From: Fidelibacterota bacterium
GTDB lineage: Bacteria > Pseudomonadota > Alphaproteobacteria > Rhodospirillales > Rhodospirillaceae
Reading direction: 5' to 3'
Assembly: GCA_947475295.1 (NCBI GenBank)
Contig: CANJLF010000001.1
Span: forward strand, 124,001 to 188,000
DNA length: 64,000 nt
This document shows, piece after piece, positions 1 to 64,000 of this stretch. Position 1 is the first letter of the stretch. Each line of letters begins with the position of its first letter. The notes beneath the pieces were generated by a model that worked only from the letters and a program-made list of their open reading frames with translations, ran no database searches and was not told the DNA's origin. Made by a program: the position numbers and the translations under genes.

Positions 1-1
1 G

Positions 2-517
2 CTGGAGAATGGGGCGCCCGCGACGCGTCCGTCGATTTCTGCGCCATCTTCGCCGCCGGGCGGCGGCGCACGCGCCGTCGCACGCGGATCAGTCATGTCG
101 TCGGTGGATTATGCCCCACAAACAAATGTGCAGCCCACGGCACATGCGCAAACGGCGCCCGAGTTCATGCCGATGCCGCAAACTTTCGGCGCGGTGGTGG
201 ATTTGTTTCTGGAAAAGCGCGAGGCCGGCATGGCGACGCTGCTGAAGCACAACGTGCGTCTCGTGCGTTTTGAAAACGGCCTGATTGAATTCAATCCCGA
301 CAAGAACGCACCCAAGGATTTGGCGGGTCAGGTCGGCAAGCTGCTCACCCAATGGACCGGCCAGCGATGGGTCGCAAGCGTCGTCAACACGGCTGGACAA
401 ATGACCTTGCACGAACAGGAACTGGAACATGCCAAGGCCGATCCCTTGGTGAAATCCATTCTCGAAGCATTCCCAGGCGCGACCATCGCGGGCGTGCGCA
501 GGGCTGACGAACCATGA
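2..517 (+). CDS. dnaX: DNA polymerase III subunit gamma/tau, C-terminal part (5' truncated)
   Basis: The reading frame is open from the window edge to 517. It starts with a Pro/Ala/Gly-rich low-complexity linker (about residues 1-40 of the fragment). A compact domain follows with FGAVVDLFLEKREA and LLTQWTGQRW, which resembles the C-terminal tau segment that contacts other polymerase III subunits. The AAA+ clamp-loader part lies outside the window. The call rests on this domain and on the downstream order ybaB-recR, the classic dnaX neighbourhood. Eleven bases separate its stop from ybaB, so the three genes probably form one transcript. Confidence 0.85.
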   Translation: MENGAPATRPSISAPSSPPGGGARAVARGSVMSSVDYAPQTNVQPTAHAQTAPEFMPMPQTFGAVVDLFLEKREAGMATLLKHNVRLVRFENGLIEFNPDKNAPKDLAGQVGKLLTQWTGQRWVASVVNTAGQMTLHEQELEHAKADPLVKSILEAFPGATIAGVRRADEP

Positions 518-527
518 GAAATCAGCC

Positions 528-851
528 ATGAAAAATCTCGCGCAGATGATGAAGCAAGTGCAGGACATGCAGTCGCGCATGGCCGAAATGCAGGACAAGC
601 TCGTCGACCTGGAAATGCCGGGCGCTTCGGGCGGCGGCATGGTGCAAGTGCTTTTGAACGGCAAGGGCGTGGTCAAATCGATCAAGATCGATCCGAAGCT
701 GATCAACCCCGCTGAGACCGATGTGCTGGAAGATTTGATCGTCGCGGCGGTCAACGACGCCAAGACCAAGCTCGACGACAAGCTGCAGGGCGAGATGAGC
801 AAGTTCACCGGCGGCCTGCCGCTGCCGCCGGGCTTTAAATTGCCCTTCTAA
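528..851 (+). CDS. ybaB: YbaB/EbfC family nucleoid-associated protein
   Basis: This 107-residue protein matches the usual family length. It opens with [15 protein letters not shown], a Gln/Met-rich amphipathic helix typical of YbaB, followed by a Gly-rich turn ([10 protein letters not shown]) and the conserved [20 protein letters not shown] region. YbaB homologues form dimers that bind DNA and coat the nucleoid. The C-terminus ends in [11 protein letters not shown], the short Pro-rich tail common in alphaproteobacterial members. It lies between dnaX and recR with 10-nt gaps on both sides, the conserved arrangement of these genes. Confidence 0.95.
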
Positions 852-861
852 GCGCGCATTC

Positions 862-1455
862 ATGGCCGGAATTGAAATCGAGGCGTTGATACGCCAGTTG
901 TCCAAGCTGCCGGGCTTGGGACCGCGCTCGGCGCGGCGCATCGCGCTGGCGCTCATCAAACGGCGCGAGACGTTGCTAGATCCCTTGGTGCAGACGCTGG
1001 GCGCCGCCGCCGAAGCGGTGAAGATCTGCTCGGCCTGCGGCAATTATGACAGCCAGGACCCGTGTTCGATTTGTGCCGATCCGAGGCGCGATCCGGCCTT
1101 GATCTGTGTGGTGGAGGATGTGGCTGACTTGTGGGCGCTGGAGCGCACCGGGGTTTTTAAGGGCCGCTATCACGTCACCGGCGGATTGCTCTCGCCGCTG
1201 GACGGCATTGGGCCGTCGGACTTGAAGCTGGACCGCTTGATCGCCCGCGCCAATACGCCGGCGGTGCGCGAGGTCATCATGGCGCTCAGCGCCACGGTCG
1301 ACGGCCAGACCACGGCCCACTACATCGCCGAGCGGCTGCAGGGCGCGGATACCGTAGTCTCTGGCCTGGCCCACGGCATGCCCATTGGCGGCGAGCTTGA
1401 TTATCTGGATGACGGCACCATTTCAGCGGCGTTAAAGGCGCGCCGGCCGGTATGA
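862..1455 (+). CDS. recR: recombination mediator protein RecR
   Basis: The product has 197 residues, the normal RecR length. A helix-hairpin-helix segment near the N-terminus ([17 protein letters not shown]) is followed by a four-cysteine zinc finger ([16 protein letters not shown]). A Toprim domain comes next ([16 protein letters not shown]) with the conserved [16 protein letters not shown] block. RecR works with RecF/RecO to load RecA on gapped single-stranded DNA. It is the last gene of the dnaX-ybaB-recR group. A weak inverted repeat lies about 60 nt after the stop but has no clear T-tract. Confidence 0.97.
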
Positions 1456-1590
1456 ACATCTTCAGGATCGTGTCATGCCGCTGCCACAATCTCACATTAG
1501 TTAAGTGACCTAATACGCTTTCGGGCGTTATGACTATCTAGATTGGTGCTGTCTGCTGACAAGCGCCGAAAAAAGTTTCAGGAGGATAAA

Positions 1591-2289
1591 ATGTTCAAGC
1601 GTCTTATAGCCGCCGCGGCCGTGCTTCTGGCCCTATCGGCCTGCGCGAGTCAGAAGTATGTCGTGTCCGATGTGACGCGCTTTCATACGTTGAGCGGAGC
1701 GGTGTCTGGCCAGACCTTCGCCATTGTGGCGTTAAGTCCTGACCAGGAGCAAAGCATCGCCTTCCGCCAATACGGCGACCTCATCAATGCGCGTCTTAGC
1801 AGCTTAGGGATGAAGCAGTACACGGGCAGCGGCCCCGGCGGCGCTGACTATGTGGTGACGCTGGACTACCAAGTGCTGGGACCCACCGCCGATGTGCAGA
1901 GCAGCGGCCCGTCGGCCTTCTCCTTCGGCCTCGGTTATAACGGCGGATTCCAGCGTGGCTTCGGTTACCGCTATGGTATCGGCTATGACCCCTTCTTCGA
2001 TACCTATACCTATACGCGCCAGTTGTTCACGCGCCGCCTGGAGCTGGCCATGTATAAAGGCTCGACCTATGTCTCGGGCCCCAAACAGCGTGTGTTTGAA
2101 GGCCGCGCGACAAGCCTTGGGCAAAACAGCCAGATGGAGCCGGTGATGCCCTATATGCTGGACGCGGTGTTCAGCGACTTCCCTGGCCAGTCGGGCCGCA
2201 CGAAGACCGTCACCGTGAAAGTGCCGGAGGATGTCGAACTGGCCAATACGCCCTCGACTTCGCGGCCGAGCGCCCGGTCGACCTTCTAA
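1591..2289 (+). CDS. DUF4136-type lipoprotein
   Basis: I start at ATG 1591 because a strong ribosome site (AGGAGG, 1580-1585) precedes it; the longer frame begins at 1543 without one. The 232-residue product has a lipoprotein signal peptide (FKRLIAAAAVLLALSACAS) with lipobox LSAC, so it should be lipidated on the Cys and sit in the outer or inner membrane. The mature part resembles the DUF4136 family, with AFRQYGDLINARLSSLG and a later Gly/Tyr-rich stretch (FGLGYNGGFQRGFGYRYGIGYD). Its function is unknown. It is monocistronic: a terminator follows and a convergent gene lies downstream. Confidence 0.8.
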   Translation: MFKRLIAAAAVLLALSACASQKYVVSDVTRFHTLSGAVSGQTFAIVALSPDQEQSIAFRQYGDLINARLSSLGMKQYTGSGPGGADYVVTLDYQVLGPTADVQSSGPSAFSFGLGYNGGFQRGFGYRYGIGYDPFFDTYTYTRQLFTRRLELAMYKGSTYVSGPKQRVFEGRATSLGQNSQMEPVMPYMLDAVFSDFPGQSGRTKTVTVKVPEDVELANTPSTSRPSARSTF

Positions 2290-2330
2290 GAAGGACGACG
2301 TTCTAATGTAAATTCCGCGAGATAATGAAT

Positions 2331-2363
2331 CCCCGCGACGCAGGTTGTCGCGGGGATTTTTTT
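2331..2363 (+). terminator. rho-independent terminator after the DUF4136 gene
   Basis: A 9-bp perfect stem (2331-2339 with 2347-2355, CCCCGCGAC/GTCGCGGGG) has a 7-nt loop and is followed by ATTTTTTT. It lies 41 nt after the DUF4136 stop and just before the convergent DUF952 stop at 2376, so it mainly ends rightward transcription. Confidence 0.85.
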
Positions 2364-2375
2364 GTGGCCGCGCGG

Positions 2376-2723
2376 TCACGTTTTGCCGAGGAACGCCAAG
2401 ACCGGCACGCCGTCCGCCTCTAGCGGCGCTTCGTGAACGATCACGACATGCGCGGGTGCGAGGCTTCCGTATAAATGTGGAAACAGGGCTCCGCCGCGCG
2501 ACGGCTCCCATACCAATGCGGCCCCAAGGGCTGCGGCGTCGACTTCCAAGACCACAAGATCAGCCTGGTCACGAAAATGCCGCCGGGCGGTTTCTTGCGC
2601 CTGGGCCGCCGTGGAAAAATGGATATAGCCGTCGCGAAGATCGACGGCCGAGCCAGTGAAAGCGCCGGCGCGGTCAGCCACCAGCCATTCCTCGCGGCGC
2701 AGTATTTTGTAAATCGATGTCAT
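2376..2723 (-). CDS. DUF952 domain-containing protein
   Basis: This 115-residue protein matches the whole DUF952 family. It opens with IYKILRREEWLVA and continues with GYIHFSTAAQAQETARRHF and LFPHLYGSLAPAHV, the three signature blocks of this small family. Its biochemical role is not established. The gene lies 7 nt downstream of rmuC on the same strand and is probably cotranscribed with it. Confidence 0.88.
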   Translation of the reverse strand: MTSIYKILRREEWLVADRAGAFTGSAVDLRDGYIHFSTAAQAQETARRHFRDQADLVVLEVDAAALGAALVWEPSRGGALFPHLYGSLAPAHVVIVHEAPLEADGVPVLAFLGKT

Positions 2724-2729
2724 GTGGGG

Positions 2730-3896
2730 TTAGTTCAGCGGGCGATCAGGAACGTCACCCAACAGATCGGCCAGCGGCGGCTCCGTGGGCTGTTCGACCG
2801 TCGGCGCTTCGAGCTGGATGTTCTCGATGGCCACGCCGCGCTTGATGATCTTGCTGGTGGAGGTGCGGATCTCGGCAACGTCCTTCTGGGTCAGGTCGAA
2901 GTGCGAAGCCAGCTGGCCGACGCGTTTGTCGAGCCGCACCACGTCCTCCATCAGTTTCCCGATCTCAGTCTGAATGATGTGCGCCTGTTCGCGCATGCGC
3001 GCATCCTTGAGAATCGCGCGCACGGTGTTGAGCGTTGCCATGAGCGTGGTCGGCGAGACGATGTAAACGCGGCGGCGGAATCCCTCCTCGACGATCATCG
3101 GAAAGCGGTCGTGCAATTCCGCGAACACGGACTCCGCCGGCACGAACATGATGGCCGAGTCCGCGGTCTCACCGGGGATGATGTATTTGTCGGCGATATC
3201 CTTGATGTGCTTGATGACGTCGCTGCGGAAGGCGGCCTCGGCGACGGCCAGCTCACGTTCGTCGGCGGCCGCGATCATCCGCATAAAGGCTTCGTGCGGA
3301 TACTTGGAATCCACCGCGATCAAGCCCGGAGGATTGGGCAGGCGGATCACGCAGTCGGCGCGCTTGCCGTTAGACAACGTCACTTGGAAATCGAAGGCGC
3401 CGGGCGGCAGCATGTTGCGGACCAGATCTTCCATCTGAGTCTGGCCCATGGCGCCGCGGACCTGCTTGTTGGACAGGATATCCTGCAGGCTGACGACTTC
3501 GGCCGACAGCTCGGTGATGTTTTTCTGCGCCGCGTCGATGACGGCCAACCGCTCTTGAAGCAGACCCATGGTCTCGGCGTTGCGGTCGCCGGCCTTTTGC
3601 AGATTCTCGCCGATGCGCCGCGTGACCTCGGCCAAGCGCTCGTCGAGCATCTTGGTGACGGCGCGCTCCTGGCTTTGCAGCTGCTCGGCCATGCGGGCCT
3701 GGGCGGCGCTTTGGCCCTCGGCCATCTGGCTCAGGCGGCCGGTGAGCTGGTTCTGGGTCTCGGCCACCTGGGCGAGCTGGTCGGTGCCCGGAGCTTGACG
3801 TCCGCGCAGGGCCAGAATCACGGCCAGCATCCCCATAAGGACCGCGATCCCGGCCAAAATCAGTTCTGCAGCGTTCATACTGTGTAACGGCCCCAC
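2730..3896 (-). CDS. rmuC: DNA recombination protein RmuC homologue
   Basis: The product has 388 residues. An N-terminal membrane anchor (AAELILAGIAVLMGMLAVILAL) is followed by a long coiled-coil region (about residues 35-130, heptad-like LAQVAETQNQLTGRLSQMAEGQ). The nuclease-like RmuC core then carries LPPGAFDFQVTLSNGKRADCVIRLP, VDSKYPHEAF and IMFVPAESVFAELHD. RmuC limits inversions and recombination at repeats in E. coli. The last 25 residues are Pro/Glu-rich. The upstream region (3897-4029) is shared with a divergent gene, so the two may have back-to-back promoters. Confidence 0.92.
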   Translation of the reverse strand: MGPLHSMNAAELILAGIAVLMGMLAVILALRGRQAPGTDQLAQVAETQNQLTGRLSQMAEGQSAAQARMAEQLQSQERAVTKMLDERLAEVTRRIGENLQKAGDRNAETMGLLQERLAVIDAAQKNITELSAEVVSLQDILSNKQVRGAMGQTQMEDLVRNMLPPGAFDFQVTLSNGKRADCVIRLPNPPGLIAVDSKYPHEAFMRMIAAADERELAVAEAAFRSDVIKHIKDIADKYIIPGETADSAIMFVPAESVFAELHDRFPMIVEEGFRRRVYIVSPTTLMATLNTVRAILKDARMREQAHIIQTEIGKLMEDVVRLDKRVGQLASHFDLTQKDVAEIRTSTSKIIKRGVAIENIQLEAPTVEQPTEPPLADLLGDVPDRPLN

Positions 3897-4029
3897 TTAA
3901 GCGAATCTCACAAGCTTTTAACCCACAAGCCAATCGTGGCGGGCTTGCAACTTGAACCTCGCCCAAAGCCTGCCATGATCCCGAACTTAAATGAAGTGAC
4001 GCCCAAGAGCCATTTGGAACCTGCCCCCT

Positions 4030-5445
4030 ATGCATAAGATGTTAGCCACCGCCGTCTTTACGTCTTTGCTGGCCGCGCCCTTGCAGGCCGCGGAAGTTAA
4101 CGTTCCGGCCGCGGCGGGCGGCGCCGATGTCACGGTCTACAACAGCGACCTCGCGCTGGTGCGCGAACACCGGGCCTTCAAGCTGCCGGCGGCGGCGGCG
4201 CAGCTCGCCTTCACCGGCGTCAGCGGCCGCATGCAGCCCGAGACGGCGCTGCTGGAAGTGGTCAAAGGCGATCCGGTCAAGGTCACCGAGCAGGCCTTTG
4301 ACTTTGACGTCATCACGCCCGAGACGCTTTTGGAGCGGTCGGTCGGAAAAGAGGTGGCGATTTATTCCATTAACCCGGCCACGGGCAGAGAGACCGTCAC
4401 GCCGGCGCGGGTGCTGAGTGCCACCAATGGCGTGGTGCTTGATATCGGCGGCAAGATTCACACCAGCGTGCCGGGGCGTATTGTTTTCAACACTCTGCCG
4501 GCCGGTTTACGCACGACCCCGACGCTGGTTATGAATGTCACCGGCAGCGCCGGCAAGGACGCCGATGCCGAGTTCAGCTATCTCACCGGCGGCCTGACAT
4601 GGCGCGCCGACTATGTGATGCAATACGACGCCGACGCCGGACGCATGGACTTGGCGGCATGGGCCACCATCACCAACACCACCGGCGTGGATTTCAAGGA
4701 TGCCAAGGTCAAGCTGGTGGCCGGCGACGTGAACCGCGTGGGGCCGCAGCCGCGCGCCCTGCGCTTGATGGAAGGCAAGGCCATGGCCGCCTCCGCACCG
4801 CTCGCGGACGGCGTGAGCGAGCAGGCGCTGGATGCCACACATATGTACGCGATGAAAACGCCCACGACCTTGGCGGACAAGGAAACCAAGCAGCTGGCGT
4901 TGATGAGCAGCCAGGGCGTTATGGTCCGGCGTGAATTGAGCGTGCGCAACGATCAGCCATATATCTATTCCAATCTCACGCGCGGCCCCATGCCGGAAGC
5001 CCGCGTCGAGGCCGAGTTGGTTTTCAAGAACGACACGAACTCAAAATTGGGCGGGTCGCTGCCGGCGGGAACCGTGCGGGTTTACGGCATGGACGACCAG
5101 GGCGCGCCACAGTTTATAGGCGAATCCGCCATCGATCATACGGCCGTTGGCAGCGAGGTGCGGGTGAAGCTGGGGCGGGAGTTCGACGTGCCGGTGACAC
5201 GCGAGCAGACCAATTTTGTGAAGGCCTCCGACACCATCACCATCAGCGCCTGGAAGGTCACCGTAAAGAACGCCAAATCGCGCCCCATCAAGGTGCGGGT
5301 GGTGGAACCCATGCCCGAGGCCTGGGAAATCACCAAGGAGTCCCATCCGCATAAGGATACCAGCGCGGCCACTACCGAATGGCTTCTGGATGTGCCGGCC
5401 AAGGGCCAAACGGTGCTGGAATATAACGTGAAGTCGGTGTTCTAG
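4030..5445 (+). CDS. DUF4139 domain-containing secreted protein
   Basis: The 471-residue product has a Sec signal peptide (KMLATAVFTSLLAAPLQAAE, cleavage after AQA-like LQA). The mature part matches the DUF4139 family: DVTVYNSDLALVREHRAFKLP near the start, SYLTGGLTWRADYVMQYD in the middle, and a beta-rich C-terminal half ending in LLDVPAKGQTVLEYNVKSVF. Such proteins are periplasmic or outer-membrane associated and have no known activity. It is divergent from rmuC and lies 71 nt upstream of def, so it may be a single-gene unit. Confidence 0.85.
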   Translation: MHKMLATAVFTSLLAAPLQAAEVNVPAAAGGADVTVYNSDLALVREHRAFKLPAAAAQLAFTGVSGRMQPETALLEVVKGDPVKVTEQAFDFDVITPETLLERSVGKEVAIYSINPATGRETVTPARVLSATNGVVLDIGGKIHTSVPGRIVFNTLPAGLRTTPTLVMNVTGSAGKDADAEFSYLTGGLTWRADYVMQYDADAGRMDLAAWATITNTTGVDFKDAKVKLVAGDVNRVGPQPRALRLMEGKAMAASAPLADGVSEQALDATHMYAMKTPTTLADKETKQLALMSSQGVMVRRELSVRNDQPYIYSNLTRGPMPEARVEAELVFKNDTNSKLGGSLPAGTVRVYGMDDQGAPQFIGESAIDHTAVGSEVRVKLGREFDVPVTREQTNFVKASDTITISAWKVTVKNAKSRPIKVRVVEPMPEAWEITKESHPHKDTSAATTEWLLDVPAKGQTVLEYNVKSVF

Positions 5446-5516
5446 AGTTCGACGTTGACCCGACCGCTCGAGAGCCTTATTTCACGCTGGAAAGCTGAAA
5501 CAACGCCCGGGACACC

Positions 5517-6059
5517 ATGGCGCTTTTAGATATCATCATCGCTCCCGATCCCCGCTTGAAGCGAAAGGCCGTAGCCGTCGAACGCGTCGACGCCGCCACG
5601 GCCAAGCTCATGGCGGATCTGCTGGAGACTATGTACGAGGCTCCGGGTGTCGGCCTCGCCGCGCCTCAAGTGGGCGTGCTGAAGCGCATTATTGTCGTTG
5701 ATCCAGCCCGCGATGATGCGCCGCCAAGTCCCATGATGATGGCCAATCCCGAGATCGTTTGGGTCTCGGAGGAAACCAAGCCGCATGAAGAAGGGTGCCT
5801 GTCGCTGCCCGAAGAATACGAGCCGGTGGTGCGCCCCGCTTCCATCAAAGTGCGTTATGTTGACGAGCACAACGAAATCCGCACCATGGACGCCGACGGT
5901 CTGCTGGCGGTGATCATTCAGCATGAAATGGATCACCTGGACGGTGTGCTGTTCGTCGATCATATCTCGGGCTTGAAGCGCAACATGATCCTGCGCCGTC
6001 TGACCAAGCAAAAGAAACTCTCCACATCCGGCAAACGTCACGCCGTTGAATCCGCATAA
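5517..6059 (+). CDS. def: peptide deformylase
   Basis: The 180-residue product carries all three deformylase motifs: [10 protein letters not shown] (motif 1), EGCLSLPE (motif 2, metal-binding Cys) and QHEMDHLDG (motif 3, HExxH metal site). It removes the N-formyl group from nascent proteins using a ferrous ion. It is followed immediately by fmt, which adds the same formyl group to initiator tRNA; this def-fmt pairing is widespread. The Lys/Arg-rich C-terminal tail after residue 160 is normal for the family. Confidence 0.97.
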
Positions 6060-6066
6060 AAATAAA

Positions 6067-6978
6067 ATGCGCGTCGTTTTCATGGGGACGCCGGAGTTTG
6101 CCGTCGCGGCCCTGGCGCGGCTGCGCTCTGATCACGACATTGCTTGCGTTTATACCCAACCGCCCCGCCCGGCGGGACGCGGCCAGCAAGATCGCCCCAG
6201 CGCGGTACAGGTTTTTGCGCAGGAACATGGCTTGCCGGTGCGTACACCGAAAAGCCTGAAGACGCCCGAAGTCCAGGCGGCCTTTGCCGCGTTGAAGGCC
6301 GACGTGGCGGTGGTGGCGGCTTACGGCCTGATCCTGCCGCAAGCCGTACTCGACATGCCGCGCTTGGGCTGCATCAACATTCATGCCTCGCTTCTGCCGC
6401 GCTGGCGCGGCGCCGCGCCCATCCAGCGCGCGATCATGGCCGGCGATGCCATGACTGGCGTCACGATCATGCAGATGGAAGCCGGCCTCGACACCGGGCC
6501 CATGCTGCTGAAAGCCGAACAGCCTATCACCGATGCCACCACCGCCGGCGAACTGCACGACGCCCTGGCCAAGATCGGCGGCGATCTGATTGTCGAAGCG
6601 CTGGACCATCTCGCGCGCGGAACCTTGAAAGCCACACCGCAGCCGGACACCGGCGTAGTCATGGCGGCGAAGATCGATAAGGGCGAAGCGCATATCGACT
6701 TTCATCGCCCGGCGCCCGAAGTGCTGCGTCACATCCATGGCCTGTCGCCCTTTCCCGGCGCCTGGTTCACCCACGGCGGCGAGCGCATCAAGGTGTTAAA
6801 GGCCGAACAGACGCCGGGGCGGGGCGCCTCGGGTTTGGTTCTCGACGACCGTCTGACGGTGGCTTGCGCCGACGGGGCCGTGCGTTTGCTGGTTGTGCAG
6901 CGTGCCGGCAAGGGTCCCATGAGCGCCGAGGTCTTTTTGCGCGGCTATACGTTGCCCAAAGCGACCGTGCTCGCATAA
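6067..6978 (+). CDS. fmt: methionyl-tRNA formyltransferase
   Basis: I choose ATG 6067 ([12 protein letters not shown]); an upstream TTG at 6046 would overlap def but adds residues not expected in the family. The resulting 303-residue protein has the formyl-transfer core with [26 protein letters not shown], and [18 protein letters not shown] containing the folate-site His. The C-terminal OB-like domain is also present. It formylates Met-tRNAfMet using 10-formyl-tetrahydrofolate. It lies 7 nt after def and is presumably cotranscribed with it. The ribosome site before 6067 is weak, suggesting translational coupling. Confidence 0.95.
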
Positions 6979-7024
6979 AGTAGGGCGAAACCGCTTCAGC
7001 GGCGGCCACGGAAGGGACAAGTCC

Positions 7025-7633
7025 ATGTTCGGACGGCGGCGCAAAGCCATCGCGCGCGGCGAAACGGTGTACCTGTTCGCGCCGACCAAAGACGCGACCG
7101 AGGACTTTCTGACACTGACCGCCGGCAGCCGGAACTTTCATAACCCTTGGGTCTACCCGCCCGCCGACGCCCGTCATTTCCGCGCTTATCTGGAGCGGCT
7201 GGCAAACGGCTTTGCCCACGGCTTTTTTATCGCCCGCCGCGAGGATGATTCCCTGGTCGGCGTCATCAATATCAACGATCCCATCATGGGCGGATTCAAA
7301 TCGGCCTCGCTGGGCTATTACGCCGCGGCGTCCTATTGTGGCCGGGGCTACATGACCGAAGGCTTGGCGCTGGTGCTGGATCAGGCTTTCACGGTGCTGG
7401 ATTTCCACCGCCTGGAGGCCAACGTCCAACCGGATAACGCGGCCTCGCTGGCGCTGGTGCGGCGCTTGGGCTTTCGCAAGGAAGGCTTCTCGCCCGCGTT
7501 CCTCAAAGTCGGCGGCGAATGGCGCGACCACGAACGCTGGGCCATGCTGTCCGAGGAATGGCTCGCCGCGCACGCGCTCGACCAGCCCGAGGAGGCCAAG
7601 GCTCCGGCCCACCACGTCAGTCAGGTGGTCTAA
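7025..7633 (+). CDS. GNAT family N-acetyltransferase (RimJ/RimL-like)
   Basis: The 202-residue protein has the GNAT fold. The acetyl-CoA-binding segment is ASYCGRGYMTEGLALVLDQAF (Q/R-x-x-G-x-G/A type), followed by FHRLEANVQPDNAASLALVRRLGFRKEGF, the hallmark of RimJ-type enzymes. ARREDDSLVGVININD precedes these. RimJ/RimL proteins acetylate protein N-termini, but many relatives act on other amines, so the substrate is open. The stop codon at 7631-7633 is followed after one base by the double-hairpin repeat that fills the gap to truA. Confidence 0.85.
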   Translation: MFGRRRKAIARGETVYLFAPTKDATEDFLTLTAGSRNFHNPWVYPPADARHFRAYLERLANGFAHGFFIARREDDSLVGVININDPIMGGFKSASLGYYAAASYCGRGYMTEGLALVLDQAFTVLDFHRLEANVQPDNAASLALVRRLGFRKEGFSPAFLKVGGEWRDHERWAMLSEEWLAAHALDQPEEAKAPAHHVSQVV

Positions 7634-7634
7634 C

Positions 7635-7802
7635 CTCGTGGAGCGGATTTGACATTCGCACCTCAGTTCGCCACAAGACCGCGAAGCGAATGTCAAATCC
7701 AAAGCTCCACGAGAATCAAATATTTTCTAGTGGTCCTTTGATTCTAACATTCGCAAGACAGTGCGCAAAACCGGTATGCGAATGTTAGAATCGGACCACT
7801 AG
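7635..7802. repeat. double-hairpin intergenic repeat, copy 1
   Basis: Two long imperfect stems lie head to tail. Hairpin A pairs 7635-7659 with 7686-7713 (25 bp, with an AAA bulge on the right arm). Hairpin B pairs 7727-7755 with 7777-7802 (26 bp, with a TTT bulge on the left arm). A 13-nt AT-rich spacer separates them. The right arm of A, reverse-complemented, aligns without gaps to the left arm of B, so the element is a pair of inverted relatives, as in REP/BIME units. A second copy lies at 11211-11377. Stems and spacer are conserved between copies while loops differ. It ends 3 nt before the truA start codon. Confidence 0.9.
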
Positions 7803-7805
7803 CCG

Positions 7806-8555
7806 ATGCCGCGATTCAAATTGACGATCGAGTACGACGGCTCGCCCTTTGTCGGTTGGCAGCGTCAGGACAACGGCCCGTCCGTGCAGGGCGCGCTGGA
7901 ATCCGCCGCGCGCGGCTATTGCCAGGTGGATGTGCTGGTGCAGGGCGCGGGGCGCACCGACGCCGGCGTGCACGCCCTTGGCCAGGTGGCGCATCTGGAC
8001 CTGCCGCGCGACGATCGGCCCGAAGTGGTTGCTAACGCGTTGAACGCGCATTTGCGGCCCCACCCCATCGCCGTGCTGAAGGCGGAAAAAGTCGGCGACG
8101 ACTTTCATGCGCGGTTTTCGGCCATCGAGCGTGCCTATGTTTATCGCATCGTCAATCGCCGTGCGCCGGCGGTGCTCGAGATCAATCACGCCTGGTGGGT
8201 CGCACATGAGCTCAATGCGAGCGCCATGCATGAGGCGGCGCAAGTTCTCGTCGGACGTCACGATTTTTCCAGTTTCCGTGCCGCCGAATGCCAGGCGGAC
8301 TCCCCAGTCAAAACCCTAGACGAGATTGCCGTCACGCAGGAGGGAGATGTCATCAAAGTGACGACGCGGGCGCGTTCGTTTCTGCATCATCAAGTCCGCA
8401 ACTTCGTCGGCACGCTCAAGTTCGTCGGCGAAGGCAAGTGGACAAAGGCGGACGTCAAACAAGCGTTGGAGGCCCGTGACCGCTCGGCCGCGGGCCCGAC
8501 AGCGCCGCCCGACGGGCTTTACCTCACGCACGTTTGCTATCCGCAAGTGCCTTAG
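7806..8555 (+). CDS. truA: tRNA pseudouridine(38-40) synthase TruA
   Basis: The 249-residue product starts with the canonical FKLTIEYDGSPFVGWQRQ. It contains the catalytic block GAGRTDAGVHALGQVAHLD, in which the Asp of RTDAG attacks the uridine. SFLHHQVRNFVGTLKFVGEGKW closes the C-terminal part. It modifies positions 38-40 of the tRNA anticodon arm. The ATG at 7806 is fixed by the family N-terminus, although almost the entire ribosome-site region lies in the right arm of the upstream hairpin repeat. It ends in a 4-nt convergent overlap with the membrane protein gene at 8552. Confidence 0.96.
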   Translation: MPRFKLTIEYDGSPFVGWQRQDNGPSVQGALESAARGYCQVDVLVQGAGRTDAGVHALGQVAHLDLPRDDRPEVVANALNAHLRPHPIAVLKAEKVGDDFHARFSAIERAYVYRIVNRRAPAVLEINHAWWVAHELNASAMHEAAQVLVGRHDFSSFRAAECQADSPVKTLDEIAVTQEGDVIKVTTRARSFLHHQVRNFVGTLKFVGEGKWTKADVKQALEARDRSAAGPTAPPDGLYLTHVCYPQVP

Positions 8556-9115
8556 ATGCGCGTGATGAGATTGTCGACGATCAGGCCCAAGACGTAGTCC
8601 AGCACGACAAGACCGAAGGCCGTTCCGGTGGCGATCTGCAGACCTAGGCCGGCGACAAAAGTGCCGTAGACGGTGAAGGCGATGAGGACCGCGGGGCTCG
8701 CGACCTCCAGCACTATAAGCGGTAGGACGTGAACATCCGTCAAAACCTGAATGGAATACAGCACCAGGCCCATGGGCAACTGCATCCAGAGATAAGGCAC
8801 CATATAGGAGAGATAGCGCGGTGTGCGGTTCAGAAGGTGCGCGATATATGTCATGGCGAAAGGGAACAGCGTCCACGTCATGATATAGGAAAGCGTCTGC
8901 ACGATCACGTAGGGGATGAACGTAAGATTCTGTTTCGTGGCATCGTATTGCAGAAGGGTGTGGCCGACCTGCAAGGGCGCCAAGAGCAGCGCGAGGATGT
9001 AAGCGCTCCAAAAGCCCTTCGGGCTCTTTTCAAAGAACTCCCAGGCGCGATCGTCGAAGCGATATAGCAGCCCGACGCCGTACAGAGCGCCGGCCAGTTG
9101 CCGGGCCGAGATCAT
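8552..9115 (-). CDS. multi-pass membrane protein of unknown function
   Basis: I do not recognise a characterised family. The 187-residue protein has about four to five hydrophobic segments (around [87 protein letters not shown] and [14 protein letters not shown]). The N-terminus ([19 protein letters not shown]) is cytoplasmic-looking. The start codon overlaps the dapE stop (ATGA), so it is translationally coupled to dapD-dapE and may serve the same operon. A YIP1-like or transport-accessory role is possible but not supported by a motif. Confidence 0.7.
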
Positions 9116-10281
9116 GCGCGCGCCGAGGCAAAATAGCGCGCGAGGATCTTGTGATAGATCGTGGTGAGGTTCTCGAGGTCGGCCACGGAGCAGCGCTCGT
9201 CGGCCTTGTGCATGCTCACGCCGACCATGCCGAATTCGCAGACCGGGCAGGCATCCTTGATGAAGCGGGCATCAGACGTCCCACCCGTGGTCGACAGTTC
9301 CGGCGTGACCCCCGTCACTTCTTTCACGGCATCGGCCACCAATGTGCTGAGCTCGCCCGGCGGCGTGAGGAATGATTCGCCCGAGATGCGCACAGCCAAG
9401 TCGTAGTGGTCCTTGGCGACCGCATCGAAGGTGCTCGTCAACCAGGCCTTGAGCGATGCGCCCGTGTGATAATCGTTGAAGCGGATATTGAAGGCCGCCT
9501 TCGCCATGGCCGGTGTGACGTTGGAGGCAGCATTGCCGACATCGACGGTGGTGATGGCGATGGTCGACGATTGAAAATGCGCCGAGCCTTCGTCCAGGGA
9601 CTTTTCGGTAATGGCGGCGAGCATCTTCATTAAACGCGGAATCGGATTGTCGGACAGATGCGGATAGGCCGAATGGCCTTGTGTGCCGTGCACGGTCAGC
9701 TTCGCGGTCAAGCTGCCGCGCCGGCCGATCTTGATCATCTCGCCCAGCTTGGTCGGATTGGTGGGTTCGCCGACGACGCAGACATCCAGCGTCTCACCGC
9801 GCGCTTTCAGGCGTTCAAGCATCTTGACCGTGCCGTTGATGGCATCGCCTTCTTCGTCGCCAGTGATCAAAAGGCTGATGGAGCCAGCCGGTTTGCCTTC
9901 GGCTTTGACAAAGCGCGCGACCGCGCCGACAAAGGCGGCGATGGCGCTTTTCATATCGGCGGCGCCGCGGCCATAAAGATGGCCGTCGATCACGTCACCG
10001 GCGAACGGTTGCGTGGTCCATCCGTCGCCCACGGGCACCACATCGGTATGCCCGGCAAAACAGAAGTTAGGCGCGGCGGTGCCAAGACGGGCATAGAGAT
10101 TGTCGACGCTGGCCGCCTCCTTATCGTCGAACACCATGCGCTCGCATTTGAATCCGAGGCTTTCTAAGGCCGCCTGGAGAACGTCGAGCGCGCCTTCATC
10201 ACGCGGCGTCACGCTCGGCCGGCGGATCAGAGCGCGGGCAAGTTCTAGGGCGTCGGTCAGCGGGGCGGAAGCCGAATTCAA
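9112..10281 (-). CDS. dapE: succinyl-diaminopimelate desuccinylase
   Basis: The 389-residue M20-family hydrolase has the metal site blocks [26 protein letters not shown] and [13 protein letters not shown], plus [22 protein letters not shown], which is characteristic of DapE. It hydrolyses N-succinyl-LL-2,6-diaminopimelate in lysine and peptidoglycan synthesis. The start is a TTG (10279-10281) whose bases overlap the dapD stop (TTGA); no in-frame ATG occurs before the conserved domain, which supports this start. It is the second gene of dapD-dapE-membrane protein. Confidence 0.95.
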
Positions 10282-11120
10282 TCGCGTAGCAGTTCGTTGA
10301 TAGAAACTTTCGAGCGGGTCTTGGCGTCGACGCGCTTGACGATGACCGCGCAGGCGAGGCTGGGGCCGGGGCTGCCGTCGGGCAAAGCCTTGCCGGGCAA
10401 CGCGCCGGGCACAACGACGCTGTGCGCCGGCACGCGGCCCATGAAAACCTCTCCGGTGGCGCGGTCGATGACTTTAGTTGAGGCGCCGATGAAAACGCCC
10501 ATGGACAGCACCGCGCCTTCCTCGACGATGACGCCTTCGGCGACTTCCGAGCGCGCACCGATGAAGCAGTTATCTTCGATGATCACCGGCCCGGCTTGCA
10601 ACGGCTCAAGCACGCCGCCGATTCCGGTGCCGCCGGAGATGTGCACGTTCTTGCCGATCTGCGCACAACTACCGACGGTGGCCCAAGTGTCGACCATGGT
10701 GCCCGAGTCGACATAAGCGCCGACGTTGACGAAGGAAGGCATCAGTACCACGCCCGGCGCGATGAAGGCCGAACGGCGCACGATGCTGCCGGGCACGGCG
10801 CGAAAGCCGGCTTGTTTAAACTGGGCCGCGTTCCAGCCGGCGAACTTGGAGGGCACCTTATCCCACCAGCTCGCACCACCCGGCGCGCCGGCGATGGCGG
10901 CCATGTCGTTGAGCCGGAACGACAGCAGCACGGCCTGCTTCGCCCAAGTGTTAACCACCCAGGTCCCGCCCTGCTTCTCGGCGACGCGCAAGATCCCGGT
11001 GTCCAGCATATCCAGGGTGGCATCGACGGCGGCCCGCACGGCCCCAGTGGTGGCCGCGTTGACGCTCTCGCGGGCCTCCCAGGCGCTTTCGATCGTAGCC
11101 TTTAACTCTTTGATATTCAT
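10278..11120 (-). CDS. dapD: 2,3,4,5-tetrahydropyridine-2,6-dicarboxylate N-succinyltransferase
   Basis: I start at ATG 11120 ([18 protein letters not shown]), which gives 280 residues, the normal length; the open frame extends to 11210 but adds an unrelated leader. The C-terminal half is a left-handed beta helix of hexapeptide repeats ([31 protein letters not shown]). The [25 protein letters not shown] signature of DapD is present. It transfers succinyl from succinyl-CoA in the diaminopimelate pathway, the step before DapC/DapE. The second copy of the double-hairpin repeat lies about 90 nt upstream. Confidence 0.96.
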
Positions 11121-11210
11121 ATAAGTTTCCAGAATTCGGCACGGTCGGTGCAGGTGCCCGGGCCCGAACATAGCCGCTGCCCGGGGCGAGTCAACGATCT
11201 CACGGTCCAC

Positions 11211-11377
11211 CTAGTGGAGCGGATTTGACCTTCGCTACCCACCTTTCACGACACTGCGAGGCGAATGTCAAATCCAAAGCCCCACTAGAATCATATACTT
11301 ACTAGTGGTCCTTTGATTCTAACATTCGCAAACCGCCTGCATGAAACAGGATGCGAATGTTAGAATTGGACCACTAG
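11211..11377. repeat. double-hairpin intergenic repeat, copy 2
   Basis: The architecture is the same as the element at 7635-7802. Hairpin A pairs 11211-11235 with 11261-11288, with the AAA bulge and two mismatches. The spacer is 13 nt AT-rich (11289-11301). Hairpin B pairs 11302-11330 with 11352-11377, with the TTT bulge. Stem sequences are nearly identical to copy 1 while both loops differ, the pattern expected when paired structure is conserved. This copy lies in the long gap between dapD and the GGDEF gene, upstream of both. Confidence 0.9.
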
Positions 11378-11694
11378 CGGCTAAGAGGCAATTTTTTCAA
11401 TCCGAGCCATGCCTTATGCAGGCAACGCATTGGCTAAATAGCTGCTCCCGGGGTAATATTCATTTTACTCGAAACCTCTCCGGGGCGGTTTCCGGCTTTG
11501 GAAACCCGGCCTGGGCGGGTCACTTTCAATCTGCCGCCCCAGAATGGGGAGCAGCGTCTTGTGCGGGGGACTTCCATATGGCGCTGGATCGCGCCGACTC
11601 ATCGCCGTCACCTCAGTCTTCCGTATCGGGAACGACTACGGGGACTTTGTAGCTCGGCGTTTCAGCCGCGGCCTTACAGCGATATGAAGAGGCC
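11378..11694. other. intergenic region with a possible structured RNA
   Basis: No convincing gene is seen. Open frames here run through low-complexity sequence and have no family resemblance. Within it, 11441-11555 could fold into a 115-nt element: a 9-bp closing stem (11441-11449 with 11547-11555, GCTGCTCCC/GGGAGCAGC) and an internal 7-bp hairpin (11487-11493 with 11500-11506). I cannot match it to a known RNA family. A stop codon at 11650-11652 ends the frame upstream of the GGDEF gene. Confidence 0.35.
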
Positions 11695-13329
11695 GTGTTT
11701 TGCGTCACGCAAGACGGCCGGATGGAACCGGCTAATCCGGTAGCGACCGAGTTCGCCGCCCGCCTCTCAGCCGAGGACAGTGCCAAGCTTGCCGCCGTCG
11801 CCGCCCGGTCCAAAGGCGCGGAGCGCGCGCTGGTTGATATGGTCGATGTTGGCAGTGGCGACAGACTGCAAAATCTTCAAGTCACACTCGTCCCCTTGGA
11901 CGCTGGGAGCGGAACCCTTTTGTTTGTGCGGGACCTTACCCTCGACACCAGCCTACGCCTGGCCTTGGTCGACAGCCGCCGCCGCTACAAGGATTTTATC
12001 GACATCTCCACCGACTTCGCCTGGGAGATCGGCGCCGACCAGCGTTTCACCTTCGTGCCGCCGCGCGGCGCGCTTGGCTATACCGCCGATGCGCTGATGG
12101 CTCTGGAACCGGCGTCGCTGATGGTGAGCGGCTCCGCACCCGACAGTGATGTGCCATTCCTCACGCGGCGCCGCATCGAAAGCGAAGAAGCCTGGCTCCG
12201 GCGCAGCGATGGTCGCTCGGCCTGTGTGGTGGTCTCGGCCATGCCGCTGACCGCTAAAGACGGAACCTGGGTCGGCGCACGCGGTGTCTGCCGCGACGTC
12301 ACCGAAACCCGCGACCGCGAAGCCACGCTCACCCGCGTGCGCAACCGCGAGCGCGTGCTTACACGCATCGTGCGCGCCTTCCGCGACGAAGTGAATCCTG
12401 AGGCCATGCTGAGTGTGGCCGCCGAAGCGCTCGCCAAAGGCCTTGGCGCCGAGCACTGCCATATTTTCCGCTCGACCACCGCTGAAGCCGGCACGGCGCC
12501 CGCACCCGGTGCGACGCCCGGCTTTCAACTGGCGGCGCGTTACGGCGATCTGAATGCCGCCCAAGCCGCGCCGGTGCTCAGCACCATCGCCAGCGGCGCA
12601 GGTGCCGTGGAACTGCTGCTCGGTGATCGCCAAGTTCTGGCCGCGCCCGCGCGCTACCAAAGCGACTCCAACGGCGCGGTGGTGCTGTGGCGCCCGGTTG
12701 ATCGCGGCGCTTGGAGCGACGACGACCGCCTTCTGATCGGCGACATCGCCAATCAGGTCGGCATCACCATCGAACAATTCACCCATCACGAACATGTGCT
12801 GCGCATCTCGCGCACCGACGCGCTGACCGGACTTCTCAATCGCGGTGCCTTCATGGAAGCGCTCCGCCGGTTCCTATCGCGCCTCAAGCGCGAAGGCGGC
12901 AATGCCGTGCTGATGTACGTCGATCTCGACAACTTCAAGGCGGTCAACGATCTGCGCGGGCATCAGGCCGGCGATGACATGCTGATGAAGATCCGCGACA
13001 TCCTGGTGCAGCAGACCCGCCCGACGGATGTAGTCTCGCGTCTCGGCGGCGACGAGTTCGCGGTCTGGCTGAACGGCGCCGACCTGACCATCGCCAAAAC
13101 CCGCGCCACGCAGTTCCTGGAACGCATCGCGGCGCTGAAGCATCTCTCCGGCAGCCCGGACCGGCCCGTCGGCATGTCCATCGGCATCGCCGCCTGGGAT
13201 CCGAAGGCCAACGAAGACCTGGACGGCTTGCTCGCGCGCGCCGACGGCGCCATGTATCACGCCAAGCGCGGCGGCAAAGGGACCTTCACCATCGCCGACC
13301 CGCCGGCCGCAACCACCGCGCAGGCCTGA
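11695..13329 (+). CDS. PAS-GAF-GGDEF diguanylate cyclase
   Basis: The product has 544 residues from GTG 11695. A degenerate N-terminal PAS-like segment (EPANPVATEFAARL) is followed by a second PAS (residues about 95-205, FIDISTDFAWEIGADQRF to RGVCRDVTETRDREATL). A GAF-like domain (about 220-370, ANQVGITIEQF) precedes the C-terminal GGDEF domain. The catalytic motif RLGGDEFAV is intact and an inhibitory RxxD (RPTD) sits five residues before it, so it should make cyclic di-GMP with product inhibition. No EAL domain and no membrane segment are seen. The N-terminus is uncertain: PAS-like residues (YEEAVF) begin upstream of the first available start codon. It lies 2 nt before the DUF2336 gene. Confidence 0.88.
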   Translation: MFCVTQDGRMEPANPVATEFAARLSAEDSAKLAAVAARSKGAERALVDMVDVGSGDRLQNLQVTLVPLDAGSGTLLFVRDLTLDTSLRLALVDSRRRYKDFIDISTDFAWEIGADQRFTFVPPRGALGYTADALMALEPASLMVSGSAPDSDVPFLTRRRIESEEAWLRRSDGRSACVVVSAMPLTAKDGTWVGARGVCRDVTETRDREATLTRVRNRERVLTRIVRAFRDEVNPEAMLSVAAEALAKGLGAEHCHIFRSTTAEAGTAPAPGATPGFQLAARYGDLNAAQAAPVLSTIASGAGAVELLLGDRQVLAAPARYQSDSNGAVVLWRPVDRGAWSDDDRLLIGDIANQVGITIEQFTHHEHVLRISRTDALTGLLNRGAFMEALRRFLSRLKREGGNAVLMYVDLDNFKAVNDLRGHQAGDDMLMKIRDILVQQTRPTDVVSRLGGDEFAVWLNGADLTIAKTRATQFLERIAALKHLSGSPDRPVGMSIGIAAWDPKANEDLDGLLARADGAMYHAKRGGKGTFTIADPPAATTAQA

Positions 13330-13331
13330 GC

Positions 13332-14660
13332 ATGACCCCCGCCAAGGACCGTTTGGTCCATATGCTCGGAATATCGGGTCAGCGCGTGACCTATGAGCAA
13401 GCGCGCGCGCTGCTTGACCACCCCGATCCGGCGGTGCGCCTGACGCTGGCCTCGCGCGACGACCTCGAGCCCGAGATTCTTTACTTCCTCGCGCGCGACC
13501 CCGACATCGCCGTGCGCCGTGCCATCGCCGTCAATAACGCCGCGCCGGTGAAGGCTTCGATGGTTCTGGCGGCCGACGCGAACGATGACGTGCGCGTCGA
13601 CCTCGCCGACCGGGTGGGACGCCTCGTGCCCGGGCTCAGTCAGGATCAGCAGGCCAAGGCTTGGCGCACCATCCATCAAGCTCTGATTCTGCTGGCGCGC
13701 GATCAGTTGCCGCGCGTACGCCGCGCCCTGGCGGAAGCCTTGAAGGCGCTGCCGGACGCGCCTCATGACATCGTCCTTATGCTGGCCATGGATACGGAAG
13801 CCACTGTCGCGGCGCCGGTACTCGAATTTTCCCCGGTGCTGACTGATGAGGACTTGCAAGCGGTCATCGAGGCCAGCCCCATGACTGCCCAGCTCGCCGC
13901 CATCTCGCGGCGTATCAATGTCGGCGAAGAAGTCTCCAACGCCATTGTCGGCAGCGGCAACGTCGATGCCATTACTGCGCTGCTCAAGAACACCAGCGCG
14001 CAGATCCGGGAAGAGACCCTCGATGCCATTATCGAGGCGGCGCCGCGCCAGACTACTTGGCATGAGCCGCTGGTACATCGCCCCCAACTCAACGCGCGCT
14101 TTGCGCTGCGCATCGCCGAGTTCGTCGCCGAATCGCTGATCCAGAAGCTGGCGGCGCGCACCGACATCGACACCGAAACCGTCTCGGCGCTCGGCAAAAT
14201 GGTGCGCGATAAGCTGCGCCGCGACGACGGCAAGGGCGGCCTCGCGCCCGAGGACCCCAACGCCGCGTTGAACGCCGAGGCTTTGAGGATTGCCGCGCGC
14301 CAGGTCGATACGCTGGCCGGCGCGGGTAAACTAACGACGCGCTATATCTTGAACAACGCGGCGGAGGGACCAGCGCCGTTGATCATCGCCGGTCTCGCGC
14401 GCCTTGCCGACTTGCCGGTGAACGCCGTGGCCGAAGTGGTGCGCACCGCCAGCGCCAAGGGCATGCTGGCCGTGGCCTGGGCAGCGGATTTCAGCGCTGA
14501 AGATGCGGCGCAACTGCAGGTGAAGGTGGCGCGTGTCACGCCCGATGCGGTGATTCATCCGCGCGCCGGCGGCGGCTTTGACTCCACCGAGGCCGAGCTG
14601 GAGTGGCAGCTCGATATGTTCAAGGACCTGGCCGAGGGCAAAACCCCGACACCCGCTTAG
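13332..14660 (+). CDS. DUF2336 domain-containing protein
   Basis: The 442-residue, helix-rich protein opens with HEAT-like repeats (ARALLDHPDPAVRLTLASRDDLEPEILYFLARDPDIAVRRAIAVNNAAPV). This is the typical DUF2336 pattern found almost only in alphaproteobacteria. The central part has AISRRINVGEEVSNAIVGSGNVDAITALLKN. The function of the family is unknown. The start codon is 2 nt after the diguanylate cyclase stop, so the two are cotranscribed and may act in one signalling pathway. The C-terminal stop overlaps the convergent HAD gene by 4 nt. Confidence 0.85.
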   Translation: MTPAKDRLVHMLGISGQRVTYEQARALLDHPDPAVRLTLASRDDLEPEILYFLARDPDIAVRRAIAVNNAAPVKASMVLAADANDDVRVDLADRVGRLVPGLSQDQQAKAWRTIHQALILLARDQLPRVRRALAEALKALPDAPHDIVLMLAMDTEATVAAPVLEFSPVLTDEDLQAVIEASPMTAQLAAISRRINVGEEVSNAIVGSGNVDAITALLKNTSAQIREETLDAIIEAAPRQTTWHEPLVHRPQLNARFALRIAEFVAESLIQKLAARTDIDTETVSALGKMVRDKLRRDDGKGGLAPEDPNAALNAEALRIAARQVDTLAGAGKLTTRYILNNAAEGPAPLIIAGLARLADLPVNAVAEVVRTASAKGMLAVAWAADFSAEDAAQLQVKVARVTPDAVIHPRAGGGFDSTEAELEWQLDMFKDLAEGKTPTPA

Positions 14661-15334
14661 CCGCGTGCGCCAGCCGGCACGATCTGCTCCAGCCAATCAA
14701 TCAGATCGTCGGTGATAAAGCGGCAGTGGCTTAGGTCTTCGCCGGGCTGAGCGGGATTTTCCGCATGCCGCACCCAAACCGTCCCCATACCCAGGGCCGC
14801 CGCCGGTTTCAGGTTGCGGTGAATATCTTCGAACATAATGGCCCGCGCGGGCGTGATGCCGTGGCGCGCAACCAGCGTCGCATAGGGCGCCGGTTCGGGC
14901 TTGGGGATGTAACTGCTAGCATAGATGTCAAAGATTCCGTCGAAGTGACGCGTAACGCCCAGCCGGTCGATGACGCTCACGGCGTGGCGTTCCGAGCCAT
15001 TGGTGTATATGAACTTGCGGCCCGGCAGCTTCGCCAACACCGCGTCGAGGCGCGCATCGGGCGATAGCACCGAATGATCGATGTCATGGACATAGGCGAG
15101 GAAATTATCGGGATCGACGGCGTGGTTCAGCATCAGCCCGCGCAAGGTCGTGCCGTATTGGCGGTAGTATTTCTTTTGCAGGGTGAAGGCATCTTCCAGC
15201 GACATCTTCAGCGCTTCGGAGATGAAGGCCTTCATGCGCCGGTCGATCTGCGGAAACAAATGCGCCGAGGCCGGGTAGAGCGTGTTGTCGAGATCGAAGA
15301 TCCAATCTTCGATCGTGCCTATGTCAGCGGGCAC
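14657..15334 (-). CDS. HAD-family pyrimidine 5'-nucleotidase
   Basis: The 225-residue protein has HAD motif I FDLDNTLY (nucleophile and acid Asp), motif II IYTNGS, motif III Lys (SYIPKPEP) and motif [12 protein letters not shown]. The spelling DLDNTLYP and the helical cap fit the pyrimidine 5'-nucleotidase group (SDT1/PhoE-like), which hydrolyses UMP and CMP. Its start lies 11 nt inside the argB 3' end, so it is read from the same leftward transcript as rpmH-argB. In many alphaproteobacteria an identical argB-HAD order is seen; the benefit of the linkage is unclear. Confidence 0.88.
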
Positions 15335-16232
15335 GAATCAACGTTCCGGCGCCGCCCGGCGTAAACAGCTCGAGCAACACGGCGTGGGGGACGCGGCCGT
15401 CGAGGATGACCGCACCTTCGACACCCAGTTCCACGGCTTCGAGGCAGGTTTCGACCTTCGGGATCATGCCGCCCGAGATCGTGCCCGACTGAATCAAGGT
15501 CTTGGCGCGCTCGACGGTCATTTCCTTGATTAGTCGTCCCGTATCGTCCAGCACGCCCGCGACGTCCGTGAGCATTAAAAGGCGTGCCGCCCCGGCGGCA
15601 CCGGCGATGGCGCCGGCTACGGTGTCGGCGTTGATGTTGAAGGTCTCGCCGTTGGGCCCGATACCGATGGGTGCGATGACCGGGATGATGTCGGACTCTT
15701 CAAAGGTGTCGAGGATGTGCGGATTGATCTCGGCCGGCTCGCCGACAAATCCGAGATCGAGAATTTTCTCGATATTGGAGCCCGGGTCCTTCTTCGAGCG
15801 CCGCAGTTTGCGCGCCTTGATGAGGTTGCCGTCTTTGCCCGACATGCCGACCGCAAAGCCGCCGGCCTTATTGATGGCGCTGACGATCTGCTTGTTGATG
15901 GAACCGGACAGTACCATCTCGACGATTTCCACCGTCGCGGCGTCGGTGACGCGCAGGCCGTCGATGAATTCGCTTTTGATCTTGAGCCGGTCGAGCATGG
16001 CCCCGATCTGCGGCCCGCCGCCGTGCACGACGATGGGATTGATGCCGACCTGCTTCAGCAGCACGATGTCGCGCGCGAAGCGCTCAGCGACCTTATCATC
16101 GCCCATGGCGTGGCCGCCGTATTTCACGCAGATGGTCTCGCCCGAATGAGCGCGCATGAACGGCAGCGCCTCGGCCAGAATGCCGGCTTTCTCAAGCCAT
16201 ACGTCTTGGTCGTTGCTGTTGTCTGCGGTCAT
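15324..16232 (-). CDS. argB: acetylglutamate kinase
   Basis: The 302-residue amino-acid kinase has KYGGHAMGD for the phosphate-binding Lys and [44 protein letters not shown] is the typical ArgB nucleotide-site block. [18 protein letters not shown] is the conserved region linked to feedback control by arginine. It phosphorylates N-acetyl-L-glutamate in arginine synthesis. It follows engB after 53 nt in the leftward block. Confidence 0.97.
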
Positions 16233-16285
16233 GAACGAAGGCGCTCCTGATTGCGGGTAGTCTAGCTAGGGGTTTGGCCGATGTC

Positions 16286-16942
16286 CTACTCTGGCTTGGC
16301 CAGTTCTGACAAGGCGGCACGCACATCGGCGATACCAAAACCGTCGTCGGAACTGGTCACAAGGACCTCCGGATGGCCGGCGACGTGTTCGGTCAGCTCC
16401 GTGGCGATGGCGGCCCGGGCCTTGGCCAGGGCGTCGGGCTTTACCTTGTCGGCCTTGGTCATGACGATTTGGTAGTTCACCGCCGAGTCGTCCATCAGCT
16501 TCATGATGGTGCGGTCGACGTCCTTCAGGCCGTGGCGGCTATCGATCAGCACCAGCGCGCGGCGCAGGGTGGGGCGGCCCTTGAGATACAGTTTGATGAA
16601 ATTGGTCCAAACTTCGACCTTATCCTTGGGCGCTTGGGCAAAGCCGTAGCCGGGCAGGTCCGACAGCATCAGCCGTCCGCCTAGGTCGAAGAAGTTGATC
16701 TCCTGGGTGCGGCCCGGCGTGACCGAGGTGCGGGCCAGGCTTTTGCGGCCCGTCAGCGCATTGATCAGGCTGGATTTGCCGACGTTGGAGCGTCCGGCGA
16801 AGGTGATCTCGGGCAGGTCGGCATGGGGCATATCGTCGAGTTTCAAAACCCCGCGCAGAAATTCGCACTGCTGGGTGAACAGACGCCTGCCAATCTCCAG
16901 CTCCTCAGGTTTGAAAATGGGGTTGAGTTGCTGTTCGGCCAT
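16286..16942 (-). CDS. engB: ribosome biogenesis GTPase EngB/YsxC
   Basis: The 218-residue TRAFAC GTPase carries G1 GRSNVGKSS, the RTSVTPGRTQEINFF switch I region, G3 DLPGYGFA and G4 TKADK. These are the exact EngB signatures. The protein helps late 50S assembly. Its ATG shares one base with the yidC stop codon (TGATG at 16940-16944), so it is translationally coupled. Position between yidC and argB is standard in this class. Confidence 0.96.
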   Translation of the reverse strand: MAEQQLNPIFKPEELEIGRRLFTQQCEFLRGVLKLDDMPHADLPEITFAGRSNVGKSSLINALTGRKSLARTSVTPGRTQEINFFDLGGRLMLSDLPGYGFAQAPKDKVEVWTNFIKLYLKGRPTLRRALVLIDSRHGLKDVDRTIMKLMDDSAVNYQIVMTKADKVKPDALAKARAAIATELTEHVAGHPEVLVTSSDDGFGIADVRAALSELAKPE

Positions 16943-18678
16943 CAGGGCGCGGTCTTAACCTCGGCGTCGTCGGTGCGCCTCAACAGTATCCACTGCTGCA
17001 GAATTCCCAAGGTGTTGCTAAAGGCCCAGTAGATCACGAGGCCAGCGGCGTAGGGCGCCAACACGAACGTGATGATGATGGGCATCAGCATCATGATTCG
17101 GGCTTGCATGGGATCGGCCGGCTGGGGCGAGAGGCGCTGCTGGATCCACATGGTCGCGCCCATGATGATCGGCCAGGCGCCGATGCTGATAAGCGAGAAG
17201 AACGGCGGAATGTCGTAGGGCAACAGGCCAAACAGATTTAGCACGCTGGTGGGGTCCGGCGCCGACAGGTCATGAATCCAGCCGTAGAACGGCGCGTGGC
17301 GCATCTCGATCGTTACCGACAGCACTTTGTACAGCGCGTAGAACACCGGAATCTGAAGCAGGATCGGCAGGCAGCCGGCGAGTGGATTCGCTTTCTCGCG
17401 CTTGTAGAGCTCCATCAATTCCTGGTTCAGCTTGGTCTTGTCGCTGGCGTGCTTTTCCTGAAGCCGCTTCATCTCGGGCTGCAGGCGCTTCATCTTGTTC
17501 ATGGTCTTGAACTGCTTGTTGGCAATCGGGAACATCAACAGGCGGATGAGCGTCGAGAGCGCCAGAATGGCGATGCCAAAATTGCCGATCAGGCCGTGCA
17601 GCCAACGCAGAATCTGAAAGAAAGGCTTGGTCAGGAAATAGTACCAGCCGAAATCAATGGCGAGATCGAAGCGCTGCAAGCCCGGATCGTTGGAATAGGC
17701 GTCGAGCAGGGCCAGTTCCTTGGCGCCCGCGAACATATAGCCCATCACGGATTTGGTTTCGCCGGGGGCCATCGTTATAGGATCGGCGCGCAGGTCGGTC
17801 TGATATCGCTCGCGGCCGGCAGCATCGGCGTAGCGGTAGGTGCCGGTGATTTTCAGGGCCGGGTCGAAGGCGACGGCCGAAAGCCAGTACTTGTCGGAAA
17901 AGCCGATCCAGCCGCCGACGGACTCAGCGGTGTCGGTGGCTCTTTTTTTGAGGTCGGCGTATTTGACTTCCTTGGACTGATTGTTGAAGGCGCCAATGAG
18001 CCCTTCGAAGCTATTGCCTCCGGTCCCGTGCTCATCGAGCCGCACGACGAGGCTATACGGATATAAGGTGACGGGCTTTTCGCTGCTGTTGACGACGGTC
18101 TGCTCGACCGTGAATAAATATTGCTTATCGGCGCGAATGGTCCGCGTGAAGACCAGGCCCTGGCCGTTGTCCCAGGTCAGCACCAGCGGCGTCGTTTCCG
18201 TCAGCACGGCGTCGGGGTTGCCGGTGGTCCACGTCGTTGTCGACGTCGGCAAGGCCACGCCGCTGTCCGATGAGATCCAGCCCCATTCGGCATAATAAGG
18301 GTTAGGTGAGCCGGCAGGGGCCAGAAGCACAATCGCCGGGCTCGAGGGGTCGATGGTCTCACGATAATTAATCAGCGTGATGTCGTCGAAGCGCGCACCC
18401 GTCAAGGACAGAGAACCCAGCAGATAGGGTGTGGCGATGCGAATGCGTTTGGCTGGAACCGTGGGCGCGGCTTCGGCATTGGGCGTCGCGGCTGTGGGCG
18501 CCACCATCGGTATCACCGTTTCGGCGCTGCCGGGCGTGCTGGGCGGCACGGCGGAGGCGGCCGGCGCATCGTTCGCTACAGTGCCCGGGGGCGGCGCCTT
18601 GGGCGCGAAGAAATATTCCCAGCCCAACAGAATGGCGAGCGACAGAAGGATGGCGATAACGGTGTTGCGATTGTCCAT
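16942..18678 (-). CDS. yidC: membrane protein insertase YidC
   Basis: At 578 residues this is a full-length Gram-negative YidC. An N-terminal transmembrane anchor (TVIAILLSLAILLGWEYFF) is followed by an Ala/Pro-rich linker and the large periplasmic beta domain. The conserved insertase core begins near residue 350 (FGWYYFLTKPFFQILRWLHGLIGNFGIAILALSTLIRLLMFP). ANPLAGCLPILLQIPVFYALYKVL and the last membrane helices follow. It inserts and folds inner-membrane proteins with or without SecYEG. The neighbours rnpA and yidD upstream and engB downstream are canonical. Confidence 0.97.
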   Translation of the reverse strand: MDNRNTVIAILLSLAILLGWEYFFAPKAPPPGTVANDAPAASAVPPSTPGSAETVIPMVAPTAATPNAEAAPTVPAKRIRIATPYLLGSLSLTGARFDDITLINYRETIDPSSPAIVLLAPAGSPNPYYAEWGWISSDSGVALPTSTTTWTTGNPDAVLTETTPLVLTWDNGQGLVFTRTIRADKQYLFTVEQTVVNSSEKPVTLYPYSLVVRLDEHGTGGNSFEGLIGAFNNQSKEVKYADLKKRATDTAESVGGWIGFSDKYWLSAVAFDPALKITGTYRYADAAGRERYQTDLRADPITMAPGETKSVMGYMFAGAKELALLDAYSNDPGLQRFDLAIDFGWYYFLTKPFFQILRWLHGLIGNFGIAILALSTLIRLLMFPIANKQFKTMNKMKRLQPEMKRLQEKHASDKTKLNQELMELYKREKANPLAGCLPILLQIPVFYALYKVLSVTIEMRHAPFYGWIHDLSAPDPTSVLNLFGLLPYDIPPFFSLISIGAWPIIMGATMWIQQRLSPQPADPMQARIMMLMPIIITFVLAPYAAGLVIYWAFSNTLGILQQWILLRRTDDAEVKTAP

Positions 18679-18729
18679 AAACTTTATTCGAACATTGCTG
18701 TTTAAGAGGGGCTGTTTAAGCGGGGCTGT

Positions 18730-19050
18730 TTAGAGGGCAGGCGGAGCGGTATTGGGTACGCAGCAAGACCTATGGGCCTTGCTCCGATGCGTCAAGTTTA
18801 ACCCCGTGACGTTCTCGGGTACGGGGTCGTAGCCGCCGTCACACCAGGGATGGCAGCGCGCCACGCGCTTCGCGGCAAGCCATGAGCCGGCGACGGCGCC
18901 GTGACGGCCAATGGCTTCGGCGGCATAGGCCGAACAGCTCGGATGAAAGCGGCAGCGCGGCCCCAGCAGCGGGGCGATGAAAAGCTGATAGACCCGGATC
19001 GCGAAGCGCAATGTCTGCGCCGGCAGGTGCTGCAAAACATCTCTCATCAT
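18730..19050 (-). CDS. yidD: membrane protein insertion efficiency factor YidD
   Basis: This 106-residue protein is a little longer than typical, with a 30-residue tail. The core [63 protein letters not shown] contains the conserved Cys residues and the CHPW/GGxDPVP signature. It is thought to assist YidC-dependent insertion. Its start overlaps the rnpA stop by 4 nt (ATGA). Confidence 0.95.
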
Positions 19051-19466
19051 GCACCGGCCTTGCCGGCCAGCTTCTTGAGAGCGTGACGCAAGTCTTGCTC
19101 CATGGCCGCGAAATCGCGCTTCAGGGTTTCGGTGCGGCCGATGAAGACGTAGTCGTGGCCGGGATCGGCGGCTTCAGGCATGACTTTATCGGCGAGCGCG
19201 CGCAGGCGACGCTTGGCGCGGTTGCGGGCCACCGCATTGCCGACCTTGCGGCTGGCGGTGAAGCCGACGCGCAACGGTGGCAAGGTGTTGTCGGGATGAG
19301 GGGCGGCTTGCAGAATGAAGCCGGGCGTGACCCGGCGCGTACCGGCGGCAATCCGCAGGAAGTCGGTACGCTTGGGCAGACGGTTCCATATACGTCCGCC
19401 GGCACGCCCGCTGGTCTTTCCCGGGCACGGCAGCTTATGCGAGGCTTGCTCCGTGTCCCAGGCCAT
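19047..19466 (-). CDS. rnpA: ribonuclease P protein component
   Basis: The 139-residue basic protein carries [21 protein letters not shown] and the RNA-binding RNR signature block [19 protein letters not shown]. It is the protein subunit that assists the RNase P RNA in maturing tRNA 5' ends. About 25 residues precede the usual family start; the only in-frame ATG is at 19466, so I keep it with some doubt. It lies 83 nt downstream of rpmH. Confidence 0.94.
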
Positions 19467-19549
19467 GGCGTTCCATCCGTCGGGCGGTGGCGGCCCTGCT
19501 TACGTGCGAGGGCGGTCTATGAGGCGCCGACCAACCTGTCTTAGAAGGT

Positions 19550-19684
19550 TTAGGCCGAAAGGCGCTTACGGCCTTTGGCGCGGCGGTTAGACAACACTTT
19601 GCGGCCGCCCACAGTCGACATGCGGGCGCGAAAGCCGTGACGGCGTGCGCGGACGAGTTTGCTCGGCTGATAGGTGCGTTTCAC
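19550..19684 (-). CDS. rpmH: 50S ribosomal protein L34
   Basis: This 44-residue protein was found by reading the sequence directly. Translation gives [20 protein letters not shown], then [23 protein letters not shown], the complete L34. The start codon is GTG (19682-19684) rather than ATG, fixed by the family N-terminus. It is the first gene of the leftward rpmH-rnpA-yidD-yidC-engB-argB-HAD block, the usual order near the origin in many bacteria. Confidence 0.97.
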
Positions 19685-19760
19685 GTCACCAACTCCAGTA
19701 ATTCAAAAAGGAAAACACTCCGCCGCAATCGGGGAGCGCTCGGTTCGATTAGCGGGCGGT

Positions 19761-19788
19761 GTATAAGGGTGGGGGGTGGCAAAGTCAA
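19761..19788 (-). promoter_or_regulatory. sigma-70-type promoter of rpmH
   Basis: On the minus strand, TTGACT (19783-19788) and TTATAC (19761-19766) are separated by 16 nt, close to the TTGACA/TATAAT consensus. They lie about 80 nt upstream of the rpmH GTG and point towards it. No other good hexamer pair is seen in 19685-20005, the gap to the divergent kinase gene, which otherwise holds nothing I recognise. Confidence 0.6.
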
Positions 19789-20005
19789 TGCTTCGCCCTT
19801 GCAAACCAGGTGAAAATCCGTGCTTTTCAGCCGCTTAGCAAGGATTTGACGGCTCAAAACCGACCCCCCGCCCAAGTCCCTGAAAAACCACGTAAGAAAC
19901 CCCGATTCGGGGTGTAGCCGCGCCGGGACCCAGGGGTGCGTGCCGGGGGCGGGAAAGGGTACACTTCCAAAAGCCTTCCCTGAACCGTCCGGGCGTTGTT
20001 GTTCC

Positions 20006-21466
20006 ATGGCCGATACCAGTATCCCAGCGCCCCCGCTTTCAGAGTCGAGCGCGCTGTCGTCCACCTCGTCCTCGGTTGCGCCGGCCGCCGGCGCTCCCCG
20101 GCGCGTGACCTCTAGCCTGTCGGCGCGCCTGCTGATTCTGACGATTGCCTTCGCGATGATCGCCCAGGTCATCATCTTCGTGCCCAGTGTGGCCTATTTC
20201 CGGCTCACGTATCTCAACGACAAACTCGCCACGGCGCATTTGGTTTTGACGGCGCTGGATGTGGCCGCCGAGAAAGCCGGCGAGATCGATCCGCTCTTGC
20301 GCGACAATCTCTTGTCCCAAGGCCGGCTGCTCGGCATGTCGGTCAAGCGGCCCGGTCTGCACAAGCGCACCTTCGGGCCGGCAATTCCAGAACGTATTCC
20401 CTATGTCTACGATCTGCGCCGCGCCACGTATTCAACTCTGATCGTCCATGCCTTGAGAACCATGCTGCGCCGGGACACTTACGCCGTCATGGTCATCGGC
20501 CCCAGTCCCTCCAATCCGGCGGTGCTGGTGGAAGCGGTGTTCGACGAGCGGCCCTTGCGCAGCGAGATGTGGGCCTATGCCCGGCGCATCTTCATCATCA
20601 GCCTGTCCATTTCCTTCAGTACCGCGATGCTGGTCTATGCCTCCATCCAGTGGCTGGCGGTCCGGCCCTTGCGCAGACTGACAGCGAGCATGACCGGCTT
20701 TCAGAACGCGCCGGAAGATCCGCGCAGCGTCATCCGGCCGTCGGCGCGCAACGACGAAGTCGGCATCGCCGAACAAACACTCGCAACCATGCAGCAGGAG
20801 CTGCGCACCGCGTTGTTGCAAAAGGAACGCCTGGCCGGCGTCGGCACGGCGGTCACCAAGATTTCCCATGACCTTAAAAATATTCTTGCCACCGCCATGC
20901 TGGAGTCCGAACGCCTGGAGGCTTTGCCAGACCCGGAAGTGAAGCGCCTGACCGCCGGGATGGTGCGTTCGGTGGATCGCGCCGTACAGCTGTCGGCTTC
21001 AACCTTGCGCTTCGCCAAGGAAGGCCTGCCCCTCGTGCGCAAACAGACGCTGCACGTGGCGCCGCTGTTGGCCGACCTCAAAGCGTCGATCCAGCCGATT
21101 CTAAAAACCAGCGTTATTCATATTAAGGGCGGCACGGATACCGCCTTCGCCGGCGATCTTGATCTCTTGCATCGGGCCTTCGAGAATCTCCTGCGCAATG
21201 CCGACGAGGCCGGCGCGTCCCTGGTAGAGCTCGCCGCCCAGGAAGACGGCGGCTATCAGACCATTCATGTCACCGACAATGGCCCGGGCTTGGCGCCCAA
21301 AGCCCGCGACAATCTTTTTGTGCCTTTCGCCGGCTCGACGCGGGCCGGCGGGTTCGGCCTCGGACTGCCCATCGCGCGCGAACTGCTGCGGGCTCAGGGC
21401 GGCGATGTGACGCTGCTTGCGACGTCGTCACAGGGCACGTGCTTTGTGGTGCGCCTTCCGTTATGA
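20006..21466 (+). CDS. HAMP-domain sensor histidine kinase
   Basis: The product has 486 residues from ATG 20006; a GTG at 19940 would add an unlikely leader. A Ser/Ala/Pro-rich N-terminus is followed by a first membrane helix (LLILTIAFAMIAQVIIFVPSVAYF), a periplasmic sensor region of about 130 residues, and a second helix (IFIISLSISFSTAMLVYASIQWL). A HAMP linker, the phospho-acceptor block ISHDLKNIL and the ATPase domain follow: N box LLRNADEAG, G1 VTDNGPGL, G2 FGLGLPIA. No response regulator gene is adjacent, so the partner is unknown. It is divergent from rpmH. Confidence 0.9.
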   Translation: MADTSIPAPPLSESSALSSTSSSVAPAAGAPRRVTSSLSARLLILTIAFAMIAQVIIFVPSVAYFRLTYLNDKLATAHLVLTALDVAAEKAGEIDPLLRDNLLSQGRLLGMSVKRPGLHKRTFGPAIPERIPYVYDLRRATYSTLIVHALRTMLRRDTYAVMVIGPSPSNPAVLVEAVFDERPLRSEMWAYARRIFIISLSISFSTAMLVYASIQWLAVRPLRRLTASMTGFQNAPEDPRSVIRPSARNDEVGIAEQTLATMQQELRTALLQKERLAGVGTAVTKISHDLKNILATAMLESERLEALPDPEVKRLTAGMVRSVDRAVQLSASTLRFAKEGLPLVRKQTLHVAPLLADLKASIQPILKTSVIHIKGGTDTAFAGDLDLLHRAFENLLRNADEAGASLVELAAQEDGGYQTIHVTDNGPGLAPKARDNLFVPFAGSTRAGGFGLGLPIARELLRAQGGDVTLLATSSQGTCFVVRLPL

Positions 21467-21506
21467 CGTCGCTCCGATGTGAAGATTTGTATCGACGGAG
21501 CCCGGC

Positions 21507-21590
21507 GTGAGTACTTCCGAAATCCTGGGTATGGTCTTGCTGGTGGCGGCGATCGCCGCAGTTATGTGGTATTACCGCGCGCGCGATTGA
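21507..21590 (+). CDS. 27-residue single-pass membrane peptide
   Basis: A GTG at 21507 follows a good ribosome site (GGAG, 21498-21501). It opens a short frame that ends at TGA 21590. The peptide has a short polar N-terminus (STSEI), one hydrophobic helix (LGMVLLVAAIAAVMWYY) and a positive C-terminal tail (RARD). The topology predicted by positive charge is N-out/C-in. It lies 40 nt after the histidine kinase and before panB. I cannot assign a function; small helices of this kind often modulate a membrane partner, which could be the adjacent kinase. Confidence 0.45.
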   Translation: MSTSEILGMVLLVAAIAAVMWYYRARD

Positions 21591-21657
21591 AGCCGCTCTT
21601 ATCCAAGTCCTAAAAATAGGCTAAACACGTCGTTAAACAATTTTCGCGAGGACACGC

Positions 21658-22548
21658 GTGAGCACGGTACCGCAGAACTCCAAAATGAAGCCGGCGCGCC
21701 TGACGATCCGCGATCTTTCGGCACGCAAGGTCTCGGCGGGTGCTGCGCCCATGGTCTGGCTGACGGCCTATTCGGCGCCGACGGCGCGCGCCATGGATCC
21801 CCATGTCGACGTCATCCTGGTAGGCGACTCCTTGGGCATGACCGTCTATGGCATGGACTCAACACTCACGGTCACCCTCGACATGATGATCGCCCATGGT
21901 CAGGCGGTGGTGCGCGCGTCGGAGAACGCCTGTGTGATTGTCGACATGCCTTTCGGTTCCTATCAAGCCTCGCCGGTGGATGCTTATAAGTCCGCCGCGC
22001 GGGTCATGGCCGAAACCGGCTGCGCGGCCGTGAAGATGGAAGGCGGCGCCGAGATGGCCGAGACCATACGCTTTTTGCTGGAGCGCGGCATTCCGGTGGT
22101 TGGCCATGTGGGCTTGACGCCGCAGTCGGTGAATCGCTTCGGCGGCTATCGCGCGCAAGGGCGCACCACCGTCGAGGCCAAGAAAATTATGGCCGATGCA
22201 AAAGCCGTGGCGGACGCCGGAGCTTTCGCCGTGGTGATCGAAAAGACGTTGGAGCCTTTGGCGCGCGCCATCACCGCCGCGCTGCCCGTGCCGACCATCG
22301 GCATCGGCGCGTCGCCGGCCTGCGACGGACAGGTGCTGGTTGTCGACGACGTGATCGGCGTCTTCGATCTGTTCAAGCCCAAGTTCGTCAAACGCTATGC
22401 CGAAGTCGGCGCCGCCATGAGAAAGGCTGTCGCGGCCTATGCCGCCGAAGTGCGCGCAGGGACTTTCCCGACTTTGGAGCATTGCTTTACTGATTCGCCG
22501 AAAAAGCCCGTGTCCAAAAAAGCCGCTAAGAAGCCCTCACGCAAATAA
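21658..22548 (+). CDS. panB: 3-methyl-2-oxobutanoate hydroxymethyltransferase
   Basis: The 296-residue product from GTG 21658 (GAGG ribosome site at 21647-21650) has the PanB barrel signatures: [35 protein letters not shown]-like [18 protein letters not shown] and [20 protein letters not shown]. It makes ketopantoate from alpha-ketoisovalerate and methylene-THF for pantothenate and CoA synthesis. The C-terminal 20 residues are Lys-rich and look disordered. panC follows after 8 nt. Confidence 0.96.
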
Positions 22549-22556
22549 GTTCCCTC

Positions 22557-23414
22557 ATGCCGTCTCCTTATGCTGGTGCTCTGGTTGCCGTTCGCGATGT
22601 CGAAAGCCTGCGCCGCCGCGTGCAGGCGTGGCGCCGCGAGGGCCGCTCCGTCGCCCTGGTGCCGACCATGGGCGCCTTGCACAAAGGTCATTTAACGCTC
22701 ATGGACCGAGCCCAGAAAATGGCCGACCGCGTGGTGGCGACGATCTTCGTCAACCCGAAGCAGTTTGGACCGAACGAGGATTTCAAAAGCTATCCGCGTC
22801 CCGAACACGACGACTTCGAACTGTTGAACACCGCCGGCGTGCATTTGCTGTTCGCGCCCGATGTAGCGGCCATGTACCCAAACGGCTTTGCCACAAATGT
22901 GCGCGTCTCGGGCTTAAGTGATGTGCTCGACGGCGCCCACCGGCCCGGCCACTTTGACGGTGTGGCAACCGTCGTCACCAAGCTTTTGCTGCAAACCCTT
23001 CCCGACATCGCCTTGTTCGGCGAGAAGGACTATCAGCAGCTCGCGATCATCAAGCGCTTGGTCGCCGATCTGAATATTCCGGTCGACATCATCGGTGTGC
23101 CGACGGTGCGCGATGCCGACGGTCTAGCGCTATCGTCGCGCAACGCCTATCTCACCCCTGCCGAACGCGCGCAAGCGCCAAAGCTCTATGCGGTCCTCAC
23201 CGCGGCGGCCGCCGCTATCGTTGCGGGCGGCGACATCGCACAAGCTTTGGCGACGGCGCAGGATGAGATTCTGAACGCGGGCTTTTCGAATGTGGATTAT
23301 GTCGAGGCGCGCCACGGCGAAACCTTGCAGCCGCTTAAAGCCGGCGAGCAGGGGCGCATTCTCGCAGCGGCCCAGCTGGGCCGTGCCCGCCTGATCGATA
23401 ACGTCGCGATTTAA
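22557..23414 (+). CDS. panC: pantothenate synthetase
   Basis: The 285-residue nucleotidyltransferase-fold enzyme has the HIGH-like VPTMGALHKGHLTLM, FVNPKQFGPNEDF, FGEKDYQQLAIIKR and the KMSKS-like LSSRNAYL. It joins pantoate and beta-alanine with ATP. It is the partner of panB in a two-gene operon and is convergent with the lipoprotein gene ending at 23430. Confidence 0.96.
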   Translation: MPSPYAGALVAVRDVESLRRRVQAWRREGRSVALVPTMGALHKGHLTLMDRAQKMADRVVATIFVNPKQFGPNEDFKSYPRPEHDDFELLNTAGVHLLFAPDVAAMYPNGFATNVRVSGLSDVLDGAHRPGHFDGVATVVTKLLLQTLPDIALFGEKDYQQLAIIKRLVADLNIPVDIIGVPTVRDADGLALSSRNAYLTPAERAQAPKLYAVLTAAAAAIVAGGDIAQALATAQDEILNAGFSNVDYVEARHGETLQPLKAGEQGRILAAAQLGRARLIDNVAI

Positions 23415-23429
23415 GAAAGCTAGGACGCC

Positions 23430-24513
23430 TTAGTGCACGTAGATGTGCACTTCCGGCGTGCTGGCGGCGGAGCTGGCCATGGTCGCCATGGCGACGCGTT
23501 CCGCCGGCAGGCCCATGTTGGTCATGGACTTGAACACGGCATCGGCGTCGCGCCGGGCGACCGCTTGCGCACCTTCATTGGGCGACACCGCCACCAAATC
23601 GAAGGTCGCATCGGGACGGCGTTCCAGCGCGCGGCTCAGCGCCTGATACAAGGCCGGCTCATAAGCCACGTCGGCTTTGTCGAAGCGGATCACGACCAGC
23701 GGCTTCTTATCGGCGAAGGACGCCGGCGTCACGGAGGTGACGGGGCGCGTCGCGACCGGCGTTGCGCGGCGCGTGGCCGTCGCAAAAGACTGCCCGGTGT
23801 TGATGTCGCTGGCGAGCTGCACCAGCGAGGTGCGCTCCGAGGTGACGTACTGCGCCTGACGATTGATTTCGTTATTGAGGCTCAGCAGCGCGCGGTCGAT
23901 GACGATGGCGTTCTGGTTGACCTCGTCCTCCAGCAGGCGAAGCTGGCGATGATCTTCTTCCAAGGCGCCCGAGAGGCTGTAGGCCGCGCGGATGTTTTCC
24001 AAAAGGAACGACGATGTGCCGGCATCGCCCGAAACCTGGGCGGAGAGCTGGTTCAAGGTGCCGATGTCGGAATCAATTTGCGTGAGCTGGGTCTGCGCCT
24101 GGCTCCACTGGGCCAACAGTTCCGGATTGCCCGGCGTTGAGCCCATCTGCAGGCGCGAACGGATCGAGCCCACCAGCGTGTGATACGAATTCACGTTAGC
24201 GACGGTCTGGTTGCGAATCGTTTCAAGCTGTGCGCTGCGGGTTTGTGTGTTGGTCTTGAGTTTCTCGAAGTCGGCGCGCAGCTGTGTGGCCTTTTGGCCC
24301 ACGGCGGTGGGGCCGAATTTGCTGGTCGTCGCGGACAGGGGCGCCGATTGCACCTCGGCGGCGATAGCGCCGGACGGGCTCGTGGGTGCTCCAGGTCGAG
24401 CATGCGCTGAGCGCAAGAACCAGGGCGGCGATGGCCAAATGCTTTGGACATGCTGATCTATTTGCTGCGCCGCGGCCGCCGAAAACGCTGTCCCTCATAG
24501 CTTGAGTTTCCAT
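23430..24513 (-). CDS. coiled-coil lipoprotein of unknown function, apparent frameshift near its N-terminus
   Basis: The main frame (to 24416) encodes about 320 residues. It has a helical, Gln/Leu-rich coiled-coil region (ADFEKLKTNTQTRSAQLETIRNQ to VIDRALLSLNNEINRQAQYV) and a C-terminal domain with PLVVIRFDKADVAYEPALYQALSRALERRPDATFDLVAVSP. No sensible start exists in that frame. In the adjacent frame directly upstream is a lipoprotein signal peptide, HLAIAALVLALSACSTW, with lipobox Cys at 24400-24402 and starts at 24513 or 24498. Joining the two needs a one-base shift between about 24365 and 24400. This could be a sequencing error, a disrupted gene or programmed shifting. Function is unknown. 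Confidence 0.65.
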
Positions 24514-24913
24514 GCGTTCGCCTTGTCCCCGGAATTGCTTGGACAGCCCCTGTACCTGCATCCTTACACTCACATTCCCACTACCGGTCTGGTCGATGCT
24601 GTCGCGCCGCCGTTGTTCCGGTCTGCCCCGAAAACAATCTTTAGAAAACGCCCCCAAAGGCTTGGCGATGCTCCAAAATTTAGGAACACCCCACTCTCGG
24701 AGCGACTTTACTCAATGGTTTCCTCCAGAACAAGCCGCCAGAAGACCAAGATCGGCCTCTAGGGCCAAGGATTCCCAATTGTTTTCCTTGCATCGCCCGG
24801 GCGATCTTAGTATCCCAGGCCACCCCGCGCACCGGGAAATGGCGGTTTCATGCCGCTTTTGCCGGTTTCGGGTTACCTCACGGGTGGTTTTGAGTTTGAA
24901 AACCGCCCCGCAC
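24514..24913. other. intergenic region without a recognisable gene
   Basis: About 400 nt separate the lipoprotein gene from tRNA-Arg. Open frames here have no family resemblance, and the one reaching 24964 reads straight through the tRNA. The region should hold the promoters for the leftward lipoprotein and the rightward tRNA, but I see no confident hexamers. Confidence 0.4.
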
Positions 24914-24990
24914 GCGCCCGTAGCTCAATTGGATAGAGCATCTGACTACGGATCAGAAGGTTAGGAGTTCGAGTCTCTTCGGGCGCGCCA
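24914..24990 (+). tRNA. tRNA-Arg (anticodon ACG)
   Basis: A 77-nt cloverleaf: the acceptor stem 24914-24920 pairs with 24980-24986, the D arm contains TAGCTCAATTGGATAGAGCA, and the anticodon stem TCTGA/TCAGA closes loop CTACGGA with anticodon ACG. The T arm has GTTCGAGTC, and the CCA end is encoded at 24988-24990. Adenosine 34 would be converted to inosine to read CGU, CGC and CGA. Confidence 0.97.
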
Positions 24991-25173
24991 TTTCTTCCAA
25001 GCTGTTAGACTTCCAAGGTGGGACGGCAAGGTCGCCGTTCCGGCCACTTGGGGAACGGCCTTGCGGCAGGATGTTATCGAGAAGATCGCCTCATCACCCG
25101 GCTCATTTGGCGGCTGATGCCGCTGCCGGCCTTGATGTTCTTGGACCCACCACACAGCGGAGAATGAGAACCC

Positions 25174-26466
25174 ATGCGCAATTCCTTACGCCTTTCAGCA
25201 TCTCTGCTCGCTTTGAGCCTGACTTTTATCGGGGTGCGAGCGGTCGAGGCGGCTCCCGCCGATGTGAAGCGGGTTGTGGCTAGCCCCGCCTTCAAGGCGG
25301 CGACGGCCACGCTCGACAAAAACTATGACCAATATGTTGCCGAGGGCATCAAGCTGACCGAGATCCCCGCGCCGCCCTTCAAGGAGGCCGTGCGCGCCCG
25401 GGAGTTCGAGCGGATGCTGAAGGAGGTCGGCTTGACCGACGTCAAAACCGACGCCGAAGGCAATGTGCATGGCTTTCGCAAGGGCACCCATCCCGACGGC
25501 AAATTTGTGCTGGTTGCGGCACACCTGGACACGGTGTTTCCGGAAGGTACCGACGTAAAGGTCAAGAAACAGGGCACCCGGTTGAATGCGCCCGGCATCG
25601 GCGACGACACCTTTAGCCTCGCGGCCTTGCTCGGCTTCATCCGCGCCATGGACGCGGCCGGCATCAAGACCCGCGACGACATCATGTTCATGGGCAACGT
25701 CGGCGAGGAAGGCGAAGGCGATCTGCGCGGCGTGCGCTACATGTTCACCAAGAGCGAATACAAGGACAAAATCAAAAGCTTCTTCTCGGTTGAGGCCGGC
25801 GGCGTCGAGGGCATCACCAACGGCGCCGTTGGTTCACGCCGCTACCGCGTCACCTTCAGCGGTCCCGGCGGCCATAGCTACGGCGCCTTCGGCCTCGTCA
25901 ATCCGATGTATGCCCTGGGTCAGGCCGCGGCCGAGTTCTCGCATACGGAAGTTCCGGAAAAGCCCAAGACCACCTTCGGCATCGGCGTCATCGGCGGCGG
26001 CACCTCGGTCAATTCCATCCCGCTCAGCGTGTGGATGGACATCGATATGCGCTCTGAATCGCCGGCCGAGCTCACGAAGGTCGAGGAACGCATGTTCAAG
26101 ATTATGAAGGCTTCGGCGGAGACGGAAAACACGGCGCGTTCCACCAAGGAAGGTAAGATCACCGTCGACATCAAAAAGATCGGCGACCGTCCCGCCGGCG
26201 AAACCAGTGAAAAGTCCGACCTGGTGCAAACCGCGGCGGCGGCGATTACGGCGGGTGGCTATAAAGTCGGCTACGGCTATAGCTCCACCGACTCGAATAT
26301 CCCCATGAGCCTGGGTATTCCGGCCATCACCATCGGCAAGGGCGCCCCCGGAAAGGGCGGCCGGGCCCATTCGCTCGACGAATGGATCGATGTCGAGAAG
26401 GGCCCGCAGATTAAGGCCATGAGCACTAGTCTGAGCATCATTCTCGCTGTCGCGGGCATGGAATAA
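25174..26466 (+). CDS. secreted M20-family metallopeptidase
   Basis: The 430-residue product has a Sec signal peptide (LRLSASLLALSLTFIGVRAVEAAP). The M20 metal-site blocks are LVAAHLDTVFPEG, APGIGDDTFSLAALLGFI, NVGEEGEGDLRGVRY and EAGGVEGITNGAVGSRRYRVTFSGPGGHSYGAFG for the dimerisation-domain junction. The C-terminal metal His lies in GGRAHSLDEWI. It is expected to be a two-metal aminopeptidase or tripeptidase acting in the periplasm; the substrate cannot be read from sequence. It stands alone between a tRNA and the CHRD gene. Confidence 0.88.
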   Translation: MRNSLRLSASLLALSLTFIGVRAVEAAPADVKRVVASPAFKAATATLDKNYDQYVAEGIKLTEIPAPPFKEAVRAREFERMLKEVGLTDVKTDAEGNVHGFRKGTHPDGKFVLVAAHLDTVFPEGTDVKVKKQGTRLNAPGIGDDTFSLAALLGFIRAMDAAGIKTRDDIMFMGNVGEEGEGDLRGVRYMFTKSEYKDKIKSFFSVEAGGVEGITNGAVGSRRYRVTFSGPGGHSYGAFGLVNPMYALGQAAAEFSHTEVPEKPKTTFGIGVIGGGTSVNSIPLSVWMDIDMRSESPAELTKVEERMFKIMKASAETENTARSTKEGKITVDIKKIGDRPAGETSEKSDLVQTAAAAITAGGYKVGYGYSSTDSNIPMSLGIPAITIGKGAPGKGGRAHSLDEWIDVEKGPQIKAMSTSLSIILAVAGME

Positions 26467-26598
26467 GGCCTCTAAAACCGGCCCGAAACCGCCTGGACAG
26501 CCGAAAAATAGGGACTATCCTTGCGCGCCCTACGCTTTCGGGCCGGCCACGACCAAAGGCCGTTTGAACTTAATGAACCACTCCAGGGAGAGAATCGC

Positions 26599-27036
26599 AT
26601 GACGAGGATTATTCGCATTGCCGTCGGCTCACTGATCGCCGCCGGATTGGCTTTCGCCAGCGCCAGCGCGGCGGAGCATAAATTGAAAGCGACTTTGAAC
26701 TCCGCTTCGGAAGTTCCGGCGAACACCAGCACCGGCAAAGGCACGGCTGAAATCACCGTGAACGATGCGACCAAGGAAGTCACCTGGACGGTGACTTTCG
26801 AAGGCCTCACCGGCGACGCTACCGCGGCGCATATCCATGGTCCGGCGGCTGCCGGCACCAATGCTGGCGTGGTCCAGGCGCTCGGGACGCCGGGCGCGGG
26901 TGTGAAAAGCCCGTTGACCGGCAAGGCCACGCTGGACGACGCGAAGATCGCCGACATCTTGGGCGGCCGCACTTACGTCAATGTCCACACCGTCGCCAAC
27001 AAGGGCGGCGAAATCCGCGGCCAATTGGCTAAGTAA
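26599..27036 (+). CDS. CHRD domain-containing secreted protein
   Basis: I start at ATG 26599, preceded by GGGAGAG. The 145-residue product has a signal peptide (IIRIAVGSLIAAGLAFASASAAE). One CHRD domain follows, with LNSASEVPANTSTGKGTAEITVN, AAHIHGPAAAGTNAGVV and a final GGRTYVNVHTVANKGGEIRGQL. CHRD domains are all-beta modules first seen in chordin; their bacterial role is unknown. A strong terminator follows 24 nt downstream, so this is probably a single-gene unit. Confidence 0.88.
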   Translation: MTRIIRIAVGSLIAAGLAFASASAAEHKLKATLNSASEVPANTSTGKGTAEITVNDATKEVTWTVTFEGLTGDATAAHIHGPAAAGTNAGVVQALGTPGAGVKSPLTGKATLDDAKIADILGGRTYVNVHTVANKGGEIRGQLAK

Positions 27037-27060
27037 GCGACGCTTCATCGATTAGAGCGG

Positions 27061-27093
27061 AAGGCCGGACTTAAAGTCCGGCCTTCTTTTTTT
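27061..27093 (+). terminator. rho-independent terminator after the CHRD gene
   Basis: A 10-bp perfect stem (27061-27070 with 27076-27085, AAGGCCGGAC/GTCCGGCCTT) with a 5-nt loop is followed by CTTTTTTT. It separates the CHRD gene from the ABC transporter gene. Confidence 0.9.
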
Positions 27094-27142
27094 ACCTATA
27101 GAGACTCTTGCGCCCTGGCGGCTTCCGTCGTCACACTTGGCT

Positions 27143-28957
27143 ATGCCTGATGATTCCCTCAACCGGTCTGCCGACACTCCGCCGCCGGACGACCAACTGC
27201 CGACGACGCCCTTCGCGCTGGTCTGGGACCAAGTCCGCCGTCACGGCGGCTGGCGGGTCGGGGGCATGGTGGCCTTGGCGCTTCTGGGCGCTTTCGTCGA
27301 CAATCTTCAGCCTTATGCCTTGGGCGCCCTGGTCAATGCGCTCGCGGCCATCAGCGTCTTGGGACGCGACGCCGCAGCCTCCGATCACGAGGCGTTGACC
27401 TGGTTCACCGTGCTGTGCGCGATCTGGGTTCTAGGTCCGGTCTTGTCGCGCATCCATACGCTGGCTAGCACCACAACCATGCTGGCGCTGCGCACACATA
27501 TTCAGGACGATCTGTTCATTTACGTGCACGGCCACGCGCCGCGCTTCTTCCTCGATCAGATGTCGGGCGCTTTGTCGTCGAAGGTGCGTACGGCGGCCCA
27601 GGCGGCGACGGGCGTCATCGACTACGTCTTCTCGGCCTTGCCGCGCCTGGTGGTGCTGTTCGCCCTGTCGGCCGCCTTGGTCGCGCGGCAAGCACCGCAA
27701 TTCCTGGCACTTTTCGGCGCCTTCGCGCTGGTCTTTACCGTTGTCGCGGCGGCGCTCGCGCAGGGCAGCCGCAAATACGCCAAGGCCAATTCCGTCGCCG
27801 GCACAGCCTATACCGGCCGCCTGGTGGATTCCCTCAACAACTGGGATCTGGTGCGCGCCTTCGCGCGCCGCGCCATGGAGCAGTCGACGCTGTCGCCGCT
27901 CGCAGATCTTGAATACGACACTGGTGTGAAGCTGCGCCTGGTCCTGTTCCGCATGCGCTTGGCGCTTCATGCCGTCGGCGTCATGTTCCTGATCGTCGTG
28001 GTGTGGTGGGCTTTCCGCGAAGCGGTAGCGGGGCGGGTGTCGGTCGGCACCTTCACGATGCTGATGTCGCTGAGCCTGCTGATTTCGGCGCACGTCAACA
28101 CGCTGGGCGACAGCCTGCTCGCGTTCTTCGAGCAGCTGGGGCATCTCACCGACAGCCTGGAAACCATCACCCAGCCCCATGAGATTGTCGATCCGCCGGG
28201 GGCCGCGCCCTTGCAGGTGAGTGGCGGCGCCGTCGATGTGCGCGACGTGACGTTTCACTATCCCGACGGCACACCGGTTTTCGCGCATCTCAGTCTTGCC
28301 ATCGCCGCCGGTGAAAAGATCGGCATCGTTGGTCCATCCGGCGCGGGCAAAAGCACGCTGTTGCGCCTTCTGCGGCGGCAGTTTCCGATCCAAGCCGGCG
28401 GCATCTTCATCGACGGCCACGACATCGCCGACGTCACCTGGGATTCGCTGCACGAGGCCTTCGCCGAAGTGCCTCAAACCCCCAGCGTCTTCCACCGCTC
28501 CGTGCGCGACAACATCATGTACGGCCGCCCCAATGCCAGTGAGGCCGAGCTGGTCTCGGCGGCGAAGCTGGCCCATTGCCACGACTTCATCACGGCGCGC
28601 GCCGGCGGCTACGATGCCATTGTCGGCGAGAAGGGCATGAAGCTTTCCGGCGGCGAGCGCCAGCGGGTCGCCATCGCGCGGTCCTTTCTGAAAAACGCGC
28701 CGATCCTAATTCTCGACGAGGCCACATCGTCCCTCGACAGCGAGGCCGAGCATCTGATTCAGGACGGTCTTTTGACGCTCATGGAGGGGCGCACCGTCAT
28801 CGCGGTGGCGCACCGGCTCTCGACGATCATGCATCTGGACCGTATTGTCGTGCTGGAGGAGGGCCGGATCATCGAGCAAGGCGCGCACGCGGAACTTTTG
28901 AAGCTGAACGGCACCTATGCCCGTCTTTGGAATCGTCAGGCCGGAGGATTCATGTGA
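27143..28957 (+). CDS. ABC transporter, fused permease and ATP-binding protein
   Basis: This is a 604-residue half-transporter. The permease half has about six membrane helices (from GMVALALLGAFVDNLQPYALGALVNAL to FTMLMSLSLLISAHV). The C-terminal ATPase (from about residue 365) has Walker A GPSGAGKST, signature LSGGERQR, Walker B ILILDEATSSLDSEAE and H-loop VAHRLSTI. The type is an MsbA/ATM1-like exporter expected to work as a homodimer; the substrate is unknown. I start at ATG 27143 rather than TTG 27137. The stop shares a base with the next gene's ATG. Confidence 0.92.
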   Translation: MPDDSLNRSADTPPPDDQLPTTPFALVWDQVRRHGGWRVGGMVALALLGAFVDNLQPYALGALVNALAAISVLGRDAAASDHEALTWFTVLCAIWVLGPVLSRIHTLASTTTMLALRTHIQDDLFIYVHGHAPRFFLDQMSGALSSKVRTAAQAATGVIDYVFSALPRLVVLFALSAALVARQAPQFLALFGAFALVFTVVAAALAQGSRKYAKANSVAGTAYTGRLVDSLNNWDLVRAFARRAMEQSTLSPLADLEYDTGVKLRLVLFRMRLALHAVGVMFLIVVVWWAFREAVAGRVSVGTFTMLMSLSLLISAHVNTLGDSLLAFFEQLGHLTDSLETITQPHEIVDPPGAAPLQVSGGAVDVRDVTFHYPDGTPVFAHLSLAIAAGEKIGIVGPSGAGKSTLLRLLRRQFPIQAGGIFIDGHDIADVTWDSLHEAFAEVPQTPSVFHRSVRDNIMYGRPNASEAELVSAAKLAHCHDFITARAGGYDAIVGEKGMKLSGGERQRVAIARSFLKNAPILILDEATSSLDSEAEHLIQDGLLTLMEGRTVIAVAHRLSTIMHLDRIVVLEEGRIIEQGAHAELLKLNGTYARLWNRQAGGFM

Positions 28958-29676
28958 TGAGCCTCACGTTGTTCCAGTTCAAGCCGATGTTCGGGCTACC
29001 GAACGCCAGTCCCTTTTGCATGAAGCTGGAAACCTATCTGCGCCTGGCCGGCCTTGATTACAACGTGGTGCACTTGAGGAACCGGCCACGTTCGTCCACG
29101 GGCAAAGCACCCTATGTCGAGATCGACGGCGAGCTCATGGCGGACTCAGGGCTTATCATCGCCCACCTTGAGCGCAGCCATGGCCACCCCGTAGACGGCA
29201 AGCTGACCTTGGCTCAGCGCGCCGAAGCGCTGGCGTTCCAGCGGCTCATGGAAGAGCACCTGTACTGGGTCGCGGTCTATATGCGCTGGGCCGATCCCGA
29301 CACGAGGCCGCAATGGCGGCCCTATATGCAAGAGCTCTTGGGTGTGCCGGTTTTCCTGGCGCCCTTTGTCGCCCGCGTGGCCCAGCGCCAAGTTATAAAG
29401 ACCTTGCGCGCCCACGGCATCGGCCGCCACGCGCCGGAGGTCATCTGGCAAATGGGCATCGCCGATGTTCAGGCCCTGGCCCATTGGTTGGGCGGCCGCG
29501 CCTGGGCCTTCGACGATCAGCCCACGTCGCTTGATGCCTGTATCGCCGCGTTCATCGGCAATATCGTGCGCACGCCCTGGAACAATCCGCTGACGGCGGC
29601 GACGCTGAAACACACGAGCTTGGTTGCGCATTTTGAGCGTGTCATGGCTCGCTGCTTTCCGGAACTCGCGGCGTAA
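28957..29676 (+). CDS. glutathione S-transferase family protein (Fax/metaxin-like)
   Basis: The 239-residue product begins at ATG 28957, which overlaps the ABC transporter stop by one base (TGATG). The N-terminal thioredoxin-like half is LTLFQFKPMFGLPNASPFCMKLETYLRLAGLDYNVV with GKAPYVEIDGELMADSGLIIAHLE. The helical C-terminal half has the DDQPTSLDACIAAFIGNI motif seen in the Fax/metaxin subgroup. Whether it uses glutathione is open. Coupling to an exporter suggests a detoxification pair. Confidence 0.88.
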   Translation: MSLTLFQFKPMFGLPNASPFCMKLETYLRLAGLDYNVVHLRNRPRSSTGKAPYVEIDGELMADSGLIIAHLERSHGHPVDGKLTLAQRAEALAFQRLMEEHLYWVAVYMRWADPDTRPQWRPYMQELLGVPVFLAPFVARVAQRQVIKTLRAHGIGRHAPEVIWQMGIADVQALAHWLGGRAWAFDDQPTSLDACIAAFIGNIVRTPWNNPLTAATLKHTSLVAHFERVMARCFPELAA

Positions 29677-29681
29677 CACGC

Positions 29682-31235
29682 TTAAGCTCTGGCGTTTTCG
29701 GCAAGGTGAAGATACCACTGTGCGCGATAGGTCGCGCGCAGCAGGTTCTTTTGCACTTTACCCATAGCGTTACGGGGCAGGGCTTCGGCCACGACGATCA
29801 TCTTGGGCACTTTGAAGTTGGCCAGGGATTCGCGTAAGGCCGCGCGGACCGCGTCACTATTAAGCGCCGCCGCGCCGGCATCCATGGTGACAACGGCCAG
29901 GCCCGCTTCGCCAAAATCCGGATGGGGCATGCCGACCACGGCCGACTCGGCCACACCGGGCAGAGCGTCGATGATCGCCTCGATCTCCTTGGGGTACACG
30001 TTGAAGCCGCCGCTGATCATCATGTCCTTGGCGCGACCGACGATATTGACCATGCCGTCGGGCTCGAAGTGCGCAAGATCGCCGGTTTTGAAAAACCCGT
30101 CGGCGGTGAAATCCTCTGCGGTCTTTTCGGGCTTGCGCCAGTAGCCGACAAACAGATTGGGCCCCTTGATTTGGATCTCGCCGGTCTCGCCCTTGGGCAG
30201 GTCACGATTGTCGGTATCGACAATGCGCAAAGTGACGCCCGGCAAGGGCCAGCCCACGGCCCCGGCGTGACGCGGCTTATCAAGGTCCGCGCTGGTAATC
30301 ATGCCGGCTTCAGTCATGCCGTAGCGCTCGACGATCTGTTGTGCGCTGCTGGCGGCGAAGCTCGCGAAGGTTTCAGGCAGAAGCGGCGCGGACCCGCAGA
30401 GAAACAAGCGGATATTACTGCACAGCCGCGGCGTCAGCGCGGGGTGGGCGGCCAGGCGCACGTAATAGGTCGGAACGCCCATAAAGACCGTCGCACGCGG
30501 CAGATCCCTGATCACATCGTCGGCGACGAACTTCTGGTGAAAGATCATGCCGCTGCCGTTCATCAGCGTTGTGTTGAGCGCCACGAAAAGCCCATGAACA
30601 TGGAAGATCGGCAGCGAATGCAGCAGCACGTCGCCGGGCTTGAATTTCCAAAGGCGATGCAGCGTCTCGGCATTGGAGCTGAGATTGTTATGGCTCAGCA
30701 TGACGCCCTTGGGTTTACCGGTAGTGCCCGAGGAATAGAGGATCGACGCCAGATCCGACGACGCGCGCGGCACCGTGGTGAAGGTCGCAGCCTCACCGGC
30801 GCACTGGTCCATCAAAGTTCCGCTGCCGTCGGCGGCAAGCGTCAGACGGTGCGCGATGCCCCGCGTGGTGCAGAGGGCAGCTAGCGTCGCATCGCCAGGA
30901 TCGCAGACAACAATATGTGGCTCAGCATCGGCCAGGAAGTAGTCCAACTCGTCGGCGCGATAGGCAGTGTTGAGCGGCAGAAACACCGCACCGGCCCGCA
31001 AACAGGCGAGATAGAGAAACACCGCCTGGGGCGATTTCTCTACCTGCACAACGACGCGGTCGCCGGGTTTTGTGCCTAACTTCGTGAGCAGATTGGCCAG
31101 GCGCGCCGAAGCGGCATCGAGAGCGGCGTAGGAAAAGACATCGCCGCCCGGCAAAGTCATGAAGGGCACGCCAAGGTCCTTGGGGAACCGCGCGCGGAAA
31201 ATGTCGAACAGATTGGTGCTGCGTGAATCGGCCAT
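29682..31235 (-). CDS. matB: malonyl-CoA synthetase (acyl-CoA ligase family)
   Basis: The 517-residue product from ATG 31235 has the adenylation-domain P-loop SSGTTGKPKGVMLSHNN, the YGMTEAGM block, and KTGDLAHFEPDG and GRAKDMMISGGFNVYPKEIE with the C-terminal catalytic Lys in NAMGKVQKN. The N-terminus (NLFDIFRARFPKDLGVPFMTLPGG) and VEKSPQAVFLYLACLRAGAVFLPLNTAY match MatB closely rather than general fatty-acyl ligases. It would activate malonate with CoA and ATP. No malonate transporter or decarboxylase gene is adjacent. Confidence 0.85.
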   Translation of the reverse strand: MADSRSTNLFDIFRARFPKDLGVPFMTLPGGDVFSYAALDAASARLANLLTKLGTKPGDRVVVQVEKSPQAVFLYLACLRAGAVFLPLNTAYRADELDYFLADAEPHIVVCDPGDATLAALCTTRGIAHRLTLAADGSGTLMDQCAGEAATFTTVPRASSDLASILYSSGTTGKPKGVMLSHNNLSSNAETLHRLWKFKPGDVLLHSLPIFHVHGLFVALNTTLMNGSGMIFHQKFVADDVIRDLPRATVFMGVPTYYVRLAAHPALTPRLCSNIRLFLCGSAPLLPETFASFAASSAQQIVERYGMTEAGMITSADLDKPRHAGAVGWPLPGVTLRIVDTDNRDLPKGETGEIQIKGPNLFVGYWRKPEKTAEDFTADGFFKTGDLAHFEPDGMVNIVGRAKDMMISGGFNVYPKEIEAIIDALPGVAESAVVGMPHPDFGEAGLAVVTMDAGAAALNSDAVRAALRESLANFKVPKMIVVAEALPRNAMGKVQKNLLRATYRAQWYLHLAENARA

Positions 31236-31313
31236 GAGTCCTTCATAGCCGACCAAAGCCCGGGCGCAAGGGTGCCGGATTTAAATCCTGGGCTAAATCC
31301 CTACTAAAAGCTT

Positions 31314-31490
31314 TTAGGCGACGGTGTTGAGGCTTTGGCCCCGGAAGGGATGGGGACTCGGGGTGTCGGCTACCGGGCGCTCGGCCTTGGGCGGCGGCGG
31401 CGGATTGGCGTTTTGTGCCGGGCCGGGGTCCTTCACGCGGGTGGACTGGGTCTGTTGAAAACCGGCGGGTTCGTTAGTGATCGGGTCCAT
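31314..31490 (-). CDS. small proline-rich hypothetical protein
   Basis: I start at ATG 31490, preceded by AAGGAA with 7-nt spacing. The 58-residue product (DPITNEPAGFQQTQSTR, then a PPPPPKAE stretch) is polar and Pro-rich, with no signal peptide or membrane helix, and is probably disordered. I know no family. It lies between two leftward genes with 123 nt upstream to the FAD reductase. Confidence 0.45.
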   Translation of the reverse strand: MDPITNEPAGFQQTQSTRVKDPGPAQNANPPPPPKAERPVADTPSPHPFRGQSLNTVA

Positions 31491-31613
31491 GGCTCGTTCC
31501 TTTTCGCGTCTGAGCAGCGCGTTAAGGGACAGACTGGCCTGGGCCGCCGGTCCTTTCAACCCTCAAATAGTTAGGGTTGATGTTAGCCCAAAAAATACAA
31601 CTATTGGTATGGG

Positions 31614-32822
31614 TTAGAGATCTTTCAGCGCTAAAGATGGATCGGCGAGTCTCATTGGGTCGGGCCGGGTCCGGGCGGCGATGAGCTTTTTGGACTGGAG
31701 AAAGTCCTTGGCCATGTTGACCGCCTGGCAGGCCACAAAGACCCCCTCGCGCAAATAGCAGGCCGAGAATTTGTGCGCGGCCATGGACCCGCGAATCACG
31801 ATCCGGTCGCCGGGTTTGGAGAGGCCGGTCATCTGCAGTTTCAGATCGTACTGGTCCGACCAGAACCACGGCACTTCGGTCACGGGTTGCGGATTGCCCA
31901 TGATCGCGTGGGCGGCGGCTTTGCCCTGGGCCAGGGCGTTGGGCACCGACTCCAGACGCAAGCATCCGCCGATAACTTCATTGGGGTGGTTGGTGCAATC
32001 GCCGGCGGCAAAAATATCGGGATCGGCCGTGCGTGCGCAGTCGTCGACGACAATGCCGTTGTTCACGGCAAGGCCGGCATCGGCGGCCAGTTCCACATTG
32101 GGCACGATCCCGATTCCGACAATCACGATATCCGCCGCGACGATGCTGTCGCCGCAGATCACGCGCTCGACTCTGCCCGCACCTTCAAAGGCCGTGACAG
32201 CAGCCGAAGTGCGGATGTCGACGCCGGCGGCGCGGTGCACGTCGGTGTAGAACCGCGACATTTCCGGCGCCACAACGCGGTTCAGCACCAAGGGCTGCAT
32301 TTCGAGAACAGTGACTTTGCAGCCGCGTTTGATCGCGACCGCCGCCACTTCAAGGCCAATGTATCCGCCCCCGACAATGACCAGCTTCGCACCGGCCGTG
32401 AGACGATCACGAAAGGCCAGCACGTCGTCGATAGTGCGGAGGTAGTGCACGCCGGGAAGACCGGCGCCGGGACAATTCATCTTGCGTACGCGTCCGCCCG
32501 TGGCCAGTACAAGCTTGCTGTAAGGCAGCGGCTCGCCTTCAGCGAGATGCACGCTCCGGGCGGCGCGGTCGATGCGTGTAACCGTGGTTTTCTGCAGTAA
32601 AACCAGGCTTTTCTCGGCATAAAACGCCGCCGGTCGCATGAACATGCGCTCTTCAGATACTTCGCCGGCGAGGAAGCTTTTCGACAGTGGTGGGCGCTCA
32701 TAGGGCACATAGGGCTCATCGCCGACGACGGTGACCGCACCTTCAAAGCCCAGCTGGCGCAAGGACAGCGCGGCCTGTCCGCCGGCTTGTCCGCCACCGA
32801 TAATGATGACTGCTTCGCTCAT
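31614..32822 (-). CDS. FAD-dependent ferredoxin/rubredoxin-type reductase
   Basis: This 402-residue flavoprotein has the FAD dinucleotide motif IIIGGGQAGGQAALSLR, the typical VGDEPYVPYERPPLSKSFL and the NAD(P)H site VIVGGGYIGLEVAAVAIKRG. The second FAD block is ADPDIFAAGDCTNH. The C-terminal domain (SDQYDLKLQMTGLSKPGDRIVIRG) is that of oxygenase-coupled reductases such as rubredoxin/putidaredoxin reductases. The electron acceptor is unknown: no ferredoxin or P450 gene is next to it. Confidence 0.88.
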   Translation of the reverse strand: MSEAVIIIGGGQAGGQAALSLRQLGFEGAVTVVGDEPYVPYERPPLSKSFLAGEVSEERMFMRPAAFYAEKSLVLLQKTTVTRIDRAARSVHLAEGEPLPYSKLVLATGGRVRKMNCPGAGLPGVHYLRTIDDVLAFRDRLTAGAKLVIVGGGYIGLEVAAVAIKRGCKVTVLEMQPLVLNRVVAPEMSRFYTDVHRAAGVDIRTSAAVTAFEGAGRVERVICGDSIVAADIVIVGIGIVPNVELAADAGLAVNNGIVVDDCARTADPDIFAAGDCTNHPNEVIGGCLRLESVPNALAQGKAAAHAIMGNPQPVTEVPWFWSDQYDLKLQMTGLSKPGDRIVIRGSMAAHKFSACYLREGVFVACQAVNMAKDFLQSKKLIAARTRPDPMRLADPSLALKDL

Positions 32823-32879
32823 GAGGAGGAGAGTTTATCCCGCCGCCGGAAAAAGGGGAGAAGGATCAACGGTGGGAGT

Positions 32880-33470
32880 CTAGCGATCGCGGATGGAATC
32901 GCCGGCCACGAGTTTGTCGATCTGGTCTTGGGTAAGACCTTCTCTGGGATCTTCCTTGGTCGTCGGCCGTGGTCCGCCCTTGCCGCGTTTTTCTTCGCCC
33001 TCGTTCATGACCTCGGACCGGCGACGCCGGTCGGGCCCGAAGTAAAGGCCGACATCGACAAAGGGCCGCGGCCGTTCGATGACTTCGCGGATTCGCAGGA
33101 TCAGGCTCTTGGCATTGAAAGGCTTGGCGACGTATTCCGTCACCCCGGCATTGCGCGCCATGATGACCTTTTCGCGCCGGGTCTCCGACGTGATCATGAT
33201 CATCGGCGTGAATTTGAGCGGGCCCCTGTCGGCCCGCACGGCCTTCAGCAGCTCGACGCCGTTCATGGGCGCCAGCAGGGCTTCGGTCAGGACGATATCG
33301 GGCGGCCAGCTGCGCATGATCGACAGCGCCTCGCCGCCGTGGTGAGCCTCATCGATCCGCTTACAGCCCAGCGTCTCAAGAATGTTTTTGATCACCCGGC
33401 GCATGTAGGCACGGTCATCCACGACCAGAAAACTGATCGGCTTCAAATAGTCTGATGTGGCCGATACCAT
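32880..33470 (-). CDS. receiver-domain protein with Glu at the phospho-acceptor position
   Basis: The 196-residue product has one CheY-like receiver (residues about 10-130): acidic pocket LVVDDRAYMRR, switch Thr/Ser in MIMITSETRREK and Lys in VAKPF. At the phospho-acceptor site DIVLTEALLAPMNGVEL has Glu where Asp is expected after VLT; the codon is GAA. The C-terminal 60 residues are charged and disordered-looking (RRRRSEVMNEGEEKRGKGG) and end in a short helix (LTQDQIDKLVAGDSI). There is no output domain. It may be a constitutively active or phosphorylation-independent partner protein. Confidence 0.85.
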   Translation of the reverse strand: MVSATSDYLKPISFLVVDDRAYMRRVIKNILETLGCKRIDEAHHGGEALSIMRSWPPDIVLTEALLAPMNGVELLKAVRADRGPLKFTPMIMITSETRREKVIMARNAGVTEYVAKPFNAKSLILRIREVIERPRPFVDVGLYFGPDRRRRSEVMNEGEEKRGKGGPRPTTKEDPREGLTQDQIDKLVAGDSIRDR

Positions 33471-33604
33471 ATCGCCGTGCTCATACTTACGCGTGAGCCG
33501 CTTTGATGCGCGCAGCCCACCCCACCACCGTCGGGAGGATGCCCCCGAATCTTTAAGGTATTCTTTCTGTTAGGAAATTTAAACCCGTTACAAAGGACTG
33601 GCCG

Positions 33605-34273
33605 ATGGCACCCCCGGTGAAACCGCCAATTGTGACAACCGCCGGCCATTTAAGGGCCACCCACTTGGCAGCTCATGCCCCCCGCACATGGCAGCGTATG
33701 CTCTCGGGCCGGCGCTTGAACCTGATCGAGCCTTCACCGCTAGATATCGAGATCGAGGACATCGCCCTGGGCCTTGCCCGCAATACCCGGTGGAACGGCC
33801 AGACCCACGGCCCCCACGGCTGGAGTGTGGCGCAGCATTCGGATTTGGTGGTGGAGATTGTGCGCCGCATCAAGCCGCGGGCCGGCGCCCGCCTGCTGAT
33901 GGCGGCAAAACTCCACGATGCCTCCGAATACGTCACGCACGACCTGATCACGCCTTTGAAAGCCGTGGTCGGCGACGTCTTTAAGGAAGTCGAGCAGCGG
34001 CTGACCCGCGCCATCTACCTGCGCTTCGGCCTCGTGCCTATTCTGCCGCCAGCGGACAAGGCGCTCATCAAAGAGGCCGACCGTATCGCGGCGGCGACCG
34101 AAGCGGTTCAGCTGGCGGGCTTCACCGCCGCCGAGTGCCGCTCGGTGCTCAACTTCAAGGAAAAGCCGCTGAAGGATGTTAAGCTCATTCCACTGCCGGT
34201 GGCGGAAGCTGAGCGCGTATTCCTGGATGGATTTCACGCCCTCGAAAAAGCCATCGCGTTGCAAGCGCGCTAA
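33605..34273 (+). CDS. HD-domain phosphohydrolase
   Basis: The 222-residue product has an HD metal site: His in WSVAQHSDLV, the HD pair in AAKLHDASEYVTHDLITPLK and a later Asp in LIKEADRIAAATEA. The layout resembles YfbR-like 5'-nucleotidases and related HD hydrolases. RTWQRMLSGRRLNLIEPSPLDIEIEDIALGLARNTRWNGQT is the characteristic N-terminal block of the alphaproteobacterial group. The substrate is probably a nucleotide. It lies 22 nt upstream of the DUF423 gene and is likely cotranscribed. Confidence 0.85.
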   Translation: MAPPVKPPIVTTAGHLRATHLAAHAPRTWQRMLSGRRLNLIEPSPLDIEIEDIALGLARNTRWNGQTHGPHGWSVAQHSDLVVEIVRRIKPRAGARLLMAAKLHDASEYVTHDLITPLKAVVGDVFKEVEQRLTRAIYLRFGLVPILPPADKALIKEADRIAAATEAVQLAGFTAAECRSVLNFKEKPLKDVKLIPLPVAEAERVFLDGFHALEKAIALQAR

Positions 34274-34295
34274 AAGAGAGCAAGGGACACAACGC

Positions 34296-34718
34296 ATGAC
34301 ACTCAGCCGCTTCGCCGTCGGGATGTATATTTTCGGAGCGCTTTCCGCGCTGATCTCGGTGGCGCTGGCGGCGCTGACATCCCACGGCCTCGCCAATCTC
34401 GCACCCGCGGGCGATGCCGCCGTCGAGTGGTTCAAGATCGCCACGGACTTCCAAATGAGCCATGCGCTAGGCTTGATTCTGGTCACGGCGATTGCGGAGC
34501 AATTGGCCGTCGGTCGCCCACGCATGTTGATGAGTGCGGCAGCGGTATTGCTTGGCGCGGGCGCACTGCTCTTTCCGGCGGGACTGTATTCGCTGTCTTT
34601 CGGCGGGCCGGTGTTCTCCGCGCCTTGGGGCGGAACCGCCGCCATGGCGGGCTGGGCGCTGTTCGCGGTTGCCGCCGGCCTCGCGCTTAAATCAAAGCCG
34701 GACGCGACTGCAGATTAA
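34296..34718 (+). CDS. DUF423 family membrane protein
   Basis: I start at ATG 34296, after AAGGG. The 140-residue product has four hydrophobic helices (YIFGALSALISVALAALTSHGL, MSHALGLILVTAIAEQ, LMSAAAVLLGAGALLFPAGLYSLSF, MAGWALFAVAAGLAL). It carries the DUF423/YgdD signature around ATDFQMSHALGL and GLYSLSFG. Function is unknown. Its stop overlaps the convergent gene by 4 nt. Confidence 0.88.
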   Translation: MTLSRFAVGMYIFGALSALISVALAALTSHGLANLAPAGDAAVEWFKIATDFQMSHALGLILVTAIAEQLAVGRPRMLMSAAAVLLGAGALLFPAGLYSLSFGGPVFSAPWGGTAAMAGWALFAVAAGLALKSKPDATAD

Positions 34719-35356
34719 ATCCGCCCCACGACCTTGCGCGCCAAAGCCTCTTCCATCTTACGCTGCGAGGCTTTGTCGCCGTTCTGCAGAAAGACGGAGA
34801 CGCCGAAGCTGGTGTCGCCCTTGCGCACGGCGGTGCCGTCGCCCCACCACAGCGCTTCGTCGCCAATGCCATCAAGCGCGATCGGAGCGGCGGGAATGAT
34901 CTGGTGTTCGAAAGCATCGCGGAAGCTTTGCAGGAACTGGGCGGCATAGCCGCCGCCCTTGGGCCAGACCATGGCGTTGAGAATGGCGAAGCGGCGGCCG
35001 TCCATGGGCAGGTTCGGATCATCGAGATCGACGGCCTCGTTGGCGAACCGCCAGAAACATGTCGAGGAATAGGTGCCGGGCGGCGCGTAGTCGCCCTTGC
35101 CGCCGACTTCGCCGTCGTCGCGCCGTTCGGCCGGTGTGACCTTGGCGCCGACGGCCGCGGACACTTCCTCGTCACTCAGGAGCGCGCAGGCATTGATCGG
35201 CGTGTCTTGCGTGGTCTTGGTGGTTGCCGCCCCAGCGGTCCCCGCTGTCTCCGCGAATCCCACGGCCCGATGCGCCTGATGATAGGAATAAACCGCCTCG
35301 CCCGCCAAGGCTAGGACGGCGACGGCGATCATGCTCTTTGTGGCAAGCGTGGTCAT
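34715..35356 (-). CDS. membrane-anchored or secreted hypothetical protein
   Basis: I start at ATG 35356 (ribosome site AAAGGAG). The 213-residue product has an N-terminal helix (KSMIAVAVLALAGEAVYSY) that is a signal or anchor. An extracytoplasmic domain follows that begins with NACALLSDEEVSAAVGAKV, a motif seen in DUF3558-like and related small secreted domains. The rest has conserved-looking STCFWRF and DGIGDEALWWGDG. I cannot assign a function. Confidence 0.65.
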   Translation of the reverse strand: MTTLATKSMIAVAVLALAGEAVYSYHQAHRAVGFAETAGTAGAATTKTTQDTPINACALLSDEEVSAAVGAKVTPAERRDDGEVGGKGDYAPPGTYSSTCFWRFANEAVDLDDPNLPMDGRRFAILNAMVWPKGGGYAAQFLQSFRDAFEHQIIPAAPIALDGIGDEALWWGDGTAVRKGDTSFGVSVFLQNGDKASQRKMEEALARKVVGRI

Positions 35357-35511
35357 GGCGGCTCTCCTTTTGTTCTTTCGCACATATAAGGCACAAAGGC
35401 CGCCGGATAAAGGCCGCTCCATGGCGATTATTGAGGTCTTTGGCCTAGACGCCGCAAATTGGCTATATTCCGCGGGGTCCATGAGGCGGGTCGCTGCGGC
35501 AGAGGGGGCCG

Positions 35512-35664
35512 ATGATGTCGGATGGCGTGAGGAAATTCGGGCGCGGGTTGCTCGCGGCGGGGATCTGCTTTGCCTTCATGGCCCACTGCGGCAACGTCAC
35601 CATCAACAAGAAAATCGCCAGGACCGATATTCCCGCCGTTGGTCGCGAAACCAAATTGAGCTAG
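35512..35664 (+). CDS. possible 50-residue secreted/lipoprotein-like peptide
   Basis: Tandem ATG codons at 35512 and 35515 follow GAGGGG. The product has a basic N-region (RKFGRG), a short hydrophobic stretch (LLAAGICFAFMA), then HCGNVTINKKIARTD. The Cys might be lipidated, but His before it is not a normal lipobox residue. The frame stops 42 nt before the TfoX-like gene. I hold this only as a candidate. Confidence 0.35.
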   Translation: MMSDGVRKFGRGLLAAGICFAFMAHCGNVTINKKIARTDIPAVGRETKLS

Positions 35665-35705
35665 AAAACAGCCGCGCCGTTCGTTTTCACCGCCGGATTC
35701 TTTAC

Positions 35706-36098
35706 GTGGCCGACTTTTTCTTTCCCGACTATGTCTTGGAACAACTGGCCGCCTTTGGCGGCGTGACGCTGCGGCCTATGTTCGGCGGCCACGGGCTGTT
35801 CAAGGGCGGCGTGATGTTCGGCCTCATCAGCAACGGCGAGCTGTTTTTCAAAATTGACGACAGCAATCGCCCCGATTTCGAGGCCAAGAAGTCCCAGCCC
35901 TTCTCCTATGAAGCGCGCGGCCGCAAGATTGCCATGTCTTATTGGTTTGTGCCCGAGGACGTGATCGAGGACAGCGGCAATTTGCGGGACTGGGCCACCA
36001 AGGCCCACGCCGCTGCCCTTCACGGCCGCAAGGCCGAAGTGTCGCGCCCGAAAGCCCGCCGCCGTGCCCTAGGCCAGCCCGCGCGCCGGCGCAGGTGA
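35706..36098 (+). CDS. TfoX N-terminal domain protein
   Basis: The 130-residue product starts at GTG 35706. The frame is open further upstream, but the family begins here with FFFPDYVLEQLAAFG. The TfoX-N signature LRPMFGGHGLFKGGVMFGLISNGELFFKIDD and the later KIAMSYWFVPEDVIED are present. The C-terminal 25 residues are Arg/Lys-rich. TfoX regulates competence genes in some gammaproteobacteria, but stand-alone N-domain proteins have no known role. Confidence 0.82.
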   Translation: MADFFFPDYVLEQLAAFGGVTLRPMFGGHGLFKGGVMFGLISNGELFFKIDDSNRPDFEAKKSQPFSYEARGRKIAMSYWFVPEDVIEDSGNLRDWATKAHAAALHGRKAEVSRPKARRRALGQPARRRR

Positions 36099-36102
36099 AC
36101 GG

Positions 36103-37197
36103 TTAGTACCCGCGCTTGACGTCGACCACGGAATACATTTTCTCGCCGGCGACATAGCGGCGCATGTTCTCGCGCGTCACGATCCAGCCGCGCTCATTCT
36201 TCAGCTCCGACGTGCCCGCTGCATGCGGCGTGATGATAACATTCGCAATATCCCAGAGGGGATGGCCCTTGGGCAGCGGCTCGGGGTCTGTTACGTCGAG
36301 GCCCGCGCCGGCGATTTTGCCGGATGTCAGCGCGGCAATCAGGTCATTGGTGACGACACTCTCGCCGCGCCCGACATTGATGAAATAAGCCGTGGATTTC
36401 ATGCGCGCGAACATGGCGGCATCGAACATATGCAGGGTCTGAGGCGTCAGCGGCGTGGCATTCACCACGACATCGGCTTCGCCGATCATGGCCGGCAATT
36501 CGGCGGGCAATCCAATGCGGGCGACAAAGGGCGGGGCCTCGGGCCCGGCAAGGCGCGTGGCGATGACGCGCATGCCGAAGGCGCTCGCGCGCTTGGCGAT
36601 CTCGGTGCCGATGCTGCCAAGGCCCGTGATCAGCATTGTCTTGCCGTCCAGGTCCATGACGTTGCGCATGTTCTGGGCGTCCCAGCGGCCGTCTTCCTGA
36701 TTGGCCAACGCGACATTGATCTGGCGGGTAAGGGCCAGCAAAAGCGCCATGGCATGTTCGGAGACATTGGAGCCGTTCATGCGCTGTACGTTCGTGAACA
36801 GGACGCCGCCGTCGCGGACTTTCGGCGTCAGGCAGGTCTCAATTCCGGCCTGAAGTGAGTGAATCCATTTCAGATTTTTGCCGGTGGCCAGCAGTTGCGC
36901 CTGGCAGAAGCCGAGATAGGCGTCGGCATCTGGAATTTGCGCGAAGGCCTCTTTGGGCGTGCGCACGGCGGCGATGGTCACACCCTTGACGGAGTCTTGA
37001 AGCCAGGCGAGCCGCTCGGCCTTGTCAACCACCACAACAATTTTATGCGGAGGCGTCCAGCCGTTCATCTCGCGCACAGGCGCCGCGCTCTCCTTGAGAC
37101 CCAATGCGGCGGCGACTTGCGCGGGAGTTTCCTCCGCGCCCGCCGGACCGGCCACAGTTGCGCACAATGCGGCGACCAGGATGAGGCGCATATTCAT
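36103..37197 (-). CDS. exported D-2-hydroxyacid dehydrogenase
   Basis: The 364-residue product starts at ATG 37197, overlapping the previous stop (ATGA). A Sec-type signal peptide (MRLILVAALCATVAGPAGAEE) is followed by a complete dehydrogenase: NAD motif GLGSIGTEIAKRASAFGMRV, catalytic Arg in NVGRGESVV, Glu in DVTDPEPLPKGHPLW and His in ITPHAAG. The reaction would be 2-keto acid to D-2-hydroxy acid with NAD(P)H. Export is odd because the cofactor is cytoplasmic and there is no twin-Arg motif. The N-terminus may instead be a membrane anchor. Confidence 0.85.
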   Translation of the reverse strand: MNMRLILVAALCATVAGPAGAEETPAQVAAALGLKESAAPVREMNGWTPPHKIVVVVDKAERLAWLQDSVKGVTIAAVRTPKEAFAQIPDADAYLGFCQAQLLATGKNLKWIHSLQAGIETCLTPKVRDGGVLFTNVQRMNGSNVSEHAMALLLALTRQINVALANQEDGRWDAQNMRNVMDLDGKTMLITGLGSIGTEIAKRASAFGMRVIATRLAGPEAPPFVARIGLPAELPAMIGEADVVVNATPLTPQTLHMFDAAMFARMKSTAYFINVGRGESVVTNDLIAALTSGKIAGAGLDVTDPEPLPKGHPLWDIANVIITPHAAGTSELKNERGWIVTRENMRRYVAGEKMYSVVDVKRGY

Positions 37198-37391
37198 TTT
37201 TCGTCCTCGTACATCAGGCTGCGCATGGCGCGCACAATTTGCTCGCGCATCTTGGGGTCGTCCATGGCGTTCGACAGGCGCTCGCGAATCCTCGCGACGT
37301 TGCGCGCGGCGCGCTTTTCGTCGGCGGCGTCGGCCGTGATGCGCGGTGCGGTCTTTTTCGTGCCGCCGTCTTTGCCACTCCTCTTCGTCAC
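37194..37391 (-). CDS. small basic hypothetical protein
   Basis: The 65-residue polar protein has a Lys/Arg/Thr-rich N-terminus (TKRSGKDGGTKKTAPRITA) and a helical C-terminal half (AARNVARIRERLSNAMDDPKMREQIVRAMRSLMYEDE). It has no membrane segment. It is translationally coupled to the dehydrogenase gene (4-nt overlap), so the two are coexpressed. I know no family. Confidence 0.6.
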   Translation of the reverse strand: MTKRSGKDGGTKKTAPRITADAADEKRAARNVARIRERLSNAMDDPKMREQIVRAMRSLMYEDEK

Positions 37392-37401
37392 TGATCTTCA
37401 A

Positions 37402-37671
37402 TCACGCATCGGGCCAGTCGCCGGGTTCCGGGTCAGCCAAGGGTTCGTTGTAAGGACCGCGATAGGGTTTCACGGAGGCCACCAGCAGACAGAAAACCGA
37501 ATGACTGACGGCGAAACACAACAGCACCGGCCACGGCGGAAGGCCGTGGAAAAACAGCACCGCCAGAACCGTCAGCACAAAGAACACCGCGACGGTCATC
37601 CATATGATGACGCGCCGGGCGTTCATGGTGCTGCCCCGAAGGGATGCGCGCGGTTTGGTCCAAGGAGACAT
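37402..37671 (-). CDS. small two-helix membrane protein
   Basis: The 89-residue product from ATG 37671 has a basic N-terminus (KPRASLRGSTMNARR) and two hydrophobic helices (VIIWMTVAVFFVLTVLAVLFF and WPVLLCFAVSHSVFCLLVASV). A polar tail follows (KPYRGPYNEPLADPEPGDWPDA). It is probably first in a leftward group with the 65-aa protein and the dehydrogenase (10-nt gap). Function is unknown. Confidence 0.6.
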   Translation of the reverse strand: MSPWTKPRASLRGSTMNARRVIIWMTVAVFFVLTVLAVLFFHGLPPWPVLLCFAVSHSVFCLLVASVKPYRGPYNEPLADPEPGDWPDA

Positions 37672-37750
37672 CAGCAACTCTACCCCGTCCTTGCGGCCCG
37701 CACGAGACGTTTAGTAATCCGCTGATTTTATAGCGGAATTCTCGCCATTC

Positions 37751-39010
37751 TCAGGTTTCGTTGGGATCGCGGATGGTCAGCGTGAAGCCGGCGGCGCGAA
37801 TTCGGTCCATGACTTGCTGGGCATGGGCGCTGTCGCGGGTCTCAATCGTGATACCTAGCCGCGCGGCATTGGCCGAGAGATCCAAGGCGAAGCGGCCGTG
37901 GGAGATCTCCAGCACGTTAGCGCCCAGCTCGGCGCAGATGCCGGCAATGGCGTGCAGCGAGCCCGGACGGTCGGGCATTTCGATGGACAGCGTCAGCACC
38001 TGGCCGACGCGCACGAGATCACGCATCAAGACCGACGACAGCATGCGCGCGTCGATATTGCCGCCCGACAGAACCAATCCGACTTTGCGGCCTTTGAACT
38101 TGTCCGGATATTCGAGCAGCACGGCAAGCGGCGCGGCGCCCGCACCTTCGGCCACGGTCTTGACCATGGTGGCGTAGATGCTGATGCCACGTTCGATGTT
38201 GGTCTCGGACACCGTGAGAGTTTCTTTCACCAACGCCTTAACGATCGGGATCGACAGCGTGCCGACATCGCGCACGGCAATGCCTTCGGCCACGGTGGCG
38301 CCCGTGCAGGGGCGGTTGCCGCGCGTCAGCGCGTTGATCATGGAGGGATACAACTCCGGCTCGACGCCGATCACTTCGATGCTGGGTTTGATGTCCTTGG
38401 CCGCAAGCGCGATGCCGGCGATCAGGCCGCCGCCGCCCACGGGCACGATGATGACGTCGAGGTCGGGTACGGCCTCCAGCATTTCATAGCCGATGACGCC
38501 CTGACCCGAGATGACTTCGGCGTCGTCGTAGGGATGGATCAGCGTCAGGCCGCGTTCCTTGGCCATGCGCTGCGCGGCGGCGGAGGCCTCGGTGAAGTTC
38601 TCGCCTTCGAGCACGACATTCCCGCCGTAGTCGCTGGTCTTGCGGGTCTTATTGAATGGCGTGCCCTTGGGCATGACGATGGTCGCCGGGATGCCAAGCC
38701 GCTTGGCATGGAAGGCAACGCCTTGCGCATGATTGCCGGCCGACATGGCGATGACGCCGGCCTTCTTCTGTGCGTCGGTGAGCGTGGTCAGCTTGGCGAT
38801 GGCGCCGCGCGCCTTGAAGGCGCCGGTGTGCTGCATGTTCTCGTATTTAACAAAAACCTCGCAGCCCAGCAGTTGCGACAGGGCCGGACGGTTGAGGGTG
38901 GGCGTGACGATGATCTGGCCTTTGGTACGTTCGCGGGTGGTGCGCACCATTGAAGCGTCAAGTTTTGGGGCGGCATCAAGTTCTTTAGTCTCTGAAGATG
39001 TGGAAGTCAT
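37751..39010 (-). CDS. ilvA: threonine ammonia-lyase
   Basis: The 419-residue PLP enzyme has the Schiff-base Lys in HTGAFKARGA, SAGNHAQGVAFHAKRLG and the phosphate-binding loop VPVGGGGLIAGIALA. A single C-terminal ACT-like domain (LSIEMPDRPGSLHAIAGICAELGANVLEISHGRF) follows. One ACT domain and this length match the short group usually annotated threonine ammonia-lyase, distinct from the two-ACT biosynthetic IlvA. It deaminates threonine to 2-oxobutanoate. A 166-nt gap separates it from the upstream FkbM gene, so it likely has its own promoter. Confidence 0.9.
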   Translation of the reverse strand: MTSTSSETKELDAAPKLDASMVRTTRERTKGQIIVTPTLNRPALSQLLGCEVFVKYENMQHTGAFKARGAIAKLTTLTDAQKKAGVIAMSAGNHAQGVAFHAKRLGIPATIVMPKGTPFNKTRKTSDYGGNVVLEGENFTEASAAAQRMAKERGLTLIHPYDDAEVISGQGVIGYEMLEAVPDLDVIIVPVGGGGLIAGIALAAKDIKPSIEVIGVEPELYPSMINALTRGNRPCTGATVAEGIAVRDVGTLSIPIVKALVKETLTVSETNIERGISIYATMVKTVAEGAGAAPLAVLLEYPDKFKGRKVGLVLSGGNIDARMLSSVLMRDLVRVGQVLTLSIEMPDRPGSLHAIAGICAELGANVLEISHGRFALDLSANAARLGITIETRDSAHAQQVMDRIRAAGFTLTIRDPNET

Positions 39011-39176
39011 GGCAGTCGGATCCTAGTAAGAATGGCAGACGATAAACGACGTAAGGCGTCCCGGTCTCTTTAAAGAGCCGGGGGCGTAATTCGTCCGCTG
39101 ATGATCCGATGCGTCATGTCCGCTGCATATCAGGTTCGGCCGCTTCCGACAAGCCGAGAGGCAAAAACACGAAAGG

Positions 39177-39935
39177 TTACCGAGGCTTAAAGATGAAGTT
39201 GTTAATGTAACCTTGCCGATCCTTGAAGGCCGCCCGGTTCTTTGCGGGATCGAACTCCGAGATCGGCCGCAAGCTGCCGTCGCGCAGGAAGAAGGCGTCC
39301 ATACCGAAGGCTTGCACACTTGCCAGGCATTGCTCGATGCTTTGGCCGGTGTGTTGTTCTTCCAATTCCACCTGCATCACGGGACGTTCGCGCATGATGG
39401 TCTCGCGCGCGCCGGCCAGCACGGCGGGCTCATAACCCTCGACGTCGATCTTGATGAAGCCGACGTTGTTAAAGCCGTAGGAGTCCAACGTGCGCTGGGC
39501 GACGCGGACAACCCCGGCGCCGTCGTTGCGCTTGCGCGGATTCAGAGATGCCGTCTGGTTGGAAAAGCCACCGCTGGTCAAGGGCACGATCAATTCCGCC
39601 GTGCCGACGCGGTCCGACAGCGCCACCTGATGAGCCACGACATTGCGCGGCAGCGTGCGGGTGAGGATGCGGTAAATTTTCGGGTTGGGTTCGAAGGCCT
39701 CGACACTCTGGCAGACGCGCGCCAGCAGATGACTGTAGACGCCCTTGTTGGCGCCGATGTCGACGGCCGTGCGGTCGCGTGGCACAATCTGCGGCAGGAA
39801 TTTAAGCTCGGCTTCGCCCTTGCGCAGATGCTTGCGGATCAGCCGCCACATATAAAGCCGCGGCGGGATCAGCGTGTACTTCAGGCGCTCCTCGAACGTA
39901 TAGGGCGGCGTCCAGTTGGCGGGCAAGTCGGTCAC
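39177..39935 (-). CDS. FkbM family methyltransferase
   Basis: The 252-residue product from GTG 39935 has the SAM-binding motif TAVDIGANKGVYSHLLA, EAFEPNPKIY and the FkbM block VGFIKIDVEGYEPAVLAGARETI with VQVELEEQHTG. FkbM enzymes O-methylate sugars or polyketides. The start overlaps the stop of a 44-residue membrane peptide by 4 nt. It belongs to the 39-42 kb cluster with another FkbM-like protein and a glycosyltransferase-like protein, pointing to glycan modification. Confidence 0.9.
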   Translation of the reverse strand: MTDLPANWTPPYTFEERLKYTLIPPRLYMWRLIRKHLRKGEAELKFLPQIVPRDRTAVDIGANKGVYSHLLARVCQSVEAFEPNPKIYRILTRTLPRNVVAHQVALSDRVGTAELIVPLTSGGFSNQTASLNPRKRNDGAGVVRVAQRTLDSYGFNNVGFIKIDVEGYEPAVLAGARETIMRERPVMQVELEEQHTGQSIEQCLASVQAFGMDAFFLRDGSLRPISEFDPAKNRAAFKDRQGYINNFIFKPR

Positions 39936-40066
39936 GGCTTGACCTGCATTAGGATATCGCGCGGCGAGAATACTTCCTCGCGCGCGGTATGCTCCGCCGG
40001 CACGGCCAGGATGACGCCTCCCAGCACCACAAGCGCGATTAGAAAATAAAGCAGGATCGTCGGCAT
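39932..40066 (-). CDS. 44-residue single-pass membrane peptide
   Basis: An ATG at 40066 opens a short frame ending at TGA 39932-39934 that overlaps the FkbM GTG (GTGA). The peptide has one helix (TILLYFLIALVVLGGVILAVPA) and a charged tail (EHTAREEVFSPRDILMQVKP). The overlap with the next gene and the clear membrane profile support real coding. No family is known to me. Confidence 0.55.
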   Translation of the reverse strand: MPTILLYFLIALVVLGGVILAVPAEHTAREEVFSPRDILMQVKP

Positions 40067-40111
40067 GCCACGGTCATAGTCCGCCCGATTGCTGCGCGCA
40101 AGGGTGGCGCG

Positions 40112-41158
40112 TCATGCGGCAGGCTTATGGGCGAGCATGTCTGATAGCACCCTGAGAGCAGTGGGTTTGGGCGCGTAATGCTCAAGGGCCCAGGCCCGGC
40201 CTGCGTCGGCGATGGCGGCCCATTCGCTCTCCCGGTCCATGAGCGCGGTGACCGAGCCGGCGATGTCGTCGAGGTCGATGGGCACATAATGCGTCCAGGG
40301 CTCGGGCCTGACCGGCAGCGCGAAGCCGTATTTGTCGAAATCCAAATGAACCGTGAGGCATCCGGCGGCGAAGGATTCCCATAGGCGGAAACTGTCCCAG
40401 CGTAATACCAGTGCCACGGCGTCGAGACGGGCAAAGCTATGAGCCTCCGCGACGCGCGGATCGTTTTTGGAAAACCACGGATTTTGCGTGATCGGGCTAT
40501 AGAAGTCGCCGCCGTAGGCCAGGCAGACGGTGCTGTTCAACAGCGCTTTGAGATAGGCGTCTGGCGCGTACTGCGTTTCATCAAGGAGCATGTGGCGCTG
40601 AAGCGCGGGAATATATGTGATGTCGAGCAAAGCGCGCAGGCTCTGATGCAGCGTGGCGCGGAAATTGCGCAAGGCCACGCGGCGGCGGTCCTTAAAGGCG
40701 GGGCGACTCTGCGTCGCGGCAATCAGACCGTTGCTCAATCCGAAGGCAATGGGCCTGCGCGTACCGCCCTTCGCCGCAAAAGTATTTTCATGGGCTGCGA
40801 ACAGCAGATGTTCATCGGGGATACGGCTGAAGGTGGCGGTGTCGCTTTGGTTGAGATAGGCGAGTCGGCCGCCGGCAATGCCGTCAAAGGGCGCGAACTG
40901 ATTGGTGTGGGTAATGTCCACAATATAGCCGGCGAACCCGGCAAAGGGCTGCGAGACCAGGGGCGCAAGATCGACATCCTTGAGCGGCATGGAGACCGGG
41001 CGTGAAGTGATCTTCGCGGTGCTGAGCTTCACAGGAATGCCGAGCTCTATAAGTCCTTCAGCGAGACAGCCGGCGTTGTGGGTCAACGGCCCGCCCGGTG
41101 CGTGGACGTACACGGCTTTGGCAAAGGCCTTGCGCAACGTGTCTTCGTCCATGGTCAT
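40112..41158 (-). CDS. glycosyltransferase-like protein
   Basis: The 348-residue product starts with VYVHAPGGPLTHNAGCLAEGLIELGIPV, a GT-B-like first strand. It has a C-terminal block SFRLWESFAAGCLTVHLDFDKYGFALPV with a following HYVPIDLDDIAGSVTALMD, which resembles the nucleotide-sugar side of GT1/GT4 or exostosin-type enzymes. No firm family can be given. Its start overlaps the upstream methyltransferase stop (ATGA), so the pair is cotranslated. Confidence 0.6.
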   Translation of the reverse strand: MTMDEDTLRKAFAKAVYVHAPGGPLTHNAGCLAEGLIELGIPVKLSTAKITSRPVSMPLKDVDLAPLVSQPFAGFAGYIVDITHTNQFAPFDGIAGGRLAYLNQSDTATFSRIPDEHLLFAAHENTFAAKGGTRRPIAFGLSNGLIAATQSRPAFKDRRRVALRNFRATLHQSLRALLDITYIPALQRHMLLDETQYAPDAYLKALLNSTVCLAYGGDFYSPITQNPWFSKNDPRVAEAHSFARLDAVALVLRWDSFRLWESFAAGCLTVHLDFDKYGFALPVRPEPWTHYVPIDLDDIAGSVTALMDRESEWAAIADAGRAWALEHYAPKPTALRVLSDMLAHKPAA

Positions 41159-42180
41159 GGCGCAAGCACTACATTGCGGTAGCCGCCGTGGTCGAAGACG
41201 CGGGTGACGGCATAGCGCCGCGCGGCGAACCAGGCTTCGACGGCTGCGTGGGACGCGGGCGTGGTTTCGATCATGACCACGGGCCGCGAGGCTTCGATGA
41301 CCGGGGCAGCGCCTTTGAGCAGGCTTTCCTCGCCGCCGTCGACATCGACTTTCAGAAAATCGACCGGGCCTTGCACGAGATCCGCCAAGGGCTGCATGGG
41401 AACTTTAGCGCCGGCGAAGGTGACTTCTCCCCCGCCCGCGCCGACGAAAGCGTTGTGAATGGTCACCGCCGGGCGCGCGGGCGCGCTGTTATAGGACACC
41501 GTGTGTTCGATGAACGGCAGATTGGCCGGATCGGCATCGATCAGCGTCAGCGCTTCGGGGCGCAGGGTTTTCAAGAAATAGGCGCTGTGATTGCCGAGCA
41601 GCACGCCAACCTCGACCACGCGCTTGATCCGCGTGGGGTCGAGAATCGTGCCGAGAAACTGCAATTCTTCGGCCTCCGTCAACATTCCGATACTATGAAA
41701 TGCGCTGGACTCAATGGCCGCCGCGTTGTGGGTGGTGAGGTCGAAGGCATAGCGCTGCCCGCCCCACTCAAAGCTAACCTTGGGCACGTCGGTCATCAAA
41801 AGGCGCGCAAGCGCCCGGAAATTGTCGAGATTGACTGGCGAGGCGATGGTCTTGACCGCCGATAGGGCCAGGAAGGCGTCGCGGTATTCGCGCCGTGAAA
41901 GGTGAGCAAGGCCCAAAAGCCGATAGCCGTCGGCCAAATCGGGGACTAGCGTGATGAGGCGCTGGGCCGATTCGCGCGCGCGTGTTGCGGCGGGATCGCG
42001 CTGATCGGCGATCCAGGCGGCTTGCGCATGGGCCAGCAACAGTTCGACGTCTTCGGTGTTGCGCTGCAGCGGCCCAGCGACAACGTCGCCCAAACGTCTT
42101 AGGAAATCCCGGCCATTGGCCCCCTTGCGGTGTTCAGCCAACAGCTGGGCTTTGGTTTCAAAGGTGTCCGGGCCACTCAT
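41155..42180 (-). CDS. FkbM-type SAM methyltransferase with helical N-terminal domain
   Basis: The 341-residue product has a helical N-terminal half with TPR-like features (ARESAQRLITLVPDLADGYRLLGLAHLSRREYRDAFLALSAV). The C-terminal SAM-binding fold has VVEVGVLLGNHSAYFLKTL, LTLIDADPANLPFIEHTV and the FkbM-like VDFLKVDVDGGEESLLKGAAPVIEASRPVVMIE. The substrate is likely a sugar hydroxyl. It is the first gene of the leftward cluster 42180 to 39177. Confidence 0.8.
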   Translation of the reverse strand: MSGPDTFETKAQLLAEHRKGANGRDFLRRLGDVVAGPLQRNTEDVELLLAHAQAAWIADQRDPAATRARESAQRLITLVPDLADGYRLLGLAHLSRREYRDAFLALSAVKTIASPVNLDNFRALARLLMTDVPKVSFEWGGQRYAFDLTTHNAAAIESSAFHSIGMLTEAEELQFLGTILDPTRIKRVVEVGVLLGNHSAYFLKTLRPEALTLIDADPANLPFIEHTVSYNSAPARPAVTIHNAFVGAGGGEVTFAGAKVPMQPLADLVQGPVDFLKVDVDGGEESLLKGAAPVIEASRPVVMIETTPASHAAVEAWFAARRYAVTRVFDHGGYRNVVLAP

Positions 42181-42265
42181 GGGGGCATCCTAGGTGCCCG
42201 CATGAATTAAATCCATCGGCGCTTACTTGGATTGAGCCGGTTCGGCGTCGTCGGGCTTGGACGCG

Positions 42266-42649
42266 CTATGCCTGGTCTAAGTGATGGGCCGTGTTGGCGG
42301 CTTCCCAATTCTTGCCTTCGAACTTCTTAGGCGTGAGTTCCGATACGTCGATATTGTCCAGGCACCGGGCGTTGACGTCGATTTTATCGGGATCGGAGCG
42401 CGGAACATAAAATGGATGCATACCGCAGCTTGCGCAGAACTGGTGCCGCGCCGTACCGGTATTGAATTGATAGACCGTCAGCTCATCCTGGCCTTTTAGA
42501 AGCTCGAACTGCTCAGGCGGCACAATGAGATGCAAGAACCCTTTCTTGGTGCAGACCGAGCAGTTGCAATCCAAAACCTCGGCCAAATCGGCTTTCACGC
42601 GAAAGCGGACCTTGCCGCAATGACAGCCACCTTCATGTGTGGTGAGCAT
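42266..42649 (-). CDS. GFA family protein (glutathione-dependent formaldehyde-activating-like)
   Basis: I start at ATG 42649, which shares a base with the msrA stop. The 127-residue product has the zinc-binding [26 protein letters not shown] and [18 protein letters not shown], the three Cys blocks of the GFA fold. The original member was proposed to bind glutathione and formaldehyde, but most relatives are uncharacterised. Coupling with msrA suggests an oxidative or thiol-related role. Confidence 0.88.
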
Positions 42650-43290
42650 CAGGCCGCCGTAAACGCCGGACAGGCGACGCTGGTGCCGCCGTGGCCGCAA
42701 TAGCCGCCGGGATTCTTGGCCAGATACTGCTGGTGATAGTCCTCGGCGTAGTAGAACGTCGGCGCGGCCATGATCTCGGTGGTGACCGGTCCGTAGCCCT
42801 GTTTGGCCAGGGCTTTTTCGTAAGCCGCCTTTGAAGCTTCCGCCGCGCGCTGTTGGGTGTCTGTGTAAACATAGATGCCCGAACGGTACTGCGTGCCGAC
42901 GTCGCCGCCCTGGCGCATGCCCTGGGTTGGGTCGTGCCCTTCCCAGAACTTTTTCAAAAGCGTCTCATAGCTAACCTTGGCCGGGTCGTAGTGAACCCGC
43001 ACGACCTCGTTGTGGCCGGTCTGTCCGCTGCAGACTTCGCGGTAGGTCGGATTTGGCGTAAGCCCGGCGGCGTAGCCCACTTGGGTGGAGTATACACCGG
43101 GGATTTGCCAGAACAGCTTTTCCGCGCCCCAAAAGCACCCCAGCCCGAACATGGCGGTCGCGAGGCCTTCTGGAAACGGCCCCTTGAGACGGTTGGCGTT
43201 GACGAAATGTTTTTCCGGCACCGGCATGGCGTCGGCGCGCCCGGGCAGGGCGTCTTTGGCATCGGGCATTCTTGATTTGCTGAAGACCAC
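42649..43290 (-). CDS. msrA: peptide-methionine (S)-S-oxide reductase MsrA
   Basis: The 213-residue protein has the catalytic [28 protein letters not shown] with the reactive Cys. It also has the conserved [30 protein letters not shown] and [20 protein letters not shown] with resolving Cys. It reduces methionine-S-sulfoxide in proteins. The N-terminal 35 residues are typical of the longer MsrA form. Confidence 0.96.
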
Positions 43291-43311
43291 GGCGAACTCC
43301 TTCCCGAAGCA

Positions 43312-44742
43312 TTAGAGCGGACTGGACACCGCACTAAGTGGGGGTGCCTCGGGCGTTGCGCCATCCCAGCCGCCGCCTAAAGCCTGGGTCAGGCTGATAA
43401 CCGCGGAAAACCGCGAAAGTCGGCTTTGCACTAGGGACTCCTGCGACGAAAAGGCCGCGTTCTGGGCGTTAAGCACGGTCTGGAAATCCACCGCCCCGGC
43501 GCGGTAGCGCAGCTCGGCGAGATGGTAAGCCCGGTCCGCCTGGGTCGCGGCTTCACTGGCGAGACTGTATTGCTGGCCGTTGTAGTCCACAGCAGAAAGC
43601 GCGTTCTCGACATCGCTGAAGGCGGCGATCACGGCCTGCTGATAATTCTCCGCCACTTCCAGGTAGCGTGCGCGGGCGCCGCGTTCCTGCGCCAACAAGC
43701 GTCCGCCGGCAAACAGCGTTTCCGAAGCTGAACCCGCCAGGCTGTAAAAGAATGTGCCGGCGGTAAAAAGATTAGCCAGCGCGCTGGAGGCCGAGCCGCC
43801 GGAAGCGGTCAGCTGAATGCTAGGCAGGCGCGCGGCGCGGGCAGAGGCGACATCGAAATTGGCGCCCTTCAGGCCTGCCTCTGCACTGCGCAAGTCTGGA
43901 CGGCGCACCAGCAGCGTTGACGGAATACCCGCCGAGACCACCGGCAGCGCCACATCGCTGAGCGCGCGCGCCTGGACCGTGAACCCCTGCGGTGCATGGC
44001 CTAAAAGAATTGCCAAGGCGTTCAAGGACTGCCGCTCGGCCAGACGTAAGGTCGGCAGCGCGGCGCGCTGGCTCGCAAGGGCGGCGCGCTGCTGTGAGAG
44101 TTCCAAATCCGACAGTACGCCGACGCGCCGTTGGGTTTCCAGAAGCTTCAGAATGGCCTCGGCGTTGTTGAGACGATCAGTGGTGATCTGCTGGCGTTCG
44201 CGGGCCGACAATACTTGCAGATACGCAGTGATGACATTGGAGACCAGCGTGATCGTCACGGTCTCGCGGTCGTAAAGGCTGGACTCCAGCCGCTTGTTGG
44301 CCGAGGCCGCGGCGTTGCGGACCTGGCCGAAGAGGTCGAGCTGGTAAGAGGCCTGCAAGTTGCCCTGATAGCCGACGCTGACGGTGTCGGGGCCACCGCC
44401 CGGCACCTGCCGTTGGCTGCGGCTGCCACTGAGTCCGGCAGAGACCGTTGGGAAAAGCGCGCCGCCGGCGGCGGTGGCCGAAGCCTCGGCCTCGAGCACG
44501 CGGGCGGTGGCGGCCTTGAGATTGTGGTTATTCCGGACGGCCTCGGTGATCAGGCTGTTCAACTCCGGACTTTGAAACCGCAGCCACCATAATGGGTCGG
44601 GCAGCGGCGCGCCGGCGTCCACGGGCATGCCTTGCCAAGTGTCGGGCGGGCTCAACGTCGGCGGCGTCATGGAAGCGCAGGCGCCCAGTGTTGCCAGAAC
44701 AAAACCGCAGGCCGACAGATGACCAAGCAAACCGCGCATCAT
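43312..44742 (-). CDS. outer-membrane efflux channel lipoprotein (NodT/OprM family)
   Basis: I start at ATG 44742, overlapping the macB stop (ATGA); the open frame is longer but has no upstream start of equal support. The 476-residue product has a lipoprotein signal ([16 protein letters not shown]). Two repeated outer-membrane efflux domains follow: [44 protein letters not shown] in the first half and [15 protein letters not shown] with [15 protein letters not shown] in the second. It should form the trimeric exit duct for the MacAB-type pump encoded just upstream. Confidence 0.92.
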
Positions 44743-46736
44743 TTCGCCCCGAGCGCTACGACAGGATCGAGATTGGCGGCTTTGCGCGCCGGCAGATATC
44801 CAAACAGGATTCCGGTGACGAAGGCGCAGGAGAACGCCAGCAGAATCGGCCCCGGAGAGAACAGGATCGGTTTTCCAAAATAGGAGAAGATGAGCGCCGT
44901 GCCCATGCCCACCGCGATGCCGATCAGTCCTCCGATGGCGCAAACCACCAAGGCTTCGGTGTTGAACTGTAGCAGGATATTGAGTTTGCGCGCGCCGGTG
45001 GCCATGCGGATGCCGATCTCACGGGTGCGCTCGGTGACGCTGACTAGCATGATATTCATCACCCCGATGCCGCCGACCAAGAGCGAGATCGCCGCCACGG
45101 CGCCGAGCAGGATGGTCAGCGTGTTTTGGGTTTCGGTCGCGGTCTCGAGCACCGAGACCATGTTGCGAATTTGGAAGTCTTCCTGTTTGTGGCGCGCGAT
45201 CAGGAGTTGGCGCACGGCCTCTTGCGTCGCATCGATCCGGCTGACGTCCCTTACCGCCACGGTGATAGTGCGGGCATAGCGCTGACCGTAGATTCGCTGC
45301 GCGCCGGTAGTGATGGGCACGAAGATCTGGTCATCAAGGTCGTTGCCGTTGTTGTTCGCGCCCTTGGCGGCCATAACGCCGATAACCTGGAACGGGTTGT
45401 TGTTGACCAGAACATATTTACCGAGCGGGTCTTCGCCTTCGGTGAATAAGGCCTTGACCACGGTCTGGCCGAGCACGACGACCGGCGCGTAGTCAGCCAC
45501 GTCGGCCTGGTTGAAGAAAACACCCTGCGTCGTGCTCCAGTCGCGCGCGGCTGGGTAGTCGGCGGTGGTCCCGTCGACGCTGGTCTGGGCATCGTTCTTG
45601 CCGAAGCGCACGGTCACCCCATTGGGGAACTCGGGCACCGCTTGGTCGACGTTGGGCAGGGTGGCGATGGCCTCGGCGTCGACCGGCACTAAAGACGCAC
45701 GGAACCCGCCGTTAAAACGCTGGTTGGGCGCGCCGGGACGAATCAGTAAGAGGTCGGTTCCCATGGCCGAAATGCTGTCGAGTACTTTTTGCTTGGCGCC
45801 ATTGCCGATGGCCAGCATGGCGACCACCGAGGCCACACCAATGATGATGCCGAGCAGGGTCAGCAACGTGCGCATCCAATTATTGCGCAGCGCGCGCACC
45901 GCCATCTTGCCGGCTTCGGTCACATCCGGAACGCTGGCGAAGGAGGGTGCGGGGCCGAGGCCTTCCGGCGCGATCGCTTTCTCCAGGCGCGCGGCGTCGG
46001 GGGCCTGCGCACCGGTGTCGGCGGTGATGACGCCGTCCTTAATCTCGATCACGCGTTTGGCGCGCTTGGCCACGTTGGCATCGTGCGTGATGATCAAAAT
46101 CGTGTGGCCGGCGGCATTGAGGTCGGCCAAAAGCTTCATCACCTCTTCGCCGCTTTTGCTGTCTAGCGCCCCCGTCGGCTCGTCGGCGAGGATCACCGCG
46201 GCGCCGTTCATCAGCGCGCGGGCGATGGAGACACGCTGCTGCTGGCCTCCGGAAAGCTGGTTGGGACGATGGTGTAGGCGGTCACCGAGGCCGAGCTGTG
46301 TCAACAAGTGCTCGGCGCGGGCGATACGCTCGGAATGGGAGTGACCGGCGTAAACCGCGGGCACCTCAACGTTCTCCGCGGCCGAGGCCGTGGCCAGCAG
46401 GTTGTACTGTTGAAAGATGAACCCGAAGGCGCCGCGCCGGAGCAGCGCGCGCTGGTCGGCGTCGAGACCAGAGACTTCTTGGCCGGCGAACAGGTAACTG
46501 CCCGAGGTGGGCCTGTCGAGGCAGCCCAGGAGGTTCATCAGTGTGGTCTTGCCCGAGCCCGAGGCCCCCATGATGGCGACGAATTCGCCGGGATAAATGT
46601 CGAGCGTCACACCGTTCAGCACCCGCACCGCGACCTCGCCGTTCTCATAGGACTTGTTGATATCGCTGAGGGCGATGATTGGCATGACCGACGAACGCGC
46701 CTCAACCGCGTGTTTGGTCTGGCGCAGCTCGTTCAT
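44739..46736 (-). CDS. macB: MacB-type ABC transporter, ATP-binding and permease
   Basis: The 665-residue product begins at ATG 46736, coupled to the macA stop (ATGA). The N-terminal ATPase has Walker [10 protein letters not shown], signature [14 protein letters not shown] and Walker [14 protein letters not shown]. The C-terminal FtsX-like part has four membrane helices ([43 protein letters not shown] and two more) and a large periplasmic domain. It drives tripartite efflux of peptides, macrolides or lipids. The substrate is not predictable. Confidence 0.94.
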
Positions 46737-48154
46737 ATGCGCGGGCCTCCGCCGCCCGGTCCGCCGAACCGACCGCCGGGGCCGCGCTGGTTGTCCTGTT
46801 GACCCTGGCGTTGACGACCCTGCACGCCGCCATCGAGGACGACTTCGTCGCCGGGCTGCAGGCCGGATTTCACTTCCGCCAGCATGCGGTTCATCACGCC
46901 GATTTCGACGTCGCGCGTGACCATCTCGCCGTCCTGCATCACATGCACCTGGTAGCGCACGGGTGCCGTACCTGAAGCCACGCGTTCACGCAGGCGCATG
47001 CCGCGCCCGCCTGCGGGCGGCGCGCCGGCCGCGCCCGGATCAGCGTTAGTGCCATTTCCGCCTTGCACGCGCGGGCGCTGTTGGCCGGGAGCCGCCGCGC
47101 CTTGCGCGTCTGCCGTTGTTTGTTCCGGCGCCGCACGCGGCCCGAGCGCCGGATGCAGCGCGGTTACCGGCACCAGCGGCACATTGCGTGCCCCGGCGAT
47201 GACGAAAAACACCTGCGCGCTCATCTGGGTGAGCAGGTCGCCGTCGGGGTTCTCAACGTCGAACAACGAATTGTAGAGCACGACGTTGTTGACCACGTCG
47301 GGCGTGGGAATGATTTTGCGCAGCTTGCCGTAGCGGCGCCGCTCGGATGTGCCCAAGGTCGTGAAATAGGCGTCCATGCCGACCTTGAGCTTCGGCACGT
47401 CGGCTTCCGAAACCTGCGACCACACCGTCATGGTGGAAAGATCGGCGACACGCAGGACGATCGGCGCGGTTTGATTGGCGTTCAAGGTCTGGCCCTGTTT
47501 GGCGATCAGGTTGACCACCGTGCCGTCCATCGGCGAGTAGATTTTCGTATAGCCCAGGTTGGCCGTATCACCCGCGAGGGTGGACTCGGTCTGCTGGATC
47601 TGTGCTTCCAATTGCGCGACCGTCGCCACGGCAACTTTCAAACTGGCGTTGGCGCTGTCGAAGGCGTCCTGGCTGGTGGCGTTTTCCTTGAGCAGTTCCT
47701 GCTGGCGCTTGAACTGCAGATCGGCGAGCGTGCGCTGGGCCTGGCGCTGGGCCAGCTGCGCGCGCAAGTTCAGTAACTGGGCCTGATCGGCGTTGACGCG
47801 GCTCTGATAGATCGTCGGATCGATCTCGGCCAAGAGGTCGCCCTTCTTAACGGTCGCGCCGTAGTCGACGTACAGGACCTTCAATTGTCCGGAAACCTGG
47901 GTGCCGACATCGACGAATTGCAGCGGCTGAAGGGTGCCCAGCGCGGTGACGGCGTCTTCCACGTCGCCAACGATGACAGGCTGGGTCAGCGCTGTGGTGG
48001 TCTGGTCGCCACGTCCCCAAAGCGCCCAGGCGCCGACGGCGACAACGACAACCGCCGCAGCGGCCAGGGCGACCCCCAGCCAGCGGGGCCTGCGCGCGCC
48101 TACAATTGTCGAGAAGGCGGACTTGTGGAGCGAGATATTGGTGGGTTCATACAT
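46733..48154 (-). CDS. macA: MacA-type periplasmic adaptor of the efflux pump
   Basis: The 473-residue product has an N-terminal membrane anchor ([23 protein letters not shown]). The barrel-sandwich start is [45 protein letters not shown], followed by a coiled-coil hairpin (residues about 110-190) and [24 protein letters not shown]. The C-terminus holds an unusual Gly/Pro/Gln-rich insertion and tail ([17 protein letters not shown] and [16 protein letters not shown]). It is the first gene of the macA-macB-channel operon. Confidence 0.92.
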
Positions 48155-48384
48155 CGCTGGGGTTCTTTGAAAGAGAGTGTTCAGGCAAACGCACCTGGCC
48201 CGCGACTGAGCTTCCGCCGACCTTAACCGTTCCTATAACGCTCGCTCCAGCGTTATTGATCGCAATAAGGGTAAAATAGGGTAAGTCCTTATTCACTCGG
48301 CGAATTATATCTTTATTGTAATGCCTTCGAACGCCGACTCGGCAGAATTCTCTCCGGTATTCCTGGCGGTTTTGAGGTGCGGAT
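48155..48384. promoter_or_regulatory. divergent regulatory region with two inverted repeats
   Basis: An AT-rich 230-nt gap lies between macA and the CDP-alcohol phosphatidyltransferase gene. It contains a perfect 8-bp inverted repeat (48235-48242 with 48249-48256, ATAACGCT/AGCGTTAT). A 7-bp one follows (48264-48270 with 48287-48293, AATAAGG/CCTTATT). These could be operator sites for a regulator of one or both operons; no regulator gene is adjacent. I could not place promoter hexamers with confidence. Confidence 0.4.
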
Positions 48385-49152
48385 ATGACGGCGGTTTCCC
48401 CCGGCGCAGTGGACAAGCTGACACCCGTTACAATCGCGGCTGTGGTTGGGGGCGCAGGCGTGTTGGCCATATCTATTTGGACGCTGACGGCGTCCCAATC
48501 CTTCGGTGGCTGGTTCGCGACCGGCGCGCTGGCGACCTACGCCGTGGCCGGGGTGATTGTCGTCGCCCGCATCGGGGCCTATCACCCATACCCGCGTTTC
48601 GGCGCGGCCAACGCGGTGACCTTGAGCCGTTTGATCCTCACCAGCCTGTTCGCGGGTCTTGCCGCCGAGACCGCCGTCCTAGACACAGCGGTCGCCGCCG
48701 ACACCGCGTGGCTTTTTACCGGGCTGGCCGTATTTACGCTGATCCTGGACGGACTCGACGGATGGCTCGCGCGGCGCTCCGGCTTGGCGTCGCCCTTCGG
48801 CGCCCGCTTCGATATGGAAACTGACGCGCTGCTAATTCTGCTGCTGTCGGTTCTTGCACTGAACTTAGACAAGGCCGGGCCCTGGGTGCTGCTCGGCGGC
48901 CTGCTGCGATATATCTTTGTTGCGGCCGGTTGGATATGGCCGGCCTTGGCGCAGCCGCTGCTGCCGTCGCGTCGCCGCCAAGCCATTTGCGGGCTACAGT
49001 GCGGTGCGCTCACAGCGCTGCTGTCGCCAATGGTGATGCCGCCCTTGAGCGCCTTCTTCGCGTCTACGGCTCTCGGCCTTCTTATCTTGTCCTTCGGTCA
49101 GGATGCGTACTGGGCCTTGGGCAATCCGGTCCTACGCTCTTCTCAAAGGTAG
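48385..49152 (+). CDS. CDP-alcohol phosphatidyltransferase family membrane protein
   Basis: The 255-residue polytopic protein carries the family catalytic motif DGLDGWLARRSGLASPFGARFDMETD, with the four metal-binding Asp and conserved Gly and Ala-Arg. About seven hydrophobic helices surround it. Such enzymes displace CMP from CDP-diacylglycerol or another CDP-alcohol to make phospholipids or inositol-phosphate compounds. The partners are not defined here. It lies 11 nt before the sulfatase-fold gene and starts the rightward three-gene group. Confidence 0.88.
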   Translation: MTAVSPGAVDKLTPVTIAAVVGGAGVLAISIWTLTASQSFGGWFATGALATYAVAGVIVVARIGAYHPYPRFGAANAVTLSRLILTSLFAGLAAETAVLDTAVAADTAWLFTGLAVFTLILDGLDGWLARRSGLASPFGARFDMETDALLILLLSVLALNLDKAGPWVLLGGLLRYIFVAAGWIWPALAQPLLPSRRRQAICGLQCGALTALLSPMVMPPLSAFFASTALGLLILSFGQDAYWALGNPVLRSSQR

Positions 49153-49163
49153 TTACCTCTCAC

Positions 49164-50837
49164 ATGAAGAGCAGAAAATTCGCCCGCCGCCAGGATCGCA
49201 CTGTCCTCAATCACGGTTTGCGGTGGCTTGCGGCGTTAGCGGCGATGTACCTGATTCTGGTTTTGCCGGACCGTGTGAACGGTCTCGGCTCGCTCCTCAG
49301 TCCGCGGCTGCCACTGGAATTGCCGCTGATCGTACTGGGATTGGTCGCCGTGTCGGGCTGGGCCGGGGCGCTGCTGCGCGGCCTGATCGTTCTGGCGCTG
49401 ACGGTGACGCTGCTATTCAAGCTGGCCAACATGGCGGCCTTCTTCGGTTTCGACCGCCCCTTCAACCCGCTCGTGGACGCGCTGATGGTGCCGACCGCTC
49501 TCGATACTCTTGGCAAAGCCGCCGGCCCCGCCGCCGCCTTCGCGGCTGTTGCCGGCGCGGTGCTGGTGTTGGCCTTGATTGTCGGTGTGCTGGTGTGGGT
49601 GGCGGGCGTGGTGGCTCATGGTCTTTCCGAGAATGCCCGGCTGCTGGTGGCTGCCGCAGCACTTGGTTCCGTGGCCCTTGCTTTCACACCTTATGCAACC
49701 TGGAGCGCCAGCCTGTTTGCCCGCAATCAGGCGGTGGCGGTGTCGCAAGGGGTGCGCGATGCCGCTCAGTTCCGCGCGCAGCTGCTGCAAGATCCCTTCA
49801 GCGACCTTCCGTCCGAAAGCCGCTTGGCCGGACTCAAAGGTACCGACGTTCTGCTGATCTTTATTGAATCCTACGGTCGTGCGTCGTTGGACAATCCGGC
49901 CTATGCGCCGCTTCTCCGCGGCACGCTGAAGAAATTCAACGGTGCGCTCGCAGACAAAGGCTTCAGCGCCCGCAGCGCCTGGCTGACGTCGCCGACTTTC
50001 GGCGGTGAGAGCTATCTCGCCCACAGCACGACGGTATCTGGGCTATGGGTCGATAACCAGCAGCGTTATGTCCAGCTCCTGCGCAGCCGTCACGACACCC
50101 TGATCAGCGATTTTAACGGCGCGGGCTGGCACACGGTCGTGGTGATGCCCGAGATCACCATGCCCTGGCCGGAAGCGTCCTATTTCAAGTACGGCAAGAT
50201 CTACGCCGCGCCCGACCTTAATTATAAGGGCGAACCCTTCGACTACATGACCATGCCCGATCAATACGTCCTGTCGGCTTTCCATGGGCGGGAGATAGCA
50301 CCGGTGGACCGTAAACCGGTCATGGCCGAGATCGCGCTTATATCAAGCCACATTCCCTGGACGCCGGTGCCGAAGCTGGTGCCGTGGGAGGATGTCGGCG
50401 ACGGACAGATTTTCAACACCGCACGCACGACCGAAGACAGCGATGAAATCTGGCGCGATCCCAAGCGCATCGCTGAATACTATGCCATGTCGGTGGACTA
50501 CACCCTGCAAACCCTGATGTCCTATGTCACCACTCAGGTTGGCGACCGCACGCTGCTGATCATCATGGGCGACCACGAACCCATGAGCTTTATCGCCGGC
50601 GAGGGCGCCAGCCATGAGGTGCCGGCCCATATTATCGCCCGCGACCCCGCGCTGCTGGATGCGCTGGGCGAGGGGAAGTGGACGCTGGGGATGGAACCCG
50701 ATGCCACCAGCCCGTCTTGGCCCATGAATACGGTGCGGGAACGTCTCCTTACGGCTTTCGCCAAGGCTCCGGATGCTGCAGTGTCACCGCTTGAGTCAGT
50801 GCCGGAAGCTGCGCCCGTTCAACCCGCAAAACCCTAA
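49164..50837 (+). CDS. membrane sulfatase/alkaline-phosphatase-superfamily protein
   Basis: I start at ATG 49164; the open frame upstream only shadows the preceding gene. The 557-residue product has about five membrane helices (residues about 15-210). A periplasmic hydrolase domain follows with VLLIFIESYGRASLDN, GGESYLAHSTTVSG and LLIIMGDHEPMSF, the metal-site Asp/His block of LtaS- and MdoB-like phosphoglycerol transferases. The Thr or Ser nucleophile is probably in SYGRASLD or FGGESYLAH. It may transfer or remove a phospho-alcohol group. It is adjacent to the CDP-alcohol transferase. Confidence 0.82.
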   Translation: MKSRKFARRQDRTVLNHGLRWLAALAAMYLILVLPDRVNGLGSLLSPRLPLELPLIVLGLVAVSGWAGALLRGLIVLALTVTLLFKLANMAAFFGFDRPFNPLVDALMVPTALDTLGKAAGPAAAFAAVAGAVLVLALIVGVLVWVAGVVAHGLSENARLLVAAAALGSVALAFTPYATWSASLFARNQAVAVSQGVRDAAQFRAQLLQDPFSDLPSESRLAGLKGTDVLLIFIESYGRASLDNPAYAPLLRGTLKKFNGALADKGFSARSAWLTSPTFGGESYLAHSTTVSGLWVDNQQRYVQLLRSRHDTLISDFNGAGWHTVVVMPEITMPWPEASYFKYGKIYAAPDLNYKGEPFDYMTMPDQYVLSAFHGREIAPVDRKPVMAEIALISSHIPWTPVPKLVPWEDVGDGQIFNTARTTEDSDEIWRDPKRIAEYYAMSVDYTLQTLMSYVTTQVGDRTLLIIMGDHEPMSFIAGEGASHEVPAHIIARDPALLDALGEGKWTLGMEPDATSPSWPMNTVRERLLTAFAKAPDAAVSPLESVPEAAPVQPAKP

Positions 50838-50850
50838 GGGAATCTCGCTG

Positions 50851-51630
50851 GTGTTTTCGACCTTCGTTCATCAGACGCAAAGTCAGGTTTACGGCAAGGA
50901 TGCCGTGGCGATCATTCCGCTGGCGGCGGTGGAAACCCACGGCCCGCATCTGCCGCTGGGCACCGATGGACTCATCGCCGAAGGCCTGCTTGATCGCGCC
51001 GAAAAAATCGACACCAGCGCCGCGACATTTGTGCGCTTGCCGCTGCTGTGGCTCGGCGCTTCGGCGGAGCACGCCGACCGTCCGGGCACGTTGAGCGTAG
51101 AGCCGGAACAGCTGATTGAGCAAATCGTTGCCATCGGCGATGGTCTCGCGCGCGCGGGTATCCGGCGCGTGATGCTATTCAACGGCCACGGCGGCAATGT
51201 CGCGGCCGCGTCCATCGCCGCCCTTAAACTCAGAACGCGTTTAAACATGCTCGCGGCCAGCGCCCATTGGCTCGACTTCGGGCTGCCGCCTGATCTTGTG
51301 CCACCGGCGCCGGTGGCGGGCGACGTTCATGGTGGATGGGTCGAGACGTCGGTGTTGCTGCATCTCGCACCGCAGCTGGTGGTGAAGGCGGCGGCTACAC
51401 CACGCGCTGCTTCGGCGCCGGCCCCCGGCCTGTTTCCCGAAGGTCCCATCGCTTGGGGCTGGAAACTCGATGATCTGGCGCCGCGCGGCGCGTCGGGCGA
51501 GGGTGGATGGATCGGGCGTCCCGATCTGGCGACGCCGGAGTTAGGGCGGATGCTGGTGGATCACACCGCGCAGGAAGTGCTGCGCGTTTTGCAGGGCCTC
51601 GCCGCCGCAGCCTGGTCGGCGCAAAAATAG
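50851..51630 (+). CDS. creatininase family amidohydrolase (MftE/ArfB-like)
   Basis: I start at GTG 50851, with AAGGGAA upstream. The 259-residue product has the creatininase metal sites: IIPLAAVETHGPHLPLGTD, HADRPGTLSVEP, VMLFNGHGGNVAAA and the late GDVHGGWVETSVLL. Family members include creatininase, the mycofactocin peptidase MftE and the archaeal formamide hydrolase ArfB, which acts on a GTP-derived pyrimidine. Given a GTP cyclohydrolase II gene immediately beyond it, an ArfB-like role on a pyrimidine intermediate is attractive but unproven. It ends 5 nt before the convergent ribA-like gene. Confidence 0.86.
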   Translation: MFSTFVHQTQSQVYGKDAVAIIPLAAVETHGPHLPLGTDGLIAEGLLDRAEKIDTSAATFVRLPLLWLGASAEHADRPGTLSVEPEQLIEQIVAIGDGLARAGIRRVMLFNGHGGNVAAASIAALKLRTRLNMLAASAHWLDFGLPPDLVPPAPVAGDVHGGWVETSVLLHLAPQLVVKAAATPRAASAPAPGLFPEGPIAWGWKLDDLAPRGASGEGGWIGRPDLATPELGRMLVDHTAQEVLRVLQGLAAAAWSAQK

Positions 51631-51635
51631 TTCAG

Positions 51636-52775
51636 CTACTTCCTGAAAGAGTGCCGGCCGATTTCGTCCAGCATATGGCCCGCGCGCCGGGCCTTGGTCT
51701 TCAGGTAATTGTGATTGTGCGGATTGACCGCGCCGATGATGCGCTGATGCCCGACCACATCGACACCGAAATCCTCCAGCGCTGTGATCTTGCCGGGGTT
51801 GTTGGTCATTAAAGTGATGCGGCGAAACCCGAGCAGCGCCAGCATGGCGCCGGCGACGGCATAGCGCCGCTCGTCGGGCCCGTAGCCCAGCACGGCGTCG
51901 GCATCCATGGTGTCGTGGCCCAGCTCCTGCAAACCATAAGCGCGCATCTTGTTGAGCAGTCCGATGCCGCGACCTTCCTGATCGAGGTACAGCAGCACAC
52001 CGCTACCGGCGGCGGCGATCTCGCCCACGGCCATGCGCAACTGATCGCCGCAATCGCATTTGAGGCTTGCGAAGAGATCACCCGTTAAACAGGCCGAGTG
52101 CAGGCGCGTGAGTACGGGGTGATGCGGATTCGGTTCACCAATGACAATGGCGACCTGATCGTGCAGGCCGTCGCCGCCGCGAAAGATCACGAACTCGGCG
52201 TCGGTGGCTTCGGCCAACGGCACGCGCGTGCGCGCGGCGATGGTCAGATCCCGCGCCGACTGTTCATGAAAGTCGGCAACCGCGGCGGCATCGACCTCGG
52301 CGAGCGCGGTCTGGGTTCCAGCGGCCGCCGGCACCACCACCGCCGCCGGCAAAAGATAGGCGCGTTTCACGAGTTCCAGGGCCGCGGCCTCGAGCGCATG
52401 CGCCGGTCGGTGTTCGAAGACCGGCACCGACGGCTCGACCGCCAGCAGCATGGCGTCGATCTCATCACCCGTGAGGCCGCCTAAGGAAACGTACGACGGA
52501 CCTGCGGCGGTAACCCCAAGATGGGCGAGACGCGGCGCCGGCAAAACCAGGCCCGGTGCGCCGCCGGTGGCGCGGTGCCAGGCTGCGATGCGCTCTCCCG
52601 CCAGCATTTCGGCGGCGGCGACGGTGAGGTTCATGCCGTTGTTTCCGACGAGCTTAACCGGGCGGCCGGCGCGCAGTTCGCCAACGGCGCGCTGAACGGT
52701 CAGGCGGCCGGTATTACCGAACCACCTTGCCAAGTCACCATCGACGGTACCAATCTTCACATCCTCGTTCGGCAC
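51636..52775 (-). CDS. ribA: GTP cyclohydrolase II with a degenerate RibB-like N-terminal domain
   Basis: The 379-residue product starts at GTG 52775 (AAAGG upstream). The C-terminal half is a complete GTP cyclohydrolase II: the zinc site HSACLTGDLFASLKCDCGDQL, YLDQEGRGIGLLNKMRAYGLQE with the catalytic Arg, YGPDERRYAVAG and LMTNNPGKITALEDFGVDVV. The N-terminal 180 residues align in outline with dihydroxybutanone-phosphate synthase. Where that enzyme has its acidic metal-binding loop, this one reads VKLVGNNGMNLTVAAAEML, so that activity should be absent. It opens the GTP ring to a diaminopyrimidine. Confidence 0.92.
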   Translation of the reverse strand: MPNEDVKIGTVDGDLARWFGNTGRLTVQRAVGELRAGRPVKLVGNNGMNLTVAAAEMLAGERIAAWHRATGGAPGLVLPAPRLAHLGVTAAGPSYVSLGGLTGDEIDAMLLAVEPSVPVFEHRPAHALEAAALELVKRAYLLPAAVVVPAAAGTQTALAEVDAAAVADFHEQSARDLTIAARTRVPLAEATDAEFVIFRGGDGLHDQVAIVIGEPNPHHPVLTRLHSACLTGDLFASLKCDCGDQLRMAVGEIAAAGSGVLLYLDQEGRGIGLLNKMRAYGLQELGHDTMDADAVLGYGPDERRYAVAGAMLALLGFRRITLMTNNPGKITALEDFGVDVVGHQRIIGAVNPHNHNYLKTKARRAGHMLDEIGRHSFRK

Positions 52776-52802
52776 GGCAAACCTTTACGTCAGAACATTG
52801 TA

Positions 52803-53600
52803 ATGAACACCATTGTGGACTGGGATCGGGACACTCCGCAATGGTCGGCGGTGCTGGCTGCGACCAAAGATTGTGGCAGAACAGGGGCTTCTTCGGCCAA
52901 CACCTTGTGGCCGCTTTACGCGCCCTTAGTCGAGGTCCCAGCCGGTCAGAATGTCGTGATCGGCCAATTGGGGCAATCGCTCGACGGACGTATTGCGACG
53001 CCTACCGGCCATTCCCACTATATCAACGGCGTGGCCGCGCTGGTGCACCTTCATCGGTTGCGGGCCTTGGTGGACGCGGTCGTGGTCGGGGTCGGCACGG
53101 TTGTAGCCGACGATCCGCAATTAACTGTGCGGCGGGCTGAGCGGCGGGAAGGGGTCGCCCAACCGGCGCGCGTGGTGATCGATCCCCGGGGCCGCATGCC
53201 GCCTGAGGCCAAATGCCTCGCGGATGACGGCGCGCGGCGAATCGTGATTCAGGCGGGCGCCAAACCTGCCGCCCGCTCGGGTGTGGAATATATAAGTGTA
53301 CAGCCATTGGACGGCGCCATGGCGCCGCGCCTTATTTTAGCGGCGCTGGCCGAGCGGGGCGTGCGCCGTATTCTGGTGGAGGGCGGCGCCAATACTTTGT
53401 CGCGCTTTCTGTCGGCGGGCTGCCTTAATCGCCTGCACATTGCGGTCGCGCCCATAATCATCGGGTCCGGCCCGGTGGGCATCGACCTCGCCGCCATCGA
53501 TTGCCTTGATGATGCGCTGCGCCCGCGCGTGACAAGCTTCGCCTTGCCGGACGGTGAGGTTCTGTTCGACTGTGCGTTTTCCGCAAAGGCCTCGCCATGA
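52803..53600 (+). CDS. stand-alone RibD C-terminal (pyrimidine reductase) domain protein
   Basis: The 265-residue product from ATG 52803 has the RibD_C/dihydrofolate-reductase-like fold: VVIGQLGQSLDGRIATPTGHSHYINGVAALVHLHRLRALVDAVVVGVGTVVADDPQLTVR. The NADPH block RILVEGGANTLSRFLSAGCLNRLHIAVAPIIIGSG follows. The deaminase domain of RibD is absent, replaced by a 50-residue unknown N-terminus. It would reduce a ribosylaminopyrimidine phosphate to the ribityl form. It is divergent from the cyclohydrolase gene with only 27 nt between starts. Confidence 0.88.
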   Translation: MNTIVDWDRDTPQWSAVLAATKDCGRTGASSANTLWPLYAPLVEVPAGQNVVIGQLGQSLDGRIATPTGHSHYINGVAALVHLHRLRALVDAVVVGVGTVVADDPQLTVRRAERREGVAQPARVVIDPRGRMPPEAKCLADDGARRIVIQAGAKPAARSGVEYISVQPLDGAMAPRLILAALAERGVRRILVEGGANTLSRFLSAGCLNRLHIAVAPIIIGSGPVGIDLAAIDCLDDALRPRVTSFALPDGEVLFDCAFSAKASP

Positions 53601-54136
53601 CCGATACATCTCCGCGTTACCGCGCGCCCGCGCAAGCCCTGCATTGGCTGACGGCGATTGCCGTGCTGTGCGGTGTGACCTTGGGAATCTCCATGCTCAA
53701 CGTGAAGCCGGGAGATTTTCAAAACCGTCTGTTCGATTTGCATCGCTCCTTCGGCGCGCTGATCCTAGCGCTGACCGCATTGCGGCTGCTGTGGCGGCTT
53801 TATTCTCTGCCGCCGCCCATGACCGTGGAGATGCCGGCATGGCAGGAACGCGCCGCCCGCGTTACCCATGCGGCGCTTTATATTCTGCTGTTCACGGTGC
53901 CCATCGTGGGATGGGTGGGAACGTCAGCCTTCGGGGCGCGGATTCCGGTCTTTGGACTCTTCGAACTTCCCATGCTCGTCGAGCAGAACAAACCCTTGGC
54001 CGAGGTGCTCCTAAAACTGCACATGGCGCTGGCGCTCACGCTTTGCGCTCTGCTGGTTCTGCACATCGGCGCGGCCTTGCATCATCATTTCATCCGCAAG
54101 GACGATACGCTGCGGCGCATGCTGCCGAGGCTCTAA
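53597..54136 (+). CDS. cytochrome b561 family protein
   Basis: The 179-residue product overlaps the RibD_C stop (ATGA). It has four membrane helices with paired heme-ligand His residues: ALHWLTAIAVL and FDLHRSFGALIL in the first half, VTHAALYILLFTVPIVGW and LKLHMALALTLCALLVLHIGAALHHHFI in the second. This is the CybB/DUF-type b561 layout, a quinone-linked electron carrier. Coupling to a pyrimidine reductase gene is unusual and hints at membrane redox chemistry in the pathway. It is convergent with the methyltransferase gene (4-nt overlap). Confidence 0.88.
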   Translation: MTDTSPRYRAPAQALHWLTAIAVLCGVTLGISMLNVKPGDFQNRLFDLHRSFGALILALTALRLLWRLYSLPPPMTVEMPAWQERAARVTHAALYILLFTVPIVGWVGTSAFGARIPVFGLFELPMLVEQNKPLAEVLLKLHMALALTLCALLVLHIGAALHHHFIRKDDTLRRMLPRL

Positions 54137-54981
54137 CCGCGCGCGGCAAAAACGTCGCGGTGACCAATGATCAGCTGATGTGAGTTCCGACTTTGGTGCT
54201 GCAGCCAATCGGTCAAAGCAGAGGTATCCACCATACCGGTTTCACTCACCGCGCCGGCGATGCCTTCCGCCGTCGCTTTCAACAGGAGTGAATCGTCCAA
54301 TATCCAGGGGCTCTCGCCCGCCGTGAGGCGATAGCCCGCGTTGACCAACGCAGCTTCGAGAAGCAGCGCTGCCTCGGCGCCGGCAGAAGGGCCAAAGCCT
54401 TTGTTGCGGGTCTGATGCGCGCGGAAGGCGGCGGCAACGGCGTCGTCCAGCGCGTGCGGCGGGCGCCCTTCAATCTTGCCGTTGGCGGTGAGCGTCGCCA
54501 GCAGCGGAATATTCCAAACAGCCAGCGCTAGCGTGAACCGTTCAATCCACGCCGCCGAAACCAGATCGATCAGCGCCGACGCTGTGACGAGCTCCGTACC
54601 GTCGGGCCAGCAGGCGGGGTTCTGCGCGAAGTCGTGAACCTGGGTGCGGATGTCGATATGCTTTCCACCGTGCCGCAGCGTGAGGCCGCCGTCCCGCGGC
54701 GAAGTGGTATCAGCCCAAGCCGCGAGCGCGGTAAGTGCTGCGCCAAGGTTGTTGGCGTCGTGATCGACGAGCGTCCAGTGCTGTTCCGCCGGTAGCATGG
54801 GCGCCAGGGCGCGCACCGACGCGCCGGTGCCGGCGCCCAGGTCGCAGATCGCCAATGTGGCACGGGAGGCGAAGGTTTTCGCGCAGGCCTCATGAACCGC
54901 GTCATTGCGCGCGGCTTCATCGGCTGGTTCGCGCAAGGACAGCCAGGCTGGGGAAAAGTCACTCACGGTAAAGATGCCCAC
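54133..54981 (-). CDS. class I SAM-dependent methyltransferase
   Basis: The 282-residue product has the SAM motif I ATLAICDLGAGTGASVRALAP and WTLVDHDANNL as motif II, with ELVTASALIDLVSAAWIE as a motif IV-like strand. The C-terminal half has an RHxx-type cap not diagnostic of substrate. The start lies 19 nt inside the end of the glycosyltransferase gene, so they are tightly coupled. The target is unknown; context suggests a small pyrimidine/pterin-type or sugar compound. Confidence 0.85.
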   Translation of the reverse strand: MGIFTVSDFSPAWLSLREPADEAARNDAVHEACAKTFASRATLAICDLGAGTGASVRALAPMLPAEQHWTLVDHDANNLGAALTALAAWADTTSPRDGGLTLRHGGKHIDIRTQVHDFAQNPACWPDGTELVTASALIDLVSAAWIERFTLALAVWNIPLLATLTANGKIEGRPPHALDDAVAAAFRAHQTRNKGFGPSAGAEAALLLEAALVNAGYRLTAGESPWILDDSLLLKATAEGIAGAVSETGMVDTSALTDWLQHQSRNSHQLIIGHRDVFAARG

Positions 54982-56027
54982 AAGGCTTCGGCGACCTGGG
55001 CGGCGGTATTGGTCCAGCGCGGAAGAGTCTGCCCATGGACCCAGGCCGCCTCGCTGAGGTGCCGGCGATAGGCCTGGTTGGAGAGCATCTTACGAAGTGC
55101 CGCCGCCAGAGCGGTGGGGTCTTCGGGCGGCACCAGAATGCCGGTGTTGGTGGGCACGGTCTCCGTCACCGCGCCGGTAGCGCAGGCGACGACGGGAATA
55201 CCGTGTGCCAGCGCCTCGGCGAAAACCATGCCGTAGCCTTCGTGCCGCGACGGAAGAACAAAAACGTCCGCTCCGGCGTATATTTTCGCCAACGCCGCAT
55301 CCTTCATCTCGCCACGCAAAGTCACGCGCTCCTGCAGGCCGTGCTTGGCGATAAGACTTCGGATATTGGCGGTGACCGCCGCATCGCGGTCTAGGCTGCC
55401 GACCAGATCGCCGGTCCAGGCCAGATCGGAAATGCGCGCGAGGGCGTCGATCAATACGTCATGGGCTTTACGATGCGTCAGCGTCGCAACGGTCAGAAGC
55501 TTGGGAATGGGTCCGGCATTGTGAGCGCGGGGCGCCGCGTCCGTGCCCGGCAGAGCCAGATAGAGGCGGCCGCGCGCGACATTATAATCGCGCGCCAAGG
55601 TTTCCACAGTGTGCAGGCTGGTGGCGACCACCGACTGTGCCAAGGCAAGGGCTGCCCGCTCGGAGTCTTTAAACCGCGCCACATCGGCGGGGGGCAGTCC
55701 GGTTTCGTCCGCCAACGGATGATGGACCAGAGCCGTCAGGCTGAGATCGAACTCTTCAATCACCGCGCGCGGCAAAGCACCGAAGGCGAGGCCGTCCATA
55801 AGCACCGGTGTTTCCGGCGGCAAGGCAAGCAGCGTGTTGCGCGTCGCCGCGATGTCGGCGTCGGACGGATTTGGAAATCCAGCCGGTAACGGCAGATGAT
55901 GGGGAAACCACCCAGCCGCGGGCAGGGCTTGCATCAGCCGCCGGGCATAGGCATAGCCGCCCGTCAGAGTTTCGAGATCGCCGGGGATCGCAAAAAAGAC
56001 ATCAGGCACCTTTGAGCTCCGACTCAT
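54963..56027 (-). CDS. GT4 family glycosyltransferase
   Basis: The 354-residue GT-B enzyme has PGDLETLTGGYAYARRLM at the acceptor side and LLTVATLTHRKAHDVLIDALARI. The donor-site block is ADVFVLPSRHEGYGMVFAEALAHGIPVVACATGAVTETVPTNTGILVPPEDPTALA, with the EGYGMVFAEA Glu-x7-Glu motif of GT4. The start could be ATG 56027 (26-nt overlap with the PTPS-like gene) or GTG 56009 (GGAG 8 nt upstream). The sugar donor and acceptor are unknown. Confidence 0.88.
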   Translation of the reverse strand: MSRSSKVPDVFFAIPGDLETLTGGYAYARRLMQALPAAGWFPHHLPLPAGFPNPSDADIAATRNTLLALPPETPVLMDGLAFGALPRAVIEEFDLSLTALVHHPLADETGLPPADVARFKDSERAALALAQSVVATSLHTVETLARDYNVARGRLYLALPGTDAAPRAHNAGPIPKLLTVATLTHRKAHDVLIDALARISDLAWTGDLVGSLDRDAAVTANIRSLIAKHGLQERVTLRGEMKDAALAKIYAGADVFVLPSRHEGYGMVFAEALAHGIPVVACATGAVTETVPTNTGILVPPEDPTALAAALRKMLSNQAYRRHLSEAAWVHGQTLPRWTNTAAQVAEALWASLP

Positions 56028-56409
56028 AGGACGCCAGCGCGTTGTGAGATTCGTGCAGCGTGATCTTCAGGCGCGCGAGACCGCGTGCGCCGGGCCCCAA
56101 CTTGCCGGTGTCGATGGCCTGTTTCATTTTCTGAAACACCCAGTGGGCGACGGCTTCGGTGGTCGAGCGCCGGCCGAGAAAATCCGGGTGTTCATCGAGA
56201 TTGCTGTAATTGATGGAGGACAAGACCTGCTTCACGGTGTCGGTGGCCAGCCCGATATCGACGACGATGTCGTTTTCGTCCAGTTCGCGCCGCATGAAGC
56301 AGACGTCGATGACATAGGTCGCGCCATGCAGTTTCTGGGCCGGCCCAAAGACCTCGCCCTTGATGCTGTGGGCGATCATGACGTGATCGCGGACTTCTAC
56401 GGCATACAT
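56002..56409 (-). CDS. 6-pyruvoyl-tetrahydropterin synthase/QueD-like protein with an altered zinc site
   Basis: The 135-residue product has the T-fold pattern: DHVMIAHSIKGEVFGPAQKLHGATYVIDVCFM, VVDIGLATDTVKQVL, NYSNLDEHPDFLGRRSTTEAVAHWVFQKM and the end block RLKITLHESHNALASYE. QueD and PTPS bind zinc with one His plus an HGH pair; here the pair is HGA (codon GCG), so a ligand is missing, and the usual catalytic Cys before it is absent. The HE and DEHP elements of the active site remain. It may bind a pterin-like ligand or do different chemistry. Confidence 0.82.
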   Translation of the reverse strand: MYAVEVRDHVMIAHSIKGEVFGPAQKLHGATYVIDVCFMRRELDENDIVVDIGLATDTVKQVLSSINYSNLDEHPDFLGRRSTTEAVAHWVFQKMKQAIDTGKLGPGARGLARLKITLHESHNALASYESELKGA

Positions 56410-56427
56410 GACATGCTGTCCTTCATA

Positions 56428-57399
56428 TTAAGTGTAGGTCAAAACGGTCATTAGGCCGGCGCCGCCGTCGGCCAGGACCTTCGGCAAAGCCGCCGGCGCA
56501 TCGGTGAGGGCGATCTCGCCGGTGATGAGGGCGTCATAACGATCATCGCGTAAAAGCTCCAGGGCTTTTGCCATACGCCGCGCCGTCGACCAACGCACGC
56601 GCCGCGCCGGCGGCACCGCGCCGACCTGCGACGATACCAATTGCAGACGGCGGGCATGGAAGCCTTCGCCGAGAGCAACCGCAATATCCTTGTCGCCGTA
56701 CCAGCTGGCTTCGACCACGCGGGCTTCCACACCCGCCGCCGTCAGGGCGAGGCGCAAGCCTTCGGCCGTGCCGCTGGTGTGGATGACGACGTCTTGGTCT
56801 TCGGGTGTATTGCCCGAGGCCGCAAAGCCGGCGCCAAGGCTCGAAGCAACGGCCGCGCGCGAGGGTTCGATATCGGTGACGGTAACCGTCGTGCCGGGAA
56901 TACGGGCGGCGATCCCGGCGGTCAAGAGACCCAACACGCCGGCCCCGACAATGAGCACGCGGTCACCGGGCGCAATGCCCGCATCCCAGACTACGTTGAG
57001 TGCGGTTTCCATATTGGCGGCGAGCGCAGCCCGGCGCGGCGGCACTCCGGCGGGCAGCGTATGGGCGTCGGCGAGAGACACGCAAACCTCGCGCTGATGC
57101 GGATGCAGCAGAAAAACATTTTCGCCAATGCGCGCCGCAGGCCCCTCGGCGATGACGCCCACCAGCGCGTAGCCGTATTTCACCGGAAAGGGAAAGTTTC
57201 CATCCTGATAGCGACAGCGCATGCGCTGGTGTTCCGATACGGGCACGCGACCGCGAAAAACCAGCCGCTCGGTGCCGCGGCTTACGCCAGAGAACCGCGC
57301 CGTCACACGCACGTTTTGGGGTTCGGTTTGCGGCACGTCCACAGGACGGATCTCGATCCGTCCATCGGCTACGTACCAAAGGGCATCGCTGCGCGGCAT
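56428..57399 (-). CDS. medium-chain dehydrogenase/reductase with atypical zinc region
   Basis: The 323-residue MDR-fold protein has a Rossmann motif VLIVGAGVLGLLTAGIAARIPG and the N-terminal GroES-like part (SGVSRGTERLVFRGRVPV and KYGYALVGVIAEG). In zinc alcohol dehydrogenases these spots read CGTD and GHE, which carry the catalytic Cys and His/Glu ligands. Neither is present, so zinc catalysis is doubtful. It somewhat resembles BchC-type dehydrogenases. It lies 18 nt upstream of the PTPS-like gene in the same leftward group. Confidence 0.82.
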   Translation of the reverse strand: MPRSDALWYVADGRIEIRPVDVPQTEPQNVRVTARFSGVSRGTERLVFRGRVPVSEHQRMRCRYQDGNFPFPVKYGYALVGVIAEGPAARIGENVFLLHPHQREVCVSLADAHTLPAGVPPRRAALAANMETALNVVWDAGIAPGDRVLIVGAGVLGLLTAGIAARIPGTTVTVTDIEPSRAAVASSLGAGFAASGNTPEDQDVVIHTSGTAEGLRLALTAAGVEARVVEASWYGDKDIAVALGEGFHARRLQLVSSQVGAVPPARRVRWSTARRMAKALELLRDDRYDALITGEIALTDAPAALPKVLADGGAGLMTVLTYT

Positions 57400-57450
57400 C
57401 TGTTCGTCCTGAGATATTGGCTCAGGAGACTACCTTCATGGGCTTCGATT

Positions 57451-58893
57451 TCAAGGCACGATTCTGTACACGGGATGGTATTCGCCCGACAGCTTCATGC
57501 GCTTCTGCGCGACGAATTGCGCGAGCAGGGCGTCAAGAGGCTGCATCAGGCGGCTATCGCCGCTGATCTCAAAGGGCCCGCGCGCCTCAACCTGGCGGAT
57601 GATGGGCTCGCGGATATTGCCCGCCACCAGCGCCGAAAAAACCCGCCGCAGATTGGCGGCGCGGGTATGGACAGGCTGGTCGAGGTGCAAATCCAAATCC
57701 GCGACGTTTTCGTGCGTCACTTGGAAAGGCACTTGCAGGCCGGGCGGGATGTTCAGAGTCCAGTTGAAGTTATAGGCGTCGCCCGTGGCCGTGCGGTACT
57801 TCCGCACCTGCTCCAGCCCGGCGACCATGGCGCGCGCGGCTTCGGCCGGATCGTTGATGACAATGCGGTAGCGCGCCTGGGCGCCCGGCCCCAGGGTGAG
57901 TCCGATGAATTCATTGACGCGCTCAAAATAAGGCGCCGACGAAGCCGGGCCCGTCAGCACCAGCGGCATGGGTTGCGCTGCGTTGGCAGGGTCGAGAAGC
58001 ACACCGAGAAGATAAAGAATTTCCTCCGTCGTGCCGACGCCGCCCGGGAAAACGATGATGCCGTGGCCGAGGCGCACGAAGGCCTCCAGGCGTTTTTCGA
58101 TATCCGGCATGATGACGAGGTGATTAACGATGGCGTTGGGCGGCTCGGCGGCGACGATGCCCGGCTCGGTCAGGCCGACATAGCGGCCGTTGTGGATGCG
58201 CTGTTTCGAGTGACCGATGGTCGCGCCTTTCATGGGACCCTTCATGGCGCCGGGGCCGCACCCCGTACAGACGTTGAGTCCGCGCAAGCCCAGCTCATAG
58301 CCGACGCGCTTGGTATAATCGTATTCCTCGCGGGAAATCGAATGCCCACCCCAACACACCACCAAGTCGGGCTGGCCCTTGTTATCGAGCACCCGCGCGT
58401 TGCGCAGAATGCAGAACACGGCGTTGGTGATGCCGTCGGGCGTCGCCAGATCGAAACGCCCGTTATCGACGATTTCGTTCGAGATATAGACAATGTCGCG
58501 CAGCACCGCGAACAGGTGTTCCTTCACGCCGCGAATCATCTCGCCCTCGACGAAAGCAACGCCGGGCGCGTGCGTCAACTCGAGCTTGATACCCCAGGAT
58601 TGCTGAACGATCTTGAGCTCAAAATCGCGGTAGCGCTCGAACAACGCGCGCGGGTCGTCGCTATAGCTCCCTGAATTGAGTACAGCCAAGGCGCATTGAC
58701 GAAACAGCGGGTAGAGCCCGCCCTGGCCGCGGTCTAATAGCTTGGCGACTTCGTCGTGCGAGAGATTCTCCAAACTGCCGCGCGGCGTCACCCGCGCGTC
58801 GACGAACTCGGCGACCTCCACGACGGCGTTGGGTTGCGCCGCCGGTGTAACTTGCGGCCCCTGGTCCATTTGTTCTGAAGTTTGAGCGGTCAT
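57451..58893 (-). CDS. ppnN: PpnN-like nucleotide 5'-monophosphate nucleosidase (LOG family)
   Basis: The 480-residue product has the LOG/PpnN core: DLVVCWGGHSISREEYDYTKRVGYELGLRGLNVCTGCGPGAMKGPMKGA. FVRLGHGIIVFPGGVGTTEEILYLLGVLLDP follows, with the PGGxGTxxE nucleoside-phosphate site. Length and flanking domains fit E. coli PpnN (YgdH), which splits purine and pyrimidine monophosphates into base and ribose 5-phosphate. It lies 51 nt upstream of the dehydrogenase gene and may share its transcript, making a link to the adjacent GTP-derived pathway possible. Confidence 0.88.
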   Translation of the reverse strand: MTAQTSEQMDQGPQVTPAAQPNAVVEVAEFVDARVTPRGSLENLSHDEVAKLLDRGQGGLYPLFRQCALAVLNSGSYSDDPRALFERYRDFELKIVQQSWGIKLELTHAPGVAFVEGEMIRGVKEHLFAVLRDIVYISNEIVDNGRFDLATPDGITNAVFCILRNARVLDNKGQPDLVVCWGGHSISREEYDYTKRVGYELGLRGLNVCTGCGPGAMKGPMKGATIGHSKQRIHNGRYVGLTEPGIVAAEPPNAIVNHLVIMPDIEKRLEAFVRLGHGIIVFPGGVGTTEEILYLLGVLLDPANAAQPMPLVLTGPASSAPYFERVNEFIGLTLGPGAQARYRIVINDPAEAARAMVAGLEQVRKYRTATGDAYNFNWTLNIPPGLQVPFQVTHENVADLDLHLDQPVHTRAANLRRVFSALVAGNIREPIIRQVEARGPFEISGDSRLMQPLDALLAQFVAQKRMKLSGEYHPVYRIVP

Positions 58894-58950
58894 GGGTGCA
58901 GCATAGCGTGGTTAAGGTGCTGCTTGAAAATGAATATGTTGTGGCGCTGC

Positions 58951-61179
58951 CTACCGTGGCCGTCTCGCGGGGACGTCAATATCCTCCGGCGGCAGACCGG
59001 CATGGTACCGCTCATACATGCGGGTAAAGGCCTCTTCGATATGACGGGCGTAGAGTTCGGCGTTGAATAGGGGAGAGGTCAGGCGGCGCTCGGAAAGGCG
59101 CCGCTTGAGAGCTGCCAGCCTCGATGGATTGTTGGCGAACGCAACGGCGCTCGCTTCGTATTCATCCAAGGAGCTTGTGATCAGTTCCGGTAAGTCCAGA
59201 GCGTTCAGTAGGCTCGCGGCAACGCGCCCGGCAAAAGCAACCCCAGTGCATGTCAGAACCGGCAGCCCCATCCACAAGGCATCGGCGGCCGTAGTGTGGG
59301 CGTTATAGGGCAGAGTGTCCAAAAACAGATCGGCAGCCCGATGCCGCGCCATGTGCGCGCCGTGGGGCGCGCGCGGGGCAAATACCAGGTGTTTTGCGGC
59401 GATACCCCGCCGCTCGGCCTCTGCCCGCAGATTGGCAACGGCTGTGGGATTGTCTTCGAAGAGCCAAAGCACGCTGCCCTCGACCTGTTTTAGAATCCGC
59501 ATCCAGATATCGAAAATGTCGGGTGTAATTTTGAAGTTGTTGTTGAAACAGCAGAAGACGAAACCCTTCGCAGGCAAGCCGAGCTCGGCGTGCGACGGGA
59601 CAGGTTCACTATCAACGCGTGCGTGATCATTAGGTTGGTAGCTGTGGGGCATGTAGACGACGCTCTCAAGGTAGTGCGGGCGGATGCCCTCCGGCATCAC
59701 AGTCCGATCGCCAATCAGATAGTCGTGATAGCCGGTGCCCATGGTTCCCGGGTAGCCAAGGCAATTGACCTGAATCGGCGCGGCTCGCATAGCGAATACG
59801 GGTGCACGCGCTTGGCTGGTGTGACCAGCAAGGTCGATAGCAATGTCAATCTCGAGGTTTCTGGCCTGCCCCGCGATTTCTCTGTCGGACCTGCCGCGCA
59901 CATCGATAAATGTGTCGAAAGCCCTTTCCATTCTTTTGCGCGTGCCGTCTTGCGTATCGGGACCGAATGAAAAGCCGTAGACCTCGAATTTATTGCGGTC
60001 GTGGGCCTCTATGGTGCCAGCAACCAGCAGTGCGATCGGATGATTACGGTAATCCCCGGAAAAATAACCGAGCCGGATTTTCGCGCGGTGCGGCCGCTTG
60101 GGAAGCGGTCCCAATACGGGGTTGAGCGGACAGTCTTTCGCCACCCAGATTTCTGCGGCCTTCCCGTGGATTTCCGGCGAATCTGTGAAGGTGAGAACGG
60201 CGAAAGGCGCTCCGACCTTTTCCCCCCGCGCCACGCTGTTTATCAAATGCGTGATCTCGCCGTCGTAATCTCGCCAATCGCAGATCTGCATTTTGGTATG
60301 GAGGCGAGATCCCCGAAAAAAGGCGTCTGCAGGGCTGATCCCGATCGCCTTGTCGTAACTTTCCAGGGCCGCCGCGTATAACTTCAACTCATTGAGAAGA
60401 GCGGCCCGGTTGTAGTGGACCTCCGCCGCGTCGGGCTTGATTTGCAGGGCTCTGTCGTAGCTCGCGAGGGCTTCCCCGTTGCGTTTCAGCTCTTTCAGCG
60501 CCATGCCGCGGCTGTTGTGAGCGTCGGCTAGGTCGGGCTTCAATTGAATGCCGCTATCAAAGCTGGTCACAGCCGCCTGGTATTGCCGCAGGGCCAGCAA
60601 TATCTGGCCGCGACTATTGTAAATCTCCGCGTTATCGGGATTGAGTTCTATGGCTTTGTCGTAACTCTCGATGGCGGCTTGCGGATTTTTCAAATCCCTT
60701 AGAACATTGCCGCGATTGACGTGGGCCTCGGCGAAGTTGAGCTTTAGCGCGATGGCGCGGTCGTAACTGCCAAGCGCATCCTCAAGCCGCTTTAAAGCCA
60801 CGAGGGCATTGCCTCGATTGTTGTAAGCATGGGCATAGGTGGGGTTCAGCCGGATTGCTTGGTCGAAGCTTTGAATCGCCGCGTCGGGCTGCTTCAACGC
60901 CAGCAGAGCGTTGCCCAGGTTGAAGTGCGCCGTGTCATTGGTTGAGTCAACCTCAAGGGCGGCGCGGATCAAACCCACGGCTTGATCGAACTGGCGCATC
61001 TGCCCGGAGGCGATACCGGCCAAATGCAGCGCGTCGAAATGCCGAGGCTGCAGCTTGATGACGTCTTGATAAGCCGCCAAGGCCTGCGGCAGCTGCTCCT
61101 TTTGATGCAGGGACCAGGCCTCCAGCACCTTCGCCTGAATCTGCGCGGCGTCGTTTGTATTTCCAGGTTCGGGCGTCAT
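58951..61179 (-). CDS. TPR-containing O-GlcNAc-transferase-like (GT41) protein
   Basis: The 742-residue product has about eight 34-residue TPR units in the first 290 residues. A GT41 domain follows: LGYFSGDYRNHPIALLVAG (active-site His), AIDLAGHTSQARAPVFAMRAAPIQVNCLGYPGTMGTGYHDYLIGD, FVFCCFNNNFKITPDIFDIWMRIL (sugar-nucleotide Lys) and ADLFLDTLPYNAHTTAADALWMGLPVLT. These are the SPINDLY/OGT signatures, so it should glycosylate Ser/Thr of proteins. It is the last of a leftward array; its start overlaps the preceding gene by 4 nt (ATGA). Confidence 0.9.
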   Translation of the reverse strand: MTPEPGNTNDAAQIQAKVLEAWSLHQKEQLPQALAAYQDVIKLQPRHFDALHLAGIASGQMRQFDQAVGLIRAALEVDSTNDTAHFNLGNALLALKQPDAAIQSFDQAIRLNPTYAHAYNNRGNALVALKRLEDALGSYDRAIALKLNFAEAHVNRGNVLRDLKNPQAAIESYDKAIELNPDNAEIYNSRGQILLALRQYQAAVTSFDSGIQLKPDLADAHNSRGMALKELKRNGEALASYDRALQIKPDAAEVHYNRAALLNELKLYAAALESYDKAIGISPADAFFRGSRLHTKMQICDWRDYDGEITHLINSVARGEKVGAPFAVLTFTDSPEIHGKAAEIWVAKDCPLNPVLGPLPKRPHRAKIRLGYFSGDYRNHPIALLVAGTIEAHDRNKFEVYGFSFGPDTQDGTRKRMERAFDTFIDVRGRSDREIAGQARNLEIDIAIDLAGHTSQARAPVFAMRAAPIQVNCLGYPGTMGTGYHDYLIGDRTVMPEGIRPHYLESVVYMPHSYQPNDHARVDSEPVPSHAELGLPAKGFVFCCFNNNFKITPDIFDIWMRILKQVEGSVLWLFEDNPTAVANLRAEAERRGIAAKHLVFAPRAPHGAHMARHRAADLFLDTLPYNAHTTAADALWMGLPVLTCTGVAFAGRVAASLLNALDLPELITSSLDEYEASAVAFANNPSRLAALKRRLSERRLTSPLFNAELYARHIEEAFTRMYERYHAGLPPEDIDVPARRPR

Positions 61180-63137
61180 GGCAGCATGCGACTCAAGTCG
61201 GCTTCGATCTTCTCGAATACGCCCTGCCAGTTTCCGGGCGTATCCTGCCTATACAGCCTAGCGGCGGCATACCAAGGGCTGTCGGTTCTGTCCAGAAGCC
61301 AGCGCCAATCGGGGTTGAAGGGCAGCAAGATCCACACTGGTTTGCCCAGAGCGCCGGCGAGATGGGCGACGCTGGTATCGACGCTGATGATAATGTCCAT
61401 GAGGGCGCAGAGCCCGGCGGTATCGGAAAAATCCGCGAGCTGGTCGCCCAATTGGCGAATGTCGGCGCGGCCCTGCAGGGCCGGCAAATCCCCCGGGCGA
61501 ACGTCCTTTTGCAGGCTCACGTATTCAAAGCCCTTGGGCAGCCGCGCGAGGAGGTTGGCGAGGCTAATGCTGCGGTTGCGATCATGGCTATGGCCGGGGC
61601 TGCCGCTCCAGACGAGGCCGATGCGCGGTTTTACTTTGTCACCCAAGATGGTTTGCCATGACGCCACCTTCTCAGGCGCTGGCGTGATGTAGCCTTCCGG
61701 GCTTGGAATAGTGTCGAGCCGTGTCCTGAAGGCTAAAGGCAGACTCATCAAGGGGCAGTGGAAATCAAAGGCCGGCAAATGCGCGCCCCTGGCGATGATC
61801 TCCGAAACACCCGCGAGATTTTGCAAGAGCGGTAGAAGCGGATCGCGCACCTCGAGAATGACGCGCGCCCCGAGGTCGGCCGCCGGTTTAGCATAGCGGC
61901 AGAACTGAATCGTATCGCCCAGCCCCTGTTCGGCGTGCAGCAAAATCGTTTTGCCCTGGAGAGACTCAAGCCCCAACCAGAGCGGTTGGGAAAACCCGCG
62001 CAGCTTGGTTTTCACGTTGCGGTCTTTCCAGCGCCACTCGTAGGCGGGCCAGCCGCGCTCGAAGTCGCCGCATTGCAGGTGACAAAGACTGAGCGCCCAC
62101 TGAGCGTCCGCATGGTTTGGCTCCAAGGCGATGGCCTTGCCGTGGCTCTCCATGGCCTCGGCGTGGCGCCTCATCTCACGCAAGGCGAGGCCGCGGCCGT
62201 TGTAGGCGTCGGCGTAGTTAGGACTCAATTCAATCGCGCGATCGTAGTCCGCTAAAGCGGTCTCGTGCCGTCCGATGTCGCCCCAGGCGGCGCCGCGATT
62301 GTAATAAGCCTCGGCATACGCTGGCTGGAGCGCAATGGCCTTATCGTAGCTTCTGAGGGCTGTCCCGAACTGCCTGAGACTGCGCAAAGCATTACCGCGA
62401 TTGTTGTAAGCAAGGACGTAGTCGGGCTTAAGCGCGATGGCCCGGTCGTAGCTCGCCACCGCCGCCTCGTACTGCTTATTGTCCTTCAAGACATTAGCGC
62501 GATTGTAATAGCTCTCGGCGAGATCGGGTTTGAGCCCGATGGCCTTGTCATAGTTCCGCAGCGCCTGTTCGAGGTCGCCCCTACCTTTGAAGATATTGCC
62601 GCGGTTGTTGTAGGCGGCGGCGTGGTTGGGATTGATGGCTATGGCTTTGTCGTAGCTTTGCAAGGCGGCGTCATGACGTCCCAAATCTCTCAGCGCATTG
62701 CCGCGCGCATTGTGGCTATCGGCATGCGCGGGCCGGAGTGCCAGCGCCTGATCGTAACTCTGCACGGCGGCCTCGGCCCGGCCGAGCGCCAGCAACGCAT
62801 TGCCGTGATTATAGTGGGCATCCGGGTAGCTCGGGTTGATCGCGATGGCGCGGGCGTAGCATTCAAGAGCGGCCTCGTGCCGGCCTAGTTCGCCCAAGGC
62901 GGCACCGCGATTATTCTGAGCGGCGGCATGGGACGGGTTGACCTTAAGCGCCTTCTCGATCAAAGCGGCAGCGGTCGCATGATCGCCGGTCTGATAGGCG
63001 ATGATGCCCGCGAAATGCAGCGCGTCAAACTGCGCCGGCTCCTTGCGCAGAATTTCCTCGCAGATGACTTTGGCCTGGGAAAGCTGGCCCTTTTGCAGCA
63101 GCGCCAGAGCCTGCTGGACTTTCGCGGCCGTATCCAT
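61176..63137 (-). CDS. TPR protein with C-terminal GT9-like glycosyltransferase domain
   Basis: The 653-residue product has about ten TPR units in residues 1-370, many near-identical (AYNNRGNALRSLRQFGTALRSYDKAIALQP). A GT-B/heptosyltransferase-like domain follows: GKTILLHAEQGLGDTIQFCRYAKPAADLGARVILEVRDPLLPLL, IGLVWSGSPGHSHDRNRSISLANLL and IISVDTSVAHLAGALGKPVWILLPFNPDWRW. This architecture is common in alphaproteobacteria; the acceptor is unproven. It abuts the upstream GT41 gene with no intergenic base and overlaps the downstream one by 4 nt. Confidence 0.88.
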   Translation of the reverse strand: MDTAAKVQQALALLQKGQLSQAKVICEEILRKEPAQFDALHFAGIIAYQTGDHATAAALIEKALKVNPSHAAAQNNRGAALGELGRHEAALECYARAIAINPSYPDAHYNHGNALLALGRAEAAVQSYDQALALRPAHADSHNARGNALRDLGRHDAALQSYDKAIAINPNHAAAYNNRGNIFKGRGDLEQALRNYDKAIGLKPDLAESYYNRANVLKDNKQYEAAVASYDRAIALKPDYVLAYNNRGNALRSLRQFGTALRSYDKAIALQPAYAEAYYNRGAAWGDIGRHETALADYDRAIELSPNYADAYNGRGLALREMRRHAEAMESHGKAIALEPNHADAQWALSLCHLQCGDFERGWPAYEWRWKDRNVKTKLRGFSQPLWLGLESLQGKTILLHAEQGLGDTIQFCRYAKPAADLGARVILEVRDPLLPLLQNLAGVSEIIARGAHLPAFDFHCPLMSLPLAFRTRLDTIPSPEGYITPAPEKVASWQTILGDKVKPRIGLVWSGSPGHSHDRNRSISLANLLARLPKGFEYVSLQKDVRPGDLPALQGRADIRQLGDQLADFSDTAGLCALMDIIISVDTSVAHLAGALGKPVWILLPFNPDWRWLLDRTDSPWYAAARLYRQDTPGNWQGVFEKIEADLSRMLP

Positions 63138-64000
63138 TTACGGCGCCACGCGAATGTGCTCCGGCGGCAGTCCGGTGTATTGGCGTTCGATCATCCGGCG
63201 ATAGGCGTCTTCCAGATGCCGGGTGAACTGCTGAACATCGAACAGCGGCGCGGTAAGCCGGTTGCGTTCCAGTTTGGCTTTGATGTCTTGCAAGCGCTTA
63301 GGGTCGGCGGCCAATGCTACGGCCCGGGCTTCGTAATCCTCGGGTGTCGAAGCGATCAGCTCGGGCAAATCGATTGCCTTCAGCATGCTCGCGGCCACGC
63401 GGGCCGCGAGACCTTCGCCGGCGACGGTCAATACCGGCAATCCGGCCCACAACGCGTCGCCCGCTGTCGTGTGGGCGTTAAAAGGCAAGGTATCCAAAAA
63501 CAGATCGGCGGCGCGCTGGCGCGCCAAATGCTCCGCTGAAGAAGCCCGCTGCGGCGCAAAAATCAACCGCTGTGGATCCACCCCGGCGCGCTCGGCTTCC
63601 TGGCGCAGGTTCAGGGTTGCAGCGGGATGATTGTCGGAAAGCCAGAGCACGCTGCTGTCCACCCGCCGCAAAATCCGCATCCAGCGGGCGAAGACGTCCG
63701 GCGTGATCTTGTAAGCGCGGTTGAAACAGCAAAACACAAAGCCTGACGGCGGCAGGCCCGCCTCCGCGCGGGAAAAGATTTTCGGAGCAATCTCGCGGCT
63801 GCGGTCGTTGGCTTGATAGCAGTGGGGCAGAGCAACAATTTTCTCGTCGTAGAAGGCTAGGCTGGCCGGCGGCACCACGGTTTCGTCGGCGATCAGGTAG
63901 TCCATGTAGCCGGCGCCGGAGGTTCCGGCGAAGCCGAGATAGCTCACCTGCAAAGGGGCGGCCCTGAAGGCGAATATTCCAGCGCGCGAGCCGGTCGTGT
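63138..64000 (-). CDS. GT41 O-GlcNAc-transferase-like protein, C-terminal part (5' end outside window)
   Basis: The frame runs from TAA 63138 to the window edge. The visible 287 residues begin TTGSRAGIFAFRAAPLQVSYLGFAGTSGAGYMDYLIAD, the GT41 core. FVFCCFNRAYKITPDVFARWMRIL and ADLFLDTLPFNAHTTAGDALWAGLPVLTVAGEGLAARVAASML follow. It closely parallels the gene at 58951-61179, so the two are paralogues flanking the GT9-like gene. The TPR region should lie upstream beyond 64000. Confidence 0.9.
   Translation of the reverse strand, partial: TTGSRAGIFAFRAAPLQVSYLGFAGTSGAGYMDYLIADETVVPPASLAFYDEKIVALPHCYQANDRSREIAPKIFSRAEAGLPPSGFVFCCFNRAYKITPDVFARWMRILRRVDSSVLWLSDNHPAATLNLRQEAERAGVDPQRLIFAPQRASSAEHLARQRAADLFLDTLPFNAHTTAGDALWAGLPVLTVAGEGLAARVAASMLKAIDLPELIASTPEDYEARAVALAADPKRLQDIKAKLERNRLTAPLFDVQQFTRHLEDAYRRMIERQYTGLPPEHIRVAP

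Follow-up and report, generated by a model that had tools for sequence, protein, structure and literature searches.

The protein encoded on the minus strand at positions 56002–56409 of the window, the 64,000-nucleotide stretch of DNA under study, is a new member of bacterial PTPS-IV, a known subfamily of COG0720, and the HGA motif that it carries is not new. Its subfamily identity, the fixation of HGA, purifying selection on the gene and a conserved operon are directly established. PTPS-IV was described in 2017 as cluster-node 62 of COG0720, with the signature FGPAQ, a total of 561 sequences and a neighbourhood containing PF00925 and PF01872 (RibD_C); PF00925 is there called 'GTP cyclohydrolase I', its Pfam name being GTP cyclohydrolase II (PMC5445326). 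The window protein displays the signature at F21–Q25 and both neighbours are encoded in the window, PF00925 at 51636–52775 on the minus strand and PF01872 at 52803–53600 on the plus strand.

Residues and fold of the window protein

The 135 aa protein matches the Pfam PTPS model (PF01242) with 80.5 bits against a gathering cut-off of 22.4, but misses the NCBIfam cut-off for QueD (TIGR03367, 89.25 bits) with a score of 41.6 bits and stays below threshold with the NCBIfam 6PTHBS model (36.6 bits). It retains H14, H28 and E120 and has an alanine, A30, at the position of the third zinc-binding histidine. The motif is encoded by CAT GGC GCG at 56320–56328 (minus strand), and the codons CAT-GGC-GCG-ACC with GCG as codon 30 confirm the H28-G29-A30 that the earlier note had read in place of HGH. 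Starting from either histidine codon, GCG differs at all three bases, and therefore a one-base sequencing error cannot account for HGA.

The absence of the catalytic cysteine, likewise claimed beforehand, extends to the whole bacterial family, as position 24 (the Cys of CxxxHGH) is alanine and position 22 (the Cys of CxxxxxHGH) glycine in 124/124 bacterial relatives each. The window protein thus matches neither the QueD/PTPS-I motif CxxxHGH (A24 and HGA), nor the PTPS-II motif CxxxxxHGH (G22 and HGA), nor the PTPS-III motif ExxHGH (Q25 and HGA). A cysteine is also missing from the aligned CxxxHGH position in 6 of the 16 rows of other PTPS proteins. The second PTPS of the window genome (G000:C2:57382-57696; L001, L159) has HGH and no cysteine at that position.

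Two further blocks were said to remain. E120-S121-H122 of HESH is indeed present and largely kept among the bacterial relatives (E120 in 124/124, S121 in 121/124, H122 in 108/124). DEHP, on the other hand, is there in the window sequence but does not hold as a family motif, D72 being fixed and position 74 being histidine in only 33/124. H14, H28, D51, D72, E85 and E120 are invariant in the 124 bacterial rows, and D35, D51, D72, E85 and E120 are among the fixed polar residues of the alignment; E120 is the glutamate by which the T-fold superfamily anchors the 2-amino-4-oxo pyrimidine or pterin ring. Positions 67 and 68, which align with the catalytic Asp-His pair of QueD, are N67-Y68 in the window protein, and are asparagine in 101/124 and tyrosine or phenylalanine in 123/124 of the bacterial PTPS-IV rows, compared to aspartate in 15/16 and histidine in 16/16 of the other PTPS. 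Other residues thus stand in for the catalytic Asp-His pair as well, a point that the earlier note had not mentioned.

With neither a third zinc ligand nor any of the Cys-Asp-His set, the window protein has very probably lost the usual zinc binding along with the PTPS, QueD and PTPS-III reactions. PTPS-IV proteins are nevertheless routinely annotated as 6-carboxytetrahydropterin synthase (QueD), for instance in plasmid records, although the bacterial form lacks the full zinc site and the catalytic residues.

SCO6650 of Streptomyces coelicolor (PDB 3D7J) is a solved PTPS-IV member that is matched by the profile of alignment A1 with an E value of 6.5e-60, and its sequence contains both FGPAQ and HGA. 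An AlphaFold2 model of the window protein made from A1, a 41-row alignment comprising half of an 82-row set, has a pLDDT of 86 and a pTM of 0.83, and superimposes onto 3D7J with a TM score of 0.90 at 54% identity (Z 20.6, rmsd 1.5 Å over 132 residues). The protein is thus predicted to fold as a T-fold subunit close to SCO6650, and comparison of the model with known folds returned nothing outside the T-fold superfamily.

Fixation of the HGA motif in bacterial PTPS-IV

A scan of genome contigs with search peptides that did not include the HGA motif found 291 relatives, and HGA is invariant in the 82 rows formed by the best 80 of these, the window protein and its own-genome copy. A wider set of 124 bacterial PTPS-IV rows combines contig-scan relatives, class-level genomes and plasmid copies, with the own-genome duplicate (L002) dropped. 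The third-histidine motif reads HGA in 124/124 of these rows, HSH in 8/8 haloarchaeal relatives and HGH in 16/16 other PTPS; a further copy (L112) that was read but lies outside the tree set also has HGA. The subfamily is sharply bounded, as 45 of 385 genomes of the class score at least 151 bits while the next place scores 28 bits; 36 of the 45 strong genomes were read for the motif.

The gene is under strong purifying selection: against five close relatives dN is 0.037–0.084 and dS 0.78–1.27, and against a sixth (L009) dN is 0.129 with dS saturated. Across 64 loci conservation among the four operon products is highest for the PTPS protein, with a median identity to the window copy of 56.1% as compared to 53.2% for the alcohol dehydrogenase, 47.0% for the glycosyltransferase and 40.8% for the methyltransferase. 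Contigs titled Candidatus Marinimicrobia (L005, L007, L008, L010 and others) encode PTPS proteins 75–88% identical to that of the window, as do those of Rhodospirillaceae, and these titles may be mislabelled.

The presence of HGA in 124/124 relatives refutes the idea of an otherwise ordinary QueD altered by an isolated mutation or by a sequencing error. The three base changes, the strong purifying selection and the missed TIGR03367 cut-off speak against it as well, so that its residual probability is practically nil. Homologues with HGH in the same gene context, which would have pointed to such an accident, do not occur among the 16 other PTPS loci.

The operon and its haloarchaeal counterpart

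The PTPS gene is the second of a tight conserved operon on the minus strand, which is usually found near RibD_C and often near RibA. The first gene encodes an MDR 'zinc-binding alcohol dehydrogenase' (ADH, 56428–57399) whose stop lies 18 bases before the PTPS start. It is followed after PTPS by a family 4 glycosyltransferase (GT4, 54963–56027), the start of which overlaps the PTPS end by 26 bases, and by a class I SAM methyltransferase-like protein (MT, 54133–54981) that overlaps the glycosyltransferase gene by 19 bases; MT is named after the annotation of its relatives and itself has no Pfam or NCBIfam match at E 0.001. Beyond MT lie an accessory cytochrome b561 (53597–54136, plus strand), the RibD C-terminal reductase domain protein, which lacks a deaminase domain and whose start codon is assumed, and the PF00925 protein, an extra RibA-type GTP cyclohydrolase II paralogue. 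Next to these are a creatininase-family amidohydrolase (50773–51630) and a sulfatase-superfamily protein (48930–50837), both given by their ORF limits with assumed starts, and a CDP-alcohol phosphatidyltransferase (48385–49152), all three on the plus strand. Read along the plus strand the order is therefore CDP-alcohol transferase >, sulfatase-like >, creatininase >, RibA <, RibD_C >, cytochrome b561 >, MT <, GT4 <, PTPS <, ADH <. A PpnN nucleotide nucleosidase (57451–58893) lies directly upstream of the operon and has a copy beside it in five close relatives as well, and two adjacent large proteins (742 and 653 aa) that carry TPR-like repeats (type judged by eye) are encoded on the minus strand at 58951–63137.

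Among 106 loci ADH is found at 104, GT at 100, MT at 94, RibD at 58 and RibA at 42, in a sample where 19 loci are 3.4 kb pieces unable to show RibA, contig ends truncate many others and eight loci of the own genomes are excluded. The accessory genes, namely CDP-alcohol transferase (41), sulfatase (37), cytochrome (32), creatininase (26) and LPG-synthase-TM (16), are less frequent. An independent sample of 20 of the 45 class-sample PTPS-IV genomes, chosen with wide flanks, contains ADH at 20, GT at 20, MT at 19, RibD at 16, RibA at 7, CDP-alcohol transferase at 6 and creatininase at 5 loci. In both counts taken together, CDP-alcohol transferase, creatininase and sulfatase belong to a minority of loci. 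The 16 control loci of the same class, the second PTPS of the window genome and 15 of the 17 weak places from the 385-genome scan, show none of ADH, MT, RibD or RibA (0/16 each) and a single weak GT match (1/16). The expectation of a conserved HGA subfamily with constant neighbours is upheld, with HGA in 124/124 bacterial relatives and ADH and GT at 20/20 independently sampled loci, as is the contrast drawn with FolE, the neighbour being GTP cyclohydrolase II. The window genome encodes three PF00925 and two RibD_C proteins, which makes the cluster RibA and RibD_C extra copies. The Streptomyces plasmid copies L113, L122 and L123 are stand-alone PTPS-IV genes outside the operon, near genes for MBL-fold, cupin and BTAD-regulator proteins.

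A methionine in place of Tyr105 of E. coli RibA causes GTP cyclohydrolase II to halt at the formamide (FAPy); deformylation would then fall to a relative of creatininase. At the position that we take to be equivalent, the window RibA has tyrosine, as do 40 of 42 loci; the Streptomyces cluster L109, related to that of SCO6650, has methionine and L035 has histidine, and both are accompanied by a creatininase. Creatininase also occurs at 22 loci with a tyrosine-type RibA, and a FAPy rule linking RibA Met/His to creatininase was therefore dropped.

A tblastn search of plasmids returned 21 records including a Haloarcula relative at 25% identity, and repeating the search with this relative returned 11. 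In the eight readable haloarchaeal copies (L108, L114–L120) ADH precedes and MT follows PTPS in 8/8, with one small gene between ADH and PTPS in L120 and with the MT of L108, annotated as hypothetical, recognised by profile; GT4 lies between PTPS and MT in four (L108, L115, L119, L120). In three Haloarcula clusters (L114, L116, L118) genes for a 'GTP cyclohydrolase IIa' and a CDP-alcohol transferase immediately precede the operon, and the one cyclohydrolase that was scanned is PF05165, GTP cyclohydrolase III (272.6 bits); these three clusters come from a single genus and are nearly alike. A creatininase and a CDP-alcohol transferase lie near L108, and a CDP-alcohol transferase near L120. In L121 (2998–3377; Haloarcula marismortui pNG700) the operon PTPS is frame-broken with no gene annotated, and a second deposited record matches in two pieces.

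The haloarchaeal proteins keep all three histidines (HSH, 8/8), have a GPEG-type rather than a GPAQ motif, and at positions 67–68 have arginine or glutamate followed by aspartate, without the Cys or the Asp-His pair. The HGA subfamily itself was already published as PTPS-IV. Since these eight relatives keep the third histidine beside the same ADH and MT, zinc loss is not a requirement of the gene set, and metal independence is not general to it. In a 73-row tree of 124 columns with the motif region excluded, PTPS-IV and the haloarchaeal proteins separate from other PTPS with support of 99/91 and A30 arises by one change, although the program warned of long-branch meeting. The three-His/two-His split is a natural experiment on metal loss in the T-fold.

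Candidate functions and known systems

Spread over Proteobacteria, Actinomycetota and haloarchaea, the gene set has the look of a single GTP-derived pathway. Either of two unrelated enzymes that open the GTP ring can stand next to it, a swap that provides a concrete, testable starting substrate. The most likely reading, with about an even chance, is that the window protein is a pterin- or pyrimidine-binding T-fold protein without the canonical zinc site that acts in a pathway from ring-opened GTP. GTP would be ring-opened by RibA in bacteria, or by GTP cyclohydrolase III in some haloarchaea, to 2,5-diamino-6-ribosylamino-pyrimidinone phosphate, which the deaminase-free RibD_C would reduce. The T-fold protein may then bind a diaminopyrimidine or pteridine derived from it and perform or present a metal-independent step, which could be isomerisation of the side chain or closure with a carbonyl that the dehydrogenase generates, after which GT would glycosylate and MT methylate the product. 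In many hosts the CDP-alcohol transferase could attach the product to a phospholipid; speculatively, this enzyme together with the sulfatase-like and LPG-TM proteins points to an end product linked to lipid. That RibA lies in the flank of only 42/106 loci, and 7/20 in the independent sample, counts against this reading, as do the origin of the three GTP cyclohydrolase III clusters in a single genus, the HSH of the haloarchaeal relatives, the Streptomyces plasmid copies outside the operon and the low frequency of CDP-alcohol transferase, creatininase and sulfatase.

The T-fold protein may instead be non-catalytic and act as a binding subunit or scaffold, keeping a pterin or pyrimidine ligand available to the dehydrogenase, the glycosyltransferase or the methyltransferase. 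The joint loss of the third zinc histidine and of Cys, Asp and His fits such a role, as do the tight gene order and overlapping genes, whereas the three histidines of the haloarchaeal relatives oppose it; its position as the most conserved operon protein with many fixed polar residues would suit a working pocket, yet a binding pocket too. On balance a non-catalytic role is the less likely reading, though a serious contender. A bolder and rather doubtful proposal is that the product of the operon is an undescribed cofactor, a pteridine or diaminopyrimidine that is glycosylated and methylated, in many hosts anchored to phospholipid, and serves membrane redox through cytochrome b561. Bacteria would open the GTP with RibA and haloarchaea with the unrelated GTP cyclohydrolase III; the T-fold enzyme would at first have had three histidines and lost its metal once, in the bacterial branch.

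PTPS-IV could also serve the synthesis of coenzyme F420 (deazaflavin), with RibA and RibD_C supplying 5-amino-6-ribitylaminouracil. Archaeal PTPS-IV is said to do so in an unpublished remark relayed by a paper that also describes the role of PTPS-V as unclear (PMC5041015). This remark favours an F420 role, and so does one genome (G326) with CofGH, F420 ligase, an F420-type NADP oxidoreductase and CofD a few kb from the operon, together with a second genome of that genus (G246) in which CofD lies ~7 kb away. In this one alphaproteobacterial genus, CofGH, F420 ligase and CofD adjoin the PTPS-IV operon at L157 (844–6295). Against it, the 97% complete window genome (G000) has no match to CofD or CofH_C, a CofD match is absent from 36/45 PTPS-IV genomes, and the other seven overlapping genomes carry CofD and PTPS-IV on different contigs. 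CofD is not enriched either (9/45 PTPS-IV genomes against 53/340 others, Fisher p 0.52), these counts being upper bounds as PF01933 includes YvcK-like proteins and the E. coli control matched. An F420 role is thus unsupported in the window genome, even if one genus links both, and as a general explanation it is improbable.

Searches of an open-licence paper library gave no earlier account of the three-histidine haloarchaeal branch, of GTP cyclohydrolase III as its neighbour or of the F420 test. With QueD/PTPS-I (E. coli, 4NTK) the window protein shares the T-fold, the first two histidines and the ring-binding glutamate, but it lacks CxxxHGH, the third histidine and the Asp-His pair and falls below the TIGR03367 cut-off. 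SCO6650 differs in being actinobacterial and was reportedly found in 2008 to be without zinc, the triad and PTPS activity. SCO6655 is described as a GTP cyclohydrolase II (PMC2853524). From the published PTPS-IV the protein does not differ, having the same FGPAQ, PF00925/PF01872 neighbours and Pfam PTPS domain; the passages on the subfamily there mention neither HGA nor an ADH-PTPS-GT-MT operon (PMC5445326). The haloarchaeal PTPS-IV-like proteins resemble bacterial PTPS-IV in the ADH/MT setting and in the lack of Cys and Asp-His, and differ from it in HSH, the GPEG-type motif and, in three clusters, the adjacent GTP cyclohydrolase III.
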